Positions 1 through 64,000 of a stretch of 64,000 bases of DNA are shown piece after piece (the stretch's first letter is position 1; each line of letters opens with the position of its first letter). A model generated the notes under the pieces. That model was not told where the DNA came from and searched no databases. It saw only the letters and a program-made list of their open reading frames with translations. This DNA comes from an uncultured Lachnospiraceae bacterium. Its GTDB lineage: Bacteria > Bacillota > Clostridia > Lachnospirales > Lachnospiraceae. The stretch covers positions 1 to 64,000 of the forward strand of contig OMXP01000003.1 of assembly GCA_900315055.1 (NCBI GenBank), given 5' to 3'. A program made the position numbers and the translations under genes.

Positions 1-25
1 CCTCCTGACCAAAGTATATGATATA

Positions 26-91
26 TGTCATGAAATAACAAGGCTATTTGCCGCTGATTCTAGATTAAAATAACCGTGTTATTTCATGACA
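26..91. repeat. Perfect 15-bp inverted repeat with 36-nt spacer
   Basis: TGTCATGAAATAACA at 26-40 is the exact reverse complement of TGTTATTTCATGACA at 77-91. The arms are AT-rich, unlike the surrounding genes, and no T-run follows either arm, so a terminator is unlikely. It could be an operator pair, a looped regulatory site or the ends of a small element. The gene it serves is probably to the left of the window, because the nearest gene inside ends at 295 on the minus strand. Confidence 0.6.
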
Positions 92-208
92 GTTCCTTAC
101 TATAAGGAGCAGATCCTTTGTGTCAAAAGATAGTTACAGTATATCGGAATTTCAGGGCATTTGTCTTGCCCTGACGGCATTTTCTGATTTTGGCCGAAAA
201 GTCTGCGC

Positions 209-241
209 AAAAGAACAGGCCAACCCGAAAACGGGCCGGCC
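209..241 (-). terminator. Terminator of the LytTR regulator gene
   Basis: On the minus strand a 10-bp stem with two G-U pairs (218-227 with 232-241) and an AAAA/TTTT loop is followed by TGTTCTTTT. It lies about 55 nt past the stop codon of the response regulator gene. Confidence 0.65.
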
Positions 242-294
242 AAAAGTTCCGGAATATCAGCCTGTCTGCGCGTCCTGCCGGATTCGCTCCGGGG

Positions 295-1044
295 TCATTC
301 ACCCGGATTGCCCTCCTCCTGCTTCTTCCAGCCCTCTGCGATCGAGTACAGGTACTGTTCATACGCGCGCTTGGCGGCAAAAAAGCCCCTCCGGGCGATG
401 TGCACATGCTGTCCGTCTTCCATGACAAAGGTGAGCAGCTCCCGGTCGATGCTGCGGATCTTCGACAGATTCACGAGATAACTCTTGTGACAGCGGTAAA
501 AATACCGTTCCGGGAAGGAAGACTCCTCCTCATCGAGCTTTCCCCGTATCATCTGTTCCTGCCTGTTCTCCTCATGGAGGATCAGATATTTGCCTCTCTG
601 CTCCACGAATGGAATCCGGTCAAAGGGAATCCGTATCCTTCCCTCGGCACTCTCGCACTCATAATGGGGTTCCGATTCCTTCTTCCTTGTCACGACCTCC
701 AGAAGCTCACGGATTTCCGATTCCGCCACCGGTTTTTCCAGGTAGCGGTCTGCATGCAGCCGGTAGGATTCGAGTGCGAAATCCTGACTTGTTGTGGCGA
801 TGGCCGCGGTCACGCGGGCATCGGACTGCCGGATCTGCTCCAGTGCCTCGATGCCGGTCATCCCGGTCATGTAGATATCAAAGAGGATCAGATCATACCT
901 GCCGGGGTAAAATGCCTTCAGCAGATCCTCCGCGCTCTCAAAGGCCGCCACGTCGGATTCTTCGGGAGACTGCATGATCATTTCGAGGAGCCGCAGCCGC
1001 TCTTCTCTGTTGTCTTCGCAGATTGCAATCTGAAGTTTTTCCAA
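295..1044 (-). CDS. LytTR-family response regulator
   Basis: The protein has 249 residues: an N-terminal receiver domain (about 1-120) and a C-terminal LytTR DNA-binding domain (about 140-240). The receiver shows the acidic pocket (CEDN near residue 9), a phospho-acceptor Asp in LILFDIYMTG and a conserved Lys in EKPV. The LytTR part has the typical FYRCHKSYLVNLSKI stretch. Translation starts at TTG, with GGAGG about ten bases upstream. LytTR proteins usually bind direct repeats and control peptide signalling or surface genes. No histidine kinase is encoded next to it in the window, so the partner is either left of position 1 or elsewhere. A terminator follows at 209-241. Confidence 0.9.
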   Translation of the reverse strand: MEKLQIAICEDNREERLRLLEMIMQSPEESDVAAFESAEDLLKAFYPGRYDLILFDIYMTGMTGIEALEQIRQSDARVTAAIATTSQDFALESYRLHADRYLEKPVAESEIRELLEVVTRKKESEPHYECESAEGRIRIPFDRIPFVEQRGKYLILHEENRQEQMIRGKLDEEESSFPERYFYRCHKSYLVNLSKIRSIDRELLTFVMEDGQHVHIARRGFFAAKRAYEQYLYSIAEGWKKQEEGNPGE

Positions 1045-1388
1045 AGTCCCGGCTCCTCCTCTCCGATCGTGTATTCCTTCGATGTTCTGACTGTCTTAAT
1101 TTTACTCCTGCCGTGAGCTTTCTTCCTTCTTTTTCCGGTGTCTCAATGCTCTGTGATTTCGTTTTTTCTGCCTGTATCTGCTGCACTGTATCTGCATTTA
1201 TCATAACGATTCGGATCGCTTTGCAAAAAGTACGAAAAGACGGCGTGGACCGGTAAAACCGGCACTTGACAGATGCGTTAGACCCGTATCCGTCCGGCAG
1301 AACGGGAAAGCTTTGATTTGTAGGTTCGCGGATTTGCCTGTAAACTAGAGGTCGGAAAAGGTAACGGGGGACAGTGGAAGGAGAACCT
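1045..1388. other. Intergenic region between divergent genes
   Basis: These 344 bases separate the LytTR gene (minus) from the small unknown gene (plus). A weak plus-strand promoter is possible: TTGTAG at 1318-1323, 17 bases, TAAACT at 1341-1346. A TAAAAT box on the minus strand near 1097-1102 could serve the regulator. A short CCGGT-AAA-ACCGG dyad lies near 1249-1261. I see no gene or RNA here. Confidence 0.4.
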
Positions 1389-1877
1389 ATGGAAACCACC
1401 ATTTTTGAGACAGAGAAATACACCTTCCTTCTGGAGGTGAAAAAAGACGAGACCGGCAGGGAGAGCAGCACCAGGATTCTGAGGAGAGAGAAAAATTCCG
1501 GAGAGGATCTGGTCCTCATGTCCTATACCTGGCCAAAGCCGCTGCTGCCACAGGTTTCGCTGAAGGCACCGGGGAGCATGGAGAACGGAGAGCTGTCCTT
1601 TACGCTCTCCCTTACCGTGCACCACATCAGCGGCATGGTGCAGGGGGAGTTTACGGAGGAAGAGGACTACACGGTCCTTGATCCGGACGGCTCTGAGAAG
1701 GAGATCGTCTGCTCGGTCACCGATATCCGAAGAAAGACGCGCTTTGCGATCGGCGAGCGGCATCTCGAGCATGTCCCGCACCGGACCTATCCTCCGGTCG
1801 ACGGAAAGCAGGGCCCCTACGGGCATCCGAGCGTTCAGCAGACGCCGCCCGTCCCGGTAAAGAAGAGGGAGTCCTGA
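1389..1877 (+). CDS. Small protein of unknown function
   Basis: The 162-residue protein is not one I recognise. I chose ATG 1389 over the in-frame GTG at 1374 because AAGGAG at 1378-1383 is well placed for it. The sequence is soluble and charged, with no signal peptide or membrane segment. The middle looks like alternating beta strands (FTLSLTVHHISGMVQGEF), and the tail is rich in Pro, His and Lys and probably disordered. It stands alone, with its own possible promoter upstream and a separate promoter before the next gene. No function is proposed. Confidence 0.7.
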   Translation: METTIFETEKYTFLLEVKKDETGRESSTRILRREKNSGEDLVLMSYTWPKPLLPQVSLKAPGSMENGELSFTLSLTVHHISGMVQGEFTEEEDYTVLDPDGSEKEIVCSVTDIRRKTRFAIGERHLEHVPHRTYPPVDGKQGPYGHPSVQQTPPVPVKKRES

Positions 1878-1882
1878 GCCAA

Positions 1883-1911
1883 GCGACTTTGCGGGAAAAC
1901 TATGTTATACT
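1883..1911 (+). promoter_or_regulatory. Possible promoter of the pseB operon
   Basis: A good -10 box, TATACT at 1906-1911, lies 41 bases before the pseB start. The matching -35 region (GCGACT near 1883-1888, 17-base spacer) is poor, so an activator or an extended element may be needed. Confidence 0.4.
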
Positions 1912-1952
1912 CACACTCGTTATGATTCTTTTTGGATATTTAAAGGAGAGAA

Positions 1953-2969
1953 ATGATGTCTGATTCCAGGCTTCTTGATGACAAGGTGATTCTCATTACC
2001 GGCGGGACCGGTTCGTTTGGCAAGTGCTTTACCAGGTATGCCCTGAAGAACTACCACCCGAAGAAGATCATCATCTATTCCCGTGATGAGTACAAGCAGT
2101 TCGTCATGAGCAATGAATCCCCGTTTAAGGAGAACGCGCAGATCATGCGCTTCTTCATCGGCGATGTGCGCGACAAGGAGAGACTTGAGCGCGCCATGGA
2201 GGGCGTCGACTACGTCATCCATGCGGCAGCCTTAAAGCAGGTGCCTGCCTGCGAGTACAATCCGGCCGAGGCCATCAAGACGAACATCCACGGCGCGATG
2301 AATGTCATCGACGCATCCCTCGACTGCGGCGTGAAGAAGGTCGTTGCCCTCTCCACCGACAAGGCGGTCAACCCCGTGAACCTCTACGGCGGCACGAAGC
2401 TGGTCTCCGACAAGCTCTTCATCGCGGCAAACGCCTATGCGGGCAGCAAGGATATCAACTTCTCAATCGTCCGTTACGGGAACGTTGCGGGAAGCCGCGG
2501 CTCTGTCATCCCGTTCTTTAGGAGCCTTATCGAGAAGGGTGAGACCACTCTGCCGATCACGGACTACCGCATGACGCGGTTCTGGATCAGCCTCGAGCAG
2601 GGCGTTCAGCTCGTGATCAAGGCCCTCGACGAGGCCCATGGCGGTGAGACCTTCATCAGCAAGATCCCGAGCTTCTATGTCAAGGATCTGGCCGAGGCAC
2701 TGCTGCCCGGCTGCAAGACCGTTGAGACCGGCATCCGCCCCGGCGAGAAGCTGCATGAGATCATGATCACCCCGGAGGATTCCTACAACACCTACGAGTT
2801 CGAGAAGAACTTCATCGTCTATCCGCAGATCACCTACAATACCCGCCAGGTGCGCGATGAGAGCGGAAAGAAGGTCGAGGAGGGCTTTGCCTATTCCTCC
2901 GGTACGAACAAAGAATGGCTGTCCGTGGAGCAGATCCGCGAGCTGTTAAAGACGGTGGAGCCGGATTAA
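1953..2969 (+). CDS. pseB: UDP-GlcNAc 4,6-dehydratase (inverting), PseB type
   Basis: This 338-residue short-chain dehydrogenase/reductase should convert UDP-GlcNAc to the 4-keto-6-deoxy-L-AltNAc sugar nucleotide, the first step towards pseudaminic-acid-type sugars. The NAD(P) site GGTGSFGK is near residue 17. The family signature STDKAVNPVNLYGGTK contains the Lys of the modified catalytic triad, and IRPGEKLHE is near the end. The length is normal for PseB. GGAG precedes ATG 1953. It is followed after 9 bases by pseC and then by a glycosyltransferase, so the product is probably a deoxyamino sugar for a surface glycan. Confidence 0.9.
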   Translation: MMSDSRLLDDKVILITGGTGSFGKCFTRYALKNYHPKKIIIYSRDEYKQFVMSNESPFKENAQIMRFFIGDVRDKERLERAMEGVDYVIHAAALKQVPACEYNPAEAIKTNIHGAMNVIDASLDCGVKKVVALSTDKAVNPVNLYGGTKLVSDKLFIAANAYAGSKDINFSIVRYGNVAGSRGSVIPFFRSLIEKGETTLPITDYRMTRFWISLEQGVQLVIKALDEAHGGETFISKIPSFYVKDLAEALLPGCKTVETGIRPGEKLHEIMITPEDSYNTYEFEKNFIVYPQITYNTRQVRDESGKKVEEGFAYSSGTNKEWLSVEQIRELLKTVEPD

Positions 2970-2978
2970 GGAGCAGTC

Positions 2979-4181
2979 ATGGAGAATCGTGCATTGCCTG
3001 CTGCGGAGGGAGGAGAACCCGTCCGCACCAAAAAACTTTATTACTCTCACCAGTATATCGATGAGAACGACATCCAGGCGGTGGTGAATGTCTTAAAGAG
3101 CGACTTCCTCACCACAGGACCGCATATTGCAAGCTGCGAGAAGAAGCTGTGCGAGGTCACCGGGGCAAAGCATGCGGTGCTCTGCGCAAACGGCACGGCG
3201 GCCCTTCACATCGCGGCGATGGCAGCGGGACTGAAGGAAGGCGATGAGCTCATCACCACTCCGATCACCTTTGCGGCAAGTGCCAACTGCGCGCGCTACT
3301 GCGGCGCGATGCCGGTCTTTGCGGATATTGATCCGAAGACCTGGAACATCGATCCCGCATCCATTGAGGCGCACATCACAGAGCACACGAAGGCGGTCGT
3401 TGCCGTCGACTTCGGCGGACAGGCCGTCGACGAGGAGAAGATCCTTGCCCTGAAGAAGAAATACGGCTTTGTCTACATCGAGGACGGCGCCCACGTCATC
3501 GGGACGAAGTACAAGGGACGCCCGGTCGGCACCTTTGCCGACATGACAACGCTTTCCTTCCACGCGGTGAAGACAATCACCGGCGGCGAGGGCGGCGCGG
3601 TGCTGACAGACTCGGAGGAGTATTATCAGAAGCTCCTGCTGTACCGCACCCACGGCATCACGAGGGATCCGGATCTCATGGTCCACACCCCGGATGGTCC
3701 CTGGTACTACGAGATGCTCGAGCTTGCTCCGAACTACCGCATCACCGACATGCAGGCGGCGCTCATTGAGAGCCAGCTGAACAAACTGGACGAGTTCGGT
3801 GCGCGGAAGAAGGCAATTGTTGCCCGCTACGACGAGGCCTTCAAAAAGCTCCCCGGTCTTCGCGTGCAGGAGGAGACGGAAGGCTCCGATACCGTCCGCC
3901 ATCTCTACATTCTCCGCGTGAATCCCGAGCACCTTACGATCAACCGGGCAGAGTTTGTTGCGGCGATGGAAAAGGAAAACATCATCTGCAACGTCCACTA
4001 CATCCCGGTCTACTACTTCCCGTACTACGAGAAGCTGGGCTTCAAGAGGGGACTTTGCCCGAATGCCGAGGCCTACTACGACGAGTGCTTCACGATTCCG
4101 CTCTACTATGCAATGTCGGACGCGGACGTCGATGACGTGATCCGGGCCGTTTCGAGGATTGCAACGTACTACGGAAAGTAA
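2979..4181 (+). CDS. pseC: PLP sugar aminotransferase, PseC type
   Basis: This 400-residue member of the DegT/DnrJ/EryC1 family is expected to aminate the PseB product to UDP-4-amino-4,6-dideoxy-AltNAc. The PLP-binding lysine is in LSFHAVKTITGGEGG, the usual PseC motif, preceded by the ASP-type EDGAHVIG segment. The N-terminus is about 15 residues longer than typical, but AAGGAG sits just before ATG 2979. It is coupled to pseB. The later pseudaminic acid genes (pseH, pseG, pseI, pseF) are not in this window, so the sugar may stop at the diamino stage or be completed elsewhere. Confidence 0.88.
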   Translation: MENRALPAAEGGEPVRTKKLYYSHQYIDENDIQAVVNVLKSDFLTTGPHIASCEKKLCEVTGAKHAVLCANGTAALHIAAMAAGLKEGDELITTPITFAASANCARYCGAMPVFADIDPKTWNIDPASIEAHITEHTKAVVAVDFGGQAVDEEKILALKKKYGFVYIEDGAHVIGTKYKGRPVGTFADMTTLSFHAVKTITGGEGGAVLTDSEEYYQKLLLYRTHGITRDPDLMVHTPDGPWYYEMLELAPNYRITDMQAALIESQLNKLDEFGARKKAIVARYDEAFKKLPGLRVQEETEGSDTVRHLYILRVNPEHLTINRAEFVAAMEKENIICNVHYIPVYYFPYYEKLGFKRGLCPNAEAYYDECFTIPLYYAMSDADVDDVIRAVSRIATYYGK

Positions 4182-4191
4182 AAGGGCGGAT

Positions 4192-5226
4192 ATGAAGAAG
4201 CTCTCGATCATTGTCCCCGTCTACAACATGGCTTCCGACAGCCGCCTGACGTACTGCCTTGACAGTCTGGTCAGCCAGACGCTTTCGGATCCCTACGAGA
4301 TCCTTGCGGTCGATGACTGCTCGACGGACGAATCGGGTAAGATCATCCAAAGCTATGCGGCGAAGTACCCGGACAGGGTAGTCGCACTTCGCACCGACCG
4401 GAACAGAAAGCAGGGCGGGGCAAAGAACGTCGCCCTGTCCGTGGCCACCGGCGAGTGGATCGCCTTTATCGATGCGGACGACTGGGTGGTGCCGGACTAC
4501 TTCGAGCGGCTTCTTACGGTTGCCGAAAAAACGGGGGCGGACTGTGTGGGCTGTGACTACAGCCTCGTGAACACGCACACGATGACGCCGGGACAGACGG
4601 TGCACAACAACCGGGAGGATCAGACCGGGGTCCTCACGGAGGAAAAGAAGGGATCTCTGATGATCGACTTCGGGTCCCTGTGCGTCAAGATCTACCGGCG
4701 GGAGATCATTCTGGACTGCCCCTCGCGCTTTCCCGAGGACATGTTTTATGAGGACAACGCCCTTGCAAAGACCTGGATCTTCCGCATGCACCACTTCGAG
4801 TACATCCCGGAGCCGCTCTACTTCTACTATCAGCATGACGACTCCACGGTGCACACGGTGACAAAGGCACGTCTCATGGACCGCGTGAAGGCGGGGCGGA
4901 TCATGCTTTCCGAGGCAAGGCGGTACGGGTATCTTGATACCTATAAGAGTCAGATCGAGTACTCCTTTACGGTGCTGTTCTATATCAACACCCTCTTTTC
5001 CTGTATGCGGCAGATGCGTGAAAAGGGAGCCTATTCCTTTGTCCGGGATCTCACAGGGGAAATGCATACTGCCTTCCCGGATTTTGAATCCAACCCGTAT
5101 TACAAAACCCGTACAAACGGGGAGGAGAAGAAGCTGATTCACCTTGCGGGAAAATCGGTTTTTCTGTTCTATGTGTACTACCGGCTGCTGTTATGGTACC
5201 GGAAGAAGCGATATGGTCATATCTGA
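4192..5226 (+). CDS. Family 2 glycosyltransferase
   Basis: This 344-residue cytoplasmic GT-A enzyme probably transfers a nucleotide-activated sugar in surface glycan synthesis. It starts with the classic LSIIVPVYNM strand and the EILAVDDCSTDES nucleotide-binding segment. The metal-binding motif is FIDADDW, near residue 95. ATG 4192 is chosen because homology begins there; the in-frame ATG at 4159 overlaps pseC. A weak ribosome site (AAAGGGCGG) is present. It follows pseC by 10 bases, so it may use the deoxyamino sugar made by PseB and PseC. Donor and acceptor cannot be read from sequence. Confidence 0.85.
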   Translation: MKKLSIIVPVYNMASDSRLTYCLDSLVSQTLSDPYEILAVDDCSTDESGKIIQSYAAKYPDRVVALRTDRNRKQGGAKNVALSVATGEWIAFIDADDWVVPDYFERLLTVAEKTGADCVGCDYSLVNTHTMTPGQTVHNNREDQTGVLTEEKKGSLMIDFGSLCVKIYRREIILDCPSRFPEDMFYEDNALAKTWIFRMHHFEYIPEPLYFYYQHDDSTVHTVTKARLMDRVKAGRIMLSEARRYGYLDTYKSQIEYSFTVLFYINTLFSCMRQMREKGAYSFVRDLTGEMHTAFPDFESNPYYKTRTNGEEKKLIHLAGKSVFLFYVYYRLLLWYRKKRYGHI

Positions 5227-5241
5227 AGGAAGGAGTGCATC

Positions 5242-6909
5242 GTGAAGAGTGATATCGAAATTGCGCAGGATGCGGTAAAGCGCCCGATCAAGGACGTCGC
5301 AGCGACCATCAACATCTCGGAGGAGAACCTGGAGTTCTACGGAAGATACAAGGCAAAGCTCTCCGAGGACTATCTCAATTCTATCCGCTCCCGTGAGGAC
5401 GGACATCTGATTCTGGTGACGGCCATCAACCCGACGCCTGCAGGCGAAGGTAAGACGACGATCAGCATCGGTCTTGCCGATGCGCTCTCCTCGATCGGAA
5501 AGAACGCAATCCTCGCCCTGCGCGAGCCGTCCCTGGGACCGTGCTTCGGCGTCAAGGGCGGAGCTGCCGGCGGCGGCTATGCGCAGATCATCCCGATGGA
5601 CGAGCTGAACCTCCACTTCACCGGTGACTTCCACGCGATCACCTCCGCCAACAACCTGCTTGCGGCGGCAATCGACAATCACCTTCACTTCGGCAATGCC
5701 CTGCGCATCGATCCGACCCGCATCGTCTGGAAGCGGTGCATGGACATGAACGACCGGGCTCTTCGAAACATCACCATCGGTCTTGGCGGCAAGACCAACG
5801 GGCCTGTGAGGGAGGATCACTTCGTCATCACGGCGGCCTCCGAGATCATGGCAGTGCTCTGTCTTGCGGAGGACATGGATGATCTTCGGGCACGTCTTGA
5901 GCGCATGGTCGTTGCCTACAACTACGAGGGCGAGCCGGTCCATGCAAAGGATCTCAACGTCGTCGGCGCCATGCTCGCACTCCTCAAGGATGCGATGCAG
6001 CCGAACCTCATGCAGACCATCGAGGGGACGCCTGCCCTGGTGCACGGCGGACCGTTTGCGAACATCGCCCACGGCTGCAACTCCGTTCGCGCAACAAGAG
6101 CTGCTCTGAAGATGGCCGACTACGTCGTCACGGAGGCGGGCTTCGGCGCGGACCTCGGCGCGGAGAAGTTCCTCGACATCAAGTGCCGCACCGCAGGCCT
6201 TCACCCGGACTGCGCGGTTCTTGTCGCGACGATCCAGGCCCTGAAGTACAACGGCGGTGCCCCGAAGACCGATCTCCACACCCCGAACATGCCTGCCCTC
6301 GAGAAGGGCATCGCAAACCTTGCAAAGCACATCGAAAACCTGCAGCAGTTCGGCGTCCCGACGGTCGTTGCGCTGAACTCGTTTGTCACGGATACCGATG
6401 AGGAGAACGCCTTTGTCGAAAACTTCTGCAGGGAGCACGGCTGCGCCTTCTCAAAGGCAACCGTCTGGGCAAACGGCAGCAAGGGCGGCCAGGACCTCGC
6501 AAAGAAGGTGCTGGATACGATTGAGACGCAGCCGTCCCACTACAGGCCGCTCTACGACCTCGACCTTGGCCTCACGGACAAGATCGAGACCATTGCGACG
6601 AAGATCTACGGCGCGGACGGTGTCGAGTACACGAGCGCGGCCAGGAAGAGGCTGAAGACCCTGACAGATCTTGGCTACGGAAACCTGCCGGTCTGCATCG
6701 CCAAGACCCAGTACTCGCTCTCCGATGATCCGAAGAAACTCGGACGCCCCGAGAACTTCACGATCACGGTCCGCGATGCCTATGTGAGTGCCGGTGCCGG
6801 CTTTGTCGTCATTCTGACCGGTGACATCATACAGATGCCGGGTCTTCCCCGCGTCCCCGCGGCGGAGCGCATCGACGTCGTCGACGGCGAGATCACAGGT
6901 CTGTTCTGA
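5242..6909 (+). CDS. fhs: Formate-tetrahydrofolate ligase
   Basis: The 555-residue enzyme makes 10-formyl-tetrahydrofolate from formate, THF and ATP, feeding purine synthesis and, in acetogens, the methyl branch of the Wood-Ljungdahl pathway. The P-loop TPAGEGKTT is near residue 65. The [20 protein letters not shown] segment and the C-terminal [11 protein letters not shown] region are family signatures. The length is as expected. The start is GTG 5242, with AAGGAAGGAG upstream. The gene sits 15 bases behind the glycosyltransferase but has its own strong terminator; no folD or other C1 genes are adjacent. Confidence 0.97.
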
Positions 6910-6950
6910 CCGGTCTGTTCTGATCAAAATCGATTTCGGAAACATATTCG

Positions 6951-6986
6951 GGAGTGCATCCTTTACAGGGTGCACTCCTTTGTTTT
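6951..6986 (+). terminator. Terminator after fhs
   Basis: A 12-bp stem with one G-U pair (6951-6962 with 6967-6978) and TTAC loop is followed by TTTGTTTT. Confidence 0.9.
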
Positions 6987-7099
6987 ATCCGGAATCGAAA
7001 GGCTTGCGTACTATTTCCGGAGATGATACCCTAAAAAAGGCAGATGATAAGGCAACAGCATAAGACAGCAGCCGAAAGAGGCAGCCCGGGGAGGTGCTC

Positions 7100-8788
7100 A
7101 TGAGAGAGGAAGGAAAACGACAGCGATACGAAGAGAGAGGGCGGGTACCGTCTTTCCTGTTGCCGGCAGTTCTCCTTCTGTTTCTGTGTCTTCTCCCGGC
7201 CATCCCGGGGAGAGCCTCCGGGGCGCAGTACGCGGGAGAGGAGCACCGGTGGGAGACCACCTACACGATCGACCGGGAGCCGACCTGTGATGCGGAAGGC
7301 TCGATGTCCGTGCACTGCATGGACTGCACCGCAAAAAGGGACAAGGTCGTGATCCCGAAGCTCGCCCATGACTGGAGCGAGTGGACGGTTACAAAAGAGC
7401 CAAAGGACGGGAAAGAGGGAGCACGGGAGAGAACCTGCAGCATCTGCAAGACAAAGGAGACGGAAACCATCGACGCCCTGCCCCACAGCTGGGGAGAGTG
7501 GACCTATATCGCCGCAGCCTGCGACGAAAAGGGAAGTGTCACCAGGACCTGCAAAGGCTGCGGACAGGAGGAGACGATTGAGATCCCGGCTCTCGGGCAT
7601 CAGTGGTCCGACTATGTCGTGACAAAGAAGTCCTCCTGCACGGAGGACGGGGAGCAGACAAGGACCTGCACCGTGTGCGGAAAGACCGAGACGATCCCTA
7701 TCCCGGCAGCAGGCCACAGCTGGAGCAATTTTACGACGCAGACGGAGGCGGGACCTGATACGACCGGCGTGCGGGTCAGCACCTGCAGTGTCTGCGGAAA
7801 GACGCAGCAGTGGACCATCCCGGCGACCGGAGAGCATCACTTCGGCGAGTGGACGGTTATGGCCGCCCCGACCTGTACGGCGGACGGCCTCGAGACGCGC
7901 ACCTGCACGGATCCCGGGTGCGGGGCGGTGCAGCAGCACAGCCTTTCAAAGACCGGTCACTGGTGGAGCGAGTACCTTGTGCAGAATGAGAGCACCTGTG
8001 AGGAGAACGGCTCCCTGATCCGAAAGTGCTATCGTTGCGAAACGCTCGATACGCTCGAGGTCAAAGCACCGGGCCATGCCTTCACGAAGTGGAAGCTGAC
8101 CGCAGATCCGACATGTACGAAAGAGGGAAGCCTTGTCGGCACCTGCAGCGTCTGCGGGGAGACGAAGGAACTTACCATCGATGCAGAGGGCCACTCCTTT
8201 GACGAGTGGGAGATCATGAAGGAGCCGGACTGCAGGACGCCGGGGAAACGGGAGCACACCTGCCGTGTCTGCGGGGAAACCGAGGAGGAAGAGATCCCGG
8301 CCCTCGGCCATCACTACACGGAATTTACGGCAAAGGAAGAGGCCGCCTGTGACCGGGACGGGACCATGTCCCGCACCTGCACGAGGTGCCACATCACCGA
8401 CAACCTCTCCATTCCGGCGGCAGGCCACAGCTACGGCGAGTGGATCGTCGAGAAGAAGGCAACCTGCACCGATAAGGGACTTCGGGCAAGGACCTGCTCA
8501 AGGTGCGGGGACCGGATCGAACAGGAGATCGCCGCAATCGGCGGCGACCACCACTTCGTCAACGGCGTCTGCACGCGGTGCGGCGCCTCCCAGTATGAAA
8601 ACACGAACACCGCCGCCTCATCCGCCGGACAGGCAGATACCGGCTCTTCCGGGGATGATGCGCCCTTTGCGGCTCCTGCCGCGGGTCTGATCATCCTTGT
8701 CATTGCCGTTGTCGCGGGACTCTTTGTCCTGGCTGCATACCTCACGTACCGGCAGGAGAAGAAGGAAGACGACATCACCGGATACTGA
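7100..8788 (+). CDS. Membrane-anchored CxxC-repeat surface protein
   Basis: The 562-residue protein has a signal sequence or N-terminal anchor (hydrophobic stretch at about 19-34), about eleven repeats of roughly 40 residues, a short partial twelfth, a Ser/Ala-rich linker and a C-terminal membrane helix (LIILVIAVVAGLFVLAAYL) with a charged tail. Each repeat has the outline H-x-W/F-x-E-W ... C-x-x-x-G ... R-T-C-x-x-C-G ... I-P-A-x-G-H, so three Cys and one His recur per unit. I chose ATG 7100 because GGGGAGG is five bases upstream; GTG 7094 is possible. Such repeats suggest an extracellular zinc-ribbon-like or disulfide-stabilised stalk. The function is unknown. Confidence 0.85.
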   Translation: MREEGKRQRYEERGRVPSFLLPAVLLLFLCLLPAIPGRASGAQYAGEEHRWETTYTIDREPTCDAEGSMSVHCMDCTAKRDKVVIPKLAHDWSEWTVTKEPKDGKEGARERTCSICKTKETETIDALPHSWGEWTYIAAACDEKGSVTRTCKGCGQEETIEIPALGHQWSDYVVTKKSSCTEDGEQTRTCTVCGKTETIPIPAAGHSWSNFTTQTEAGPDTTGVRVSTCSVCGKTQQWTIPATGEHHFGEWTVMAAPTCTADGLETRTCTDPGCGAVQQHSLSKTGHWWSEYLVQNESTCEENGSLIRKCYRCETLDTLEVKAPGHAFTKWKLTADPTCTKEGSLVGTCSVCGETKELTIDAEGHSFDEWEIMKEPDCRTPGKREHTCRVCGETEEEEIPALGHHYTEFTAKEEAACDRDGTMSRTCTRCHITDNLSIPAAGHSYGEWIVEKKATCTDKGLRARTCSRCGDRIEQEIAAIGGDHHFVNGVCTRCGASQYENTNTAASSAGQADTGSSGDDAPFAAPAAGLIILVIAVVAGLFVLAAYLTYRQEKKEDDITGY

Positions 8789-8823
8789 TTCTTCGCAAAG
8801 AATGCAAACCTGGAGGTTTCCCA

Positions 8824-10704
8824 TTGAATGTAAAGCACAGCTATTACCTTGCAGATGATCCGCTGCCGGCAGGACCGGAGCGGGTGGTAAAGCCCCTTCC
8901 CTGGCGGCACATCTTTGACCTGGAGACCCTGACGAAGGCGCAGAGCAGCGATCTGCAGGACGGGATCGAGCTTGCCTTTTACAAGAAGGAAATCTGCGCA
9001 AAGTTTCCGAAGGAGAAGGTCAAATGCAGTCTCACCTACGTGCCCTTCAAGATCGGACAGTCGATCGGCCTTCCCCTGTTTCACTGCACCGGCTGTAAGA
9101 AAGAGGAGCAGGCCATCTACTGCGCGGCGCTTCTTTGCGCCGTTGAAAAGCAGCACGGAGGACTCAAACTTGTGGAGTCCAACGCGGATCTTCGGGCGCG
9201 GCTCCTTGGTGAGATGGAACAGAGGGAGAGACAGCACGACGAGGAGCTTCGCCGGGAGTATATCGACGATCCGATGGATGTCATGATGTACTTCCCGGAT
9301 CACGGAAAGTACCGAACCGATGTGCTGACCTTCGGAAAGGGCAGCACGGGACGGGAGGAGAGCACGGATCCATCAAAGCTCTCACCCTATGTCTTCCTCG
9401 ATTTTCGAAAGGCCTTTCAGGACTATTCGACGAGCGTTGTGGAGAGCGTGAAGGCAACGGAGCTCTCGAATGAGCATCTGCCCGCAAAGGAGGACAAAAC
9501 CGCAAGAAACGAGGACGAGGGGATCGACACCGTCATCTACGTGGACAATGACGGTGCCTGTGTGATGGAATTCACGGTCGTGGTCGAGGACGCAAAAAGG
9601 CGGGTCACGGTTTCCGGCATCCTCTCCGGAACGAAGGTAAAAAAGCTCACCGAGAAGAGACAGACGTTCGATCCTCTGGCGACGGGAAAGACGAAGAAAT
9701 TCACGGGGACGGCGCAGGTGACGGACCTTACGCAGAAGAAGTTTCTCGACTGCTATGCGGCTTTTGCGCTCTCCGCCCTGTGTGAGTCCACCCTTGAGGA
9801 GCAGGAGACGATTCCGAAGGACCCGAGGCTCTCGTTTGTCCTGAACGGCCTCTCCCGTTTCGATCAGGAGCCGGAAAAGCCGGCGGGGGAAGACGGAAAG
9901 CAGATCACCCTCGCCCCGCGTCTTGTCAACTGGATTTCCGGGACGCTCCTCCTGTCCTTTGAAGTCGGGTACAGGGGCGTAAAGCTGCAGGATGTCAGCG
10001 ACATCACCGCGCTTCTTGACGCGCTGGGACAAAGAGGCGTCTACCGGGAAGGAAGATCGTCCTACGATTTTGAAAAATCCGGCCTTACAAAGGAAGCAGC
10101 CCGCTCCGTTCGCTGCCTTCGACGCCTTCAGGCAGCGGGAAGCTATGCCCTGCGCCAGTATGTCTCCCATATGCCGGAATCCTTCGAGGGGCTCGAGCGG
10201 GACAACCTCTATCAGCTCGAGCTGCCCATCGTCCTTACCGGTCCGGCACTCGACTACTTCTATGACAGCTTTGAGGGAACAAAGGTCCGGGGTCTGGAGC
10301 TGATGGAGGGCGGTAACTGGGACTGGACCATCGGCGGCACGTGCCCGGCGCTTACCGTTCAGATCGACCGCTTTGAGGACTGCAGCCGCCGCTTTGCCGG
10401 CGCCTTTGTTCACGGCAGTACGATGGATTTTTACCACGGCACGGAGGATCTCTATGTCCTTGAGGAGCGGATGCTTACCCGGGTGCCGAAGGAAGCGCAG
10501 AATGTCTTCCGGATCTTCCTCGCGCTTGCAGAAAGCAGCCGGAATCCGAAGGATCCGAACACCTTCGGCATCGTCATTCCGCCGGACCATCTGGAGATGT
10601 TTTATCAGACGATCGTTCCGAAGATGCAGGCGTGCCCGGCACTTGCCGTGGAGGATCACTGCGGCCGGGAAGTGGCCTGGTACCTTGGAAAGGCGAAAAA
10701 ATGA
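8824..10704 (+). CDS. SNF2-helicase-associated-domain-like protein lacking the helicase
   Basis: The 626-residue protein starts at TTG 8824 (GGAGG at 8811-8815). Near residues 86-109 is a Cys pattern (HCTGCKKEEQAIYCAALLC) like a degraded SWIM zinc finger. From about residue 330 the layout resembles the region that precedes the ATPase in bacterial SNF2 helicases (LLLSFEVGYRGVKLQDVSD; later ELPIVLTGPALDYFYD). The ATPase and helicase C domains that should follow are absent: translation stops at 10704 and the next gene is a methyltransferase. The assignment rests on remembered family patterns and could be wrong. It may be a stand-alone nucleic-acid-binding accessory protein. Confidence 0.5.
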   Translation: MNVKHSYYLADDPLPAGPERVVKPLPWRHIFDLETLTKAQSSDLQDGIELAFYKKEICAKFPKEKVKCSLTYVPFKIGQSIGLPLFHCTGCKKEEQAIYCAALLCAVEKQHGGLKLVESNADLRARLLGEMEQRERQHDEELRREYIDDPMDVMMYFPDHGKYRTDVLTFGKGSTGREESTDPSKLSPYVFLDFRKAFQDYSTSVVESVKATELSNEHLPAKEDKTARNEDEGIDTVIYVDNDGACVMEFTVVVEDAKRRVTVSGILSGTKVKKLTEKRQTFDPLATGKTKKFTGTAQVTDLTQKKFLDCYAAFALSALCESTLEEQETIPKDPRLSFVLNGLSRFDQEPEKPAGEDGKQITLAPRLVNWISGTLLLSFEVGYRGVKLQDVSDITALLDALGQRGVYREGRSSYDFEKSGLTKEAARSVRCLRRLQAAGSYALRQYVSHMPESFEGLERDNLYQLELPIVLTGPALDYFYDSFEGTKVRGLELMEGGNWDWTIGGTCPALTVQIDRFEDCSRRFAGAFVHGSTMDFYHGTEDLYVLEERMLTRVPKEAQNVFRIFLALAESSRNPKDPNTFGIVIPPDHLEMFYQTIVPKMQACPALAVEDHCGREVAWYLGKAKK

Positions 10705-11303
10705 GCGACACGATCTCCTACTATGACGGACATGCAGAGGTGTTTTCAGAAGACACCGGGGACGTGGACTTCTCCCCGGTGCAGGGGATCTTTCTCTCGT
10801 ACGTAAAGCCGGGCGGCAGGATCCTGGACTTCGGGTGCGGCGCGGGGAGAGATTCCGCGGCCTTCCTGAAAAAGGGCTATCAGGTGGACGCGATCGACGG
10901 ATCAAAAGAGCTGTGCCGCATTGCAGGGCAGCGCACGGGCCTTCCGGTCCGGCAGATGCTTTTTTCGGAATTTTCCGCAGAGGATACCTATGACGGGATC
11001 TTTGCCTGCGCAAGCCTTCTGCACGTGAAGAAGGCGGAACTTCCGAACCTCTTCCATCACCTGGAAAAGGCCCTGAAGGCGGACGGCGCCCTCTATGCCT
11101 CGTTCAAGTACGGCACCTTTGAGGGAGAGCGGGACGGGAGGTACTTTACGGACCTTGTCGAGGGGGAGTTCACCGCCATACTCGCGACCTGCCCCATGCT
11201 CACCCTGAAGAAGCTCTGGATCACCGACGATGTGCGGCAGGATCGGCAGCAGAAATGGCTCAATGCGATCGCGGTGAAGCGGGAAGACGTCAGTCATCCA
11301 TGA
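10701..11303 (+). CDS. Class I SAM-dependent methyltransferase
   Basis: This 200-residue Rossmann methyltransferase has motif I ILDFGCGAGRDS near residue 42, an acidic strand-2 end (VDAIDGS) and a YDGIFACASLLHV motif IV-like segment. The ATG overlaps the previous stop codon (ATGA), so it is translationally coupled to the SNF2-associated-like protein. Its substrate is unknown; the size and motifs fit the TehB/UbiE-like small-molecule or protein methyltransferases rather than DNA methylases, since there is no NPPY or PCQ motif. The in-frame codon at 10632 is unlikely because it lies deep inside the upstream gene. Confidence 0.88.
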   Translation: MSDTISYYDGHAEVFSEDTGDVDFSPVQGIFLSYVKPGGRILDFGCGAGRDSAAFLKKGYQVDAIDGSKELCRIAGQRTGLPVRQMLFSEFSAEDTYDGIFACASLLHVKKAELPNLFHHLEKALKADGALYASFKYGTFEGERDGRYFTDLVEGEFTAILATCPMLTLKKLWITDDVRQDRQQKWLNAIAVKREDVSHP

Positions 11304-11340
11304 TTTTACCCTGAATTTACAAATATAAATCAAGAGTTGA

Positions 11341-11369
11341 TTGACAAAACATTCCAGAATTGCTAGAGT
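11341..11369 (+). promoter_or_regulatory. Consensus promoter without a downstream ORF
   Basis: TTGACA at 11341-11346, a 17-base spacer and TAGAGT at 11364-11369. Transcription would begin near 11376 and meet the terminator at 11421-11448, with no reading frame between. Confidence 0.7.
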
Positions 11370-11375
11370 GTATGT

Positions 11376-11448
11376 AACACTTAACAAGTGATCCGGCAAA
11401 AAATGGCGTACAGCGAAAAAGGCACAGACAAAACTGTCTGTGCCTTTT
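11376..11448 (+). ncRNA. Candidate small RNA of about 73 nt
   Basis: A near-consensus promoter is followed by about 45 nt of unstructured or lightly structured sequence (a small CACTT-AAC-AAGTG hairpin) and then a strong 10-bp terminator hairpin with TTTT. There is no start codon with a ribosome site. This is the layout of a short intergenic sRNA. No known family was recognised. Confidence 0.45.
11416..11448. terminator. Bidirectional terminator
   Basis: A perfect 10-bp stem (11421-11430 with 11435-11444) is flanked by AAAAA on the left and TTTT on the right, so it can serve both plus-strand transcripts and pepF on the minus strand. Confidence 0.85.
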
Positions 11449-11483
11449 CCAATGGCTTTTATTCTGAATGATCTGCCTCAGGT

Positions 11484-13280
11484 CTACTGCTTTTCCATTT
11501 CCGCAACGACCTTCTCGGCCTCGTCCAGGATCTTCTCGAACTTGTTCAGCGCGGCATCGATGGGCTCCGGGGAGGAGAGATCAACGCCGGCGTGCTTCAG
11601 CTCTTCCAGGGCATAGTCGGAGCCGCCCATGGAGAGGAACTCGATGTAGGGCTTCACGGCCCTGTCCCCGTCCTTCAGGATCCGCTCCGAGATGTCGACC
11701 GCCGCGGAGTAGTCCGTCGCGTACTTGTAGACGTAGAACGGGCGGTAGAAGTGCGGGATGCGTGCCCACTCGGATTTCACCTCGTCATCGATCACAAGAT
11801 CCGGCCCGAAGTAGTCGCGGATCAGGTCCCCGTAGATCTCGTTCAGCGCCGCCACGGTCAGGGCGCCGCCCGATTCTGCGAGGGCATGGGCCTTCTGCTC
11901 GAATTCCGCAAACATGGTCTGGCGGTAGACGGTTGCCTTGAAGCCCTCGAGGTACTGGTTTAACAGGAACAGCTTCTCCTCCGGCTTTTCGGCCTTCGAG
12001 AGCAGGTATTCGACGAGGAGATTCTCATTGACGGTCGATGCCACCTCGGCGACAAAGAGCGTGTAGTCCGCGTACTGCGCGGGCTGGGTGTGCTTCGAGT
12101 ACCAGGTCTGCATGGAGTGGCCCATCTCGTGGGCGATCGTGGAGACGGACTCATAGTCTCCGGTGTAGTTCATGCAGATGTAGGGCTTGGAATCATAGGT
12201 GCCGGACGAATAGGCGCCGCCGGCCTTGCCCTGGTTCGGATAGACATCGATCCAGCCCTCATGGAAGGCATTCCTCACGGTGTCCGTGTAGTCCTTCCCG
12301 AGGGGTGCGAGGGCCTTCAGCACGAGATCCTGCGCCTCTTCATAGGTCCAGCTGCTGTCCGCCTTCTTCGTGAGCGGAACATAGACGTCGTAGTAGTGGA
12401 GCTCGTCGACCTTCAGGATCTTCTTTCGAAGCGCGACGTACCGGTACATCGCCGGCATGTGCTTCCGTACCATCGAGACGAGGTTGTCGTACACCGACAC
12501 CGGGATGTGCTCTCCTGCCATCGAGGCCTCGCGGGAGGATGCGTAGTGGCGGACGGCGGCCTCGGTTGTTGCGGCCTTCACGGCACCGGCATAGGTTGCG
12601 GCAAAGGTGTTGATGTGGCCGACATATCCGCCGTAAAAGGAGAAGAAGGCGTTCTTTCGAAGCGTCCGGTCACTGCTCTGCTGCAGGAGAATGAAGTTGC
12701 TGCCGGTGACCTCGTGGGATTCTCCCTTCGAATCCAGGGCCGGGGCGAACTTCAGGTCCGCGTCCATCAGCGCATCCGCCGCGTTCTTCGGCGCGCCGAA
12801 CACCTCGGAGAAGGAGGCAAGGAGCTGCTCCTCCTTCCCGGACAGGACATGGGGCTTCTGATCGATGAGCTGCTGCATGACGAACCGGTAGGGGGCAAGT
12901 TCCTCCGATGCCGTGATCTCTTTCAGCCCGTCCTCCGGAAGAGAGAGGATTTCGGGGTCCGCAAAGGCAAGCGCCGAGGCGCACTTCGTGTAGAGCATCG
13001 CGGCCTTTGCCACCAGCATCTGCCCCTGGGGATCCGCGGTATCCTCCGACTGGCGGAGGAACGCGTAGGTGTATACGTTGTTGAGATCACGCATGAGCTG
13101 TGTCTCGACATCGAGGAAGGCGCGGATGGTCTTTGCATCTTTGAGGGTTCCCTCAAAGGCCGCGGCCTTCTTTGTCTCCTCCTCGATCACGGGGAATTCC
13201 TTCTCCCATGCGGAATCGTCATCGTACAGGCTTGTCAGGTCCCACTCATAGGCGGGATCCATTTCTTTTCTGGTTTTCAT
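11484..13280 (-). CDS. pepF: Oligoendopeptidase F (M3 family)
   Basis: This 598-residue cytoplasmic zinc metallopeptidase degrades short peptides. The zinc motif is IAHEMGHSMQTW, with the third ligand expected in the VAEVASTVNENLL helix. The N-terminal YEWDLTSLYDDDSAWEKE is typical of PepF. Length is normal. It begins immediately after the stop codon of the membrane protein gene (TAA-ATG), and the AAGGAGG ribosome site lies inside that gene's last codons, so the two are coupled. Confidence 0.95.
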   Translation of the reverse strand: MKTRKEMDPAYEWDLTSLYDDDSAWEKEFPVIEEETKKAAAFEGTLKDAKTIRAFLDVETQLMRDLNNVYTYAFLRQSEDTADPQGQMLVAKAAMLYTKCASALAFADPEILSLPEDGLKEITASEELAPYRFVMQQLIDQKPHVLSGKEEQLLASFSEVFGAPKNAADALMDADLKFAPALDSKGESHEVTGSNFILLQQSSDRTLRKNAFFSFYGGYVGHINTFAATYAGAVKAATTEAAVRHYASSREASMAGEHIPVSVYDNLVSMVRKHMPAMYRYVALRKKILKVDELHYYDVYVPLTKKADSSWTYEEAQDLVLKALAPLGKDYTDTVRNAFHEGWIDVYPNQGKAGGAYSSGTYDSKPYICMNYTGDYESVSTIAHEMGHSMQTWYSKHTQPAQYADYTLFVAEVASTVNENLLVEYLLSKAEKPEEKLFLLNQYLEGFKATVYRQTMFAEFEQKAHALAESGGALTVAALNEIYGDLIRDYFGPDLVIDDEVKSEWARIPHFYRPFYVYKYATDYSAAVDISERILKDGDRAVKPYIEFLSMGGSDYALEELKHAGVDLSSPEPIDAALNKFEKILDEAEKVVAEMEKQ

Positions 13281-13895
13281 TTAAACCTCCTTTTCATGGT
13301 TCGTATGGTCTTCCCGGGGCTCTTCCTTTTCCCAGGCTTCTTTGTTCTTCTCGGAATCGCCGACAAGGGCGTCCGGACACTTCTCCTTCAGCGTCTGCAG
13401 CTCGTCCTCTGTCAGCTCCCGGATTGCAAAGTGATCTCTTTTATCCGTAAGGTACAGGACGGTGACCGCCCTCCGGTCCTTTGTCCTTGCAACCGGTCTG
13501 ATCCAGGCGATCATCCGGTAGGAGAGCACCACGTAGGCCTCTTTGCTCTCCCCGTACGTACAGAAAGCCTTCTCCCCGAATCGAATACTGTCCGCCTCCC
13601 CGGTGAAGGGAAGGTCAGAGAGGTCATCCATCGCCTCATACCGCTCGAGGGCGAGGATATTGGAGAGGTCCGCGGCGTCTGTCGAGGCTCTGGAGAGCAG
13701 CAGGGTAAAGAGCACAAAGAGGATGAGGAGCCCACCCAGCATGAGAAGAAGCGGCGGTGTCCAGACAATCCAGAGGATCACAAACAGGATGAGAAGCGCC
13801 GTGACACAGGCCATGCGTTTCATCCACGGCGTCCGGTTCAGGCGCTGTTTTCGGTTTTCAAGCTCTTCTTTCATCATGATGGCATTGTACATCAT
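13281..13895 (-). CDS. Membrane protein of unknown function
   Basis: The 204-residue protein has two adjacent membrane helices near residues 28-65 (VTALLILFVILWIVW and LLLMLGGLLILFVLFTLL). A cytoplasmic C-terminal domain of about 130 residues follows, with a beta-rich core resembling a small PH-like (YcxB-type) fold, though I cannot be sure. The tail is very rich in Glu, Lys and His. It is the first gene of a two-gene unit with pepF. Confidence 0.75.
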   Translation of the reverse strand: MMYNAIMMKEELENRKQRLNRTPWMKRMACVTALLILFVILWIVWTPPLLLMLGGLLILFVLFTLLLSRASTDAADLSNILALERYEAMDDLSDLPFTGEADSIRFGEKAFCTYGESKEAYVVLSYRMIAWIRPVARTKDRRAVTVLYLTDKRDHFAIRELTEDELQTLKEKCPDALVGDSEKNKEAWEKEEPREDHTNHEKEV

Positions 13896-14003
13896 CTTTT
13901 CTGCCTTCAGATCTAAAAGTAGTGTGAAAAATCAGGGCGGTTTCCCTCCCCATTTCCCTCAAAATGGAAGATAATGGTCTTATCAGTCAGAAAGGCAATA
14001 CAG

Positions 14004-14840
14004 ATGGACAGTGCACGAATTCACAGAGTACAGGACGCATACGATCCGGCGCTTTGGGTCTTTCGGGAAAAGGCGGAGACAAAGCTGTATCACCGCGACG
14101 AGCCGCAGCCCGGGATTTTCATCGCGGAGAGCTTCAACGTCATCAGCCGTGCCCTCGATGCGGGGTATGAGGCGGAGACGTTTCTAGTCGAGGAGGAAAG
14201 ACTCGAGGAGGCAGCACCTCTCCTTTCCCGCGCGCCGGGAGCCGCAGTCTATGTCTGTCCGCACAGCGCCCTGCAGGAGATCACCGGGTATCCGATGATG
14301 CGGGGGTTCCTCTGTGCGATGAAGCGAAAGGCACTGCCTGCAGCCTCTGACATCTGCCGCGGGGCAGGAAGGATTGCCATACTTGAGGACGTGGAGAATC
14401 CGACGAACGTCGGGGCGATCTTCCGCTCGGCAGCCGCGATGTTTGTCGATGCTCTGCTTCTGACCGGCAGCTGCTCGGATCCCCTGTACCGGAGAGCGAT
14501 TCGCGTGAGCATGGGGTGCGTGTTTCAGATCCCCTGGACGGTGCTGCCAAAGGGAGCACTGCCGAAGGTCCTTGCAGAGCTCTCAAAGGAAGGAGTCCTC
14601 ACCTGTGCCCTGGCTCTCACGGACCATTCGGTCTCGATCGGGGATGGGAGGCTCAAAAACGCACAGCGCCTTGCCCTGGTCCTCGGCAATGAGGGGTACG
14701 GGCTGACAGAAGAGACCATCAAAGCGTGCGATCTTACGGTGAAGATTCCGATGGCGCACGGCGTGGATTCTCTGAACGTTGCCGCGGCAAGCGCCGTGGC
14801 GTTCTGGGAGACAAAGAAACGGGGAGGGGAAGATAAATGA
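14004..14840 (+). CDS. TrmH/SpoU-family RNA 2'-O-methyltransferase
   Basis: The 278-residue protein has an N-terminal substrate-binding part and a C-terminal SPOUT knot domain. The motifs are LEDVENPTNVGAIFRSAAA (motif 1), LALVLGNEGYGL (motif 2) and IPMAHGVDSLNVAAASAVAF (motif 3), the SAM-binding trefoil signature. It should methylate rRNA or tRNA ribose. ATG 14004 has AAAGG eight bases upstream; ATG 13974 would add ten residues and cannot be excluded. It starts an overlapping set of three genes. Confidence 0.9.
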   Translation: MDSARIHRVQDAYDPALWVFREKAETKLYHRDEPQPGIFIAESFNVISRALDAGYEAETFLVEEERLEEAAPLLSRAPGAAVYVCPHSALQEITGYPMMRGFLCAMKRKALPAASDICRGAGRIAILEDVENPTNVGAIFRSAAAMFVDALLLTGSCSDPLYRRAIRVSMGCVFQIPWTVLPKGALPKVLAELSKEGVLTCALALTDHSVSIGDGRLKNAQRLALVLGNEGYGLTEETIKACDLTVKIPMAHGVDSLNVAAASAVAFWETKKRGGEDK

Positions 14841-17569
14841 CAGCACAGGATCTGTCCGGCGCGTGGTCGGTCTTTTTGGAAGACGGGACGGTACAGGCGG
14901 TGTCTCTTCCCGGAACCCTTGATACCAATGGCATCGGAGAGCCGGATGAGGGACGGGATCTGGTATCCCCGGTGATCCGGGAGCGCCTCCGGCGCCGTCA
15001 TGTCTACACCGGAAAGGCGGGGTACCTGCGGCAGGTCCGGCTCTCCAAAGAGGTGCGGAATGCGGTGTTAAGCGGGGAGCGTCTTTTCCTGTATGTTGAG
15101 AAATCCAGGTTCCTTACCGTGAAGTGGAACGGGCGGGATCTGTCGCCCCTGACCCCGGGGAGTCTCTCGACTCCCTGGATCTTTGAACTGACAGATGTCG
15201 TGACCACGGGGGAGAAGGACGTGCAGTCCCTGTATGCGGTCTGCAACAACCGCTATCCCGAAGGGGCTTCTTCCGGGATTCTCGCATCGGGAGATGCGCG
15301 CCTGAACTGGAACGGCCTTGTGGGGAAGATCCTTCTTGTGACGCAAAAGCAGAACTTCATCGCCGGCGCCTGCGTCCTGACAGAGCCCACGGGATCTCTT
15401 ATCGTTCAGGTCCGCCTGGAGGTGAAAACAGCCTTCCACGGGATGGTGAAGGCGGAAAGCGATACCTTTACCCGCTCCTTTGAGGAGAGCCTTGACCTTG
15501 AAGCCGGGACACACGTCGTGACGTTCGATGTCCGGGAACAGGACCTTGCACCCGGCGTCTTGCGCTGGGATATCGGAGAGGGAAATCTTCAGACCCTCAC
15601 GGTGTCTGCGACCGGCTGTGAGGAGAAGTCCTTCTCCTTTGGCATCCGGACTCTCTGGAACGATAAGGACGGGCACTTTCTTCTGAACGGGCGGACGATC
15701 TTTCTGTTTGCCGACACCTTCCACGGCCTCTTCCCCCATACGGGGTATGAACCCTGTGACAAAAACACATGGAAAGAGATCCTCTCCCGGCTTCAGTCCT
15801 ACGGGATCAACTGCGTGCGCTTTGACTCCCACTGCCCGCCGGACGCGGCCTTTGATGCGGCGGACGAGCTGGGACTGATGCTCCTTGTGGAACTTACCCA
15901 GAAGGGGACAGGGCATGCCTTTGAGACAGAGGACGATGCCCTGTTCTGGACACAGCTGCGGCAGATCCTCCTCTTTGAGGGAGGACACCCATCCTTCTGT
16001 TTCCTGACGCTCGGCAGTCAGATCCGCTACACGAAGAAGGGACTTTCCCGCGCCGCGGAGATGCTCCAGAGCGCAAAGAGCGAGGTCCCGTCCTGTCTTT
16101 ACAGCACCGGATCCGACGTGTTCGGAGGGGCTCTGGGGCCCTCCCGGGTCGATGACTTTTTCCTCGCCTCCGGCTTTGACAAAGGGATGCTGCGCCTTTG
16201 CGGGCCCGGGATGACAGGCGCCCTGAACCGTGGCAGCGGAACCCCCGTGACCTATGATGAGGTTGTAAAGCGCATCCGCACCGAGTACGACGGCCCGGTG
16301 GTGACCTTCGAGGCGGGAGGCTATGCCATCCTGCCACAGAGGGGAGAGGCAAAGGACTATGAGAGCGACGTGGTCGATGCGGACGCGGAAGCCTTCGCGG
16401 AGCGGGAGAGCGATCGGCTCTCGGACCCCGCCGTTAGGGAGAACCTTCGCCTGTCCGGCGCTTCCATGGCGCTCTCCTGTCTTCGGGAGGAGACGATCTC
16501 CTGCCTTGCGACCGACAGCCTTGCCGGGATCTGCTATGCGGGACTTGTCGATGATCCGGAGGATGCATACAGCCTCTTCGGCATGCTGAATGCCCACTTT
16601 CAGCCAAAGGAGGGGGACTTTGCAAAGCCGGAGGTTTTCCGCACCTTCTGCCGCGAGGTGAGTCCTCTTCTGTTTCTTCCGGGGTCCACGTTCCTGGAGG
16701 GGACGAGTGTCCATCTGTATGCGGCAGTAGCCAATTTCGGCAGGACGGACATCCGGGATTCCTGGAAGATCGAGCTTGTCGAGATGACGCCGGACGGGAC
16801 GAAGAGGCAGGTGATCCGCGGACGTCATCAGCGCCTTCGCGCGATCGCCCTGGACGAGGCCGCGGAGGATTCGGGAAGCCTTGCCACCTGCCCTGCCGGG
16901 TGCGTGACAATGCTCGGGGATGCCCTTCTTGCCCTTCCGGTGACCGGAAAGGCGAGGATCTACTCCGTGGTTCTTACGATCGGATCCTTTGAAGTCTCCC
17001 GGAAGATCTTCCTGTATCCGAGGACACAGACGGCAACGGATGTCCTGATGACGGGGAGCGTTTCGCAGGCACTGCAGGCCCTGTCGATGGGAGCGAGGGT
17101 GCTCCTTGCTCCCCGGGCGGATCTGACGCACTTTGCAGACTCCATTCAGGTGACCTTCACCCCGGATTTCAGATCCTGCCGGACGCACCCGGATCAGGAC
17201 GGCTTCACAGCTTTGTATATCCACAACAGGAGCGCCGCCTTCTCGGACTTTCCGACCGATACGGTTCCGGGGGAGCAGTGGCGGGATCTCATGCAGGACG
17301 CAAGGGCCATGGGGGTTCCGAAGTCCTGGCAGGCAGGATCCCTTGTCGATGCGGCGGGGGCCTTCGATGATCCGAAGGCACGGAGCGTCCTTGTCGAGGC
17401 AAGGTGCGGTTCCGGGCGCCTCGTTCTTTGCAGTCTCGGGATTCTCGAGAAGCAGGAGAGCCCGGTGGTGCGGGCTTTCACGGAAAGCCTTCTGCACTTC
17501 CTGTCCTCGAAGGACTTTGCCCCGTCCCTTGCGATAACCGGGGATGAGCTGCAGCGCGTTGTGAGGTGA
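14837..17569 (+). CDS. Glycoside hydrolase family 2-like protein
   Basis: This 910-residue protein has no signal peptide. It shows an N-terminal jelly-roll sugar-binding domain (about 1-170), an Ig-like domain, a TIM-barrel (about 275-530) and C-terminal beta domains. The barrel has the family's RFDSHCPPDAAFDAADELG helix. At the usual acid/base site, where LGNE is expected, the sequence reads LTLGSQIRY, so the catalytic Glu appears replaced. A plausible nucleophile Glu remains in VVTFEAGGYA. The ATG overlaps the stop of the RNA methyltransferase gene. It is either an altered-mechanism hydrolase or a non-catalytic relative. Confidence 0.75.
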   Translation: MTAQDLSGAWSVFLEDGTVQAVSLPGTLDTNGIGEPDEGRDLVSPVIRERLRRRHVYTGKAGYLRQVRLSKEVRNAVLSGERLFLYVEKSRFLTVKWNGRDLSPLTPGSLSTPWIFELTDVVTTGEKDVQSLYAVCNNRYPEGASSGILASGDARLNWNGLVGKILLVTQKQNFIAGACVLTEPTGSLIVQVRLEVKTAFHGMVKAESDTFTRSFEESLDLEAGTHVVTFDVREQDLAPGVLRWDIGEGNLQTLTVSATGCEEKSFSFGIRTLWNDKDGHFLLNGRTIFLFADTFHGLFPHTGYEPCDKNTWKEILSRLQSYGINCVRFDSHCPPDAAFDAADELGLMLLVELTQKGTGHAFETEDDALFWTQLRQILLFEGGHPSFCFLTLGSQIRYTKKGLSRAAEMLQSAKSEVPSCLYSTGSDVFGGALGPSRVDDFFLASGFDKGMLRLCGPGMTGALNRGSGTPVTYDEVVKRIRTEYDGPVVTFEAGGYAILPQRGEAKDYESDVVDADAEAFAERESDRLSDPAVRENLRLSGASMALSCLREETISCLATDSLAGICYAGLVDDPEDAYSLFGMLNAHFQPKEGDFAKPEVFRTFCREVSPLLFLPGSTFLEGTSVHLYAAVANFGRTDIRDSWKIELVEMTPDGTKRQVIRGRHQRLRAIALDEAAEDSGSLATCPAGCVTMLGDALLALPVTGKARIYSVVLTIGSFEVSRKIFLYPRTQTATDVLMTGSVSQALQALSMGARVLLAPRADLTHFADSIQVTFTPDFRSCRTHPDQDGFTALYIHNRSAAFSDFPTDTVPGEQWRDLMQDARAMGVPKSWQAGSLVDAAGAFDDPKARSVLVEARCGSGRLVLCSLGILEKQESPVVRAFTESLLHFLSSKDFAPSLAITGDELQRVVR

Positions 17570-19320
17570 GTATGATTCAGAGAACCTTTTCCATCAGGGA
17601 TGCAAAAGATATGCGGGCGATGGCGATGGCCATCCGCAGGGAACCGCTCTTTCAGAGCGCGGAGGGAAAACTTCTTCTTTGCCTGACCCCGGGATCTTTG
17701 CAGGAGATGATCCGGAAGGAGCTGGCACCTCTTTCGGAGGAGTTCCCGGATCTTTCGATTGCCGGCATGACGCTCCTGGGGCCACTCTCGGAGGAGATGA
17801 AACTGCCGGAGGATGCACAGATCTCCCTGTTTCTTTTTGAGAAGAGCCGTGTCAGGGTATCCGTCTATGACTGCACGGATACCATCCCGTCTGCTGTCGG
17901 GGACACCTTTCTGTCGGATGTGCAGGGGATCCCGGACCTTCAGGGAATCTTTCTGTCCTCCGCAAGACAGAGCATGGATCCCTCGCCCTTTGTGGAGAAG
18001 GTAAGTGCTGCGCTCCCCAACGTGCCTCTCTTCGGGGCCCAGGCAGGGGCCTCCACCTCCGCGGGGGATGATTCCCTGGTCTTTACCGGGACGAAGGCGT
18101 TCCGGAAGGGGATCCTCACCGCGTGCTTCTATGGAAAGAACCTGCATCTGTTTGCAAAGAGCTGCTTTGGCTGGACGTCTCTCGGCAGGTCCCATGAGGT
18201 GACGAAGACGGCGCCCGGGCGGATTCTCACCATTGACCAGCACCCGGCAGCCGAGCTCTACACGCGCTACCTTCACATCCTGCCGGGGCAGAAGTTTTAC
18301 CAGAACAGCTGCGCCTTTCCGCTCATCGAGACCATCGGCGGCATGCCGGTGGCAAGGGTTCCCTACCGCTCGTATGACGACGGCTCCATCGCGCTCTATC
18401 AGGTGCCAAAGGAGGGCACGAAGGTAACGCTTGCCTATTCGAAGAAGGGAAGTCTTCTTGCGACCTCCAGGGAGTGTGCGAAAGACCTTGCTCTTTTCCA
18501 GCCGGAGGCGCTTCTTGTCATCTACTGCCTGAACCGGGTGACGCTGATGACCGATCAGGACCCGGAGGAGGAGCTCTCCTTCTACGAGAAGGTGTGCCCC
18601 TGCCTTTGCTGTACCCACGGAAGCAGTGAGATCTACCGGAAGAACGATGCGGGCGGCGTCATGAACAGCACGCTGGTCTGCGTGGGATTTCGGGAGAACG
18701 AGGCGAAGGGGAGCCCGAAGGCGCTGCCCTTCGAGGAGACGGCAGAGGATGACTGGGACAGCCTGCCGGTGACGGACCGCCTGGTGACATTTCTCGAGGA
18801 GACGACGAAGGAACTTCGCGGAACGATTGAAAGGCTCGGGGAGATCGCGGTGAGCGATCAGCTGACCGGGATCGCGAACCGCAGAAAGCTGCATGAGGTC
18901 ATCGAGCGGGACCTTGACGAGGGCAGGAGCATCAGCGTCCTGATGATTGATATCGACTTCTTCAAGAGAATCAATGATACCTGCGGCCATCAGGAAGGGG
19001 ACCAGGTGCTGATAAGGCTCACGCACCTCGTGCAGGAGAAGATCCGGAAGAGCGATCTCTTCGCCCGCTGGGGCGGCGAGGAGTTTGTCGGGGTATTCGA
19101 GGGAACCTCGATCGAGGATACGGCGGCCCTTGCGGAGCGCATCCGGAAGGCCGTGGAGGAGTACGATTTCGGAAAGGCCGGAAGAGTTACGGTCAGCATC
19201 GGCGTCACGAACAGCTGCCCCGAAGATACGATGGACGCGCTCTTTGCAAGCCTTGATGAGACCCTCTACGAAGCCAAGAGGACCGGGCGGAACAGGGTCT
19301 GCGTTCTCAGGAGAGGGTAA
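17566..19320 (+). CDS. FIST sensor-diguanylate cyclase
   Basis: The 584-residue soluble protein has FIST_N and FIST_C domains (about 20-370), a short linker helix and a C-terminal GGDEF domain (about 425-580). The active-site loop reads RWGGEEF, the GGEEF form known to be active. FIST domains are proposed to bind small ligands such as amino acids, so the protein may couple such a signal to cyclic-di-GMP. GTG 17566 overlaps the previous stop (GTGA); ATG 17572 is an alternative. No PilZ or EAL protein is nearby. Confidence 0.9.
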   Translation: MSMIQRTFSIRDAKDMRAMAMAIRREPLFQSAEGKLLLCLTPGSLQEMIRKELAPLSEEFPDLSIAGMTLLGPLSEEMKLPEDAQISLFLFEKSRVRVSVYDCTDTIPSAVGDTFLSDVQGIPDLQGIFLSSARQSMDPSPFVEKVSAALPNVPLFGAQAGASTSAGDDSLVFTGTKAFRKGILTACFYGKNLHLFAKSCFGWTSLGRSHEVTKTAPGRILTIDQHPAAELYTRYLHILPGQKFYQNSCAFPLIETIGGMPVARVPYRSYDDGSIALYQVPKEGTKVTLAYSKKGSLLATSRECAKDLALFQPEALLVIYCLNRVTLMTDQDPEEELSFYEKVCPCLCCTHGSSEIYRKNDAGGVMNSTLVCVGFRENEAKGSPKALPFEETAEDDWDSLPVTDRLVTFLEETTKELRGTIERLGEIAVSDQLTGIANRRKLHEVIERDLDEGRSISVLMIDIDFFKRINDTCGHQEGDQVLIRLTHLVQEKIRKSDLFARWGGEEFVGVFEGTSIEDTAALAERIRKAVEEYDFGKAGRVTVSIGVTNSCPEDTMDALFASLDETLYEAKRTGRNRVCVLRRG

Positions 19321-19377
19321 AAAAATCAGGTCTCCTGATATCAGGGTCTCCTGATTTCAGGAGATCCTGATATCAGG
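19319..19377 (-). terminator. Long palindromic terminator between convergent genes
   Basis: The 12-base palindrome CCTGATATCAGG occurs at 19334-19345 and 19366-19377, flanking TCTCCTGA-TT-TCAGGAGA. The whole can form a 21-bp stem. On the minus strand it leads into a run of seven T, so it mainly terminates the AAA ATPase gene, whose stop codon lies inside the right arm. Four degenerate 16-base units build it. Confidence 0.75.
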
Positions 19378-20584
19378 AAATTTTAATTTCCTTGACGTCA
19401 TCTGCGGTCAGGGTCTTCAGATCCTCGGTTGTAAAGTGCAGGTCGCCGGAGCACATCAGGCGGTTTGCCTGATTGCGGCGGGCCCGCTCGAAATAGTTGC
19501 GGACGTCCCTTGCGTTTGCAAAGTCCTTCCCGCGGTGCTCATAGCGATCCTTAAAGAAGGCTCTTGCACACGCCATGCAGCCATCGTCCGCGATAAAGTC
19601 GCTGTCATCGCACATCTTCCGGAAGATCGCCGTGAGTTCATCCGGCGTGTAGTCCGGGAAGGTGATGACGGTGCCAAAGCGGGAGCGAAGACCGGGATTG
19701 GCCGAGAGGAACGACTCCATGAGATCCGGGTATCCTGCGACGATGATCGCAAGGTCCGCCCGGTAGTCCTCCATGGCCTTTGTCAGGATATCGACCGCTT
19801 CCATCCCGAAGTCATGGCCGGAAGGGTCCCGCGTCAGGGCGTAGGCCTCATCGATGAACAGGACGCCTCCCATCGCCTGGGCGATGACGGCGTTTGTCTT
19901 CTGGGTCGTCTCGCCGATGTACTGGCCGACAAGCTGCGTGCGGTCGACCTCGACGAAGTGCCCACGGGAGAGGAGACCGAGCTTTTTATAGATCCGTCCC
20001 ACAATCCGGGCGACGGTGGTCTTGCCGGTTCCGGGGTTTCCGGAGAAGACAAGATGGAGGGAGAGCGGCGGAGAGATGAGACCGTGCTTTTCCCGCTCCT
20101 GACTGATCCTGATGATGTTGACGCAGGTGTCAACTTCCTTTTTCACGCTGTCAAGCCCGATCATCGCGTGGAGCTTTGCGAGAAGATCGTCGACGGAGAG
20201 CATCTCGTCCTGGGAGGCCGGCGTGATCCGGACCAGGGGATTCTGCGTAAAGGAGAGAATCTTGTGCTTTTCTGGGGCAGGGGCCTCTTCCTTTTTTTCG
20301 GCAGCTGCTGCCGCGGAAACGGGTGAGGGGAAGGAAATCCCCTGGGGCGCCCGCTCCTCACGGGAGAGCCGGTAGGATTCCTCGGCCAGGTGTATGCCGT
20401 TTGCGTGCAGGACATAGGTTACCTGGCGCAGATCCTCCTCATCGACGGCAATGCCGGAGAAGAAGGACAGCATGCGATCCTCGGGGATCTCATTGTTGTG
20501 ATCCTTGGCAAAGCGGATCGCATCGGAGAGCGCGATGGAGCAGCGCTCCGTATAGGACGGGTTGTTTTTCGTAATCATGCTCAT
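19373..20584 (-). CDS. SpoVK/CbxX-type AAA ATPase
   Basis: The 403-residue protein has an N-terminal region of about 135 residues without a clear fold, then one AAA+ module: Walker A SGNPGTGKTTVARIVG, the pore/ESTER region VGQYIGETTQKT, Walker B VLFIDEAYAL and an arginine finger around NPGLRSRFG. It belongs to the CbxX/CfxQ-SpoVK family, hexameric remodelers; SpoVK acts in sporulation. A second ATG six bases downstream (20578) has a better-spaced AGGAAG and may be the true start. It is a single-gene unit. Confidence 0.88.
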   Translation of the reverse strand: MSMITKNNPSYTERCSIALSDAIRFAKDHNNEIPEDRMLSFFSGIAVDEEDLRQVTYVLHANGIHLAEESYRLSREERAPQGISFPSPVSAAAAAEKKEEAPAPEKHKILSFTQNPLVRITPASQDEMLSVDDLLAKLHAMIGLDSVKKEVDTCVNIIRISQEREKHGLISPPLSLHLVFSGNPGTGKTTVARIVGRIYKKLGLLSRGHFVEVDRTQLVGQYIGETTQKTNAVIAQAMGGVLFIDEAYALTRDPSGHDFGMEAVDILTKAMEDYRADLAIIVAGYPDLMESFLSANPGLRSRFGTVITFPDYTPDELTAIFRKMCDDSDFIADDGCMACARAFFKDRYEHRGKDFANARDVRNYFERARRNQANRLMCSGDLHFTTEDLKTLTADDVKEIKIS

Positions 20585-20780
20585 ACTTCCTGTATATCAT
20601 TTTTCAGGGGGGCTGTACAATATTTATGTGCCAAAAATGTTTGCAGGGCGAAGCAAAAGCCCGATCGTTTTCCGTCATGAACCTGATAAAAGCTGTGATG
20701 GCATGGCATGGAAAATCTCCGGTTCGTGAAATAATAGAACATCAGACATTCGTTATCATGCAAAACAGATGGAGGATTAT

Positions 20781-21800
20781 ATGAAGCTTCACAGAGGGAT
20801 CAACCTGGGTGGTTTCCTTTCCCAGTGCGAACATTCCATGTCGCACTATGAGTCGTTTATCGGGGAAGAAGATATCCTAAAGATTGCGGCCATGGGATTT
20901 GACCATGTACGGCTGCCGGTTGATTATGAGGTCTTTGAACGGGAAGACGGAACGCCGATCCCGGAGGGCTATGCTCTCGTTACCCGTGTCCTTAACTGGT
21001 GCAGGAAGGCAGGCCTTGATGTCGTTCTGGATCTTCACCGGGCGTACGGATACGATTTTAACGATGCCGGCAACGGGGAGAAAAACAGCCTGTTTACCAG
21101 TGAAGCATGCAGGCAGCGCTTTGTGGACCTGTGGATCCGGATAGCCACGCATTTCAAGGACTATGGCAACGTGGCCTTCGAGCTGTTAAATGAAGTCGTG
21201 GAAAAGGAGAATGCCCTGCTCTGGAACGAGCTGATTGAGAGAGCCATGAGCGCCATCCGCTCGATCACAAGGGATACGCCCGTCATCTACGGCGGCATTC
21301 AGTGGAACAGCGTAAAGACCCTGAAGCTTCTGGACAGACCGAAATACGACAACGTCATCTTCACCTTTCATTTTTACGAGCCTCTCCTGTTTACGCACCA
21401 GAAGGCGTACTGGGTTCCCGCGATGGATCCGAAGGAAACCATCTCCTACCCGGAATCGATGCCGTATTACTGCGGGAAATCAAAGAAGCTTGGGGTTCAG
21501 GGCGAGGTCGTAACGAAGGCAAAGTCGAAGACCATGGGACCGGAATTTATCCGCGAGATGGTGGAAGAGGCTGTCCTTGCCGCAAAAAACGCAGGGGTAC
21601 CGCTGTACTGCGGTGAATTCGGCGTGATCGACCGGGCACCGGTCCGGGACACCCTGAACTGGTTCCGGGACGTGGATCAGGTCTTTCGGGAATACAGTAT
21701 CGGCTGTGCCGTCTGGAGCTATAAGGAAATGGACTTCGGAATTACCGGCAGTCATTATGATCCGATCCGGGAAGAACTGCTTAAGATCTGGAATCGGTGA
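20781..21800 (+). CDS. Glycoside hydrolase family 5 (cellulase-type) enzyme
   Basis: This 339-residue TIM-barrel hydrolase lacks a signal peptide, so it probably acts on imported beta-glucan oligosaccharides. The acid/base is in FELLNEVVEKE and the nucleophile in YCGEFGVID; the RGINLGGFLSQ start and DHVRLPVDYE strand are also typical. ATG 20781 is chosen for GGAGG five bases upstream; ATG 20769 is upstream of that site. It stands in front of the MATE gene. The base composition is slightly less GC-rich than its neighbours. Confidence 0.9.
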   Translation: MKLHRGINLGGFLSQCEHSMSHYESFIGEEDILKIAAMGFDHVRLPVDYEVFEREDGTPIPEGYALVTRVLNWCRKAGLDVVLDLHRAYGYDFNDAGNGEKNSLFTSEACRQRFVDLWIRIATHFKDYGNVAFELLNEVVEKENALLWNELIERAMSAIRSITRDTPVIYGGIQWNSVKTLKLLDRPKYDNVIFTFHFYEPLLFTHQKAYWVPAMDPKETISYPESMPYYCGKSKKLGVQGEVVTKAKSKTMGPEFIREMVEEAVLAAKNAGVPLYCGEFGVIDRAPVRDTLNWFRDVDQVFREYSIGCAVWSYKEMDFGITGSHYDPIREELLKIWNR

Positions 21801-21845
21801 TTCTGGAATCGGAGATTCCATATTTTCGGGAAACAGGAGGACGTC

Positions 21846-23204
21846 ATGTCAGACACTTCGGATAACCGTATGGGCAGCATGCCCGTGGGGCGGCTTCTTG
21901 CCCGCATGTCCCTGCCGATGATGCTGTCCTTCTTCATCCAGGCGCTGTACAACATCGTGGACTCGATCTTTGTCGCGCGCCTCTCCGAGGATGCCCTGAC
22001 CGCGGTCTCCCTTGCCTTCCCGATGCAGATGGGAATGCACGCGATCGCCGTCGGCATGGGCGTCGGCATCAACGCAGGCGTCCCCCGGGCGATCGGAGAG
22101 GGGAACAGGAGCCGCGCGGGGAAGATCACCGGAAATGCGGTTACGCTCGACGTCCTCTTTATCCTCCTGTTTCTGGTTCTCTCGAGGTTTTCCAATGCCA
22201 TCTATGCGGCACAGACAGATGTTTCTGCGATCGTGACGGGCGGGACAACCTACCTTTCCATCCTCTGGATGGTATCGGAGGGCGAGTTCTTCGGGCAGCT
22301 CTTTGAAAAGCTCCTTGTCTGCACCGGCCGCCCGGTGCTTGCGATGACAAGTCAGGCTCTCGGGGCTGTTTTCAATATCGTCTTCGATCCGCTCCTCATC
22401 TTCGGCATCGGCCGCTCCCCCCGCCTTGGCATCGCAGGGGCTGCGATCGCAACGGTGCTGGGGCAGGTCCTCGGGGCTGTGACAGCCCTTGTCATGAATC
22501 TTCTCCTGAACCATGCGGTGAAGGTCAGAGCCTCAGACTTTGTACCTTCCGGCAGCGCCGTGACCGAGATCCTCTCCGTCGGCTTTCCCAGCATGGTGAC
22601 GATCGGCCTCTCGTCGCTGTCCTCGTTTCTCATCAACCAGATCCTTCTGACCTACTCGACGACGGCGACCGCGGTCTACGGCATCTGGGCAAAGCTCCAG
22701 AACTTCTGCTACATGCCGGTCTTTGGCATGAACAACGGCATGGTGCCGATTCTCTCCTACAACCATGCGGCGGGGAAGACCGATCGGGTAAGGAAGACCT
22801 TTTCCCTTGCGCTGTCGGTGATCGTATGTCTTGAGATGGTGCTGTTTCTTGTCCTGTTCCGGATCCCGGGAGAGCTTCTGACCCTGTTTGATGCGTCCGA
22901 CAACATGCGCTCGATCGGCATCCCGGCACTTCGGATCTGCCTTGTCTCCCTTCCCTTTGGCGGGGCGACGATCATCATGACGACGGCGATGCAGTCACTC
23001 CGGCACGCATCCTATGCCCTTGCCGGCAATATTCTCCGGCAGTTCGTGTTTCTCTATGCCGCCTTTTCTCTGCTCTCTGCCATGACGCACAGCCTGTCCC
23101 TGATCTGGGTTGCAGTGCCGCTTTCCGAGGTGCTAAGCTTTGTCAGTGCCATGATCCTGATGATCTTCATGAGACGGGAGCTTTTGGGACAGAGGAAGGA
23201 GTAA
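21846..23204 (+). CDS. MATE-family multidrug/sodium exporter
   Basis: The 452-residue membrane protein has about twelve helices in two halves. The start MPVGRLLARMSLPMMLSFFIQALYN is cut to its core by the family motif SLPMMLSFFIQALYNIVDS, and each half carries the usual Gly/Ala-rich segments. It exports cationic or polyaromatic compounds in exchange for Na+ or H+. CAGGAGG precedes ATG 21846. The next gene begins two bases after its stop. Confidence 0.93.
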   Translation: MSDTSDNRMGSMPVGRLLARMSLPMMLSFFIQALYNIVDSIFVARLSEDALTAVSLAFPMQMGMHAIAVGMGVGINAGVPRAIGEGNRSRAGKITGNAVTLDVLFILLFLVLSRFSNAIYAAQTDVSAIVTGGTTYLSILWMVSEGEFFGQLFEKLLVCTGRPVLAMTSQALGAVFNIVFDPLLIFGIGRSPRLGIAGAAIATVLGQVLGAVTALVMNLLLNHAVKVRASDFVPSGSAVTEILSVGFPSMVTIGLSSLSSFLINQILLTYSTTATAVYGIWAKLQNFCYMPVFGMNNGMVPILSYNHAAGKTDRVRKTFSLALSVIVCLEMVLFLVLFRIPGELLTLFDASDNMRSIGIPALRICLVSLPFGGATIIMTTAMQSLRHASYALAGNILRQFVFLYAAFSLLSAMTHSLSLIWVAVPLSEVLSFVSAMILMIFMRRELLGQRKE

Positions 23205-23206
23205 AC

Positions 23207-23803
23207 ATGTCAGACTACGTTCTGGAAAAGGGAAGACCGGAGGACACCGCGGGACGCCTTCCGAAGGAGGTCCGCTGCTACGATCTTCTCGATTCCCTCG
23301 GGATTGAATATTATCGGGTGGATCACAGAAGTGAGCCCGCAGATACGATGGAAGCCTGCGACAGGATCGATGCGATCCTGAATGCGGTCATCGTCAAAAA
23401 CCTGTTTCTTTGCAATAGGCAGCAGACGAAGTATTATCTTCTCATGATGCCGGGAGAGAAGGTGTTCAAGACCAGGGAGCTCTCCCATCAGATCGGCTCC
23501 GCGCGCCTCTCCTTCGGGACTCCGGAGCGCATGGAGGAGTACCTGGACATCACGCCGGGCTCGGTGAGTGTCCTGGGTCTGATGAACGATACGGACAACC
23601 ACGTGCAGCTCCTCATCGACAGGGATATACTCTCCGGTGAGTACTTCGGGCTCCACCCCTGCATCAACACGAGCAGCATGAAGATGAAGATCGACGATCT
23701 TCTCCACGTCTTTCTTCCCGCCGTGCACCACGAGCCCATCTTCGTGGAACTGAAGGGCGAGGAACAGGTGCCTGAGAACAGGCAGGTAAAAGATCATACG
23801 TAA
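23207..23803 (+). CDS. YbaK/ProX-type aminoacyl-tRNA deacylase
   Basis: The 198-residue single-domain protein resembles the prolyl-tRNA synthetase-associated editing domain (ProXp/PrdX group). It likely hydrolyses mischarged tRNA such as Ala-tRNAPro. Visible signatures are VDHRSEPADTMEA at the N-terminus, the Lys in IVKNLFLCN and the GSVSVLGLMND segment. Length is somewhat above the 160-170 usual for ProXp. It is co-directional with the MATE gene, two bases behind it, and ends in a terminator. Confidence 0.88.
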   Translation: MSDYVLEKGRPEDTAGRLPKEVRCYDLLDSLGIEYYRVDHRSEPADTMEACDRIDAILNAVIVKNLFLCNRQQTKYYLLMMPGEKVFKTRELSHQIGSARLSFGTPERMEEYLDITPGSVSVLGLMNDTDNHVQLLIDRDILSGEYFGLHPCINTSSMKMKIDDLLHVFLPAVHHEPIFVELKGEEQVPENRQVKDHT

Positions 23804-23819
23804 GAAATCTGGGAACAGT

Positions 23820-23858
23820 GACGTTCCGCGGCAGAGGCTGCGGGACGTCTTTTTTTTT
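23820..23858 (+). terminator. Terminator after the deacylase gene
   Basis: A 10-bp stem with one G-U pair (23820-23829 with 23840-23849) and a ten-base loop is followed by nine T. It ends only 23 bases before the next start codon, so it also stands in the leader of that gene. Confidence 0.85.
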
Positions 23859-23881
23859 ACAACGACACAAAGGAGGACACT

Positions 23882-24880
23882 ATGGCGAAGGTTCTGTATT
23901 TCAACATCGACGATACGCTGGATTATGAGAAGAAGCTCCTGAACGAATGGGGGATTGATGATGTGGAGCTTCTGGAGATCAAGGACAGGGACTATAAAAA
24001 GACGTTTCTGGAATATGCAAAAGAGACCGATGCGGACGGACTGGTCGTTGAGTACGACGAGGTGACACGGGAGGTGTTTGATGCCTGCCCGAATCTCAAA
24101 ATCGTTTCGCTCCAGAGCATCGGCTATAACAACATCGATGTTGCCGCGGCGACGGACCATAAGGTGTGCGTCTGCAATATCCCCGGCTTCTGTGCCCCGG
24201 AGGTTGCGGCTCACACGGTGGCTTTAACCCTCGATCTTCTTCGCAAGGTGACCTTCTATGACCGGAGCGTGCATCAGGGAAAGTGGGATCCGCTCTACGG
24301 CTACACCCTGCACCGGCCGAGCACCCTGACGTTTGGCTGTGTCTTCTTCGGGCAGATCCCGAAGCTTGTCGTCCCGGTGATCAGAGCTCTCGGGATGAAG
24401 GTCCTTGTCTATGCGCCGACAAAGACAAAGGAATACCTTGCAGAGTACGGGTGCGAGAAGGCAGAGACCCTGGACGGGCTTCTTGCCGCATCCGATGTCG
24501 TCTCTCTCCACTGCCCGCTGATCCGGGGCGTGACGTATCACCTCATGGGAGATCACGAGTTCGATGTCATGAAGGAGTCGGCGGTCCTTGTGAATACGGC
24601 ACGGGGCTCCGTTGTCGATGAGGCGGCACTTGTCCGGGCGCTGAAGACCGGAAAGATCAGGGCCGCCGCGGTCGATGTCATCGAGGATGAGATGTCGGAG
24701 AAGAGTGAGCTCTTCGACCTTGAGAACTGCGTCCTCACGCCGCACGCGGCTTTTATCTCCGAGGAGTCCTTCTATGAGGGGAGGCGCCGCTGCCTCGAGC
24801 ACCTGGTGCAGCGCCTGTCGAAGAAACGGGACGGGAAGCCGACCGATGTCGTGAACGGGAAAGCTCTGGGTTTGTTCTGA
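23882..24880 (+). CDS. D-isomer-specific 2-hydroxyacid dehydrogenase family protein
   Basis: This 332-residue protein has the two-domain 2-hydroxyacid dehydrogenase layout. Catalytic Arg is in NTARGSVVDE, the Glu region around AVDVIEDE and His in LTPHAAFIS, as in D-lactate dehydrogenase relatives. The nucleotide loop is odd: where GxVGxGxIG is expected the protein reads FGCVFFGQIPK, so two of three glycines are replaced (F and P). It may bind a different cofactor or be a regulator-like relative. It precedes the amine dehydrogenase operon and could reduce a 2-oxoacid released there (inference). AAAGGAGG precedes ATG. Confidence 0.88.
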   Translation: MAKVLYFNIDDTLDYEKKLLNEWGIDDVELLEIKDRDYKKTFLEYAKETDADGLVVEYDEVTREVFDACPNLKIVSLQSIGYNNIDVAAATDHKVCVCNIPGFCAPEVAAHTVALTLDLLRKVTFYDRSVHQGKWDPLYGYTLHRPSTLTFGCVFFGQIPKLVVPVIRALGMKVLVYAPTKTKEYLAEYGCEKAETLDGLLAASDVVSLHCPLIRGVTYHLMGDHEFDVMKESAVLVNTARGSVVDEAALVRALKTGKIRAAAVDVIEDEMSEKSELFDLENCVLTPHAAFISEESFYEGRRRCLEHLVQRLSKKRDGKPTDVVNGKALGLF

Positions 24881-24910
24881 TTTTTACAATTTCATATCGT
24901 GCCTTCGTCC

Positions 24911-24976
24911 TATACTGTGGGCAATTCGAAGAGAACATTTCCGGAGCACAGGCGCTTTGGCAGATGTTCTCTTTTT
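24911..24976 (+). promoter_or_regulatory. Promoter and leader terminator of the amine dehydrogenase operon
   Basis: A -10 box TATACT lies at 24911-24916 (the -35 is unclear). About 15 bases further a hairpin forms: 8 bp (24931-24938 with 24964-24971), an internal loop and a 7-bp upper stem, then TTTTT at 24972-24976. The first start codon is at 25005. Transcripts starting here would meet a terminator before the genes, the layout of an attenuator. Confidence 0.6.
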
Positions 24977-25004
24977 GCGTTCATTGGAGGAAAAGAGGCA
25001 GTCC

Positions 25005-25361
25005 ATGGAAGAAGAAAGAAGAATCCGTCAGCACCCCATCCTCGGGGTTCAGAATGAGGGCAAGAAGGTGGTGACGTTTACCTACGACGGAAAGCCGGTG
25101 CAGGGATATGAGGGCGAGCCGGTCGCGGCGGCCCTGAAGGCAAACGGCGTGCAGATCCACCGCTACACCGCAAAGCAGCACAAACCGCGCGGGATCTTCT
25201 GCGCGATCGGACGGTGCACGGACTGCGTGATGGTGGTCGACGGAAAGCCGAACATCCGCACCTGCATGACACCGCTGAAGGAAGGCATGGATGTCCGGAC
25301 CCAGTACGGGGTGTCAGACAGGCCGTTTGAAGAGCAGGAGGCAAAAGACCATGAAATGTAA
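25005..25361 (+). CDS. 2Fe-2S subunit of an amine/opine-type dehydrogenase
   Basis: The 118-residue protein is a small ferredoxin-like electron carrier of the HcnA / opine-oxidase / proline-dehydrogenase gamma kind. The cluster ligands are in CAIGRCTDC followed by a Cys in PNIRTC (C-x4-C-x2-C-x11-C). I took ATG 25005 with AGAGG upstream; the in-frame codons from 24957 lie in the leader hairpin. It overlaps the next gene by 11 bases, so a stoichiometric complex is likely. Confidence 0.85.
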   Translation: MEEERRIRQHPILGVQNEGKKVVTFTYDGKPVQGYEGEPVAAALKANGVQIHRYTAKQHKPRGIFCAIGRCTDCVMVVDGKPNIRTCMTPLKEGMDVRTQYGVSDRPFEEQEAKDHEM

Positions 25362-26940
25362 CCGCTATGATCTCCTCGTCGTCGGCGCAGGCCCGGCGGG
25401 ACTTTCCGCCGCCATCGAGGCGGCCAGCCACGGACTCTCCGTCGTGGTGTTCGATGAGAACGCACGGCCCGGCGGACAGCTCTTCAAACAGATCCACAAG
25501 TTCTTCGGCTCGAAGGAGCACCGCGCAAAGATCCGCGGCTTCCGCATCGGACAGCAGCTCCTTGCCGAGGCCGATGAGAAGGGCGTCCAGGTTGTCCTGA
25601 ACGCGACTGTCATCGGACTCTACCAGGACAGGGAACTGGTGGTCCGGATCGGAGATGCGATTCACCACGTGAAGGGCGATGCGATCCTCATCGCCACCGG
25701 CGCCTCCGAAAATATGGTCACCTTCCCCGGCTGGACGCTTCCCGGTGTCATGGGCGCCGGCGCGGCCCAGACGATGATGAATCTCTACGGCGTCAAGCCC
25801 GGAAAGAAAGTCCTGATGCTCGGCTCCGGAAACGTCGGTCTTGTCGTTTCCTTCCAGCTTTTGCAGGCAGGGTGCGAGGTGGTGGCCCTCGTTGATGCCG
25901 CACCGAAGATCGGCGGCTACGGCGTCCACGCGGCAAAGGTCGCGCGCTGCGGCGTTCCCTTCTTTCTCTCCCACACGATCAAAAAGGCCGAGGGCGACGA
26001 CCACGTGACGGGCGTCACGATCGCCCAGGTTGATGAGCACTTCCAGTTCATCGAAGGCACCGAGAAGCACTTTGATGTCGACACGATCTGCGTTGCCGTG
26101 GGTCTCTCCCCGATGAGCCAGCTGCTCAAAATGGCAGGGTGCGAGATGGAAGATAACCCGAAGAGAGGCGGTCAGGTGCCGATCTGCGATGATCACGGCA
26201 GAACCAGCATCCCCGGGATCTTCGTTGCAGGCGATGTCTCCGGCATCGAGGAGGCATCGTCCGCAATGATCGAGGGCCGCATGGCGGGCACCGCGATCTC
26301 CGAGTACCTGGGGTACCTTGACCACGAGGCCGAGGAAACCGAGATGGATACCCTCGACCACGACCTTGCAGGTCTTCGCCAGGGCATGTTCGCTCCGGCA
26401 AACAGAGGAAAGAAGATCACGGAGACCGAAGAGGGGATCCCCATCTCCACAAACCTCCTGACGAAGGGCTTTGTCTCCGACGAGGAGATCGAGAGGTTCC
26501 CGGGTGTCACCCATTCGAAGGGCATTCACCCCGTCATGGAGTGTACCCAGAATATCCCCTGCAATCCCTGCCAGGACGCCTGCATGCAGCACTGCATCAA
26601 GATCGGCGATCACATCACGGCGCTGCCCGCGGTCAATCCGGATTCCACCTGCATCGGCTGCGGCATGTGCGTAGCCTCCTGCCCCGGCCAGGCGATCTTC
26701 CTTGTCAACGAGGACGTCGGAGACGGCAGCGCGGAGGTAACGATTCCCTACGAGTTCCTGCCGCTTCCGGAAAAAGGAACGAAGGGCATTGCCCTCGGAC
26801 GCAGCGGCCAGAAGGTCTGCGAAGCCGAGGTGGTCGGTGTCAGAACCGCAAAGGCCTTTGATGAGACGCACCTTCTGACCATGAGAGTTCCGAAGGAATA
26901 CGCCGGCAGGGCCAGATTTTTCAGGAGAGCGGAGGTGTGA
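25351..26940 (+). CDS. FAD/NAD-binding alpha subunit with two 4Fe-4S motifs
   Basis: The 529-residue protein begins with a FAD site (LLVVGAGPAGLSAA) and has a second dinucleotide site (VLMLGSGNVGLV) and the ATG-type motif LIATGASENMV; FPGWTLPGVMGAGAAQTM is characteristic of HcnB/OoxA/sarcosine-oxidase-alpha-like chains. A BFD-like end is replaced by a ferredoxin-type region: a Cys-rich CTQNIPCNPCQDACMQHC and then CIGCGMCVASCPG. This matches the composition of multi-subunit proline or opine dehydrogenases. AGGAGG lies inside the preceding gene. Confidence 0.88.
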   Translation: MKCNRYDLLVVGAGPAGLSAAIEAASHGLSVVVFDENARPGGQLFKQIHKFFGSKEHRAKIRGFRIGQQLLAEADEKGVQVVLNATVIGLYQDRELVVRIGDAIHHVKGDAILIATGASENMVTFPGWTLPGVMGAGAAQTMMNLYGVKPGKKVLMLGSGNVGLVVSFQLLQAGCEVVALVDAAPKIGGYGVHAAKVARCGVPFFLSHTIKKAEGDDHVTGVTIAQVDEHFQFIEGTEKHFDVDTICVAVGLSPMSQLLKMAGCEMEDNPKRGGQVPICDDHGRTSIPGIFVAGDVSGIEEASSAMIEGRMAGTAISEYLGYLDHEAEETEMDTLDHDLAGLRQGMFAPANRGKKITETEEGIPISTNLLTKGFVSDEEIERFPGVTHSKGIHPVMECTQNIPCNPCQDACMQHCIKIGDHITALPAVNPDSTCIGCGMCVASCPGQAIFLVNEDVGDGSAEVTIPYEFLPLPEKGTKGIALGRSGQKVCEAEVVGVRTAKAFDETHLLTMRVPKEYAGRARFFRRAEV

Positions 26941-26942
26941 TG

Positions 26943-27269
26943 ATGGCAAACGACAGATCAAGGGACATCGGTCCCTTTACAGAACAGCCGGACGATGACA
27001 TGATCATCTGCCGGTGCGAAGAGGTCACGAAGGGCGAGATCCGCAGGGCCGTGCATGAGGGCATGTACACGATCCCGGAGATTCGCAGATATCTCCGGTG
27101 CGGCATGGGCCTGTGCCAGGGACAGACCTGCGCAAAGCTCGTCAAGGGCATTGTCGCAAGGGAGCTGAAAGTCTCCCCCGCGGAGCTGACACCGGCGACA
27201 AGCCGGGCACCGATGCGGCCGATGGAGATGCACATCCTGGCAAAGGAGGAAGAAGATGGAACGATCTGA
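26943..27269 (+). CDS. BFD-like 2Fe-2S subunit
   Basis: The 108-residue protein has the bacterioferritin-associated-ferredoxin-like Cys pattern: CRCEE near residue 21, then RCGMGLCQGQTC some 35 residues later. In related enzymes this domain is fused to the alpha chain; here it is a separate gene, giving a four-gene enzyme. ATG 26943 has GGAGG seven bases upstream; ATG 26940, overlapping the previous stop, is the alternative. Its end overlaps the next start by 14 bases. Confidence 0.85.
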   Translation: MANDRSRDIGPFTEQPDDDMIICRCEEVTKGEIRRAVHEGMYTIPEIRRYLRCGMGLCQGQTCAKLVKGIVARELKVSPAELTPATSRAPMRPMEMHILAKEEEDGTI

Positions 27270-28380
27270 TGTCCTTGTTGTCGGCGGCGGCATTATCGGC
27301 TGTGCGACAGCGTATTATCTTGCAAAGGCAGGCGCAAAGGTAACGGTCCTCGAGGCCTCCGAGAACATCGGAGACGGCGGATCCTCAAGGAACGGCGGCG
27401 GTGTCCGTCAGTCGGGAAGAGATCCCAGAGAGCTGCCCCTTGTGATGTACGGCATCAAAAACCTCTGGCCGCATCTGTCCGAGGAGCTCTCGGTGGACTG
27501 CGAGTACCATCAGGACGGAAACCTTCGCCTCGGGAAGAACGAAAAGCACCGCCAGATCCTGCAGGGTCTTACGGACCGCGCCGTGGCGGTGGGACTGGAT
27601 GTCCGCATGATCGACGGCGACGAGGTGCGAAAGATCAACCCCTACCTCTCCGATGAGGTGACGGTTGCCTCCTGGTGCCCGACCGACGGGCACGCAAATC
27701 CTCTGACCACAACGCTTGGCTACTACAAGAGCGCAAGAGCCCTCGGTGTGCATTTCATCACGGCAGAGCCGGTGAATGCGATCAAAAAGGTGAGAGGAAA
27801 GATCGTCGGCGTCACGACACCGGACGGAGACTTTGAGGCCGATACGGTGGTCCTTGCAGCAGGCTATGCGTCCAGACCGCTGGCTGCAGGCGTCGGCATC
27901 GATCTTCCGATGCAGAAACGCCTCATCGAGGCCCTGGTCACCGAGGCGCAGCCGCACATGTTCGATCAGATGCTCGGCACCGCGGAGGCGGACTTCTACG
28001 GACATCAGACCAAGCACGGCTCCTTCGTCTTCGGCGGATCCTCCGGACTCGAGCCCTTCAACACGGACGACGGACGGCCGGTCACGAGCTCTCTTACGGC
28101 ACCCTGCATCTGCCGCGGCATCATGAAGTACTTCCCGGATCTTGCGGATGCAAAGATCGTCCGCACCTGGGCCGGCTGGATTGATCCCTCGGCGGACGGC
28201 GTACCGATCCTCGGCACCGTGGAGGAGAACCCGGGACTGATCCTTGCCTGCGGCTTTACGGGCCACGGCTTCGGCATCGCCCCGGCCGTCGGCGATCAGC
28301 TGGCAAAGCTCATCACCACCGGAAAGACCGATGTCGATCTGACGCCACTTCACTACTCCAGGTTCCATGCAAAGATCTGA
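27256..28380 (+). CDS. DAO-family FAD catalytic subunit of the amine dehydrogenase
   Basis: This 374-residue flavoprotein of the D-amino-acid-oxidase/sarcosine-oxidase-beta fold is the probable substrate-oxidising chain. The FAD motif is VLVVGGGIIGCATAYYLAKAG, followed by the SSRNGGGVRQSGR loop and near the C-terminus GFTGHGFGIAPAVG. It groups by pattern with HcnC, OoxB and proline dehydrogenase beta chains. Substrate is not readable: an N-substituted amino acid (opine), proline, hydroxyproline or sarcosine are all possible. AAAGGAGG precedes ATG 27256. Confidence 0.88.
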   Translation: MERSDVLVVGGGIIGCATAYYLAKAGAKVTVLEASENIGDGGSSRNGGGVRQSGRDPRELPLVMYGIKNLWPHLSEELSVDCEYHQDGNLRLGKNEKHRQILQGLTDRAVAVGLDVRMIDGDEVRKINPYLSDEVTVASWCPTDGHANPLTTTLGYYKSARALGVHFITAEPVNAIKKVRGKIVGVTTPDGDFEADTVVLAAGYASRPLAAGVGIDLPMQKRLIEALVTEAQPHMFDQMLGTAEADFYGHQTKHGSFVFGGSSGLEPFNTDDGRPVTSSLTAPCICRGIMKYFPDLADAKIVRTWAGWIDPSADGVPILGTVEENPGLILACGFTGHGFGIAPAVGDQLAKLITTGKTDVDLTPLHYSRFHAKI

Positions 28381-28401
28381 GTCTTCCAGTATCATGAGGT
28401 C

Positions 28402-29244
28402 ATGATCTGGAAAAAGGAAAAACTTCGGGCCACGCAGCCCTATTTCGTCCTCGACACCGAGGGCTTCACTCAGGAGGTGTACTTAAAGCAGGGAATTTCC
28501 CACTTCTACACCTTCCGCCTGCGGGAAAACCAGCCGGTCCTTCGGGTTGTGCCGGACGGGTGCATCGACTACCTGTTCTCCTTTACGTCGGACGGCAGGA
28601 TGAGAGCCTATGTCTGCGGCACGGTGCAGAAATACGAAGAGATCAGCTATGCGGGTCTGCAGGAGGTCTTCGGGGTGCGGTTTCTTCCGGGTGTTCACCC
28701 GGCGGGGCTGTCCTGCTCCATGAAGGACGTCCTGGAAAAGAAGATCCTGATGCCGGGGTACTGTGAGGAGCTCTCAAAGGAGAGCGACTTCTATCAGAGA
28801 ATCCGCGTGTTCCTCCGGTACTACACGAAGATCACCCACGAGGAGCCGGAGCCCTACGGAAAGGCAGCACTTGTCGAAAGCATAAGGGACCGGATCTATG
28901 CAACGGACGGGAATGCAAGGATCGCGGATCTTGCAGAGGAGACCGGATACACGGAGCGGTACATCGACCGTGTGTTCGGCGAGGAGATGGGTTTCTCTCC
29001 GAAGACCTTCTGCAAAATCATCCGGTTTCAGCGAACGCTGGAGTTTTTGAACTACGGCGCACCGGACAGCATGACCGATGCCGCGACGGCGCTCGGGTAC
29101 TTCGATCAGGCCCAGATGATAAGGGACTTCAAAACATCCTCAGGCGTCACCCCGTACCGGTACCTGAAGCTCATCACGTACGGCTCGTACCGGCAGAGAG
29201 TCCACGAAAGACAAACCAATAACGAATCTGTCAAACAGGGATAA
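28402..29244 (+). CDS. AraC-family transcriptional regulator
   Basis: The 280-residue protein has an N-terminal sensing region with the VVPDGCIDYLFSF segment seen in one AraC subfamily and a C-terminal double helix-turn-helix (about 170-260; IADLAEETGYTERYIDRVF and MTDAATALGYFDQAQMIRDF). It follows the dehydrogenase genes by 21 bases and probably controls them or the following transport genes. The ribosome site is weak, suggesting low expression. A terminator closes the unit. Confidence 0.9.
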   Translation: MIWKKEKLRATQPYFVLDTEGFTQEVYLKQGISHFYTFRLRENQPVLRVVPDGCIDYLFSFTSDGRMRAYVCGTVQKYEEISYAGLQEVFGVRFLPGVHPAGLSCSMKDVLEKKILMPGYCEELSKESDFYQRIRVFLRYYTKITHEEPEPYGKAALVESIRDRIYATDGNARIADLAEETGYTERYIDRVFGEEMGFSPKTFCKIIRFQRTLEFLNYGAPDSMTDAATALGYFDQAQMIRDFKTSSGVTPYRYLKLITYGSYRQRVHERQTNNESVKQG

Positions 29245-29250
29245 GGCAAG

Positions 29251-29290
29251 GAAGCCGGAACCGCAAAACGTGCGGTAACGGCTTCTTTTT
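29251..29290 (+). terminator. Terminator between the AraC and PII genes
   Basis: A 7-bp lower stem (29251-29257 with 29279-29285), a 2x2 internal loop and a 5-bp upper stem (29260-29264 with 29272-29276), followed by TTTTT. It is only 24 bases before the PII start codon, and I see no promoter between, so it may attenuate the PII-permease genes. Confidence 0.85.
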
Positions 29291-29314
29291 GTCCGGCACA
29301 AAAGGAGAAAAACC

Positions 29315-29668
29315 ATGGCTGAAGAAATCTATCGCGTTGATGTCATCACCTCGATGAACCGCCTGAGTGCGCTCAAGAGCGCACTCTCCAGGCTCGGGGT
29401 CAGCGGCATGACCGTCATGCAGGTCATCGGCTGCGGGACGGAGAAGGGGACCCATGAGTACGAGGTCACCGAAAATGTCGAGATGGAGCTTTTGCCGAAG
29501 CAGCTGATCATGATCGTCGTGGAAAAAGACCAGCTCGACAAGGTGATTGATCTTGTCGAAAAGGAACTCTACACGGGACACATCGGCGACGGCAAGATCT
29601 TCGTCACGCCGGTCAGCCGCGTGATCCGCGTGCGGACCGGTGAGGAAGGACACGACGCGATGCACTGA
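29315..29668 (+). CDS. PII-family signalling protein
   Basis: The 117-residue protein has the PII fold: the T-loop stem VIGCGTEKGTHEYEV, MELLPKQLIMIVV and the B/C-loop DGKIFVTPVSRVIRVRTGE. The Tyr modified by GlnD (Y51) aligns with Val, and no GlnD site is evident, so it would respond only to ligands such as ATP, ADP and 2-oxoglutarate. It is followed by an amino acid permease gene after 14 bases instead of the usual amtB, so it may gate that transporter (inference). Confidence 0.92.
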   Translation: MAEEIYRVDVITSMNRLSALKSALSRLGVSGMTVMQVIGCGTEKGTHEYEVTENVEMELLPKQLIMIVVEKDQLDKVIDLVEKELYTGHIGDGKIFVTPVSRVIRVRTGEEGHDAMH

Positions 29669-29682
29669 AAGGAGGAGGCTCC

Positions 29683-31101
29683 ATGAAAGAACTCGGGCTT
29701 CCGAGCGTGGTGGCGACCGGCGTCGGACTCATCGTCGCAACGAGCTGCCTGCTCTCTCTGGGGCAGGGCTCCGGCACCATCGGCATCACGTTCATTCTCT
29801 CCATGGCCATCGCCTGTCTTGTCAACATCTTCACGGCGCTCTCCCTCTCGGAGCTCAACGCCCTGATGCCGAACCTGACAGGAGGCCTTGCCCAGTACAC
29901 GATGGTCACGATGGGACCCTTTATCACGATCATCACGATGGTCGGCGGATACCTCGTCTGCAACTCGATCACGGGGTCCGTTGAGTGCGCGATGTTCGGC
30001 AACACGATCAACTCCGTGTTTCACACCGGGATCCCCTCGAATGTCCTGTGCATCGTCCTGCTTGTCGCCCTCATCATCGTCAACCTGAACGGCGTGGACA
30101 TGTTCGCGAAGATCCAGGACGTGGTTGCCTACGGACTGGTCTTCTCGCTGATTGCGATGGGGCTTCTCGGGATCTTTCACCTGGGGACCGGACAGGTGGT
30201 GAGCCAGCCGCTTGTCATCGACTCTTCCTTTTCCGGCGTCCTCTCGATGGTCGGTATCGCGTTCTTCCTCTTCCTTGGCTGTGAGTTCATCATTCCGATT
30301 GCAAAGGACGTGAAGAACCCGAGGCGGAACGTTCCGCTTGGCATGGTGCTCTCGCTTCTTCTTGTCTTTCTCATGCAGACGTTTGTGGTCCTTGGCTTCC
30401 ACAGCTATGTCACCTGGTCTGATCTTGCAGCGAGCACCGCGCCGCACATCCTGTACGGCACAAGCCTTCTGGGGCTTGCGGGGACCGTGTGGATGGTCAT
30501 CGTCTCCGTCTTTGCGGTGGTCAGTACCGTCAACACCGTGCTCTCCTCTCTCCCGCAGATCTGCGCCGGAATGGCAAAGCTCGGACTCCTGCCGGACGTC
30601 TTTCAGAGGCGAAACAGAAAGGGTGTTCCGTACATCGGAACGCTGATGATCGGTGGCATCATGATCTTCATCAACGCGACGGGGCTTTCAACCTCGAGCC
30701 AGCTCTCGTTCCTGATCCTCATCGGCTGCGTCTTCTGGATGATCTGCTACATCATCTCGAACCTGAACGTCCTGATCCTTCGAAAGAGGATGCCAAGGGC
30801 GCCGAGAACCTTCAAGGTTCCGCTGGGACCTCTGTTCCCGATCCTCGGGATTCTGGGAAATGTCATCATGATCTGGAACATTTCCGGAGACCCCGCGGAG
30901 CGTCTTTCGATCTACCGGATCTGTCTTCTCGTGTTTGCCTTCCTTGCGGTCTATGCGCTCGTGTGGATCAGAAAGAAGATGCGGATCCCGCTGTTTCGGC
31001 CCATGGAAATCAAAAATGTCATGGCCATGGAAAATGACCTGTATTTCATCACAAGAAAACATCGCCGCGAAGAGGCGGCACTGAAAGGAGCAAAGTCATG
31101 A
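29683..31101 (+). CDS. APC-superfamily amino acid permease
   Basis: The 472-residue membrane protein has about twelve helices. The first helix carries the Gly-rich VVATGVGLIVATSCLLSLGQG-type unwound segment (shown here in part), and EFIIPIAKDVKNPRRNVP is the typical loop after helix 6. It likely imports an amino acid or amine. It sits between the PII gene and the cyclodeaminase homologue and overlaps the latter by four bases, so its cargo is probably the substrate of that enzyme. AAGGAGGAGG precedes ATG 29683. Confidence 0.92.
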   Translation: MKELGLPSVVATGVGLIVATSCLLSLGQGSGTIGITFILSMAIACLVNIFTALSLSELNALMPNLTGGLAQYTMVTMGPFITIITMVGGYLVCNSITGSVECAMFGNTINSVFHTGIPSNVLCIVLLVALIIVNLNGVDMFAKIQDVVAYGLVFSLIAMGLLGIFHLGTGQVVSQPLVIDSSFSGVLSMVGIAFFLFLGCEFIIPIAKDVKNPRRNVPLGMVLSLLLVFLMQTFVVLGFHSYVTWSDLAASTAPHILYGTSLLGLAGTVWMVIVSVFAVVSTVNTVLSSLPQICAGMAKLGLLPDVFQRRNRKGVPYIGTLMIGGIMIFINATGLSTSSQLSFLILIGCVFWMICYIISNLNVLILRKRMPRAPRTFKVPLGPLFPILGILGNVIMIWNISGDPAERLSIYRICLLVFAFLAVYALVWIRKKMRIPLFRPMEIKNVMAMENDLYFITRKHRREEAALKGAKS

Positions 31102-32252
31102 GCACAATCAAAATGGAAGAAGATTACCCGGAGGTAGACTTCCTGTACCTGTCCGAGCAGGACATGATCAGGGCCGGTGTCGAGGACATGGAGGGCTGCA
31201 TCAATGCGATGGAGGAGATGTTCAAGCTCCTCAAGGTCGGCGACTACCGCATGGGCGGTGCGAACGGCAACTCCCACGGCTGCATGGTCATGTTCCCGGA
31301 ATCCTCTCCGTTCCCGGAGATGCCGGTTGATGGCCCGGACCGCCGCTTCATGGCGATGCCGGCCTACCTTGGCGGTGAGTTCGACATGGCAGGCTGCAAG
31401 TGGTACGGCTCGAATGCGGCGAACCGGAAGAAGGGTCTTCCCCGTTCGGTTCTCATGCTGACGTTAAATGACAAGGACACGGGCGCCCCGGTGGCATACA
31501 TGTCCGCGAACATCCTCTCCGCCTACCGCACCGGTGCCGTGCCGGGCGTCGGCTTCAAGTACTTTGCTCCGGAGGATGCGAAGACCATCGCGATTGTCGG
31601 CCCCGGCGTCATGAGCCGCACCGCTCTGCACGCTGCCGTGACGGTCCGGCCGTCTCTTACTACCGTGAAGGTCAAGGGAAGAGGCAAGGCGTCCATGGGC
31701 AAGTACTGCAGCTGGGTGAAGGAGACCTTCCCGCAGCTCACCGTGATCCCGGTGGAGACGATCGAGGAGGCTGTAAAGGATGCGGACATCGTGTCCGTCT
31801 CGACCTCGAGCCCGACCGGAGATCCGTCCCTGTATCCGTTCATCGAGGAGGACTGGATCAAGCCGGGCGCTGTCATTGAGTCCACGTCCGCCCTTGCCTT
31901 TGACGATGACTTCCTGATCCACCGCGCCCGTACCGTCACCGACAATATCGGCCTGTACGAGGCCTGGGAGGAGGAGATGCACCCGAATGCCTACAACACC
32001 ATCCCCATCCCGGCGGTCCGTGTCGAGGATCTGATCGCAGAGGGAAAGATGACAAGAGATCAGATCGATGACCTTGCCGATGTCATCATGGGCAAGATCC
32101 CGGTGCACCGCGATCCGAAGGAGATCACGATCTACTCGGTGGGCGGCATGCCCGTCGAGGACGTTGCCTGGGGCACGATGGTTTACCGCAATGCCTTAAA
32201 GAAGGGCATCGGCGTCAAGCTGAATGTCTGGGAGAAGCCGGAACTGGCCTGA
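31098..32252 (+). CDS. Ornithine cyclodeaminase/mu-crystallin family protein
   Basis: The 384-residue NAD(P)-dependent protein has the family layout: RRFMAMPAYLGG, the substrate Lys region CKWYGSNAANRKKGLPRS, the ILSAYRTGAVPGVG loop and a Rossmann site TIAIVGPGVMSRTAL. It is about 50 residues longer than classical ornithine cyclodeaminase and ends with IYSVGGMPVEDVAWG, as in one specialised subgroup. It could make proline from ornithine, or reduce a cyclic imine such as pyrroline carboxylate. The start overlaps the permease stop (ATGA). Confidence 0.88.
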   Translation: MSTIKMEEDYPEVDFLYLSEQDMIRAGVEDMEGCINAMEEMFKLLKVGDYRMGGANGNSHGCMVMFPESSPFPEMPVDGPDRRFMAMPAYLGGEFDMAGCKWYGSNAANRKKGLPRSVLMLTLNDKDTGAPVAYMSANILSAYRTGAVPGVGFKYFAPEDAKTIAIVGPGVMSRTALHAAVTVRPSLTTVKVKGRGKASMGKYCSWVKETFPQLTVIPVETIEEAVKDADIVSVSTSSPTGDPSLYPFIEEDWIKPGAVIESTSALAFDDDFLIHRARTVTDNIGLYEAWEEEMHPNAYNTIPIPAVRVEDLIAEGKMTRDQIDDLADVIMGKIPVHRDPKEITIYSVGGMPVEDVAWGTMVYRNALKKGIGVKLNVWEKPELA

Positions 32253-32256
32253 GGTA

Positions 32257-32292
32257 AAAAAGCAGCACCATATCTTGTCAGATGTTGCTGCG
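32257..32292 (-). terminator. Terminator of the minus-strand AraC gene
   Basis: GCAGCA ... TGCTGC with an inner ATCT-TGTC-AGAT stem at about 32262-32291 leads, on the minus strand, into TTTTTTACC. It terminates the AraC regulator transcribed from 33277 leftward. Confidence 0.6.
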
Positions 32293-32346
32293 TAGCACCA
32301 TACGGCAGGCTGCTCTGCCGATTGTCTTAAGAAAATGAACAGGAAA

Positions 32347-32398
32347 CGTCCCGGGGACGATGACAGTTAACCGTACTGTCACGCCTCCGGGACGTTTT
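32347..32398 (+). terminator. Terminator downstream of the cyclodeaminase gene
   Basis: CGTCCCGG (32347-32354) pairs with CCGGGACG (32387-32394), with an inner GACAGT/ACTGTC stem, followed by TTTT. Confidence 0.65.
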
Positions 32399-32437
32399 GC
32401 GTCCGTAGAAAAAGCTTGTTTCTTTGCAAAGAACCGG

Positions 32438-33277
32438 TCAGGAAGGATTCCGCTTCCCGCTCCGGTATGCGGTCGGGGTAAGACCCGTTGCCTTGTGGAA
32501 GGCGCGGGAGAAGTACAGGCTGTTCGGAATCCCGACAGAGACCGAGATGGCGCTGACGGTGAGATCTGTGTCCTCAAGCAGGCGGCAGGCCCTTCGCATG
32601 CGCAGCTCGTCGAGGTACTGCTTCGGGGAGATGCCGATGGTCTTCATGAACTGCCGGTAGAGCGTGCTGCGGCTCACCGCGGCATACCCGGCAACGTCCT
32701 CCACGGTGATCGCATAGGAGTAGCGCGCATCGATGTAGGAGAGCGCCCGGCGCACGGTGGCGGGATCATCGCTCTCGGATTCCGGGGACTTCGTGATGAG
32801 AAGGTTGAGACAAAGGTACAGCTCGCCCGTCATCTCGATGGCATTTGAAAAGGAGTTGCCGTAAGCTTTGTTGATGCGTGTCAGGTGCTCGCACAGGGCA
32901 TCCCCGCAGGAGATGTGATGCAGGACGGGGCCTGCGGGCGTAAAGTCGCTCGATCCGATGATCGATGCGGCATCGCTTCCCTGAAACCCGACCCAGCGGT
33001 ACTCCCAGGGATCGTGGAGATCGGCACGGTAGGACACCTCGGTGTCCGGGAAGATGAGAAACGCATCTCCCGGGTAGAGTTCATGGGTTCTTCCGTGCAC
33101 CGTATAGGTTCCCTTCCCCGAGATGACGTAGTGGATCAGGTAGTGATCCCGCATGCCGGGCCCCCAGGTGTAACCCGGGGTGCATCTCTGGTGACCGACG
33201 TTGTAGACGGAGAGCGAAACCAGGGATTTCTCCCGGACCTTGTTGCTGAACTTGTAGTGTTCCCCTGTGTTTTCCAT
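32438..33277 (-). CDS. AraC-family regulator with cupin domain
   Basis: The 279-residue protein has an AraC cupin sensing domain (RDHYLIHYVISGKGTYTVHG, YPGDAFLIFPDTEVSY; about 20-110) and a C-terminal AraC DNA-binding domain (VEDVAGYAAVSRSTLYRQF and VSAISVSVGIPNSLYFSRAF). ATG 33277 has GGAGG six bases upstream, so the 41 in-frame residues before it are not used. It is divergent from galT across 177 bases and probably controls galactose or oligosaccharide genes. Confidence 0.9.
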   Translation of the reverse strand: MENTGEHYKFSNKVREKSLVSLSVYNVGHQRCTPGYTWGPGMRDHYLIHYVISGKGTYTVHGRTHELYPGDAFLIFPDTEVSYRADLHDPWEYRWVGFQGSDAASIIGSSDFTPAGPVLHHISCGDALCEHLTRINKAYGNSFSNAIEMTGELYLCLNLLITKSPESESDDPATVRRALSYIDARYSYAITVEDVAGYAAVSRSTLYRQFMKTIGISPKQYLDELRMRRACRLLEDTDLTVSAISVSVGIPNSLYFSRAFHKATGLTPTAYRSGKRNPS

Positions 33278-33454
33278 GCTCCACCTCCACGCTTTCCTGC
33301 CTGTTTCATGATAAGCCCTGCTGCACCAAAATGTCATATCCCTGAGAGGAAAAGCAATGGAATTTTCCCTGCTGTTCTGGCATGATGAAGATGGAATCAA
33401 CGGCAGGGACAGTGACTTCCACTGGCCTGCTTTGTTCTGTCAGGAGGGTATGGC

Positions 33455-34972
33455 ATGGAACTTTCAAGAACACAGGATGGAATCCGGGCGCTGGTTGCGT
33501 ACGGACTGAACACACAGCTGATCGAAAAGGACGATGCGGTCTATGCCGCAAATCTTCTCATCGATGCGGCAAAGGCACAGGTAAACAGTGACTTTACGGT
33601 GCGGGATCTCACCGGTGAGGAGGAGATCCCCGCGCCCGAGGAGATCCTGCACTTCCTCATCTCGGATGCGGTAGCCCGCGGCGTCATCGAGGATGGCATC
33701 GCGTCGGCGGATCTGTTTGACACAAGGCTCATGGGATGCCTGACGCCCCGCCCGTCCGAGGTGATCCGGGTTTTCAAAGAGAAGTATGAAAAGAGCCCCG
33801 AGGAAGCGACAAATTACTTCTACAAGCTCTCGAGAGACTCCGACTATATCCGCACCTACCGTGTGGCAAAGGACCGCCGGTGGGTTACAAAGACCAAGTA
33901 CGGGGATCTCGACATCACGATCAACCTCTCGAAGCCCGAGAAGGATCCGAAGGCGATTGCGGCAGCCTTAAACCGGAAGCAGGACGCCTATCCGAAGTGC
34001 CTGCTGTGCCCGGAGAATGAGGGCTATGCGGGACGCCTCGATCACCCGGCAAGGGAGACGATCCGCCTGATTCCGCTGACCCTTGGCGGAGCGCAGTGGT
34101 TCATGCAGTACTCCCCGTATGTCTACTACAACGAGCACTGCATCGTGCTCTCCGGAGAGCATGTGCCGATGAAGATCGACCGTCTGACGTTCCAAAGGCT
34201 CTTGGAGTTCCTGCAGATCTTCCCGCACTACACCATCGGCTCCAACGCGGACCTTCCGATCGTCGGTGGCTCGATCCTGACCCACGAGCACTTCCAGGGC
34301 GGCCGGTATACCTTCGCGATGGCAAAGGCAGGAATCCGCGAGGAGCTCTCCTTTGCTGGATTTGAGGACGTGAAGGCTGGCATTGTCAACTGGCCGATGT
34401 CGGTGATAAGGCTCGATGCGAAGGATCCGGAGAGGATCGTGGAGCTCTCCGATAAGATCCTCACGGCCTGGAGAGGCTACAGCGATCCTGCAGCGGAGAT
34501 CCTCGCGTTCACGGACGGCACGCCCCACAACACGATTACCCCGATTGCCCGCATGAGAGGCGACCTCTTCGAGATGGATCTGGTGCTTCGCAACAACCGC
34601 ACCACGGACGAATATCCCCTCGGGATCTTCCACCCGCATCAGGAAAAGCACCACATCAAGAAGGAGAACATCGGCCTCATCGAGGTCATGGGCCTTGCGG
34701 TGCTGCCGGCAAGACTGAACAAGGAGATGGCAAAGCTCAAGGACACGCTCCTTGCAGGAAAGTCCGTAGCCGACGATCCCGAGATCGCATCCCATGCGGC
34801 CTGGGCAGCGGACGTCCTGAAGCGCCACCCGGACTTTGCAGAGCATCCCGATGCCATCCTGCAGGACGAGATCGGACAGGTCTTCTCCGGCGTTCTCGAG
34901 GATGCCGGCGTCTACAAGGATACGGAGGAGGGCAGAAAGGCCTTCCGCCGCTTCACGGAATCCGTCCAGTAA
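33455..34972 (+). CDS. galT: UDP-glucose-hexose-1-phosphate uridylyltransferase (class II)
   Basis: The 505-residue enzyme moves UMP between glucose-1-phosphate and galactose-1-phosphate in the Leloir pathway. It is the Firmicutes-type GalT, not related in detail to E. coli GalT: signatures are CLLCPENEGYAGRLDHPAR and the NADLPIVGGSILTHEHFQGG segment with its His pair. GGAGG lies seven bases before ATG 33455. galK and galE are not adjacent. A hairpin follows the gene. Confidence 0.95.
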   Translation: MELSRTQDGIRALVAYGLNTQLIEKDDAVYAANLLIDAAKAQVNSDFTVRDLTGEEEIPAPEEILHFLISDAVARGVIEDGIASADLFDTRLMGCLTPRPSEVIRVFKEKYEKSPEEATNYFYKLSRDSDYIRTYRVAKDRRWVTKTKYGDLDITINLSKPEKDPKAIAAALNRKQDAYPKCLLCPENEGYAGRLDHPARETIRLIPLTLGGAQWFMQYSPYVYYNEHCIVLSGEHVPMKIDRLTFQRLLEFLQIFPHYTIGSNADLPIVGGSILTHEHFQGGRYTFAMAKAGIREELSFAGFEDVKAGIVNWPMSVIRLDAKDPERIVELSDKILTAWRGYSDPAAEILAFTDGTPHNTITPIARMRGDLFEMDLVLRNNRTTDEYPLGIFHPHQEKHHIKKENIGLIEVMGLAVLPARLNKEMAKLKDTLLAGKSVADDPEIASHAAWAADVLKRHPDFAEHPDAILQDEIGQVFSGVLEDAGVYKDTEEGRKAFRRFTESVQ

Positions 34973-35273
34973 AAAATCATAAGTTAGAGCATGCGGCCCG
35001 GAGGCAGAACAGCTGTCTCCGGGCTGCTTTGCACCCGAAACGCACTCCGGGAGATGGCAGCAGGCAATGAATTTGTGGGAAAAAGTGTAGTGGCCAGGGA
35101 AATATTCGTGTAAAAAAGTGTGATTCTGAGGAGAATATTCGTGTAAAAAAGTGTCATATAGAGGAGATCTTTCGTGTAAAAAAGTGTATAATTTCCTTGC
35201 AGGTTCCTGGGAAAAGTGTATGAGTGCAGATCGCGGGCCGACCTTTTAAACCCTGGAATGCAGGAGGTAAAGC
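34973..35273. other. Intergenic region with terminator and repeats
   Basis: The 301 bases hold a hairpin at 34993-35027 (11 bp with one G-U, then TTT) that probably ends galT, followed by the 33-bp tandem repeats listed separately. The repeat part is clearly AT-richer than the surrounding genes. No ORF with a ribosome site is present. Confidence 0.6.
35084..35219 (+). repeat. 33-bp tandem repeats upstream of the DUF4143 ATPase gene
   Basis: AGTGT recurs at 35084, 35117, 35150, 35183 and 35215, giving three full 33-bp units and a degenerate fourth (32 bp). Each full unit ends in TTCGTGTAAAAA and starts AGTGT; the middles differ but two share GAGGAGA. A 33-bp period is three turns of the helix, so equal faces are presented, as in operator arrays. 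Confidence 0.8.
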
Positions 35274-36584
35274 ATGCGCCGAAGAATTTACGACGATCTC
35301 TGCAAATGGAAAGAAGCACCGGACAGAAAGCCTCTGGTTGTTGAAGGAGCAAGGCAGGTTGGAAAGACCTTTGTCCTGAAGGAATTCGGACGCAGGGAAT
35401 TTGCGAATATGGTCTATATCAACTGCGACAACAATCCTCAGGTAGAAGGTCTGTTCCGGGATTTTGATACAGAGCGGATCATCAGGTACCTGTCTGCAAT
35501 ATCCGGACAGAAGATCATTCCGGGGAAGACGTTAATTTTTCTCGATGAAATCCAGGAAGAACCGCTGGGACTCACAGCACTGAAGTACTTCTGCGAAAAT
35601 GCAAGGGAATATCACATTGCAGTGGCAGGAAGCCTGCTGGGACTTGCTGTGCACAATGGGACAGGTTTCCCTGTCGGAAAAGTGGACGAACTCAACATGT
35701 ATCCGATGACCTTTCAGGAATTCCTGTGGGCGATCGGCCAGGAAGGTCTCGCAGATCTGCTGTATTCAGAGAACCCGGAAGATATCTCGGGGCTTTCTGA
35801 AACGTATATTGAACTGCTGCGTCAGTACTATTACGTGGGTGGTATGCCGGAAGTTGTTGAGAAGTACGCAGACGGGCAGGATCTCCAGAAGGTCCGGAAA
35901 ATTCAGAATCAGATCCTGGACGACTATGAGGATGATTTCTCCAAGCATATTCCCGCTTCCCTTCTTCCAAGGGTTCGAATGGTATGGAGATCCGTTCCGT
36001 CACAGCTGGCAAAGGAGAACAAAAAGTTCATCTACAGTGTACTGAGAAAGGGAGCACGGGCCAGGGAATTTGAGACTGCTATTGGATGGCTTAAAGATGC
36101 GGGGCTGATTTATCAGGTGACCAGGGTAAGGGATCTTAAGAAGCCGCTGAGTTTTTATGAGGATTATTCTGCGTTTAAGATTTACATGGTGGATCTGGGA
36201 CTGCTTGGAGCCATGGCACAGACTGATCCGGCGGATATCCTTACCCACAACAATGGTTTTGTGGAATACAAAGGCGCTTTTACGGAGCAATACGTTGCAC
36301 AGCAGATTATGGCTGTAGCGCAGAAGAAACTGTATTACTACTCCCGTGACGATTCCAGACTGGAAATTGACTTTACCTATCAGGCGAACAGGGTATGTGC
36401 TATTGAGGTCAGGGCCAAAGTAAATTTGAGATCAAAAAGACTGAAGTCGGTGCTGATGGATTACTCCGATGTGACTGGAATGAGAATTTCCATGTCCGGA
36501 TATCGGAAAGAGGAACGCCTTTACAACGTTCCTTTGTATCTGGTGGAGCCGTGGCTCCAAAAACTGGATGCAAAGGGAATATAG
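35274..36584 (+). CDS. AAA ATPase with DUF4143 domain
   Basis: The 436-residue protein has an N-terminal P-loop ATPase domain (VEGARQVGKTFVLKEF near residue 24; Walker B LIFLDEIQEEP) and a C-terminal DUF4143 domain with a nuclease-like ending (YYYSRDDSRLEIDFTYQ and CAIEVRAK). This is the usual arrangement of a large, poorly understood family common in variable regions. The gene is lower in GC than its neighbours and stands alone behind tandem repeats, consistent with acquisition from elsewhere. Confidence 0.9.
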   Translation: MRRRIYDDLCKWKEAPDRKPLVVEGARQVGKTFVLKEFGRREFANMVYINCDNNPQVEGLFRDFDTERIIRYLSAISGQKIIPGKTLIFLDEIQEEPLGLTALKYFCENAREYHIAVAGSLLGLAVHNGTGFPVGKVDELNMYPMTFQEFLWAIGQEGLADLLYSENPEDISGLSETYIELLRQYYYVGGMPEVVEKYADGQDLQKVRKIQNQILDDYEDDFSKHIPASLLPRVRMVWRSVPSQLAKENKKFIYSVLRKGARAREFETAIGWLKDAGLIYQVTRVRDLKKPLSFYEDYSAFKIYMVDLGLLGAMAQTDPADILTHNNGFVEYKGAFTEQYVAQQIMAVAQKKLYYYSRDDSRLEIDFTYQANRVCAIEVRAKVNLRSKRLKSVLMDYSDVTGMRISMSGYRKEERLYNVPLYLVEPWLQKLDAKGI

Positions 36585-36908
36585 GCGTGTGAACCAATGC
36601 GGTGCATGCTCGGGTGGTGTTGCGGATCGTAAATGCTGTCTTTTTGAACTTCAGGCAGGAGAAACTGAGCGAACGGGAACATGCGGCGGAGCGTGTCGGG
36701 ATCAAAATGTACGGCTCGGACATCTTCCGCTTTTCCGTGAGAAAGAACCAGTGAGAGACATCTGTTCCATGGCTTTCGATGCAGAGGACAGAAGATGGCA
36801 TATCGGCTGCATACAATTTCGTAAATTTTCGCAGATTTTCCTTTTCCCCGGCGGATGATCGGAATATACTCCTCTTGTACGAATTATTACGAAAATACAG
36901 GGGGACCT
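36585..36908. other. Intergenic region with a possible coding remnant and promoter
   Basis: A 54-codon open stretch without start codon (36593-36754) reads like the end of a protein (RIVNAVFLNFRQEKLSE; MYGSDIFRFSVRKNQ then stop), so a decayed gene may lie here. Further on, TATACT at 36865-36870 with a weak TTTTCC -35 could be the pullulanase promoter. The rest shows nothing clear. Confidence 0.35.
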
Positions 36909-38927
36909 ATGGACAAGACACCACTTGAGTGGAAGAAGCTGTACGACAGTGCAGACTTCCGGAAAAACTGCACGTTTGAGGGAGAACTGGGACCGGTCTG
37001 CGGGAAAACGGGGACAAGGCTTTCTCTCTGGAGTCCGGTATCGGACACCTGCACGCTCAGGCTCTACCGGGACGGGGAGAGGGACACGGCACCTTTTGCC
37101 ACGTTTCCGATGACAAAGAACGGGCAGGGCGTCTTTGTCTTTGAGACAAGGGAAAATCTCGACGGGACCTTTTATGACTTTCTGCTGACAAGAGACGGAG
37201 AGGAGATTGTATCCGGCGATCCGTACGCGGTGGCCTGCGGGGCGAATTCCGTGCGGTGCGAGATCGTGGATCTTGAGACGACGAATCCTTCCGGGTGGAA
37301 GAGCGACAGGGCTCCGGCGCATCAGACAGAGACCATCATCTGGGAGACCCATGTGAGGGACTTCTCGTTTGACAGGAGCGGCGGTTTTCCGGAGAACACG
37401 CGGGGAAAGTTTGCAGCCTTTGCGGAGCACGGGACAAAGGTGCAGAACTCGTCTTCGTCTGCTTCAACCGGGATCGACTATCTCTCTCAGCTTGGCATCA
37501 CCCACGTGCAGCTGATGCCGGTGTTCGACTATGCGACCGTCGACGAGACGGGGAAGGACCCGGCACTCGAGTACAACTGGGGCTATGATCCCGTTTACTA
37601 CAACGTGCCCGAGGGGTCCTATTCGAGCAACCCTGCCGACGGAAAGGCGAGGATCCGGGAGCTGAAGGAGGCGATTGCCTCCCTGCATGAGGCGGGGCTT
37701 CGGGTCATCATGGACGTCGTCTACAACCATACCTTTGACCTGAACAACGCGATGCAGCAGAGCATGCCGGACTATTACTTCCGTGTCACGAAAGAGGGAC
37801 AGTACGCCAACGGCTCCGGTTGCGGAAATGATGCCGCCTCCGAGCGGGAGATGGTGGGAAAGTTCATTCTCGACTCGGTGCTGTACTGGGCAAGGGAATA
37901 TCACTTCGACGGCTTCCGTTTTGATCTCATGGGACTTCTTCCGGTGGGACTGATGAACCGGATTCAGAGAAGTCTCGACAGGGTCTACGGAAAGGGCGAG
38001 AAGCTGGTTCTCGGAGAGCCCTGGGCCGCGGGGCCGTCGGCGCCGTCCCGCAGGGTAAAGCTTGCCGCAAAGGCAAACTTTGGCGGCATGGACCGGAAGA
38101 TCGCGATGTTCTGCGACAACACCCGCAACATGGTCGCGGGAAGCCCTTTCGATGACAAGGATCACGGAATCGTCGCCCATACGGTCTCCTGCCATGCCTA
38201 CCGGCAGGCCCTTGATGACTGGGAGGACGCGCCGGACCTTCCGGTCTCTTCTCCGGCACAGCTCGTGAGCTATGCAAGCTGCCACGACAACTACACCCTG
38301 ATCGACAACATCGCCCGGGGAACGAAGGATCCTGCAGAGCAGCTGCGGCGGGCCCGTCTTGCCCCCTGCATCTACATGACCTGCCCCGGGATTGCGTTCC
38401 TGCTCTCCGGCGAGGAGTTCCTTCGCTCGAAGGGCGGAGATGGCAACTCTTACCGTTCCCCTTCTTCCGTGAATGCCATCCGCTGGGATCAGATGGAGCA
38501 GAATGCTTCAATGGTGACGCTCTACAAAGAGCTGTTTACGCTCCGGAAAAAATGCCCTGCCTTCTTCGGAAAGGGGAGCAGGAGGCGTGTGCTTTCGGCA
38601 GATGTCACGGACCGGACGCTTCTTGCAAGGCTCGACAATGCCTACCGTTCCTCTGACATGCCGGAGGGGTATCTCGGGAACTTTGACGCGGAACAGCTGC
38701 GGGAGGCGAAAGCCTTTGCCGGAAAGTACCCGGAGCTTCTCATTCTCCTCAACACCGACGAAAAGACACACAGCTTTACCCTGCCGGAGGGGGCCCATCA
38801 CCTGCTCTTTACGAACCTTTCGGGAAGCACGGATCCGGAGAAGGTATCCGGCGACAGTGCCGTACCGGTCGACCCCTGCGGCTTCCTGGTGTACGGACGG
38901 GTAAGCAATGATAGCAAATCAGAATAA
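36909..38927 (+). CDS. pulA: Type I pullulanase / glycogen debranching enzyme (GH13)
   Basis: The 672-residue protein has an N-terminal CBM48-like domain, the GH13 barrel and a C-terminal beta domain. It hydrolyses alpha-1,6 branches. Conserved regions are VIMDVVYNHT, DGFRFDLMG with the nucleophile Asp, VLGEPWAAG with the acid Glu, SCHDNYTL, and YNWGYDP, the mark of type I pullulanases. No signal peptide is present, so it acts on internal glycogen or imported glucan, in line with glycogen phosphorylase at 52 kb. ATG 36909 follows GGGGG; upstream in-frame codons lack a site. Confidence 0.93.
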   Translation: MDKTPLEWKKLYDSADFRKNCTFEGELGPVCGKTGTRLSLWSPVSDTCTLRLYRDGERDTAPFATFPMTKNGQGVFVFETRENLDGTFYDFLLTRDGEEIVSGDPYAVACGANSVRCEIVDLETTNPSGWKSDRAPAHQTETIIWETHVRDFSFDRSGGFPENTRGKFAAFAEHGTKVQNSSSSASTGIDYLSQLGITHVQLMPVFDYATVDETGKDPALEYNWGYDPVYYNVPEGSYSSNPADGKARIRELKEAIASLHEAGLRVIMDVVYNHTFDLNNAMQQSMPDYYFRVTKEGQYANGSGCGNDAASEREMVGKFILDSVLYWAREYHFDGFRFDLMGLLPVGLMNRIQRSLDRVYGKGEKLVLGEPWAAGPSAPSRRVKLAAKANFGGMDRKIAMFCDNTRNMVAGSPFDDKDHGIVAHTVSCHAYRQALDDWEDAPDLPVSSPAQLVSYASCHDNYTLIDNIARGTKDPAEQLRRARLAPCIYMTCPGIAFLLSGEEFLRSKGGDGNSYRSPSSVNAIRWDQMEQNASMVTLYKELFTLRKKCPAFFGKGSRRRVLSADVTDRTLLARLDNAYRSSDMPEGYLGNFDAEQLREAKAFAGKYPELLILLNTDEKTHSFTLPEGAHHLLFTNLSGSTDPEKVSGDSAVPVDPCGFLVYGRVSNDSKSE

Positions 38928-38968
38928 TTAACAGGTAAATATATCCAAACATTTGGTACATCTGCCGA

Positions 38969-38998
38969 TTGTGACAGGCACCGGCCCGATGCTAGAAT
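38969..38998 (+). promoter_or_regulatory. Promoter of the aminotransferase-deiminase operon
   Basis: TTGTGA (38969-38974) and TAGAAT (38993-38998) are 18 bases apart. Transcription would begin near 39005, leaving a leader of about 200 nt. Confidence 0.6.
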
Positions 38999-39021
38999 AC
39001 AGCCATCAGCAGTACCAAGAA

Positions 39022-39185
39022 GCCTGAAAGGGCCGATAATACAAACGAACAGACAAAGGCGTTTGTATGGATCTCGAACAGAATCCATGCAGACGCCTTT
39101 TTTGGTTCCTTTGGCACGGTGCCGCCGAAAAAAGCATATGATACCCTCCCTGGCACCGGATCCACCAAAGGACCCGGTGTTTTCT
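39022..39185 (+). promoter_or_regulatory. Attenuator leader with competing hairpins
   Basis: Four elements follow one another. A GCCT-GAAA-GGGC tetraloop hairpin lies at 39022-39033. A 9-bp hairpin pairs 39039-39047 with 39060-39068. A 16-bp terminator (39057-39072 with 39083-39098, two G-U pairs) is followed by TTTTTT at 39098-39103. A second imperfect hairpin near 39153-39180 is followed by TTTTCTATTTT. The 9-bp hairpin uses the left arm of the terminator, so the two cannot coexist. No known riboswitch or T-box motif was recognised. Confidence 0.7.
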
Positions 39186-39206
39186 ATTTTCACAAGGAGG
39201 CAGGTT

Positions 39207-40349
39207 ATGACAAGAATGACAGAAAGTACGTACGATGGCATGAGGCAGGAAACGGGTATCCCGGATCTTACCGGGATCCTGAGTGATGATCTTCGAAACA
39301 AACCTGCCTCGAAGCGGGAGGCGAGACAGAAGGGCTGCCCCGACTACCGGGGACTCCTGCACATGGGGCTTAACGAGAATGCCTTCGGCATGGCGCCCTC
39401 GGCAAAGAAGGCGGCGATCGATGCCGCGATGAAGGGCAACTACTACGAGGATTTCATGAGCCGGGATCTGAAGAAGCAGATCGCGGAGACGCTCCACGTA
39501 AATCCCGAAGGGATCATGACCGGCGCGGGGTCCTCACCGCTCATCGAGTACCTGGGGCAGGCATTTTTAAATCCCGGCGATGAGGTGCTCATGTGCCGCA
39601 CGTTCTACGCCTTCGTCGACATGGCCCAGATGCGAAGCGCAAAGGAGGTCATCGTCCCGCTGACGAAAGACTATCGCTACAACCTGCCCGGCATGCTCTC
39701 CGCGGTGACGGAAAAGACAAAGATGGCGGTCATCACAAATCCGAACAACCCCACCGGTCAGTACGTCTCCTACGACGAGATCCGGAACTTCATCGAGGCC
39801 CTTCCGAAGAACATCGTGGTGGTTGTCGATGAGGCCTACATTCAGTTTGCGACAGCACCGGACTGCAGAACGGTCCTGCCTCTCATTGACGAGTTCCCGG
39901 ACCATCCGATCATCGTTCTCCGGACGTTCTCGAAGTACTACGGCATGGCGGGGCTGCGCGCAGGATTCCTCGTGACACAGCCCGCGATTCTCGACTGGCT
40001 CGATGCGGTCTCCGAGTCGGAGACATCCCTCACTGCCCAGGCGGCAGCCGAGGCGGCTCTGAAAGAGCAGGACTACTACAGGGACTGCAAGAGAAAGATC
40101 GTCGAGGGCATCGACTACATCACAAGAGAACTCACGGCTCTCGGGTGTGACGTATTCCCGACCCAGACCAACTTCATCATGTTCGACCCGCACGAGGATC
40201 CGCAGGTGATCCGGCAGAAGCTCATCGAGCGGGGAATCCTCATTGCAACACCGATGTTCTGCCGCGTCACCGTGGGAACCATGGACGACAACCGGGCCTT
40301 CATCGCCTGCATGAAGGACATCCTGAAGGAACTGCGGAAGGCGGCATGA
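39207..40349 (+). CDS. Class I/II PLP aminotransferase (HisC-like)
   Basis: The 380-residue fold-type I aminotransferase resembles histidinol-phosphate aminotransferases: GLNENAFGMAPSAKKA start, NPNNPTGQYVS, VVDEAYIQFA and the PLP lysine in TFSKYYGMAGLRAGF. Its place with a RocB-like hydrolase and an arginine-deiminase-fold enzyme, away from his genes, argues for a role in amino acid breakdown. AAGGAGG precedes ATG 39207; earlier in-frame codons fall in the leader. The next gene starts one base after its stop. Confidence 0.9.
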   Translation: MTRMTESTYDGMRQETGIPDLTGILSDDLRNKPASKREARQKGCPDYRGLLHMGLNENAFGMAPSAKKAAIDAAMKGNYYEDFMSRDLKKQIAETLHVNPEGIMTGAGSSPLIEYLGQAFLNPGDEVLMCRTFYAFVDMAQMRSAKEVIVPLTKDYRYNLPGMLSAVTEKTKMAVITNPNNPTGQYVSYDEIRNFIEALPKNIVVVVDEAYIQFATAPDCRTVLPLIDEFPDHPIIVLRTFSKYYGMAGLRAGFLVTQPAILDWLDAVSESETSLTAQAAAEAALKEQDYYRDCKRKIVEGIDYITRELTALGCDVFPTQTNFIMFDPHEDPQVIRQKLIERGILIATPMFCRVTVGTMDDNRAFIACMKDILKELRKAA

Positions 40350-40350
40350 G

Positions 40351-41994
40351 ATGATTGACGAGGAAGTACGAACCCTGACAAAGCAGCTGGTCAGGATCCA
40401 GAGCATCAACAACACGAGCGGTGAGAAGGACATCGCGGACTTTATCGAGGGCTGGTTTCGAAAGCTCCCCTATCTTCAGAAACACCCCGAAAACCTGATC
40501 ATCGCTCCGATCCCGGGCGACCCGCTGGGACGAAAGAGCGTCCTGGCACTCCTTGCGGGGGAAAAGGACGACAACAACAGGACCGTCCTTCTGCACGGAC
40601 ATATCGACACCGTGGGACTTGAGGGCTACAACGAGCTTGCCCCCTATGCCTGCGATCCCGATGCGCTTGCAGTGCACCTTGCGGACGCGGATCTTCCGGA
40701 CGAGGTCCGGAAGGACCTGGAAAGCGGAGACTTCCTCTTCGGACGGGGCTCCTGCGACATGAAGTCCGGAGATGCGGTATTCATGGTCCTCTTTGAGAGA
40801 TTTGCAGAGCACCCGGAGGAGTTCTCCGGAAATCTCGTTGTCATGTTCAATCCCGTCGAGGAAAACATGCACACCGGGATCATCACGGCACTGCCGGCAC
40901 TGGCAGACCTCAAGAAATCCCGCGGCCTTGACTTTGTCTGTGCCCTGAACAATGACTTCACCGCGCCCCTCTATCCCGGGGATCCGATGAAGACGATCTA
41001 CACTGGCATCGGCGGAAAGGTTCTTCCCTGCTTCTACATCCAGGGGAAGGAAACCCATGTCGGACAGTGCTTTGAGGGCGTCGATGCGGCCATGCTGGCG
41101 GCAGCCCTGACGCTCCGCATTCAGCTCTCGATGGACTTTGCGGACAGCTATGAGGGCGAGACCTGCTATCCGCCGAGTGTCCTGAAGATGAAGGACCTGA
41201 AGACCTGGTACAACGTGCAGACGATCAAGGAGGCCTTTGTCTACTTCAACGTCTTTGTCCACAACGCACCGATGGATCAGATCACAAAGCGGCTTCTTGC
41301 CTGCGCCGAGGATGCGTTCCGGGAGGTCATTGACCGGATCAACAAAGAAGAGGAGCGCTTCTGCGGCCTTTCCGGCGAGGAGTTCCATGCGGTCACATAT
41401 GAGCCCCTGGTCCTGACCTATGAGGAGCTGAAAAAGAAGGCAGAGGAGAAGGCGGGGAAGGAGAAGGTGGAGACAGAGCTCTCCGCCCTCGTAAAGGAGA
41501 AACAGGCAATGGGCACCGATGCAAGAGAGGTCGGCATCGCCCTCGTCCGGCGCCTTCTTCAGATCTCCGGGATCAACCGCCCGGCGATCGTCCTCTACTT
41601 TGCACCGCCCTACTGCCCGCACTCGACCCTGAAGGAGGACGAGAAGGACCTTCTTGCGATTCTGAAGGAAGCAGCGGAAGAGGAGACGAAGACTTCCGGA
41701 ACCGCGTACCGGTTCCTGCACTTCTATCCGTCTCTTTCCGACAGCAGCTACCTGAAGATCGATGATGACGATGCCTCAATCCACGCGCTCACGGACAACT
41801 TCCCGGCCTTTGAGACGCTCTATCCTCTGCCGGTCGACAGGATCCGGGAACTGTCGATTCCTGCGGTGAACATCGGGTGCTTCGGCGCGGACTGCCACAA
41901 GTGGACGGAGCGCGTCAACATGCCCTACACCTTCGGCGTGCTGCCGCATCTTGAAAAGACCATGATCACAAAACTTCTGGAAAGGAGATCCTGA
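40351..41994 (+). CDS. RocB-like M20-family metallohydrolase
   Basis: The 547-residue protein is of the arginine-utilisation RocB type within the zinc M20 aminoacylase/peptidase clan. The first metal-site region is VLLHGHIDTVGLEG, the second FGRGSCDMKSGD, and the catalytic/metal Glu pair is in FNPVEENMHTG. It probably hydrolyses an amide or peptide bond of an acylated or dipeptide form of an amino acid. It is coupled to both neighbours (TGATG overlap with the next gene). Confidence 0.88.
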   Translation: MIDEEVRTLTKQLVRIQSINNTSGEKDIADFIEGWFRKLPYLQKHPENLIIAPIPGDPLGRKSVLALLAGEKDDNNRTVLLHGHIDTVGLEGYNELAPYACDPDALAVHLADADLPDEVRKDLESGDFLFGRGSCDMKSGDAVFMVLFERFAEHPEEFSGNLVVMFNPVEENMHTGIITALPALADLKKSRGLDFVCALNNDFTAPLYPGDPMKTIYTGIGGKVLPCFYIQGKETHVGQCFEGVDAAMLAAALTLRIQLSMDFADSYEGETCYPPSVLKMKDLKTWYNVQTIKEAFVYFNVFVHNAPMDQITKRLLACAEDAFREVIDRINKEEERFCGLSGEEFHAVTYEPLVLTYEELKKKAEEKAGKEKVETELSALVKEKQAMGTDAREVGIALVRRLLQISGINRPAIVLYFAPPYCPHSTLKEDEKDLLAILKEAAEEETKTSGTAYRFLHFYPSLSDSSYLKIDDDDASIHALTDNFPAFETLYPLPVDRIRELSIPAVNIGCFGADCHKWTERVNMPYTFGVLPHLEKTMITKLLERRS

Positions 41995-43013
41995 TGGCAA
42001 CGCTGCAGATGTACATGGACCAAAGCAGGATCGACAACACCTTTACTTCCGACGTCTATTCGGAGGTCTGGGGAAGAGATCTGTTTGTCGACAACTCAGT
42101 GGGAAGAATCCGGAAGATCCTCGTCCACTGCCCGGGAGAGGAACTGAACCAGCTCAAAGACGGCGCCTTTGAGGAGGAGGCAGGGGCCAGAATCCTCAAG
42201 GACCCCAAGGGGAGGATTCGCAACTACTGGAAGGACGAGAAGCTTCCCGACCTTCCGAAGATGCAGGAGCAGCATCACGTCCTGACGAAGATCCTTACAG
42301 ATGCGGGCATTGAGGTGCTCTCCTTTACGGACCCCACGGGCTACTGGACGAATCTGACCTACACGAGAGACATCGCCCTCATGACGCCGAAGGGCGTCAT
42401 TCTGAACCGCTTTGCGATGTACTTCCATCAGGGAGAGACCCGTCTTGCCCAGCGCTTCTTTGCGGGGCAGGACATCCCGATTGTCGGCGCGATTCAGGGT
42501 ACCGGAACGATGGAGGGCGGGAGCTTCTCCATGCTCGATGCCCACACCGCCGTGGTCGGACGGTCTGTCCGGATCAACGACGAGGGCATCGCACAGCTGA
42601 GGAGCCTCCTCTCGTATCAGGGAATTGACCTTATCGTGGTTGACATCCCGGCCTACTACATCCACCTCGACGAGACCTTTGTGCCGGTGGACAGGGACAA
42701 GGTCCTTGCGAGCACGTTCATCCTGCCGTTCTGGTTCTTAAAGCTCCTGAAGGACCGTGGGTATCAGATCATCGAGTGCGACCGGGACGATCCCATGATG
42801 ACGAACAACTGCATTGCCATCGCACCGGGGAAGGTCCTGCTCTCCGATCAGGGCGTCAGGACGCGGAAAAATCTCGAGAAGGCAGGCGTTGAGGTGATCC
42901 CGGTTCCCTACACCGAGATCTTCAAGCTCGGCGGCGGCATTCACTGCTCGACCCTGCCGCTTCTTCGCGATCACGTCGACATGGTCGGTGATCCGGGGCC
43001 CTTTAAGGCTTGA
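41994..43013 (+). CDS. Arginine deiminase / dimethylargininase-fold hydrolase
   Basis: The 339-residue guanidino-group-modifying enzyme shows the expected catalytic set: Asp126 (TRDIAL), Glu174 (MEGGSF), His224-x-Asp226 (YIHLDETF) and nucleophile Cys318 (GGGIHCSTLP). It could convert arginine or a derivative to the citrulline analogue plus ammonia, or act on methylated arginine. It lacks neighbouring arcB and arcC, so a classical ADI pathway is not encoded here. It ends before the ABC transporter promoter. Confidence 0.88.
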   Translation: MATLQMYMDQSRIDNTFTSDVYSEVWGRDLFVDNSVGRIRKILVHCPGEELNQLKDGAFEEEAGARILKDPKGRIRNYWKDEKLPDLPKMQEQHHVLTKILTDAGIEVLSFTDPTGYWTNLTYTRDIALMTPKGVILNRFAMYFHQGETRLAQRFFAGQDIPIVGAIQGTGTMEGGSFSMLDAHTAVVGRSVRINDEGIAQLRSLLSYQGIDLIVVDIPAYYIHLDETFVPVDRDKVLASTFILPFWFLKLLKDRGYQIIECDRDDPMMTNNCIAIAPGKVLLSDQGVRTRKNLEKAGVEVIPVPYTEIFKLGGGIHCSTLPLLRDHVDMVGDPGPFKA

Positions 43014-43069
43014 TTTTTCAGGCAGGAGAGACCTGAAAACGGATTTTCTGAGGAAAATTCGAGCCGTAC

Positions 43070-43098
43070 TTGACAAATATTAAGACACGTATTAGAGT
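43070..43098 (+). promoter_or_regulatory. Promoter of the amino acid ABC transporter operon
   Basis: TTGACA (43070-43075), 17 bases and TAGAGT (43093-43098). The same -35, spacing and -10 are found at 11341-11369. Confidence 0.8.
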
Positions 43099-43129
43099 AT
43101 ACACAAATACAATTTCTTTTCGTTCGCAG

Positions 43130-43164
43130 AGACGCGTTGGGAATTCTCCCGGCGCGTCTTTTTT
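43130..43164 (+). terminator. Leader terminator before the ABC transporter operon
   Basis: A 13-bp stem with two G-U pairs (43130-43142 with 43147-43159), loop ATTC, is followed by a T-run to 43164. It starts about 25 nt after the expected transcription start and lies 38 bases before the first start codon, so it should attenuate this operon. Confidence 0.8.
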
Positions 43165-43201
43165 GTTGCCAACTGCATCAAAGATGCAAAAGGAGGAGAA
43201 G

Positions 43202-44137
43202 ATGAAAAAGAAGATCACAGCAGTGGTACTTGCAGCGGCATTCGCAGCGAGTCTGATGACGGGCTGCGGCTCGAGCAGTTCGAGCTCTAGCAGCGCATCA
43301 AGCGCGGCGACAACGGCAGACACCACGGCAGCAACGGCGGAGACCTCGGCCGCAGCGGAGACCACCACCGCAGCAGCGGAGGAAACCACCACGGCAGCAA
43401 CGGATACTGCCTCGACCGGATCCATTCCGACGCTTGAGGACGGCGTCCTGAACGTCGGCGTCGAGATCGGCTATCCTCCCATGGAGTACTTCGACGAAGA
43501 CGGCTCGACCATGATCGGCTTTGATATCGAGATGGCAACGGCTCTTGCCAAGGATCTCGGCCTTGAGGTGAAGTTCAACGACACCGCATGGGACGGCATC
43601 TTCGCCGGCGTTGACACCGACAAGTACGATGTCGTCATCTCCTGCGTCTCCTACACGGACGACCGCAATGATGCCTACTGCCTGACCAAGCCCTACATCG
43701 AGAACGCACCGGTTCTCGTCGTTCCCAATGACTCCGACATCACCGATGTCTCCGAGCTCTCCGGAAAGAGCGTCGGCGTGCAGATGGAGACCACCGCAGA
43801 CTACCTGATGCAGGATCAGCAGAGTTCCGGCGTGGATCTTGACCTGCACCAGTATGAGAAGGTCATGGAGTGCTTCAGCGACCTGCTTGCCGGCCGTCTC
43901 GATGCGGTCTGCACCGACTCCGTCGTCGCCTCCTACTACCTCGGCGATGCCGCCAAGGATTACAAGACCGTCTGGACGTCTCCCACCAAGGAGCCCATCG
44001 TCATGTGCCTGAAGAAGGGCAACGACGAGCTGGCAAAGGATCTTGAGGGTGCCCTCGATGACCTTCGCGCAGACGGCACGATGGACGAAATCGCAACCAA
44101 GTACTTCGGAACGACGGACGTCCTTCCTCAGGAATAA
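43202..44137 (+). CDS. Amino acid ABC transporter substrate-binding lipoprotein
   Basis: The 311-residue precursor has a lipobox (SLMTGC, lipid-carrying Cys22), a Ser/Thr/Ala/Glu-rich linker of about 50 residues and a type II periplasmic-binding fold of the polar amino acid family (LNVGVEIGYPPMEYFDEDG; MIGFDIEMATALAKDLG). It should capture a polar or basic amino acid outside the membrane. ATG 43202 has AGGAGG in front; homology and the signal peptide start there. Permease and ATPase genes follow. Confidence 0.93.
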   Translation: MKKKITAVVLAAAFAASLMTGCGSSSSSSSSASSAATTADTTAATAETSAAAETTTAAAEETTTAATDTASTGSIPTLEDGVLNVGVEIGYPPMEYFDEDGSTMIGFDIEMATALAKDLGLEVKFNDTAWDGIFAGVDTDKYDVVISCVSYTDDRNDAYCLTKPYIENAPVLVVPNDSDITDVSELSGKSVGVQMETTADYLMQDQQSSGVDLDLHQYEKVMECFSDLLAGRLDAVCTDSVVASYYLGDAAKDYKTVWTSPTKEPIVMCLKKGNDELAKDLEGALDDLRADGTMDEIATKYFGTTDVLPQE

Positions 44138-44164
44138 CGAACCGGAGTTTGCCAGGAGAATATC

Positions 44165-44812
44165 ATGCAGAAAGTATTGCTATGGATCCCGCAGCTGCTG
44201 GGCGGCGCACGTAACACCATCATCATCACGATCATCTCGGTCGGTATCGGAATCGTGCTCTCGCTGTTCCTTGCGCTCGGCAAGATGTCGAAGCACAAGC
44301 TGATCAGCAAGCCCTGTTCCGCCTATATCTTTTTCTTCCGTGGCACACCGCTCCTGATGCAGATCTACTTCATCTACTACGGCCTGCCCCAGATCAATCC
44401 GGCCCTGACGATCAAGAGTGCGTTCAACGCGGCACTGCTTGCCTTTACGCTGAATACGGCGGCGTACCTGGCGGAGGATATCCGCGCAGGCGTGCAGTCC
44501 ATTGACGCCGGACAGTTCGAGGCGGCAAGGACCCTCGGCATGAGCTACTGGCAGATGATGCGGCTGGTCATCATACCGCAGACCATCCGCCGGGTGATTC
44601 CGCCGGTCGGCAATGAATTCATCATGGCCCTCAAGGATGTGTCCCTGGTCTCCATCATCGGTCTCTCCGACCTCACCAAGGTGACCCGTCAGATCTCGTC
44701 CTCGCAGGCGACCGCCATGGTCTACATCCCCGCGATGATCATCTATCTCATCATCACGGCGGTGTTCACCGCGATCTTCCGGCAGGTCGAGAAGAAGAAC
44801 TCGGCTTACTGA
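44165..44812 (+). CDS. Amino acid ABC transporter permease
   Basis: The 215-residue HisM/GlnP-type permease has about five helices. The cytoplasmic EAA loop, [21 protein letters not shown], is clear in its core [34 protein letters not shown] is the usual N-terminal motif. It lies between the binding protein and ATPase genes and is expected to work as a homodimer because no second permease is present. Confidence 0.95.
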
Positions 44813-44832
44813 CAGGCAGGAAGGAAGAAGAC

Positions 44833-45591
44833 ATGTCGATCATTCGAACGGAAAACTTATGCAAGAACTTCGGCGAGCTGCACGTGCTGAAAGGTGTAAA
44901 CCTCACCGTGGAAAAGGGAGAAGTGGTTGTCATCATCGGCGCATCGGGCGGCGGCAAGTCGACGTTCCTGCGCTCCCTCAACAACCTGGAGACGATCACG
45001 GCAGGCTCGATCTACTTTGAGGACAAGCTCTTTGTAAGGGCTGAGAACGGCAAGGTCCTCGAGGAGATGCCGAAGAAGGAGAAGAAGGAAGCCCTCCTGA
45101 AGATGGGAATGGTGTTCCAGCGCTTCAATCTCTTCCCGAACATGACGGTAAAGGACAATGTCATGTCGGCGCCGGTCCACGTGAAGAAGATCCCGAAGGC
45201 ACAGGCCGAGGAAACGGCGATGGAACTGTTGAAGCGCGTCGGTCTTGCCGATAAGGCAGACGAGTATCCGTCCCGTCTCTCCGGCGGACAGCAGCAGAGA
45301 GTCGCGATCGCAAGAAGCCTTGCGATGAGCCCCGACATCATGCTCTTTGATGAGCCGACCAGTGCCCTGGACCCCGAGCTTGTGGGCGAGGTGCTGAACG
45401 TCATGAAGGGTCTTGCAAAGGACGGCATGACGATGATCTGCGTCACCCATGAGATGGGCTTTGCCCGTGAGGTCGCCGACAAGGTGGTGTTCATGGGCGA
45501 GGGAAAGATTCTCGAGGAAGGTGCTCCGGATGAGATCTTCAATCATCCGAAGACAAAGCAGGCACAGCAGTTCCTCGGAAGCATCTTGTAA
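44833..45591 (+). CDS. Amino acid ABC transporter ATPase
   Basis: The 252-residue GlnQ/HisP-type ATPase has Walker [10 protein letters not shown], the signature [15 protein letters not shown], Walker [14 protein letters not shown] and the switch His in VTHEMGFA. The insertion of about 15 residues with [11 protein letters not shown] after strand 3 is a little long for the family. AGGAAGGAAG precedes ATG. Third gene of the transporter operon, closed by a terminator. Confidence 0.96.
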
Positions 45592-45676
45592 GTTACAGCC
45601 GCGGCGGAGTCAGCCCGCGCGGAGAAACCTGATTGCCATTTGCGAGAAACCTCCTGAAAAATCATCTCGCAGCAAA

Positions 45677-45706
45677 AGCCGCAGGATTTGCCCCCTGCGG
45701 CTTTCT
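45677..45706 (+). terminator. Terminator of the ABC transporter operon
   Basis: A 9-bp stem (45677-45685 with 45694-45702) followed by TTTCTG, 86 bases past the last stop. Confidence 0.75.
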
Positions 45707-45771
45707 GCTGTTCGAAGAACAGTATGCTGTTCAAAAAATCTGGAGAAACCAGATCTGAGAATCGGAGCATG

Positions 45772-45806
45772 AAAAAAAGAGCCGCGGCACCCGCGACTCT
45801 TTTTTG
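45772..45806. terminator. Bidirectional terminator near the TetR gene end
   Basis: GAG-C-CGCG with CGCG-A-CTC, flanked by seven A on the left and six T on the right. It can end the TetR gene on the minus strand and catch plus-strand read-through. Confidence 0.7.
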
Positions 45807-45817
45807 CTGACTTGTAT

Positions 45818-46372
45818 TCACGACAGACCGTGCTCGAGAAGGTCTGTCACCTGTGTGATGAGGGCATCCCGTGTCACGCCTTCTTCTTTCCCGTGATTTT
45901 TGTAATCGATGAATGCTGCCGACAGGACATAGGCCATCGAAAGAAGCGCCACATGCTGATAGGCGGGATCGTCCTTTCCCCTGCCGGTAAAGGTCATTCC
46001 GTGGGTGAGCAGCTGCCCTGCAAAGGTCGTTCCGATCTTCCGGTCCGGTGTACAGGTCCAGAGCAGGAAGTCGTCCTCCCCGAGGCTGTCCCAGTAGGTG
46101 TAGAGCGTCCTGACCAGCTGCGGGATATCGTCCGGGATCCTGCAGTCCTTGATCGTGTCATAGGATTTCTGAGTCGATTCCGTCCGCATGGTTCCGAGCA
46201 GCCGATCCAGCGAATCGTAGTGCAGATAGAACGTCTTCCGGTTAATCGGCGCCTGGGCCGTCAGCTCCCGCACGGTGACGGACTCGTAGTTGAGCCGCCG
46301 CAGCATGTCGAGGAAGGTGGATCGGATGACCTGCTCTGTGTGTTCGAAACGTGGATCCCTGTCCTGATTCAT
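45818..46372 (-). CDS. TetR-family regulator
   Basis: The 184-residue protein has an N-terminal TetR helix-turn-helix (SVTVRELTAQAPINRKTFYLHY) and a variable helical ligand domain. ATG 46372 has GGAGGAGAG upstream; the in-frame codon at 46414 lies before that site, within the promoter. It converges on the amino acid transporter operon. The helix-turn-helix is of the TetR subgroup that includes dihydroxyacetone-kinase regulators; the ligand is unknown. Confidence 0.9.
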   Translation of the reverse strand: MNQDRDPRFEHTEQVIRSTFLDMLRRLNYESVTVRELTAQAPINRKTFYLHYDSLDRLLGTMRTESTQKSYDTIKDCRIPDDIPQLVRTLYTYWDSLGEDDFLLWTCTPDRKIGTTFAGQLLTHGMTFTGRGKDDPAYQHVALLSMAYVLSAAFIDYKNHGKEEGVTRDALITQVTDLLEHGLS

Positions 46373-46415
46373 ATGTATCTCTCCTCCAGTTAAAACAAAA
46401 GATGCTTTTATCACA

Positions 46416-46444
46416 TATTAACACTAACGGATAGGAGATGGCAA
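46416..46444 (-). promoter_or_regulatory. Promoter of the TetR gene
   Basis: On the minus strand TTGCCA (46444-46439), 17 bases and TTAATA (46421-46416), 44 bases before the start codon. Confidence 0.5.
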
Positions 46445-46693
46445 ATTATAAGTGCCGTAGTTGCAACATTTGTCTATAGGATTGGAACCTAATTGTCAAA
46501 TAAATGTAAATTTTAACGAAAACTCTGTGCACAAAAGAAAACCCCTGCGGAAGCGGTGCGCCAGGGGAAAAAACGTTGGAATATTGTGTGGTCCGGAGGG
46601 ACGTCTTTTGCGTGCCCTCTGGCATGGTGCCCGGACGGGGAGTATGCTTTTAGGCAGAATCATTGAGCAGATGCAGAAAGGGTGTGTGAGAAC
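46445..46693. other. Leader region of the ygiQ-like gene
   Basis: It holds two structures. CCCCTG...CAGGGG at 46542-46567 is followed on the minus strand by TTTTCTTTT, so it can stop antisense transcripts. A second hairpin pairs GTCCGG (46591-46596) with CCGGAC (46631-46636), with an inner AGGG/CCCT stem, and lies in the probable leader of the radical SAM gene. No ORF is seen. Confidence 0.4.
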
Positions 46694-48604
46694 ATGCGTG
46701 GAACAGAGTGCGGTTTTCTTCCGGTGACAAGGGAAGAGATGGAGGCAGAGGGGCTTGACCAGATGGACTTTGTCTACGTGTGCGGCGATGCCTACGTGGA
46801 TCATTCCAGCTTCGGGAGTGCGATCATCAGCAGGGTCCTGGAATCGAGAGGATACCATGTCGGCATGATCTGTCAGCCCAACTGGAGAGATCCGAAGAGC
46901 ATCGATGTCTTTGGGGAGCCGCGGCTCGGATTTCTCGTCTCCTCCGGCAATATGGACTCCATGGTCAACCACTACACGGTGGCAAAAAAGCACCGGCATA
47001 CGGACGCCTATTCCCCGGGCGGGGTGACGGGAAAACGGCCGGACCGTGCGGTCATTGTCTACTGCAACCTGATCCGGAGAACCTATCCGCACACGCCGGT
47101 CATCATCGGCGGGATCGAGGCATCGCTTCGGCGCATGGCGCACTATGACTACTGGTCGGACAGTGTCCGGCGCTCGATCCTTCTGGAGTCCGGCGCGGAT
47201 CTCATCTCCTACGGAATGGGAGAGCACAGCATTGTGGAGATTGCGGACGCGCTTTCATCCGGCCTTGACGTCCGGGATATCACCTGGATCGACGGGACGG
47301 TATACAAGACAAGGGATGAGGAGAGCATCTATGATGCGATAAGGCTCCCGGACTATGAGACCATCCTGAAGGACAAGGTGGCCTTTGCACAGAGCGTGAA
47401 GATCCAGTACGAGAACACGGACCCGTTCCAGGCAAAGCGCATCTTCGAGACCTATGGCGGGAAGACGTTCGTGGTCCAGAACCCGCCGGCAAAGCCTCTG
47501 ACGACGATGGAGATGGACGATATCTATGCCCTGCCCTATACGGGAAAGTGGCATCCGATGTACGACAGGGACGGCGGCATTCCCGCCCTGTCCGAGGTGC
47601 GGTTCTCCCTGACCTCGAACCGGGGGTGCTTTGGCGGCTGCTCCTTCTGCGCCCTGACCTTCCATGAGGGCAGAATCGTGCAGGCAAGAAGCCATGAATC
47701 CATCCTTGCGGAGGCAAGGAAGATGACGCAGGATCCGCTGTTCAAGGGCTATATCCACGACGTGGGCGGCCCCACGGCGGAGTTTCGAAAGCCCGCCTGC
47801 AAAAAGCAGCTGACCGCCGGTGCCTGCAAAAACCGTCAGTGTCTGGTCCCGAAGCCCTGTCCGAATCTCGAGGTGGATCATTCAGACTACCTGAAGCTCC
47901 TCGAGGAGCTCCGGGCTCTGCCGGGGGTTAAGAAGGTGTTTGTGCGCTCCGGCTTTCGCTTTGACTACCTGATGGCGGATAAGGACAAAACGTTCCTGAG
48001 GACGCTGTGCAAGTATCACGTGAGCGGACAGCTTCGGACCGCTCCGGAGCATGTCTCCGACAATGTCCTGACGAGGATGGGAAAGCCTTCCGTCTCCGTA
48101 TACAACGCCTTTGTCCGCGAATTTGAACAGGTAAACCGGGAGCTTCACATGGACCAGTATGCCGTGCCGTATCTGATGAGCTCCCACCCGGGAAGCACCA
48201 TGAAGGACGCAATCACGCTTGCCGAGTACCTGCATAAGAATCATCTGAATCCGGAGCAGGTGCAGGACTTCTATCCGACACCCGGGACCGTGTCGACCTG
48301 CATGTACTACACGGGGATCGATCCGAGGACAATGACGGAGGTCTTTGTGGAGAGAAATCCTCACCGGAAGGCCATGCAGCGGGCGCTGATCCAGTACCGG
48401 AAGCCGGAGAACTATGAGCTCGTCAAGGAGGCGCTTCTCGAGGAGCACCGGGAGGATCTCATCGGCTACGGGGAGGAGTATCTGATCCCGCCGCGCAAGG
48501 AAAATGAGGTGATCCGAGAGAGGATCCGGGAGCGGAAGAAGAGAGAAGAGAAGGAAGAGAAGAAGAACTCTGCTCCGAAGGGGCGGGGAAAACAGAAGCA
48601 CTGA
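46694..48604 (+). CDS. YgiQ-family radical SAM protein
   Basis: The 636-residue protein has an N-terminal B12-binding-like region (FVYVCGDAYVDHSSFG), a radical SAM core with CFGGCSFC as the 4Fe-4S motif (C-x3-C-x2-C, near residue 316) and a C-terminal DUF3362-type region. The very end is Lys/Glu-rich. Its reaction is not established for the family. I chose ATG 46694; the GTG at 46682 is too close to AAAGGG. The gene has a structured leader. Confidence 0.93.
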   Translation: MRGTECGFLPVTREEMEAEGLDQMDFVYVCGDAYVDHSSFGSAIISRVLESRGYHVGMICQPNWRDPKSIDVFGEPRLGFLVSSGNMDSMVNHYTVAKKHRHTDAYSPGGVTGKRPDRAVIVYCNLIRRTYPHTPVIIGGIEASLRRMAHYDYWSDSVRRSILLESGADLISYGMGEHSIVEIADALSSGLDVRDITWIDGTVYKTRDEESIYDAIRLPDYETILKDKVAFAQSVKIQYENTDPFQAKRIFETYGGKTFVVQNPPAKPLTTMEMDDIYALPYTGKWHPMYDRDGGIPALSEVRFSLTSNRGCFGGCSFCALTFHEGRIVQARSHESILAEARKMTQDPLFKGYIHDVGGPTAEFRKPACKKQLTAGACKNRQCLVPKPCPNLEVDHSDYLKLLEELRALPGVKKVFVRSGFRFDYLMADKDKTFLRTLCKYHVSGQLRTAPEHVSDNVLTRMGKPSVSVYNAFVREFEQVNRELHMDQYAVPYLMSSHPGSTMKDAITLAEYLHKNHLNPEQVQDFYPTPGTVSTCMYYTGIDPRTMTEVFVERNPHRKAMQRALIQYRKPENYELVKEALLEEHREDLIGYGEEYLIPPRKENEVIRERIRERKKREEKEEKKNSAPKGRGKQKH

Positions 48605-48735
48605 AGGGACATTGCATACAGAGAGCCGTCGGCAGAAAGGAAACTGCCACTGGTCTGTTTTATCGTCCTCCCGGAAGTTCAGGGATCGGACAGGGCATGT
48701 AATCAGGACTTTGGCAGGAGGCAGTAAAGACGCAG

Positions 48736-49137
48736 ATGGAAGAGAAAGCACTTCAGCGCCATGGTTGGTTCCGGCAGTGTCTTGCAGGGCTGAAGGAGGC
48801 AAAATACAGAGACCCGTCGGACGAGTTTGTGCAGAGCGGAACAGTGCGGAAGTTCTGTCTGACATTCGATCTCTCCTGGAAGGTCATGAGAGATCTGGCC
48901 AGGCGGCAGGATCCTGCCCCGGATTTTATCGAGGCGTCTCCCAGGGAGTGCCTGAAAGCGGCGTATGATCTGGAACTGATCTTTGATGACAGATGGTATC
49001 AGATGCTGAGCCTTCGAAATGCGCTGGAACAGGATTACGACGGGAACCTTGCAGCACAGTCATTTGATCGGATCGTAAAGGAGTATGTACCGCTGTTTTC
49101 TGCGTTTGCAGAACGGGCGGAAGGATATCTGAGATAA
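48736..49137 (+). CDS. HI0074-type (HEPN-like) nucleotidyltransferase partner, orphan
   Basis: The 133-residue helical protein belongs to the nucleotidyltransferase substrate-binding (HI0074) family, the HEPN half of HEPN-MNT pairs: FCLTFDLSWKVMRDL and PRECLKAAYDLELI are typical. The usual RN-x3-H motif reads RNALEQ, so the His is lost. No MNT nucleotidyltransferase gene is adjacent. It is probably a relic or a protein with a separate job. AGGAGG lies about 13 bases before ATG, farther than usual. Confidence 0.85.
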   Translation: MEEKALQRHGWFRQCLAGLKEAKYRDPSDEFVQSGTVRKFCLTFDLSWKVMRDLARRQDPAPDFIEASPRECLKAAYDLELIFDDRWYQMLSLRNALEQDYDGNLAAQSFDRIVKEYVPLFSAFAERAEGYLR

Positions 49138-49167
49138 AGAAATGCAGCAGATGCGGAGAGGACATTG

Positions 49168-49200
49168 AAAAAACCGGGGGCTTCAGGGCTCCCGGTTTTT
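49168..49200. terminator. Bidirectional terminator
   Basis: AAAAACCGGG (49169-49178) pairs with CCCGGTTTTT (49191-49200), plus inner pairs. It serves the HI0074-type gene on the plus strand and PIN-PhoH on the minus strand. Confidence 0.85.
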
Positions 49201-49222
49201 GAATGGTATGGATTGTTCCGGA

Positions 49223-50599
49223 CTACGAAGCGAGGTACTTTCCCATACGGTCCGCCGCATCCCGTGCAAGGAAGGATCTCTCGCATTCCTCTTCCCCGAA
49301 GGAGACAAAGGCACAGGCGGGAGAGGACTGCATGGCGCGGGCGGCAAAGACGAGGCCGTTGGTGGAGCGGGTCAGGGTGATCTTGTCGATCTGGTTCGGA
49401 TCGCCGCACATGACGATCTTGCACCCCTCCGCGGCGCGGGTCACGATGCCCATGACCTGCAGGGGCGTTGCGTTCTGGCACTCGTCGAGGATCAGGTAGC
49501 TGTCGGTGATCGAGCGGCCGCGCATGAAGCCCATGCTCTCGATGCTGATCTTTCCGGTCTCGATGTAGTCCTCGATGATGCGGTTGATCTCGGAGAGCTC
49601 CGTGATGTTCTTTTTCTGCTTCGAGAAGGGATTCCCGCCCTGGATCTTGAGGTAGGTGCGCAGGTTGTCGGTGACGCCGCGAAGAAGGGGAGAGACCTTC
49701 TCCATCTCATCGCCCGGCAGAGCGCCGATGTCCTTGTCGAATTCCACGTTGTTGCGGGTGCAGATGATCTGCTCGTAGTGATCGATGAGCTGGTCCATGC
49801 CGCAGGTGATGGACAGGAACGTCTTCGCCGTGCCGGCGGCGCCGGAGAGAATGACGAGCGGGATCTCGGAGGGCGGTGCCATGAGGGCATCGATCGCGAA
49901 CTGCTGACCCACGTTCCGGGGACGGACCCTGCAGCTGTGGGAGAGGGTGTAGAGCCTCTTGAACATGCCCTCCCGGTAGCGGGCAAGAATCGTGTGGGAG
50001 GCGTTGCACTTGTCGCGCACGATCAGGTATTCATTCTCGGAGAATTGCCTGGTCCTTCTGCCGTCCGCCCGGATGCTGCCGTCCTTCTCGATGGCCTCCA
50101 TCTCCCCGGCGGTGAGGGCGATCTCAGCGCGACCGGTGTAGTCGTCTTCAAACTTAATCTGCGCGTTCTGATATTCCTGTGCGGGCAGGTTGATGCTCAT
50201 CGCCTTAAACAGGAGCGACTGATCCTCGGTCACGAGGATGGCGCCAAGCGACATGCAGGCAGAAAGAATCCGGTTGTCGGGCTTATGGATGTCCCAGCCC
50301 TGGGGGAGATTGGAGGCGTCGATGTGATCGGTCTCGATCCGGAACAGCCCTTTTCCATGGTTGATGCGGATGCCCTTCATGAGATCCGCATGCTCCTTCT
50401 GCGCCTTCTTGCGAAGCGGCGTCAGCACCGCGCGGAACGCTTCTCTTGCCTGGTACGCCTTCTCGGTCTTCCCCTGTTTTAAGTTGTCGAGTTCTTCGAT
50501 GGTGGTGGAGGTGACGATGACTTCATTGTCGTCAAAGCCGTAGATGGCGGACGGGTAGTTCATCAGGATGTTGGTATCGAGAAGATACTTCTTGACCAT
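49223..50599 (-). CDS. PIN-PhoH family ATPase
   Basis: The 458-residue protein has an N-terminal PIN ribonuclease domain (LLDTNILMNYPSAIYGF with the first catalytic Asp; about 1-130) and a C-terminal PhoH ATPase (Walker A LSGAAGTAKTFLS near residue 250; Walker B region YLILDECQNATP). In mycobacteria the same fusion (PhoH2) is a sequence-specific RNA helicase and RNase. It is a single-gene unit ending in a bidirectional terminator. Confidence 0.94.
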   Translation of the reverse strand: MVKKYLLDTNILMNYPSAIYGFDDNEVIVTSTTIEELDNLKQGKTEKAYQAREAFRAVLTPLRKKAQKEHADLMKGIRINHGKGLFRIETDHIDASNLPQGWDIHKPDNRILSACMSLGAILVTEDQSLLFKAMSINLPAQEYQNAQIKFEDDYTGRAEIALTAGEMEAIEKDGSIRADGRRTRQFSENEYLIVRDKCNASHTILARYREGMFKRLYTLSHSCRVRPRNVGQQFAIDALMAPPSEIPLVILSGAAGTAKTFLSITCGMDQLIDHYEQIICTRNNVEFDKDIGALPGDEMEKVSPLLRGVTDNLRTYLKIQGGNPFSKQKKNITELSEINRIIEDYIETGKISIESMGFMRGRSITDSYLILDECQNATPLQVMGIVTRAAEGCKIVMCGDPNQIDKITLTRSTNGLVFAARAMQSSPACAFVSFGEEECERSFLARDAADRMGKYLAS

Positions 50600-50816
50600 G
50601 GATTCTCCCTTCTCCGCAGGTCCCGGATGGGAAGGAGCCGATGGGTCCTTTACAGCGGGACCGGATATGATTGTCTAAAAGCATTCTGACATGAAAAAGT
50701 AAAATCAGCCATCTTGAAACTGTAAAGAAATGATTTGCAAAATCGAAAAAGAAATGGAAGATGAAACGAAGACATTTTCCGGAGTAAGGGCGTATACTGG
50801 ATCTGTATGAGCGTTC

Positions 50817-50846
50817 GGCGCAGGGGAGTGACTCCTGCGCCTTTTT
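50817..50846 (+). terminator. Plus-strand hairpin with T-run
   Basis: GGCGCAG...CTGCGCC (about 50817-50841) is followed by TTTTT on the plus strand, although no plus-strand gene ends here. TATACT at about 50794-50799 could start a short RNA that ends at this hairpin. Confidence 0.5.
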
Positions 50847-50851
50847 GATGC

Positions 50852-51751
50852 TCAGAGTTCCGCTTCCGGCGTACTCTGCTGCAGGCGCCGGAAGTCCCGC
50901 GGCGCATAGCCGTAGCGCTTCCGGAACAGGCGCGTGAAGTAGGAGAGGTTGTCGAAGCCGCAGCGCGAGGCGATCGTGCCGATGGGATCGGAGCTCTCCC
51001 GTAACAGGTATGCCGCATAGGAGAGGCGGTAGTCGGTGAGGAACGTCACGAACGTCTGCCCGGTCTCCTCCCTGAACAGGCGCATGAAGTGGGCCTTCGA
51101 ATACTCGGTGACCCGTGCCGCGTCCTCGATCGTGATCGGCTCGAAGAAGTGATCCTTGACGAACAGGATCACCTTCTTGATCACCTCCTCGTGGGGCGAG
51201 GCGCCGTGGTCGGCGCTGTGGTCGCGGTTGGCGTAGAGGGCGTGAAGAAAGAGAAAGAGCGAGCTTTTGACGAGGAGTGCATACCCCGGCTCCCGCACAA
51301 TGCAGGCCTGATCGCAGTGATCCAGGGAGCGGGCCGCATCTTCGTAGAACTGCGTCCCCGGATTGATGGGGCGCGGGAAGTGGAGGGAGCCCGACTGCAG
51401 CGCCTGGATCACGTGCTGGCGGCACCAGTCGTTCTCGTCGGTGGAGTCGAGGATGGACAGCGAGAAGATGATGTTCTCGTACTCCATGCGAACGCCCGGG
51501 GTCCCGTCGATGGCGTGCAGTTCTCCCGGCATGATCGGAAGAATTGAGCCTGCCTGTACCGGATAGGGGTGCATGTTGACGGTGATGGTGCCGCTTCCCT
51601 TCTTTACATAGACGATTTCCATCTGCTCGTGCCAGTGCATGTCGACGCGGGTAAAGTCCTGCGGGATGGTGCACAGATACGTGTTATAGGAAAATCCGGG
51701 CTGCTCGTGGATGCGCGTTTCGTGATACTGGGTGTACTCCTCCAGATCCAT
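50852..51751 (-). CDS. AraC-family regulator divergent from glgP
   Basis: The 299-residue protein has an AraC cupin domain (MHWHEQMEIVYVKKGSGTITVN; about 30-110) and a C-terminal AraC DNA-binding domain (ITIEDAARVTEYSKAHFMRLF; IGTIASRCGFDNLSYFTRLF). ATG 51751 has AAGGAG eight bases upstream; the in-frame TTG at 51781 precedes that site. Divergence from glycogen phosphorylase over 280 bases, with 21-bp-spaced direct repeats between, suggests it controls that gene. Confidence 0.9.
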   Translation of the reverse strand: MDLEEYTQYHETRIHEQPGFSYNTYLCTIPQDFTRVDMHWHEQMEIVYVKKGSGTITVNMHPYPVQAGSILPIMPGELHAIDGTPGVRMEYENIIFSLSILDSTDENDWCRQHVIQALQSGSLHFPRPINPGTQFYEDAARSLDHCDQACIVREPGYALLVKSSLFLFLHALYANRDHSADHGASPHEEVIKKVILFVKDHFFEPITIEDAARVTEYSKAHFMRLFREETGQTFVTFLTDYRLSYAAYLLRESSDPIGTIASRCGFDNLSYFTRLFRKRYGYAPRDFRRLQQSTPEAEL

Positions 51752-51870
51752 GAAAAGATGCTCCTTTGGTAAAGTGTACAAAAAAACTCTGAACCCTTAT
51801 TGCATGTTGCCGAAAAGGCGGGTTTCCGAAACATCAAGATGATAGGATTGTACTATTTTGTGCGCGCTTA

Positions 51871-51904
51871 ATGCAAGTATGAGGCCGCTTCATGCAAGTA
51901 TAAT
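51871..51904 (+). promoter_or_regulatory. Direct-repeat operator and -10 box before glgP
   Basis: ATGCAAGTAT occurs at 51871-51880 and at 51892-51901, exactly 21 bp apart. The second copy runs into TATAAT (51899-51904). The -35 position is poor, as expected for an activator-dependent promoter. Confidence 0.6.
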
Positions 51905-51936
51905 GCGAATAGTCAAAGACAGAGACCGATGATTTC

Positions 51937-51983
51937 ATGCGCAGGAGAAGAGCCGGAAAGATCTGCCGGCCAGCGCATCTTTT
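51937..51983 (+). terminator. Possible leader terminator before glgP
   Basis: ATGCGC (51937-51942) pairs with GCGCAT (51973-51978), with an inner GCCGG/CCGGC stem, followed by CTTTT. It is weaker than the other leader terminators. Confidence 0.45.
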
Positions 51984-52031
51984 GCAACTGCATCAAAGAC
52001 ACGGCATGATCGAATCATTCAGGAGGTATCA

Positions 52032-54299
52032 ATGTCCACAAAGATTACGGATTACACAGGAAAGCCCATCAAGGACTGCACCAGCCTCGAGCTGTTCAAC
52101 GCGGTCTTAAACCTCACCACCGACAAGGCAAAGGAAGTCGGTTACAACCAGGGAAAGAAGAAGCTGTACTACATCTCCGCCGAGTTCCTCATCGGCAAGC
52201 TCCTCTCCAACAACCTGATCAATCTTGGCATCTATGACGACGTGAAGGCACAGCTTGCAGCTGCAGGCCGTGACATCACCGAACTCGAGGAGTTCGAGTA
52301 TGAGCCGAGCCTTGGTAACGGCGGCCTTGGACGTCTTGCCGCATGTTTCATCGACTCCCTTGCAACCCTCGGCCTTCCGGCAGACGGTGTCGGCATCGCC
52401 TATCACTGCGGCCTGTTCAAGCAGAGCTTCGATGAGGGCAAGCAGTACGAGACTCCGGACTACTGGCTCAAGTGGGGCCATGAGAACTGGATGAAGTCCA
52501 CCGGCAAGCACTACACCGTGCACTTCGGCGGCTTCGACATCACCTCCACGATGTATGAGATCGATGTCACGGGCTATGACAGCAAGTGCGGAAAACTTCG
52601 CCTGTTCGATGCCGATACCGTTGATGAGAGACTCATCAAGAAGAGCATCGACTTCGACAAGACCCAGATCGCCAAGAACCTGACCCTGTTCCTGTATCCG
52701 GATGATTCCGATGATGCGGGCAGAATTCTTCGTGTCTACCAGGAGTACTTCATGTGCGCAAACGCCGCACAGCTGATCCTCGAGGAGGCAAAGGCAAAGG
52801 GCTCCAACCTGCATGATCTTGCCGACTATGCGGCGATCCAGATCAACGACACGCACCCGACGATGGTCATCCCGGAGTTGGTCCGTCTGCTGACCGCAGA
52901 GGGCATCTCCACCGAGGAGGCTTATCAGATCGTGACCGATGTCTGCGGCTACACGAACCACACGATTCTTGCCGAGGCACTCGAGAAGTGGCCGAAGTCC
53001 TTCCTCGAGAAGGCTGTTCCGCAGCTTGTCCCGGTCATCGAGGAGATGAACAGGTACATCGCAAAGAAGTACACCGAGCCCTTCGTCCAGATCATCGACA
53101 AGGACAACCTGGTCCACATGGCAAACATCGATATCCACTTCAGCCATTCGATCAACGGTGTCGCACGGCTTCACACCGAGATCCTCAAGAACACCGAGCT
53201 TCACCCGTTCTATGAGATCTACCCGGAGAAGTTCAACAATAAGACGAACGGCATCACCTTCCGCCGCTGGCTTGTCGAGTGCAACCCGGTGCTCACGAAG
53301 GAAATCACGATGAAGATCGGCGACGGCTGGATCAAGGACGCCGATCAGCTCGAGAAGCTTCTGCCCTATGAGAAGGATCAGGGCTTCTGCGATTACCTCG
53401 GACAGATCAAGTTCCAGAAGAAGCAGGAATTCGCCGCATGGCTCAGGAACTACCAGGGCGTTGAGGTCGATCCGAACTCCGTCTTCGATGTGCAGTCCAA
53501 GCGTCTGCATGAGTACAAGAGACAGCAGCTCAACCTCCTCTGGGCAATCAACGAGTACTTCGAGATCAAGAAGGGCAACAAGCCCAGGAGAAAGATCACG
53601 ATGTTCTTCGGCGCAAAGGCTGCTCCGGCCTACATCATCGCAAAGGACATCATCCATGCGATCATCACCTTCTCGAAGGTGTGTGCTGCGGACAGGGAAG
53701 TTGCTCCTTACCTGCAGGTTGTCTTCCTTGAGAACTACAACGTCACCGTCGCCGAGAAGCTGATCCCGGCAGCGGATATCTCCGAGCAGATCTCTCTCGC
53801 ATCGAAGGAGGCTTCCGGTACCTCGAACATGAAGTTCATGCTCAACGGCGCCGTGACCCTCGGCACGATGGACGGTGCAAACGTCGAGATCGCTGAGCTC
53901 GTCGGCAAGGACAACGTCTACACCTTCGGTGAGTCCTCCGATGTCGTCATCAAGAGATATGCGGATGCTTCCTATGTCTCCCGCGACTACTACAAGAAGG
54001 ACGCAAAGCTCAAGAAGGCCGTCGACTTCCTCGTAGGGCCTGAGATGGTAAAGATGAGTGATCAGGATACCCTGATGCAGCTCTACAATGAGCTCCTCAA
54101 CAAGGACTGGTTCATGACCTTCCCGGATTTCGAGGATTATCTGAAGACCAAGGCTACGATGCTGAACGACTATGAGGATCGCAAGAGCTGGGTCCGCAAG
54201 ATGCTCGTCAACATCGCAAAGGCCGGCTACTTCTCCTCTGACCGCACCATCCTGCAGTACAACAAGGATGTCTGGCACCTGACTGCGGACAAGCAGTAA
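52032..54299 (+). CDS. glgP: Glycogen/maltodextrin phosphorylase
   Basis: The 755-residue enzyme releases glucose-1-phosphate from alpha-1,4-glucan. PLP and active-site signatures are clear: SLGNGGLGRLAACFIDS, and KEASGTSNMKFMLNGAVTLG with the PLP lysine. The length is at the short end for the GT35 family, with few regulatory insertions. It works with the pullulanase at 36.9 kb in glycogen use. AGGAGG lies before ATG 52032. A divergent AraC gene, operator repeats and a structured leader are upstream; a strong terminator follows. Confidence 0.97.
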   Translation: MSTKITDYTGKPIKDCTSLELFNAVLNLTTDKAKEVGYNQGKKKLYYISAEFLIGKLLSNNLINLGIYDDVKAQLAAAGRDITELEEFEYEPSLGNGGLGRLAACFIDSLATLGLPADGVGIAYHCGLFKQSFDEGKQYETPDYWLKWGHENWMKSTGKHYTVHFGGFDITSTMYEIDVTGYDSKCGKLRLFDADTVDERLIKKSIDFDKTQIAKNLTLFLYPDDSDDAGRILRVYQEYFMCANAAQLILEEAKAKGSNLHDLADYAAIQINDTHPTMVIPELVRLLTAEGISTEEAYQIVTDVCGYTNHTILAEALEKWPKSFLEKAVPQLVPVIEEMNRYIAKKYTEPFVQIIDKDNLVHMANIDIHFSHSINGVARLHTEILKNTELHPFYEIYPEKFNNKTNGITFRRWLVECNPVLTKEITMKIGDGWIKDADQLEKLLPYEKDQGFCDYLGQIKFQKKQEFAAWLRNYQGVEVDPNSVFDVQSKRLHEYKRQQLNLLWAINEYFEIKKGNKPRRKITMFFGAKAAPAYIIAKDIIHAIITFSKVCAADREVAPYLQVVFLENYNVTVAEKLIPAADISEQISLASKEASGTSNMKFMLNGAVTLGTMDGANVEIAELVGKDNVYTFGESSDVVIKRYADASYVSRDYYKKDAKLKKAVDFLVGPEMVKMSDQDTLMQLYNELLNKDWFMTFPDFEDYLKTKATMLNDYEDRKSWVRKMLVNIAKAGYFSSDRTILQYNKDVWHLTADKQ

Positions 54300-54344
54300 G
54301 AGCGTTGCCGGAAGTTCTGAAACAATCGATTTGAATACCTGACG

Positions 54345-54390
54345 AAAGTTCCGTCACGGACATTCCTGTGCCCCGTGACGGAACTTTTTT
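54345..54390 (+). terminator. Strong terminator of glgP
   Basis: A perfect 15-bp stem (54345-54359 with 54373-54387) ending in a T-run to 54390. It is also the insertion target of the intron that starts two bases later. Confidence 0.95.
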
Positions 54391-54391
54391 G

Positions 54392-54842
54392 GTGCGCTCG
54401 GCGGCGCACGTTTCTAACTGGTGCAAGTCCAGAATCCACCCGGTAGTGGGAAGGATATAGCCGAAGGCAAGGGTGTCCATCGCGAGATGGAATCTGAAGG
54501 AAGCTGGATGCGGGGAAAGTACTAACCCGTGGGCAAACCTCTGGCCTGACGTACAGGAAGCTCATATTAGGTTGCATGCGAGGGTAAGACTGCAAGCCAA
54601 GCCGAAGCCCAGTAACTGCACGGAATCGCATGGAATAGATGAGACAGGTAGATGGAGGAAAAGAAACGTGTGGTACCCGAGGAGGTCTGCGGGATACACC
54701 CTGAAAGGGGCAACCGCCGCCCAAAGCGGCGCTGAACTCGCAGAAGTCAGCAGAGGTCATAGTAGTCGGTCATAGACGAGGCCGGCGAAGGACCGAATCA
54801 ATAGTTAGTCCTGAGTACAGCCGGGGAAAGGAGGCAGGACCG
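54392..54842 (+). other. Intron RNA domains I-IV 5' part
   Basis: This gene-free 451-base stretch is the folded 5' portion of the group II intron. It starts with a GTGCGC...GCGCAC stem and contains typical intron sequence such as GGTGCAAGTCC. Exon-binding sites could not be assigned by eye. Confidence 0.7.
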
Positions 54843-56233
54843 ATGAAAGCAGAATCGCTCGTAAATGAGCACTGCCTGCAAAAGAATAGTGCGGAACACG
54901 AAGGATATGCAGGAGGGCGGAGGTCTCACCGACTGATATGGAAGGAAAGGGGCAGTGCAGGACCTGCACTCCTGGAAAAGATCCTGAACAAGGACAACCT
55001 TTACAGGGCCTACAAGAGAGTGAAGGCGAATCATGGTGCACCCGGAATCGACGGCATGTCGATCGAGGAAGCGCTCGTCTGGCTGAAAGAGAACGGAGCG
55101 AGACTGGTGGAAGATATCTGCCGGGGCAAATATACCCCGCAGCCAGTTCGTCGCAAAGAGATCGCGAAGCCGGACGGTGGAGTGCGGAAGCTTGGCATTC
55201 CAACGGTAGTCGACAGGATTATCCAACAGGCCGTAGCTCAGCAACTGGCGCCCATTTATGAGCCGCTGTTTGCAGACGAAAGCTATGGATACCGACCGGG
55301 GCGCAGTGCACAGGGAGCCATTAACAAGGTCAAGGAGTATGCGGAAGAGGGATACACACAGGCTGTAGTGTTGGATCTGTCGAAGTATTTCGACACGATC
55401 AACCATGAACACCTGCTCAATATCCTTCGTCGCAACATCACGGACGAGCGGGTCATACAGCTCATCAAGAGGTTTCTGAAAAGTGGTGTTATGGATCAGG
55501 GCGTCTTTGAAGAAACAGAGGCCGGGAGCCCGCAGGGCGGACCGTTGAGTCCTCTGTTGTCGTTAATCTACCTGAATGAATTCGATCAGGAGTTTGCGAA
55601 ACGAGGCGTTCGATTTGTCCGCTATGCAGACGACATCGCCATGTTTGCGAAGAGCAGACGGGCGGCAGAACGCCTGCTGAACTCCAGCGTTTCCTACCTC
55701 GAGGGCAACCTCGGGCTCACGGTCAACAGAACCAAGAGCAGGGTAGTGAGCGTCTTTTCAGCCACGCAATTCAAGTACCTTGGCTTCGCATTGGGAAAGA
55801 ACAGGAACGGCGTCTACGTTCGGGTTCATCCGAAGTCATTGGCAAAGTTCAGATCGAATCTGAGGAACCTCTCTTCCCGGAGGCATGCTCAGAGCATCCT
55901 TCCTGCGTTCAGAGCGATCAGGCTCTACGTTTCGGGATGGCTGAACTATTACGGCATTGCAACCATGAGGAAGTTCCTTATTACCTCACAGCAGTGGCTG
56001 AACCAAGAATCCGCATGTGCATCTGGAAGCAATGGAAACTGCCCAGAACGAAACTGCGGGAGCTGCGGAAACTTGGTATTAATGGGGAGTTGGCCTACAA
56101 CACGGCTTACTCCCGCAAGGCCTACTGGAGAATATCAAACTCCCAGGGGGTCAAAATGGCCCTTACAAACGAAAAGCTGTACAAGTGGGGACTCATTGAT
56201 ATGGTCGCCGCTTATACAGCCCTTGCGCACTAA
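54843..56233 (+). pseudogene. ltrA: Group II intron reverse transcriptase/maturase, frameshifted
   Basis: The RT domain is complete, with GIPTVVDRIIQQAVAQ, SYGYRPGRSAQGA, a SPQGGPLSPLL turn and the catalytic RYADDIAMF, and AGGAGG precedes ATG 54843. After WLNYYGIATMRKFLITSQQW the frame becomes nonsense (to 56279), while the adjacent frame continues with RIRMCIWKQWKLPRTKLREL and SRKAYWRISNSQGVKMALTN to a stop at 56233, the normal maturase end. One base is missing near 56004-56006. There is no endonuclease domain, as in class C. The intron is probably not self-mobile now, unless this is a sequencing error. Confidence 0.85.
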
Positions 56234-56383
56234 CACTATTGAAATCGCCGTATACCGAACGGTACGTACGGTGGTGTGAGAGGACGGGGGTTAGTCACCC
56301 CCTCCTACTCGATTCGTGCCGGCACAGGTCAGCGTATGTGCCTCAGAAAACGGCAAGTGTCCTCATGGTTTCCTCCGGGTCTC

Positions 56384-56411
56384 TTGACAGCCGCCTCCTC
56401 ATGAATATAAT
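56384..56411 (+). promoter_or_regulatory. Promoter of the fatty acid synthesis operon
   Basis: TTGACA (56384-56389), 16 bases and TATAAT (56406-56411), close to consensus. An AT-rich imperfect dyad around 56425-56444 (TAAATTGATTTTA) lies just downstream and could bind the MarR-type regulator encoded at the operon end. Confidence 0.8.
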
Positions 56412-56477
56412 TCAAAATAAGTTAACTAAATTGATTTTAATTAATACAAAATGAATCAACATTCCCAGGAGGACACT

Positions 56478-56708
56478 ATGAATTTCGAACAGGTCAGAGA
56501 CATCATTGCGAACACCTTAAGCTGCGATGCGGACAGCATCACGATGAACACGAACCTCATTGAGGATCTCGAGGCGGATTCCCTCGACATCGTGGAGCTG
56601 CAGATGGCCCTCGAGGACGCGGGCGCCGAGAAGATCCCGGACGAGAAGCTTCCGGAACTGAAGACCGTCGGCGACATCGTGAACTACCTGAAGAGCGCGA
56701 AGGCATGA
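56478..56708 (+). CDS. acpP: Acyl carrier protein
   Basis: The 76-residue acidic helical protein carries growing acyl chains on phosphopantetheine attached to Ser in EADSLDIVEL. ATG 56478 has CAGGAGG in front; ATG 56451 has none. First gene of the fab operon; its end overlaps accD by four bases. Confidence 0.97.
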   Translation: MNFEQVRDIIANTLSCDADSITMNTNLIEDLEADSLDIVELQMALEDAGAEKIPDEKLPELKTVGDIVNYLKSAKA

Positions 56709-57523
56709 GCGGAATCAGTGAAGCCCTCGAGGACGTGATCCCCGTCTATCACACCTGCAAAAAGTGCGGCCGGAGAATCCAGGAGAAGATCTGGAGACAG
56801 AACCGGAACATCTGCCCCTTCTGCGGGCGGTATGATCCGATGACGGCAAAGGACCGCTTTTCCCTGATCCTCGATGAGGGGAGTGCACAGTTCTTCGGCC
56901 GGGAGGTCAGGGCAAAGGATCCGCTCTCCTTTGAGGGGTATGCGGGAAAGCTCAGAGAGAGCGAGGCAAAGACAGGGCTTTCGGAGGCTGCGGTCTGCGC
57001 CGAGGGTCTTCTTGACGGGTATCGGATCGTCATGGTGGTCATGGACACGAGGTTTTTCATGGGCAGCATGAGCGCTGCCGTCGGGGAGCGCATCACGAGG
57101 GCCGTTGAGAGAGCGGATGCGAAAAGGCTGCCTCTTGTGATCTTCTGCGCATCCGGCGGCGCCCGCATGCAGGAGGGCATCTACTCCCTCATGCAGATGG
57201 CAAAGACCGCGGCGGCGATCGAGACCTTCTCGGAGCATAAGGGACTCTACATCAGCGTTCTCACCCACCCGACAACGGGCGGTGTCACGGCAAGCTTTGC
57301 AACGCTCGGTGACATCACGCTCGCAGAGCCCGGCGCCCTCATCGGGTTTGCGGGGCCCCGGGTCATCGAGCAGACGATCGGACAGAAGCTCCCGAAGGGC
57401 TTCCAGAGATCCGAATACCTGGAAAAACAGGGCTTTGTGGATGCGATCGTGGAGCGCAAGGACCAGAAACAGATGCTCTCGAAGATCCTTTCTCTCCACG
57501 GTGTTTCAAAGGAGGCTACCTGA
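56705..57523 (+). CDS. accD: Acetyl-CoA carboxylase carboxyltransferase beta subunit
   Basis: The 272-residue protein has the N-terminal zinc ribbon (CKKCGRRI and CPFCGRYD, four Cys) and the crotonase-fold carboxyltransferase domain (FCASGGARMQEG; TTGGVTASFA). With AccA it transfers CO2 from biotin to acetyl-CoA to give malonyl-CoA. The ATG overlaps the acpP stop. accB and accC are not in the window and may lie beyond its right edge. Confidence 0.96.
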   Translation: MSGISEALEDVIPVYHTCKKCGRRIQEKIWRQNRNICPFCGRYDPMTAKDRFSLILDEGSAQFFGREVRAKDPLSFEGYAGKLRESEAKTGLSEAAVCAEGLLDGYRIVMVVMDTRFFMGSMSAAVGERITRAVERADAKRLPLVIFCASGGARMQEGIYSLMQMAKTAAAIETFSEHKGLYISVLTHPTTGGVTASFATLGDITLAEPGALIGFAGPRVIEQTIGQKLPKGFQRSEYLEKQGFVDAIVERKDQKQMLSKILSLHGVSKEAT

Positions 57524-57524
57524 C

Positions 57525-58451
57525 ATGATCCGGGAACAGCTCGAAAAGGCGGACGCCATCGAGGCGAGAATCCAGGAAAAGAAGCAGGACGGCGCAGGAC
57601 CGGAGGAGCTGGAGATGCTCCGCATCGAGAAGGCAAGGATGCTTAGGCCCCTCACCCACCCGAATGCCAATGAGCGCGTCTATCTTGCCCGCAGGATCGA
57701 CCGGCCGCATCTCAAAGATTTCATCCCGAACCTGTTTACGGATTTCCTCGAGATGAAGGGCGATCACCTGTACGGAGATGATCACGCAATCCTCGGCGGC
57801 ATTGCCTTCTTCCACGGACGGGCCGTGAGCGTTGTCGGCCACTGCAAGGGACACAGCGCGGAAGAAAACCTTGCCTGCTGCTTTGGCATGCCGCGTCCCG
57901 AGGGGTACCGGAAGGCCCTCCGCATCATGGAGAAGGCGGAAAAGTTTCAGCGCCCGATCCTCACGTTCATCGACACCCCGGGAGCCTACCCGGGAAAGGA
58001 TGCCGAAGAACACGGACAGGGCGAGGCGATCGCACGAAATCTTGCGGCGATGTCGCGCCTTACCGTTCCCGTGATCTCGATTGTGACCGGCGAGGGAAAC
58101 TCCGGCGGGGCTCTCGCGATCGGTGTTGCCAACAGGATCCTGATGCTCGAGTACGCGGTCTACTCCGTCCTCTCCCCGGAGGGATTTGCGAGCATCCTCT
58201 GGAAGGACGCCTCCAGAGCCCCGGAGGCCGCGGGAAAGATGCACCTGACCGCGGAGGATCTCGTGGAGGCGGGGGTCGTCGATGAGATCGTCCCGGAGCC
58301 CCTGGGAGGTGCGCAGGAGGATCCGGGACGCCTCTATGCAAGCCTTGACAGGGCGATTCAGGAGGCGCTTGCCTCCTTTGACGGCATGACGCCGGACGAG
58401 ATCCGTGCGCAGCGGCGGGAGAAATTCCGGAGGATCGGCAATGGGGAATGA
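57525..58451 (+). CDS. accA: Acetyl-CoA carboxylase carboxyltransferase alpha subunit
   Basis: The 308-residue partner of AccD begins with a helical segment (IREQLEKADAIEARIQ) and has the crotonase-fold core with RPILTFIDTPGAYPG and the oxyanion-hole region GEGNSGGALAIGVA. AAAGGAGG lies before ATG 57525; the in-frame codons from 57282 overlap accD and are not used. Its end overlaps fabH by 11 bases. Confidence 0.96.
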   Translation: MIREQLEKADAIEARIQEKKQDGAGPEELEMLRIEKARMLRPLTHPNANERVYLARRIDRPHLKDFIPNLFTDFLEMKGDHLYGDDHAILGGIAFFHGRAVSVVGHCKGHSAEENLACCFGMPRPEGYRKALRIMEKAEKFQRPILTFIDTPGAYPGKDAEEHGQGEAIARNLAAMSRLTVPVISIVTGEGNSGGALAIGVANRILMLEYAVYSVLSPEGFASILWKDASRAPEAAGKMHLTAEDLVEAGVVDEIVPEPLGGAQEDPGRLYASLDRAIQEALASFDGMTPDEIRAQRREKFRRIGNGE

Positions 58452-59403
58452 CGGACTTTCCATCCTCTCCTCCGGGTATGCCGCAGGATCGAGGGTGGTG
58501 ACAAACGAGGACTTCGCAAGGATCGTCGACACCTCCGATGAATGGATCCGCTCGAGGACCGGGATCGTGACACGGCATTTTGGCGGGGAAGGCGAGAGCA
58601 CGACAACCCTTGCTCTTTCCGCCGCGCGCTCTGCCCTGGAGAAGGCAGGCATTTCGAAGGAGAAGATCGCGGCCATCATCTGCGCCACGATGTCCGCGGA
58701 CCATGCAACACCTTCAACGGCCTGCCTGCTGCAGAGAGAGCTCTCCCTTCCGGAGAACATCGCGGCGATCGATGTGAATGCCGCCTGCTCCGGATTCGTT
58801 GCGGCGCTTCTTGCCTGCCGTTCGTTCCTGACCGATGAGAGACCGTACGCCATCGTCATCGGCGCGGAGCAGCTCTCCCGCCTCCTCGACTTTACGGACC
58901 GTACGACCTGCGTGCTCTTCGGAGACGGGGCGGGAGCGGTGGTTGTCAGAAAGGCAGAGGTGCCGTTCGGTTCCTGTCTCTTTGCAAAGGGCGGGACAGA
59001 GATCCTTGCAGAGGGTGCGGGACCGGAGGTGTCGCACATCCGGATGGACGGATGGGCGGTGTTCCGCTTTGCGGTGGAGGCACTTCCCGCCGCGATGAAA
59101 GAGACGCTGAAAAACGCCGGGCTGTCCGTCCATGAGATCGACCACATCGTCTGCCATCAGGCAAACGAGCGGATTCTGGAGCATGTGATCAAAAAGGAAC
59201 AGCTCGAGGACAGAAAAGTCTACCGCAACATCGATCACTTCGGGAACACGAGCGCAGCCTCAATCCCCATGGCGATCGGTGAGATGGAGGAGAGGGGACT
59301 CCTGAAAACAGGTGAGTCTCTGCTCCTTATGGGTTTTGGCGCCGGCCTTACGGCGGGTGGCGTTGTGGTCTTTTATGGAGGTCATGATGAAGACACTCAG
59401 TGA
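58441..59403 (+). CDS. fabH: Beta-ketoacyl-ACP synthase III
   Basis: The 320-residue condensing enzyme starts chains from acetyl-CoA (or branched acyl-CoA) and malonyl-ACP. The triad is visible: Cys in NAACSGF, His in CHQANERI and Asn in FGNTSAAS. GGAGG lies seven bases before ATG 58441, inside accA. It overlaps fabK by 17 bases, showing tight coupling. Confidence 0.96.
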   Translation: MGNDGLSILSSGYAAGSRVVTNEDFARIVDTSDEWIRSRTGIVTRHFGGEGESTTTLALSAARSALEKAGISKEKIAAIICATMSADHATPSTACLLQRELSLPENIAAIDVNAACSGFVAALLACRSFLTDERPYAIVIGAEQLSRLLDFTDRTTCVLFGDGAGAVVVRKAEVPFGSCLFAKGGTEILAEGAGPEVSHIRMDGWAVFRFAVEALPAAMKETLKNAGLSVHEIDHIVCHQANERILEHVIKKEQLEDRKVYRNIDHFGNTSAASIPMAIGEMEERGLLKTGESLLLMGFGAGLTAGGVVVFYGGHDEDTQ

Positions 59404-60301
59404 AATCCTGGGGACGAGATATCCCGTGATCCAGGGCGGCATGGCAAACATTGCAACGGGGCGCTTTGCGGCAGCCTGCGCGAATGCCGGCGCGCTCGGC
59501 ATCATCGGAACCGGCGGCATGACGCCGGAGCAGCTCGAGGAGGAGATCGCGGTGGCGCGGAGCCTTACCGCGGCGCCCTTCGGGGTCAACCTCATGCTGA
59601 TGCACCCGAAGACACATGACTTTGTGGACATCGTCTGCAGAACGGGCGTGAAGTTCGTGACCTGCGGCGCCGGATCCTCCGGCCCGTACATGGATCAGCT
59701 TAAAAAGGCCGGCGTCTTCGTGATGCCGGTCGTTGCGGCGCCGGTTCTGGCATGCCACCTCGAGGAGCTCGGAGCCGATGCGATCATCGCCGAGGGGTGC
59801 GAGAGCGGCGGCCATGTGGGCGAGATGACCACGATGACCCTGGTGCCACAGGTCTGCGATGCGGTAAATATCCCTGTCATTGCGGCAGGCGGCATCGCGG
59901 ATGTCCGGCAGGTGCGGGCGGCAAGAGCTCTTGGTGCCTGCGGTGTGCAGGTCGGGACCTGCCTACTTGTATCCGAGGAGTGCCCGATCCACGAGAACTA
60001 CAAGAAGGCACTCCTGAAGGTAAAGGGGTCCGATACCATTGTCACCGGACGAATCGGCGGGACGCCGGTGCGGGTTTTGAAGAACGAGATGTCCCGCCAG
60101 TATGTAAAGCGCGAGAAACAGGGCGCCAACAGAGAGGAGCTCGAGCAGTACACCCTGGGGTCTCTTCGAAGAGCCGTGTTTGACGGCGATACGAAGACCG
60201 GAAGCCTCATGGCGGGACAGGTCTGCGGACAGCTCTTTAAGATCCGCCCGGTGGCAGAGATCATCAAAAATCTTGCCGCGGGCTTTGAAGGAGGCATGTG
60301 A
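59387..60301 (+). CDS. fabK: Enoyl-ACP reductase II (FMN, FabK)
   Basis: The 304-residue FMN-dependent TIM-barrel enzyme of the nitronate monooxygenase superfamily does the last step of each elongation cycle. Signatures: YPVIQGGMANIATG, GAGSSGP and AEGCESGGHVGE, with phosphate-binding AAGGIADVRQV. ATG 59387 is best spaced from GGAGG; ATG 59384 is next to it. As the only enoyl reductase in the operon (no FabI) it predicts triclosan tolerance. Confidence 0.95.
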   Translation: MKTLSEILGTRYPVIQGGMANIATGRFAAACANAGALGIIGTGGMTPEQLEEEIAVARSLTAAPFGVNLMLMHPKTHDFVDIVCRTGVKFVTCGAGSSGPYMDQLKKAGVFVMPVVAAPVLACHLEELGADAIIAEGCESGGHVGEMTTMTLVPQVCDAVNIPVIAAGGIADVRQVRAARALGACGVQVGTCLLVSEECPIHENYKKALLKVKGSDTIVTGRIGGTPVRVLKNEMSRQYVKREKQGANREELEQYTLGSLRRAVFDGDTKTGSLMAGQVCGQLFKIRPVAEIIKNLAAGFEGGM

Positions 60302-61266
60302 TGACAACCTGCTACCTGTATGCGGGCCAGGGTGCCCAGAAGGCGGGCATGGGCAGGGACCTGTACGAGAACAGCGAGACGTTCCGCCGTGTCTTTGACT
60401 GTGCGGACCCGGGCTTTGACCTGCACGAGGTCTGCTTTGAGGATCCGGACGGAAAGCTGAGCAAGACGCAGTATACGCAGCCCGCCCTTCTTGCGATGGA
60501 GGCCGGAATCACGGAAATCCTGCGGCGTGCGGGGCTCTTCCCGGACTATGTGGCAGGACTCTCCCTCGGGGAGTATGCAGCACTCGAGGCGGCGGATGTG
60601 CTGACCGCCTCGAAGGCCATTACGATGACTGCCTTCCGCGGAAGGGCGATGGCACGGGCCTCGGAGGGGATTGCGTGCGGCATGACCGCGGTACTCGCCC
60701 TGGATGAAGGCGCACTTCAGGCCTGCTGCGGGATGGCATCGGATGCGGGAAAGGTTTATATCTGCAACTACAACTGCCTGGGTCAGCTCGTCATCAGCGG
60801 TCAAAAGAGCGCCGTCGACAAGGCATCGGCGCTTGCCCTTAAGGCGGGCGCAAGACGGTGCATACCGCTTGCCGTCTCCGGCCCCTTCCACACGCCGCTC
60901 ATGAAGCCTGCGGGAGAGGACCTTCGACGGTACTTTGAGAGAGTCACTTTCAGGGAGCCGAAGAGTATCGTCCTCTACAACTGCCTTGGCGGGGAGAACC
61001 GGGAGGGCGTGCCCGTGCCGGATCTTCTGGTCCGCCAGGTGCAGAGCCCGGTTTACATGGAGCAGATCCTCGAGAACCTGTTCCGGCAGGGCGTTACGGA
61101 ATTTGTCGAGATCGGTCCCGGAAAGACACTGACGGGCTTTGTGAAGAAGACCGCAAGGGCCATGGGGATCGAGGATGGCTCCTTTACCACCTGGAACCTC
61201 GACTCCTTCGAGAGCACGGAGAAATATCTCGACAGCCTGAAGGCTGTCCTGAAAGGGGAGCAGTAA
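60301..61266 (+). CDS. fabD: Malonyl-CoA:ACP transacylase
   Basis: The 321-residue enzyme loads malonyl groups on ACP. The nucleophile Ser is in AGLSLGEYAAL (GLSLG replaces the textbook GHSLG, common in clostridia), with Arg in FRGRAMARA and the His in GPFHTPLM. GGAGG precedes ATG 60301, which touches the fabK stop. Confidence 0.95.
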   Translation: MTTCYLYAGQGAQKAGMGRDLYENSETFRRVFDCADPGFDLHEVCFEDPDGKLSKTQYTQPALLAMEAGITEILRRAGLFPDYVAGLSLGEYAALEAADVLTASKAITMTAFRGRAMARASEGIACGMTAVLALDEGALQACCGMASDAGKVYICNYNCLGQLVISGQKSAVDKASALALKAGARRCIPLAVSGPFHTPLMKPAGEDLRRYFERVTFREPKSIVLYNCLGGENREGVPVPDLLVRQVQSPVYMEQILENLFRQGVTEFVEIGPGKTLTGFVKKTARAMGIEDGSFTTWNLDSFESTEKYLDSLKAVLKGEQ

Positions 61267-62003
61267 TGGCACGATATGCAGTGGTGACCGGCGCAAGCCG
61301 CGGCATCGGGCACGCGGTGGCAGTATCCCTTGCAAAAGACGGGACAGACGTTCTCCTCTGCTTTGCGGGAAACGAGGAAAAGGCAAAGGAAACGAGGCAG
61401 GCCTGCCTTGCAGCCTTTCCGGACGGCACCTTTCCCCTGTGCCGGGCAGATGTCGGAACGAAAGAGGGGTGCGGGGCAATCCTTGCGGCGGCAGAGGCGT
61501 TTCCCTCTCTGGACGTTCTTGTCAACTGCGCGGGAATCACGAGGGACGGGCTTCTCATCGGCCTTTCCGAGGAGGACATCGACAGGGTGCTGTCGGTAAA
61601 CCTCGAGGGGGCGATCCTTCTTTGCAGAGGCGCCGTAAAGCGCATGATCCGGCAGAGGTCCGGACACATCATCAACATCTCCAGCGTCGTCGGGCTTCAC
61701 GGCAATCCGGGGCAGGTGAACTATGCCGCGGCAAAGGCCGGGATCGTGGGACTGACCAGAAGCCTTGCAAAGGAGGTCGGACGGCGGGGGATCACGGTCA
61801 ATGCCGTGGCACCCGGCATGATTGCGACCGACATGACCGCCGCGATGCCTCAGAAGGCAAGAGATGCGGCCCTTGCCGCGATCCCCATGCAGAGGGAGGG
61901 AACCCCGGAGGACGTCGCAGAGGCGGTGCGCTTTCTTGCATCGGACGCGGCGGGATACATCACGGGGCAGGTGCTCTGTGTCGACGGCGGCATGGGCATG
62001 TAG
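61266..62003 (+). CDS. fabG: 3-oxoacyl-ACP reductase
   Basis: The 245-residue NADPH-dependent short-chain reductase has TGASRGIGHAVAVSLA (cofactor site), NCAGITRDG and the Ser-Tyr-Lys triad (NISSVVG; YAAAKAG). It overlaps fabD by one base. Length and motifs are standard. Confidence 0.96.
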   Translation: MARYAVVTGASRGIGHAVAVSLAKDGTDVLLCFAGNEEKAKETRQACLAAFPDGTFPLCRADVGTKEGCGAILAAAEAFPSLDVLVNCAGITRDGLLIGLSEEDIDRVLSVNLEGAILLCRGAVKRMIRQRSGHIINISSVVGLHGNPGQVNYAAAKAGIVGLTRSLAKEVGRRGITVNAVAPGMIATDMTAAMPQKARDAALAAIPMQREGTPEDVAEAVRFLASDAAGYITGQVLCVDGGMGM

Positions 62004-62012
62004 GAGGTTTTC

Positions 62013-63257
62013 ATGGAACGAAGACGAGTAGCCGTGACAGGGCTTGGAACCGTTAATCCGACAGGACTTTCTGTCGAAGAGAGCTGGCAGAACATCCGGC
62101 AGGGGAAGGTGGCAATCGCGCCGATCGAGCGCTTTGACACGACAGACTTCAGGGTAAAACTTGCCGGGGAGATCAGGCACTTTGATCCCACACGGTGGAT
62201 GGACAGAAAGGAAGCGCGCCGCCTGGCGCTCTTCTCCCAGTACGCGATGGCGGCGGCTGTGGAGGCAATCAAACAGGCAGGGATTTCCTGTGATCCCGAA
62301 AATCCGGATCCGAAGACCGGGGTTCTCATCTCCTCCGGGATCGGGGGACTGTCTGTCATCGAAGAGGAACACGACCGGGGAAAGGAGAAGGGATTCGAGC
62401 GGGTGAGCCCGCTGTTCATTCCCCTGACCATCTCGAACATGGCGGCCGGAAACATCGCCATCCGCTTCGGTTTCCAGGGCATGTGCTCCTGCACGGTGAC
62501 CGCGTGTGCCGGCGGCAGCAATGCGATCGGCGATGCATTCCACCGCATCCGCGACGGGTACGAGGACGTGATGGTCTGCGGCGGCACGGAAGCCGCGATC
62601 ACGCCCCTCTCCATCGGAGGCTTTGCGGCGATGCGGGCGCTCTCGACGGCAACCGATCCTCTTCGCGCCTCGATCCCGTTCGATGCGGACCGCGGCGGTT
62701 TTGTCATGGGAGAGGGCGCAGGCGTCCTTGTGCTCGAGGAGTGGGAGCACGCAAAGAAGCGCGGGGCCAGGATCCTCGCGGAGCTTGTGGGATACGGTGC
62801 AAACTGCGATGCGTACCACATCACGGCGCCGTCCCCGAACGGGAGAGGGGCTGCGGCCTGCATGGAGCTTGCCCTCGAGGATGCGGGCATCAGCGCAAAG
62901 GAGATCTCGTATATCAACGCCCACGGCACCTCGACAAAGCTCAACGATGCCGGCGAGACGGCGGCAATCCATCAGGTGTTCGGGGATCATGCAAAGGACA
63001 TCCCGGTCTCGTCCACAAAGTCGATGACGGGACATCTTCTCGGCGCTGCAGGCGGCGTGGAGGCAGTGTTCTGTGTCATGAGCCTTGTGGACCAGTTCGT
63101 ACCGATGACGGCAGGGTACCGGACTCCGGATCCCGCATGCGACCTCGACTACGTGACGGAGGGCGGAAGAAGCATGCCGCTGTCCTTCGTCCTCTCCGAC
63201 AACCTCGGGTTTGGCGGACACAATGCGGTGCTCATCTTCAAAAAGGCGGAGGCGTGA
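62013..63257 (+). CDS. fabF: 3-oxoacyl-ACP synthase II
   Basis: The 414-residue elongating condensing enzyme has the Cys-His-His set: Cys in [14 protein letters not shown], His in [11 protein letters not shown] and His in [18 protein letters not shown] lies before ATG 62013. It sits nine bases after fabG. Confidence 0.97.
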
Positions 63258-63258
63258 G

Positions 63259-63696
63259 ATGGAACTTTCTGCAGAAGAGATCCGGAAGATCCTGCCGCAC
63301 CGCTACCCGATGCTCCTTGTGGACCGGATTACAGAACTGGTACCCGGACAGATGGCAAAGGGAAGAAAGTGCGTCTCGATGAATGAGCCCTTCTTTCAGG
63401 GACATTTCCCGGGAAAGCCGGTGATGCCGGGGGTGCTGATCCTTGAGGCCCTCGCCCAGACGGGCGCGGTGGCGCTTTTATCAAAGGAGGAGAACAAGGG
63501 AAAGCTTGCCCTCTTTGGCGGCGTGAAGAGCTGCCGCTTCAGGAAACAGGTGGTCCCCGGCGATGTGCTCGAGATGACCTGTGAGATCAAAGACCTGCGG
63601 GGACCTGTGGGGAGCGGAATCTGCGAGGCGAGAGTTGACGGAACACTTGCCTGCCGCGCGGAGATCCTCTTTGCCCTGACCGATCGGAAAAACTGA
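63259..63696 (+). CDS. fabZ: 3-hydroxyacyl-ACP dehydratase
   Basis: The 145-residue hot-dog-fold dehydratase has the catalytic His in [10 protein letters not shown] and the Glu in [19 protein letters not shown] is the N-terminal signature. ATG 63259 starts one base after the fabF stop; the in-frame codon at 63211 lies within fabF. It is the last biosynthetic gene seen before a new promoter. Confidence 0.97.
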
Positions 63697-63718
63697 CACT
63701 TTTCCGAACCTGTCAAAC

Positions 63719-63747
63719 TTTCCAGAATCCGCGCCAGCCATTATAAT
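63719..63747 (+). promoter_or_regulatory. Promoter of the MarR-type gene
   Basis: TATAAT at 63742-63747 with a weak TTTCCA -35 (63719-63724), 17-base spacer, 34 bases before the start codon. Confidence 0.5.
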
Positions 63748-63781
63748 GAGATGGTACCTGATCACAAAGGGGGATGGCGGG

Positions 63782-64000
63782 ATGCTCACGGATGAACTCA
63801 ATGACCTGTACGGAAAAATGCGTCTGTATTTCTACATGCAGATGGCACCGAACTTTGCAAACCGCGAGGCGTCGCTGACGACCTCGGAGACCTTCTGCAT
63901 GGAGGTCATCAACCTGCTCGGCAATCCGACCGTCTCCGAATTTGCCTCCGTCACCGGCATCTCGGGACCAAATGCCGCGAGCAAGCTGGCAAGCCTGATC
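63782..64000 (+). CDS. MarR-family regulator (partial, runs off the window)
   Basis: The first 73 residues are visible. They give an N-terminal helix and the recognition helix-turn-helix TVSEFASVTGISGPNAASKL of a winged-helix MarR protein. Placement directly after the fab genes is that of FabT-like regulators, which respond to acyl-ACP, and it may act on the AT-rich dyad in front of acpP (inference). The 3' end is cut by the window. Confidence 0.8.
   Translation, partial: MLTDELNDLYGKMRLYFYMQMAPNFANREASLTTSETFCMEVINLLGNPTVSEFASVTGISGPNAASKLASLI

Follow-up and report, generated by a model that had tools for sequence, protein, structure and literature searches.

The leader of an aminotransferase operon in the window (the whole 64,000-nucleotide stretch of Lachnospiraceae DNA analysed here) is probably, at about 0.7, an ANTAR-type transcription attenuator that belongs to a nitrogen regulon and represents a variant with a single hexaloop; the partner that we infer is an ANTAR protein. 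Computation finds mutually exclusive structures in this leader, a conserved and covarying six-base loop with A in position 1 and G in position 4 (A1/G4), the same element ahead of other nitrogen genes, and co-occurrence of that element with ANTAR proteins. By analogy with EutV and NasR, a protein would bind the hairpin, binding would turn the genes on, and the signal would be nitrogen. Little has been described of nitrogen control in the Lachnospiraceae, which are a dominant family of gut and rumen, and the result provides a testable regulon and regulator for it. No description of ANTAR leaders in Lachnospiraceae was found in the literature searched.

The leader lies in a 280-bp gap that follows the pulA stop at 38927. 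Transcription is expected to start near 39005, to judge from the promoter-like site in this gap; no promoter fit of 9/12 or better occurs in 39104-39188. With that promoter just upstream of it, the first terminator sits in a 5' leader, and it may also end pulA transcripts. The coordinates are collected in the table.

Features of the leader, the operon and the second attenuator, with the ANTAR gene of the same genome (window coordinates unless a locus is named)
Feature	Position	Strand	Details
Promoter-like site	38971-38998	+	sigma-70-type, GTGACA-16-TAGAAT, TGn extension (extended -10), 10/12 matches
Small hairpin	39022-39033	+	GCCU-GAAA-GGGC, only 4 bp
9-bp hairpin	39039-39068	+	39039-39047 with 39060-39068, exact Watson-Crick, -7.2 kcal/mol
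Hexaloop hairpin	39049-39066	+	ACAGAC[AAAGGC]GUUUGU, loop 39055-39060, A1 and G4, C-G closing
Intrinsic terminator	39055-39103	+	fold 39055-39100, -28.3 kcal/mol, z -9.2; T run to 39103; mutually exclusive with the 9-bp and hexaloop hairpins
Second leader terminator	39153-39184	+	fold 39153-39180, UUUUCUAUUUU tail, no A1/G4 hexaloop
HisC-like class I/II aminotransferase	39207-40349	+	first gene of controlled operon
Large M20-family metallohydrolase	40351-41994	+	547 aa
Arginine deiminase/dimethylarginine hydrolase-like enzyme	41994-43013	+	
Second promoter-like site	43070-43098	+	TTGACA-17-TAGAGT
Second hexaloop attenuator	43125-43166	+	CGC[AGAGAC]GCG, loop 43128-43133, left arm of terminator 43129-43160
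Polar amino-acid ABC transporter	43202-45591	+	binding protein to 44137, permease 44165-44812, ATPase 44833-45591
ANTAR protein	L064, 5137-5805	-	

Much of the structure described in a first-pass annotation is present. The 9-bp hairpin that shares the terminator's left arm is exact in the sequence, and the two structures exclude each other as proposed. The terminator, given as 16 bp at 39057-39103, is there and is longer than that, with 18 pairs and a 2-bp tip starting at 39055. The GAAA hairpin said to precede it exists as the short stem in the table, which can alternatively fold as GCC[UGAAAG]GGC and is then not an A1/G4 hexaloop; the leaders of relatives have no counterpart of it. The second terminator, called weaker, is indeed shorter, but at -15.9 kcal/mol it is not obviously weak. 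The attenuator does head an amino-acid operon that includes a guanidino-modifying (arginine deiminase/DDAH-like) enzyme. What failed was the conservation of the 9-bp hairpin, which the annotation had itself made its refutation test: 11 other leaders have no counterpart. Dinucleotide shuffling of the upstream stretch produces a helix of at least nine Watson-Crick pairs into the terminator left arm in 0.75% of cases, and in 8.6% when G-U pairs are allowed. With no comparable long helix in homologous leaders, the 9-bp hairpin was rejected as a conserved antiterminator; because it is not conserved it is a local feature, one that could help or hinder switching.

The conserved antiterminator is instead the shorter A1/G4 hexaloop hairpin, which uses the same right arm and is common to many nitrogen genes. 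In the window leader this hairpin is proposed to be both the antiterminator and the protein-binding site, equivalent to P2 of known ANTAR targets. Since a hexaloop with at least six pairs is found in 6.7% of shuffles of the window leader alone, membership of the family rests on comparison with other leaders. A 24-codon ATG frame (39068-39142, + strand) also runs across the first terminator, with AAAGG 8 nt upstream (MDLEQNPCRRLFWFLWHGAAEKSI); it is a possible leader peptide, and may follow from the terminator sequence alone.

Judged from its predicted products, the cluster plausibly takes up and breaks down an arginine derivative, which would make its role nitrogen scavenging. The second attenuator stands ahead of the ABC transporter genes, and one orthologous cluster (L032, at 7723-7760) shows the same second-leader arrangement as window positions 43070-43166.

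Orthologous clusters occur in other Lachnospiraceae and in records labelled Erysipelotrichaceae. All seven operons with a complete promoter region carry, on the leader terminator, an A1/G4 hexaloop closed by C-G: GGC[AAAGAA]GCU (L032), GUC[AACGGA]GAC and UGC[AAAGGC]GCA (both in L034), UAGC[AAAGGG]GCUA (L035), UACC[AACGAA]GGUA (L038), GCC[AAAGGG]GGC (L039), AAAGCC[AAUGGG]GGCUUU (L040) and UAGC[AAAGGG]GCUG (L043). The upstream gene is divergent in most of the seven, so there the terminator must belong to the leader. In L036, L041 and L042 neither the aminotransferase nor the M20 gene was seen to follow an A1/G4 hexaloop leader; other genes precede in L036 and L042, so that the operon start may lie elsewhere.

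The family-wide search for this element covered the region in front of glnN at 70 places in Lachnospiraceae and required a leader terminator bearing an A1/G4 hexaloop with C closure. It was found in 34 of 57 glnN leaders from ANTAR-containing genomes and in none of 13 from genomes that lack ANTAR (Fisher p 6.8e-5, a test that ignores phylogeny, including kinship among the 13 ANTAR-lacking genomes). The other 23 leaders of the 57 are without it, and one ANTAR-lacking genome has a hexaloop of the GG form. Loop classes in the glnN leaders were AG 34, GG 6, AA 2 and at most 1 for any other; the GG forms suggest that G is tolerated in position 1. In amt leaders AG accounts for 17 of 30 and GG for 3, with others at most 1, and in both gene families A1/G4 is favoured over the 15 other loop classes. 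Where glnN leader terminators have an AAxGG-like arm, 27 of 33 show four or more closing pairs without any selection for pairing. In the alignment of 34 hairpins there are 49 two-sided changes versus 16 in shuffles, and the covariation score is 0.70 versus 0.24 for shuffled alignments and at most 0.20 for slid controls, with G-U pairs kept; the figure leans upward because the inner three pairs were partly the selection criterion, although no selection was applied to the outer pairs. A palindromic DNA operator is disfavoured, as changes in the stems are compensatory and G-U pairs are retained.

Within this genome, about 0.85 Mb was surveyed. Terminators often begin with AAAGG, which gives the loop for free, and for that reason the closing pairs are the real test. 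For 43 terminators with an AAMGGS left arm, 28 had no closing pair and 7 had one; the window leader had six and three others had four. Two of these three stand in leaders, ahead of a putrescine aminotransferase gene and a nitrilase gene, and the third is a 3'-end terminator with no gene behind it. Among noncoding terminators in the survey, no loop class is as frequent as A1/G4 (9, versus at most 3 for any other), and the matches include leaders of glnN, amt, xanthine-permease-like and tyramine-oxidase-subunit-B-like genes. The hexaloop-headed genes of this genome appear to be members of a nitrogen regulon. Leader terminators bearing a hexaloop lie at L147 (contig C115, ~30.2 kb), L139 (C124, ~30.7 kb), L141, L130, L105 and L088, and the genes there are glnN, amt, xanthine permease, tyramine-oxidase-subunit-B-like, putrescine aminotransferase and nitrilase.

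One protein in the surveyed sequence of this genome (G000) lies above the PF03861 ANTAR cut-off (C115:14160-14318). Its gene immediately follows a type I glnA and lies 15 kb from glnN. By sequence the protein matches Rv1626, EutV, AmiR and NasR; among ANTAR proteins of solved structure Rv1626, representative of the mycobacterial and actinobacterial systems, comes closest. At the position of the phospho-acceptor Asp of EutV, the receiver-like domain of the G000 protein carries Asn; ANTAR proteins of five relatives in the family likewise lack that Asp and have other residues there. Several EutV RNA-contact residues are changed (Y164 to H, R168 to E, N173 to D, R175 and R177 to S), Met172 is kept, and His at the Tyr164 position is also found in AmiR. 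ANTAR proteins are encoded in 105 of 120 family genomes, and in at least 25 genomes the gene is within ~25 kb of a glnN copy (coordinates compared by eye).

The signature of ANTAR targets is an A1/G4 hexaloop overlapping a terminator (PMC3369931, PMC8934654). The window leader has the six-base loop with A1 and G4, has it as a P2 that overlaps an intrinsic terminator on its 5' arm, and lies in a genome that encodes an ANTAR protein; across genomes, presence of the RNA in glnN leaders follows that of ANTAR when phylogeny is ignored. In these respects it resembles the EutV/EutW eut leaders of Enterococcus faecalis, which likewise serve nitrogen-related genes. In contrast to EutV targets, which have two hexaloops 5-12 nt apart with P1 obligatory (PMC3369931), the window leader has no A1/G4 hexaloop upstream of the hairpin, and it is because this two-hexaloop feature is lacking that the leader is classed as a single-hexaloop variant. 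A search for P1 in 18 leaders gave no excess of A1/G4 among hairpins upstream of P2. In glnN leaders the stem begins mostly 8-10 nt past the -10 hexamer, or at about the second RNA base, and this position at the extreme 5' end leaves no room for P1; the distance is 15-37 nt in the operon orthologues and 50 nt in the window. The EutV-RNA structure shows one hexaloop as the binding unit (PMC8934654), whereas genetics calls for two, and leaders that naturally have one would help choose between the models.

Other known systems differ in further ways. NasR carries a nitrate-sensing domain and AmiR has AmiC as a partner, so the sensor parts are unlike those of the ANTAR protein here. NasR-nasF and AmiR-amiE also control nitrogen-acquisition genes, by ANTAR-dependent antitermination that the window leader would share by analogy, and they use a dual hairpin (PMC3369931) where the window leader has a single one. 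Published actinobacterial ANTAR targets often act on translation, whereas an intrinsic terminator overlaps the hairpin in the window leader. PMC8164766 deals with those actinobacterial targets.

The switch would work as follows. By default, polymerase starting from about 39005 would make the first terminator and stop at about 39103, the terminator being favoured energetically (-28 versus -7 or -5 kcal/mol). When nitrogen has to be scavenged, an ANTAR protein would bind the hexaloop hairpin as it emerges; this protein is most likely the single clear ANTAR protein of the genome, encoded beside glnA. The bound hairpin would hold the left arm of the terminator, and polymerase would continue into the aminotransferase-M20-deiminase operon. 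The second copy of the switch would gate the ABC transporter genes, and the regulon would be shared with glnN, amt, xanthine permease, putrescine aminotransferase and nitrilase. The chances are roughly even that Lachnospiraceae have a minimal ANTAR system in general, made up of a pseudo-receiver protein beside glutamine synthetase and single 5'-end hexaloops, often serial, of which one suffices.

The alternative that survives best, itself unlikely, accepts a true attenuator family and assigns it to another RNA-binding protein or factor rather than ANTAR. The single hexaloop with no P1 would fit such a partner, as would the divergence of the contact residues from EutV. Against it stand the A1/G4 loop with C-G closing, the nitrogen regulon, the co-occurrence with ANTAR and the proximity of the ANTAR gene to glnN (~25 kb or less in at least 25 genomes).

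It is much less probable that the terminators merely end the pulA transcript and that the hairpin pairing is due to chance. Palindromic terminators often provide alternative pairings, and there is no other terminator between 38927 and 39055. However, a good promoter precedes the terminator and none of 9/12 or better follows in 39104-39188, relatives keep the same design with a divergent upstream gene, and the glnN and amt leader families show the element too.

Rfam gave nothing for the window leader at gathering thresholds and only a chance miRNA match at E<=10, and nothing for related leaders. T-box, guanidine, lysine and glycine riboswitches also place an alternative terminator in a leader, yet Rfam has no match to these at any useful score, in agreement with the first-pass annotation. 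DNA searches for homologues of the leader returned only chance matches in 62 genus and 299 family genomes, and no conserved structured domain of the kind expected for a new aptamer was seen upstream of the expression platform, either among leader homologues or in upstream hairpins. That annotation had left the choice between a riboswitch and a protein-controlled attenuator, and its second branch is the one supported. Least probable of all is a riboswitch whose 5' part, with the GAAA and 9-bp hairpins, binds an arginine-like ligand: the layout had been described in that form, a 45-nt 5' part exists and the 9-bp helix is improbable by chance (0.75%), but there is no Rfam match and no leader homologue in the genomes searched, neither hairpin is conserved, and glnN leaders, in which almost no RNA precedes the same hexaloop, make an aptamer unlikely.

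At L232, L233 and L243 (amt), L172 and L173 (glnN) and L034 (an orthologue of the window operon), one gene is preceded by two hexaloop attenuators placed one after the other. Such serial attenuators may stand in for the paired hexaloops of known ANTAR targets. A TGTATACA-like palindrome is found at the transcription start in L032, L035, L043, L038, L039 and L040, most with a divergent GntR-type gene, and may represent a second, DNA-level control in the orthologues. Elsewhere in the window, positions 54476-54793 (+ strand) contain group II intron domains (Rfam RF02001 and RF01998), and the reading frame after them at 54843-56279 could be an intron-encoded protein.
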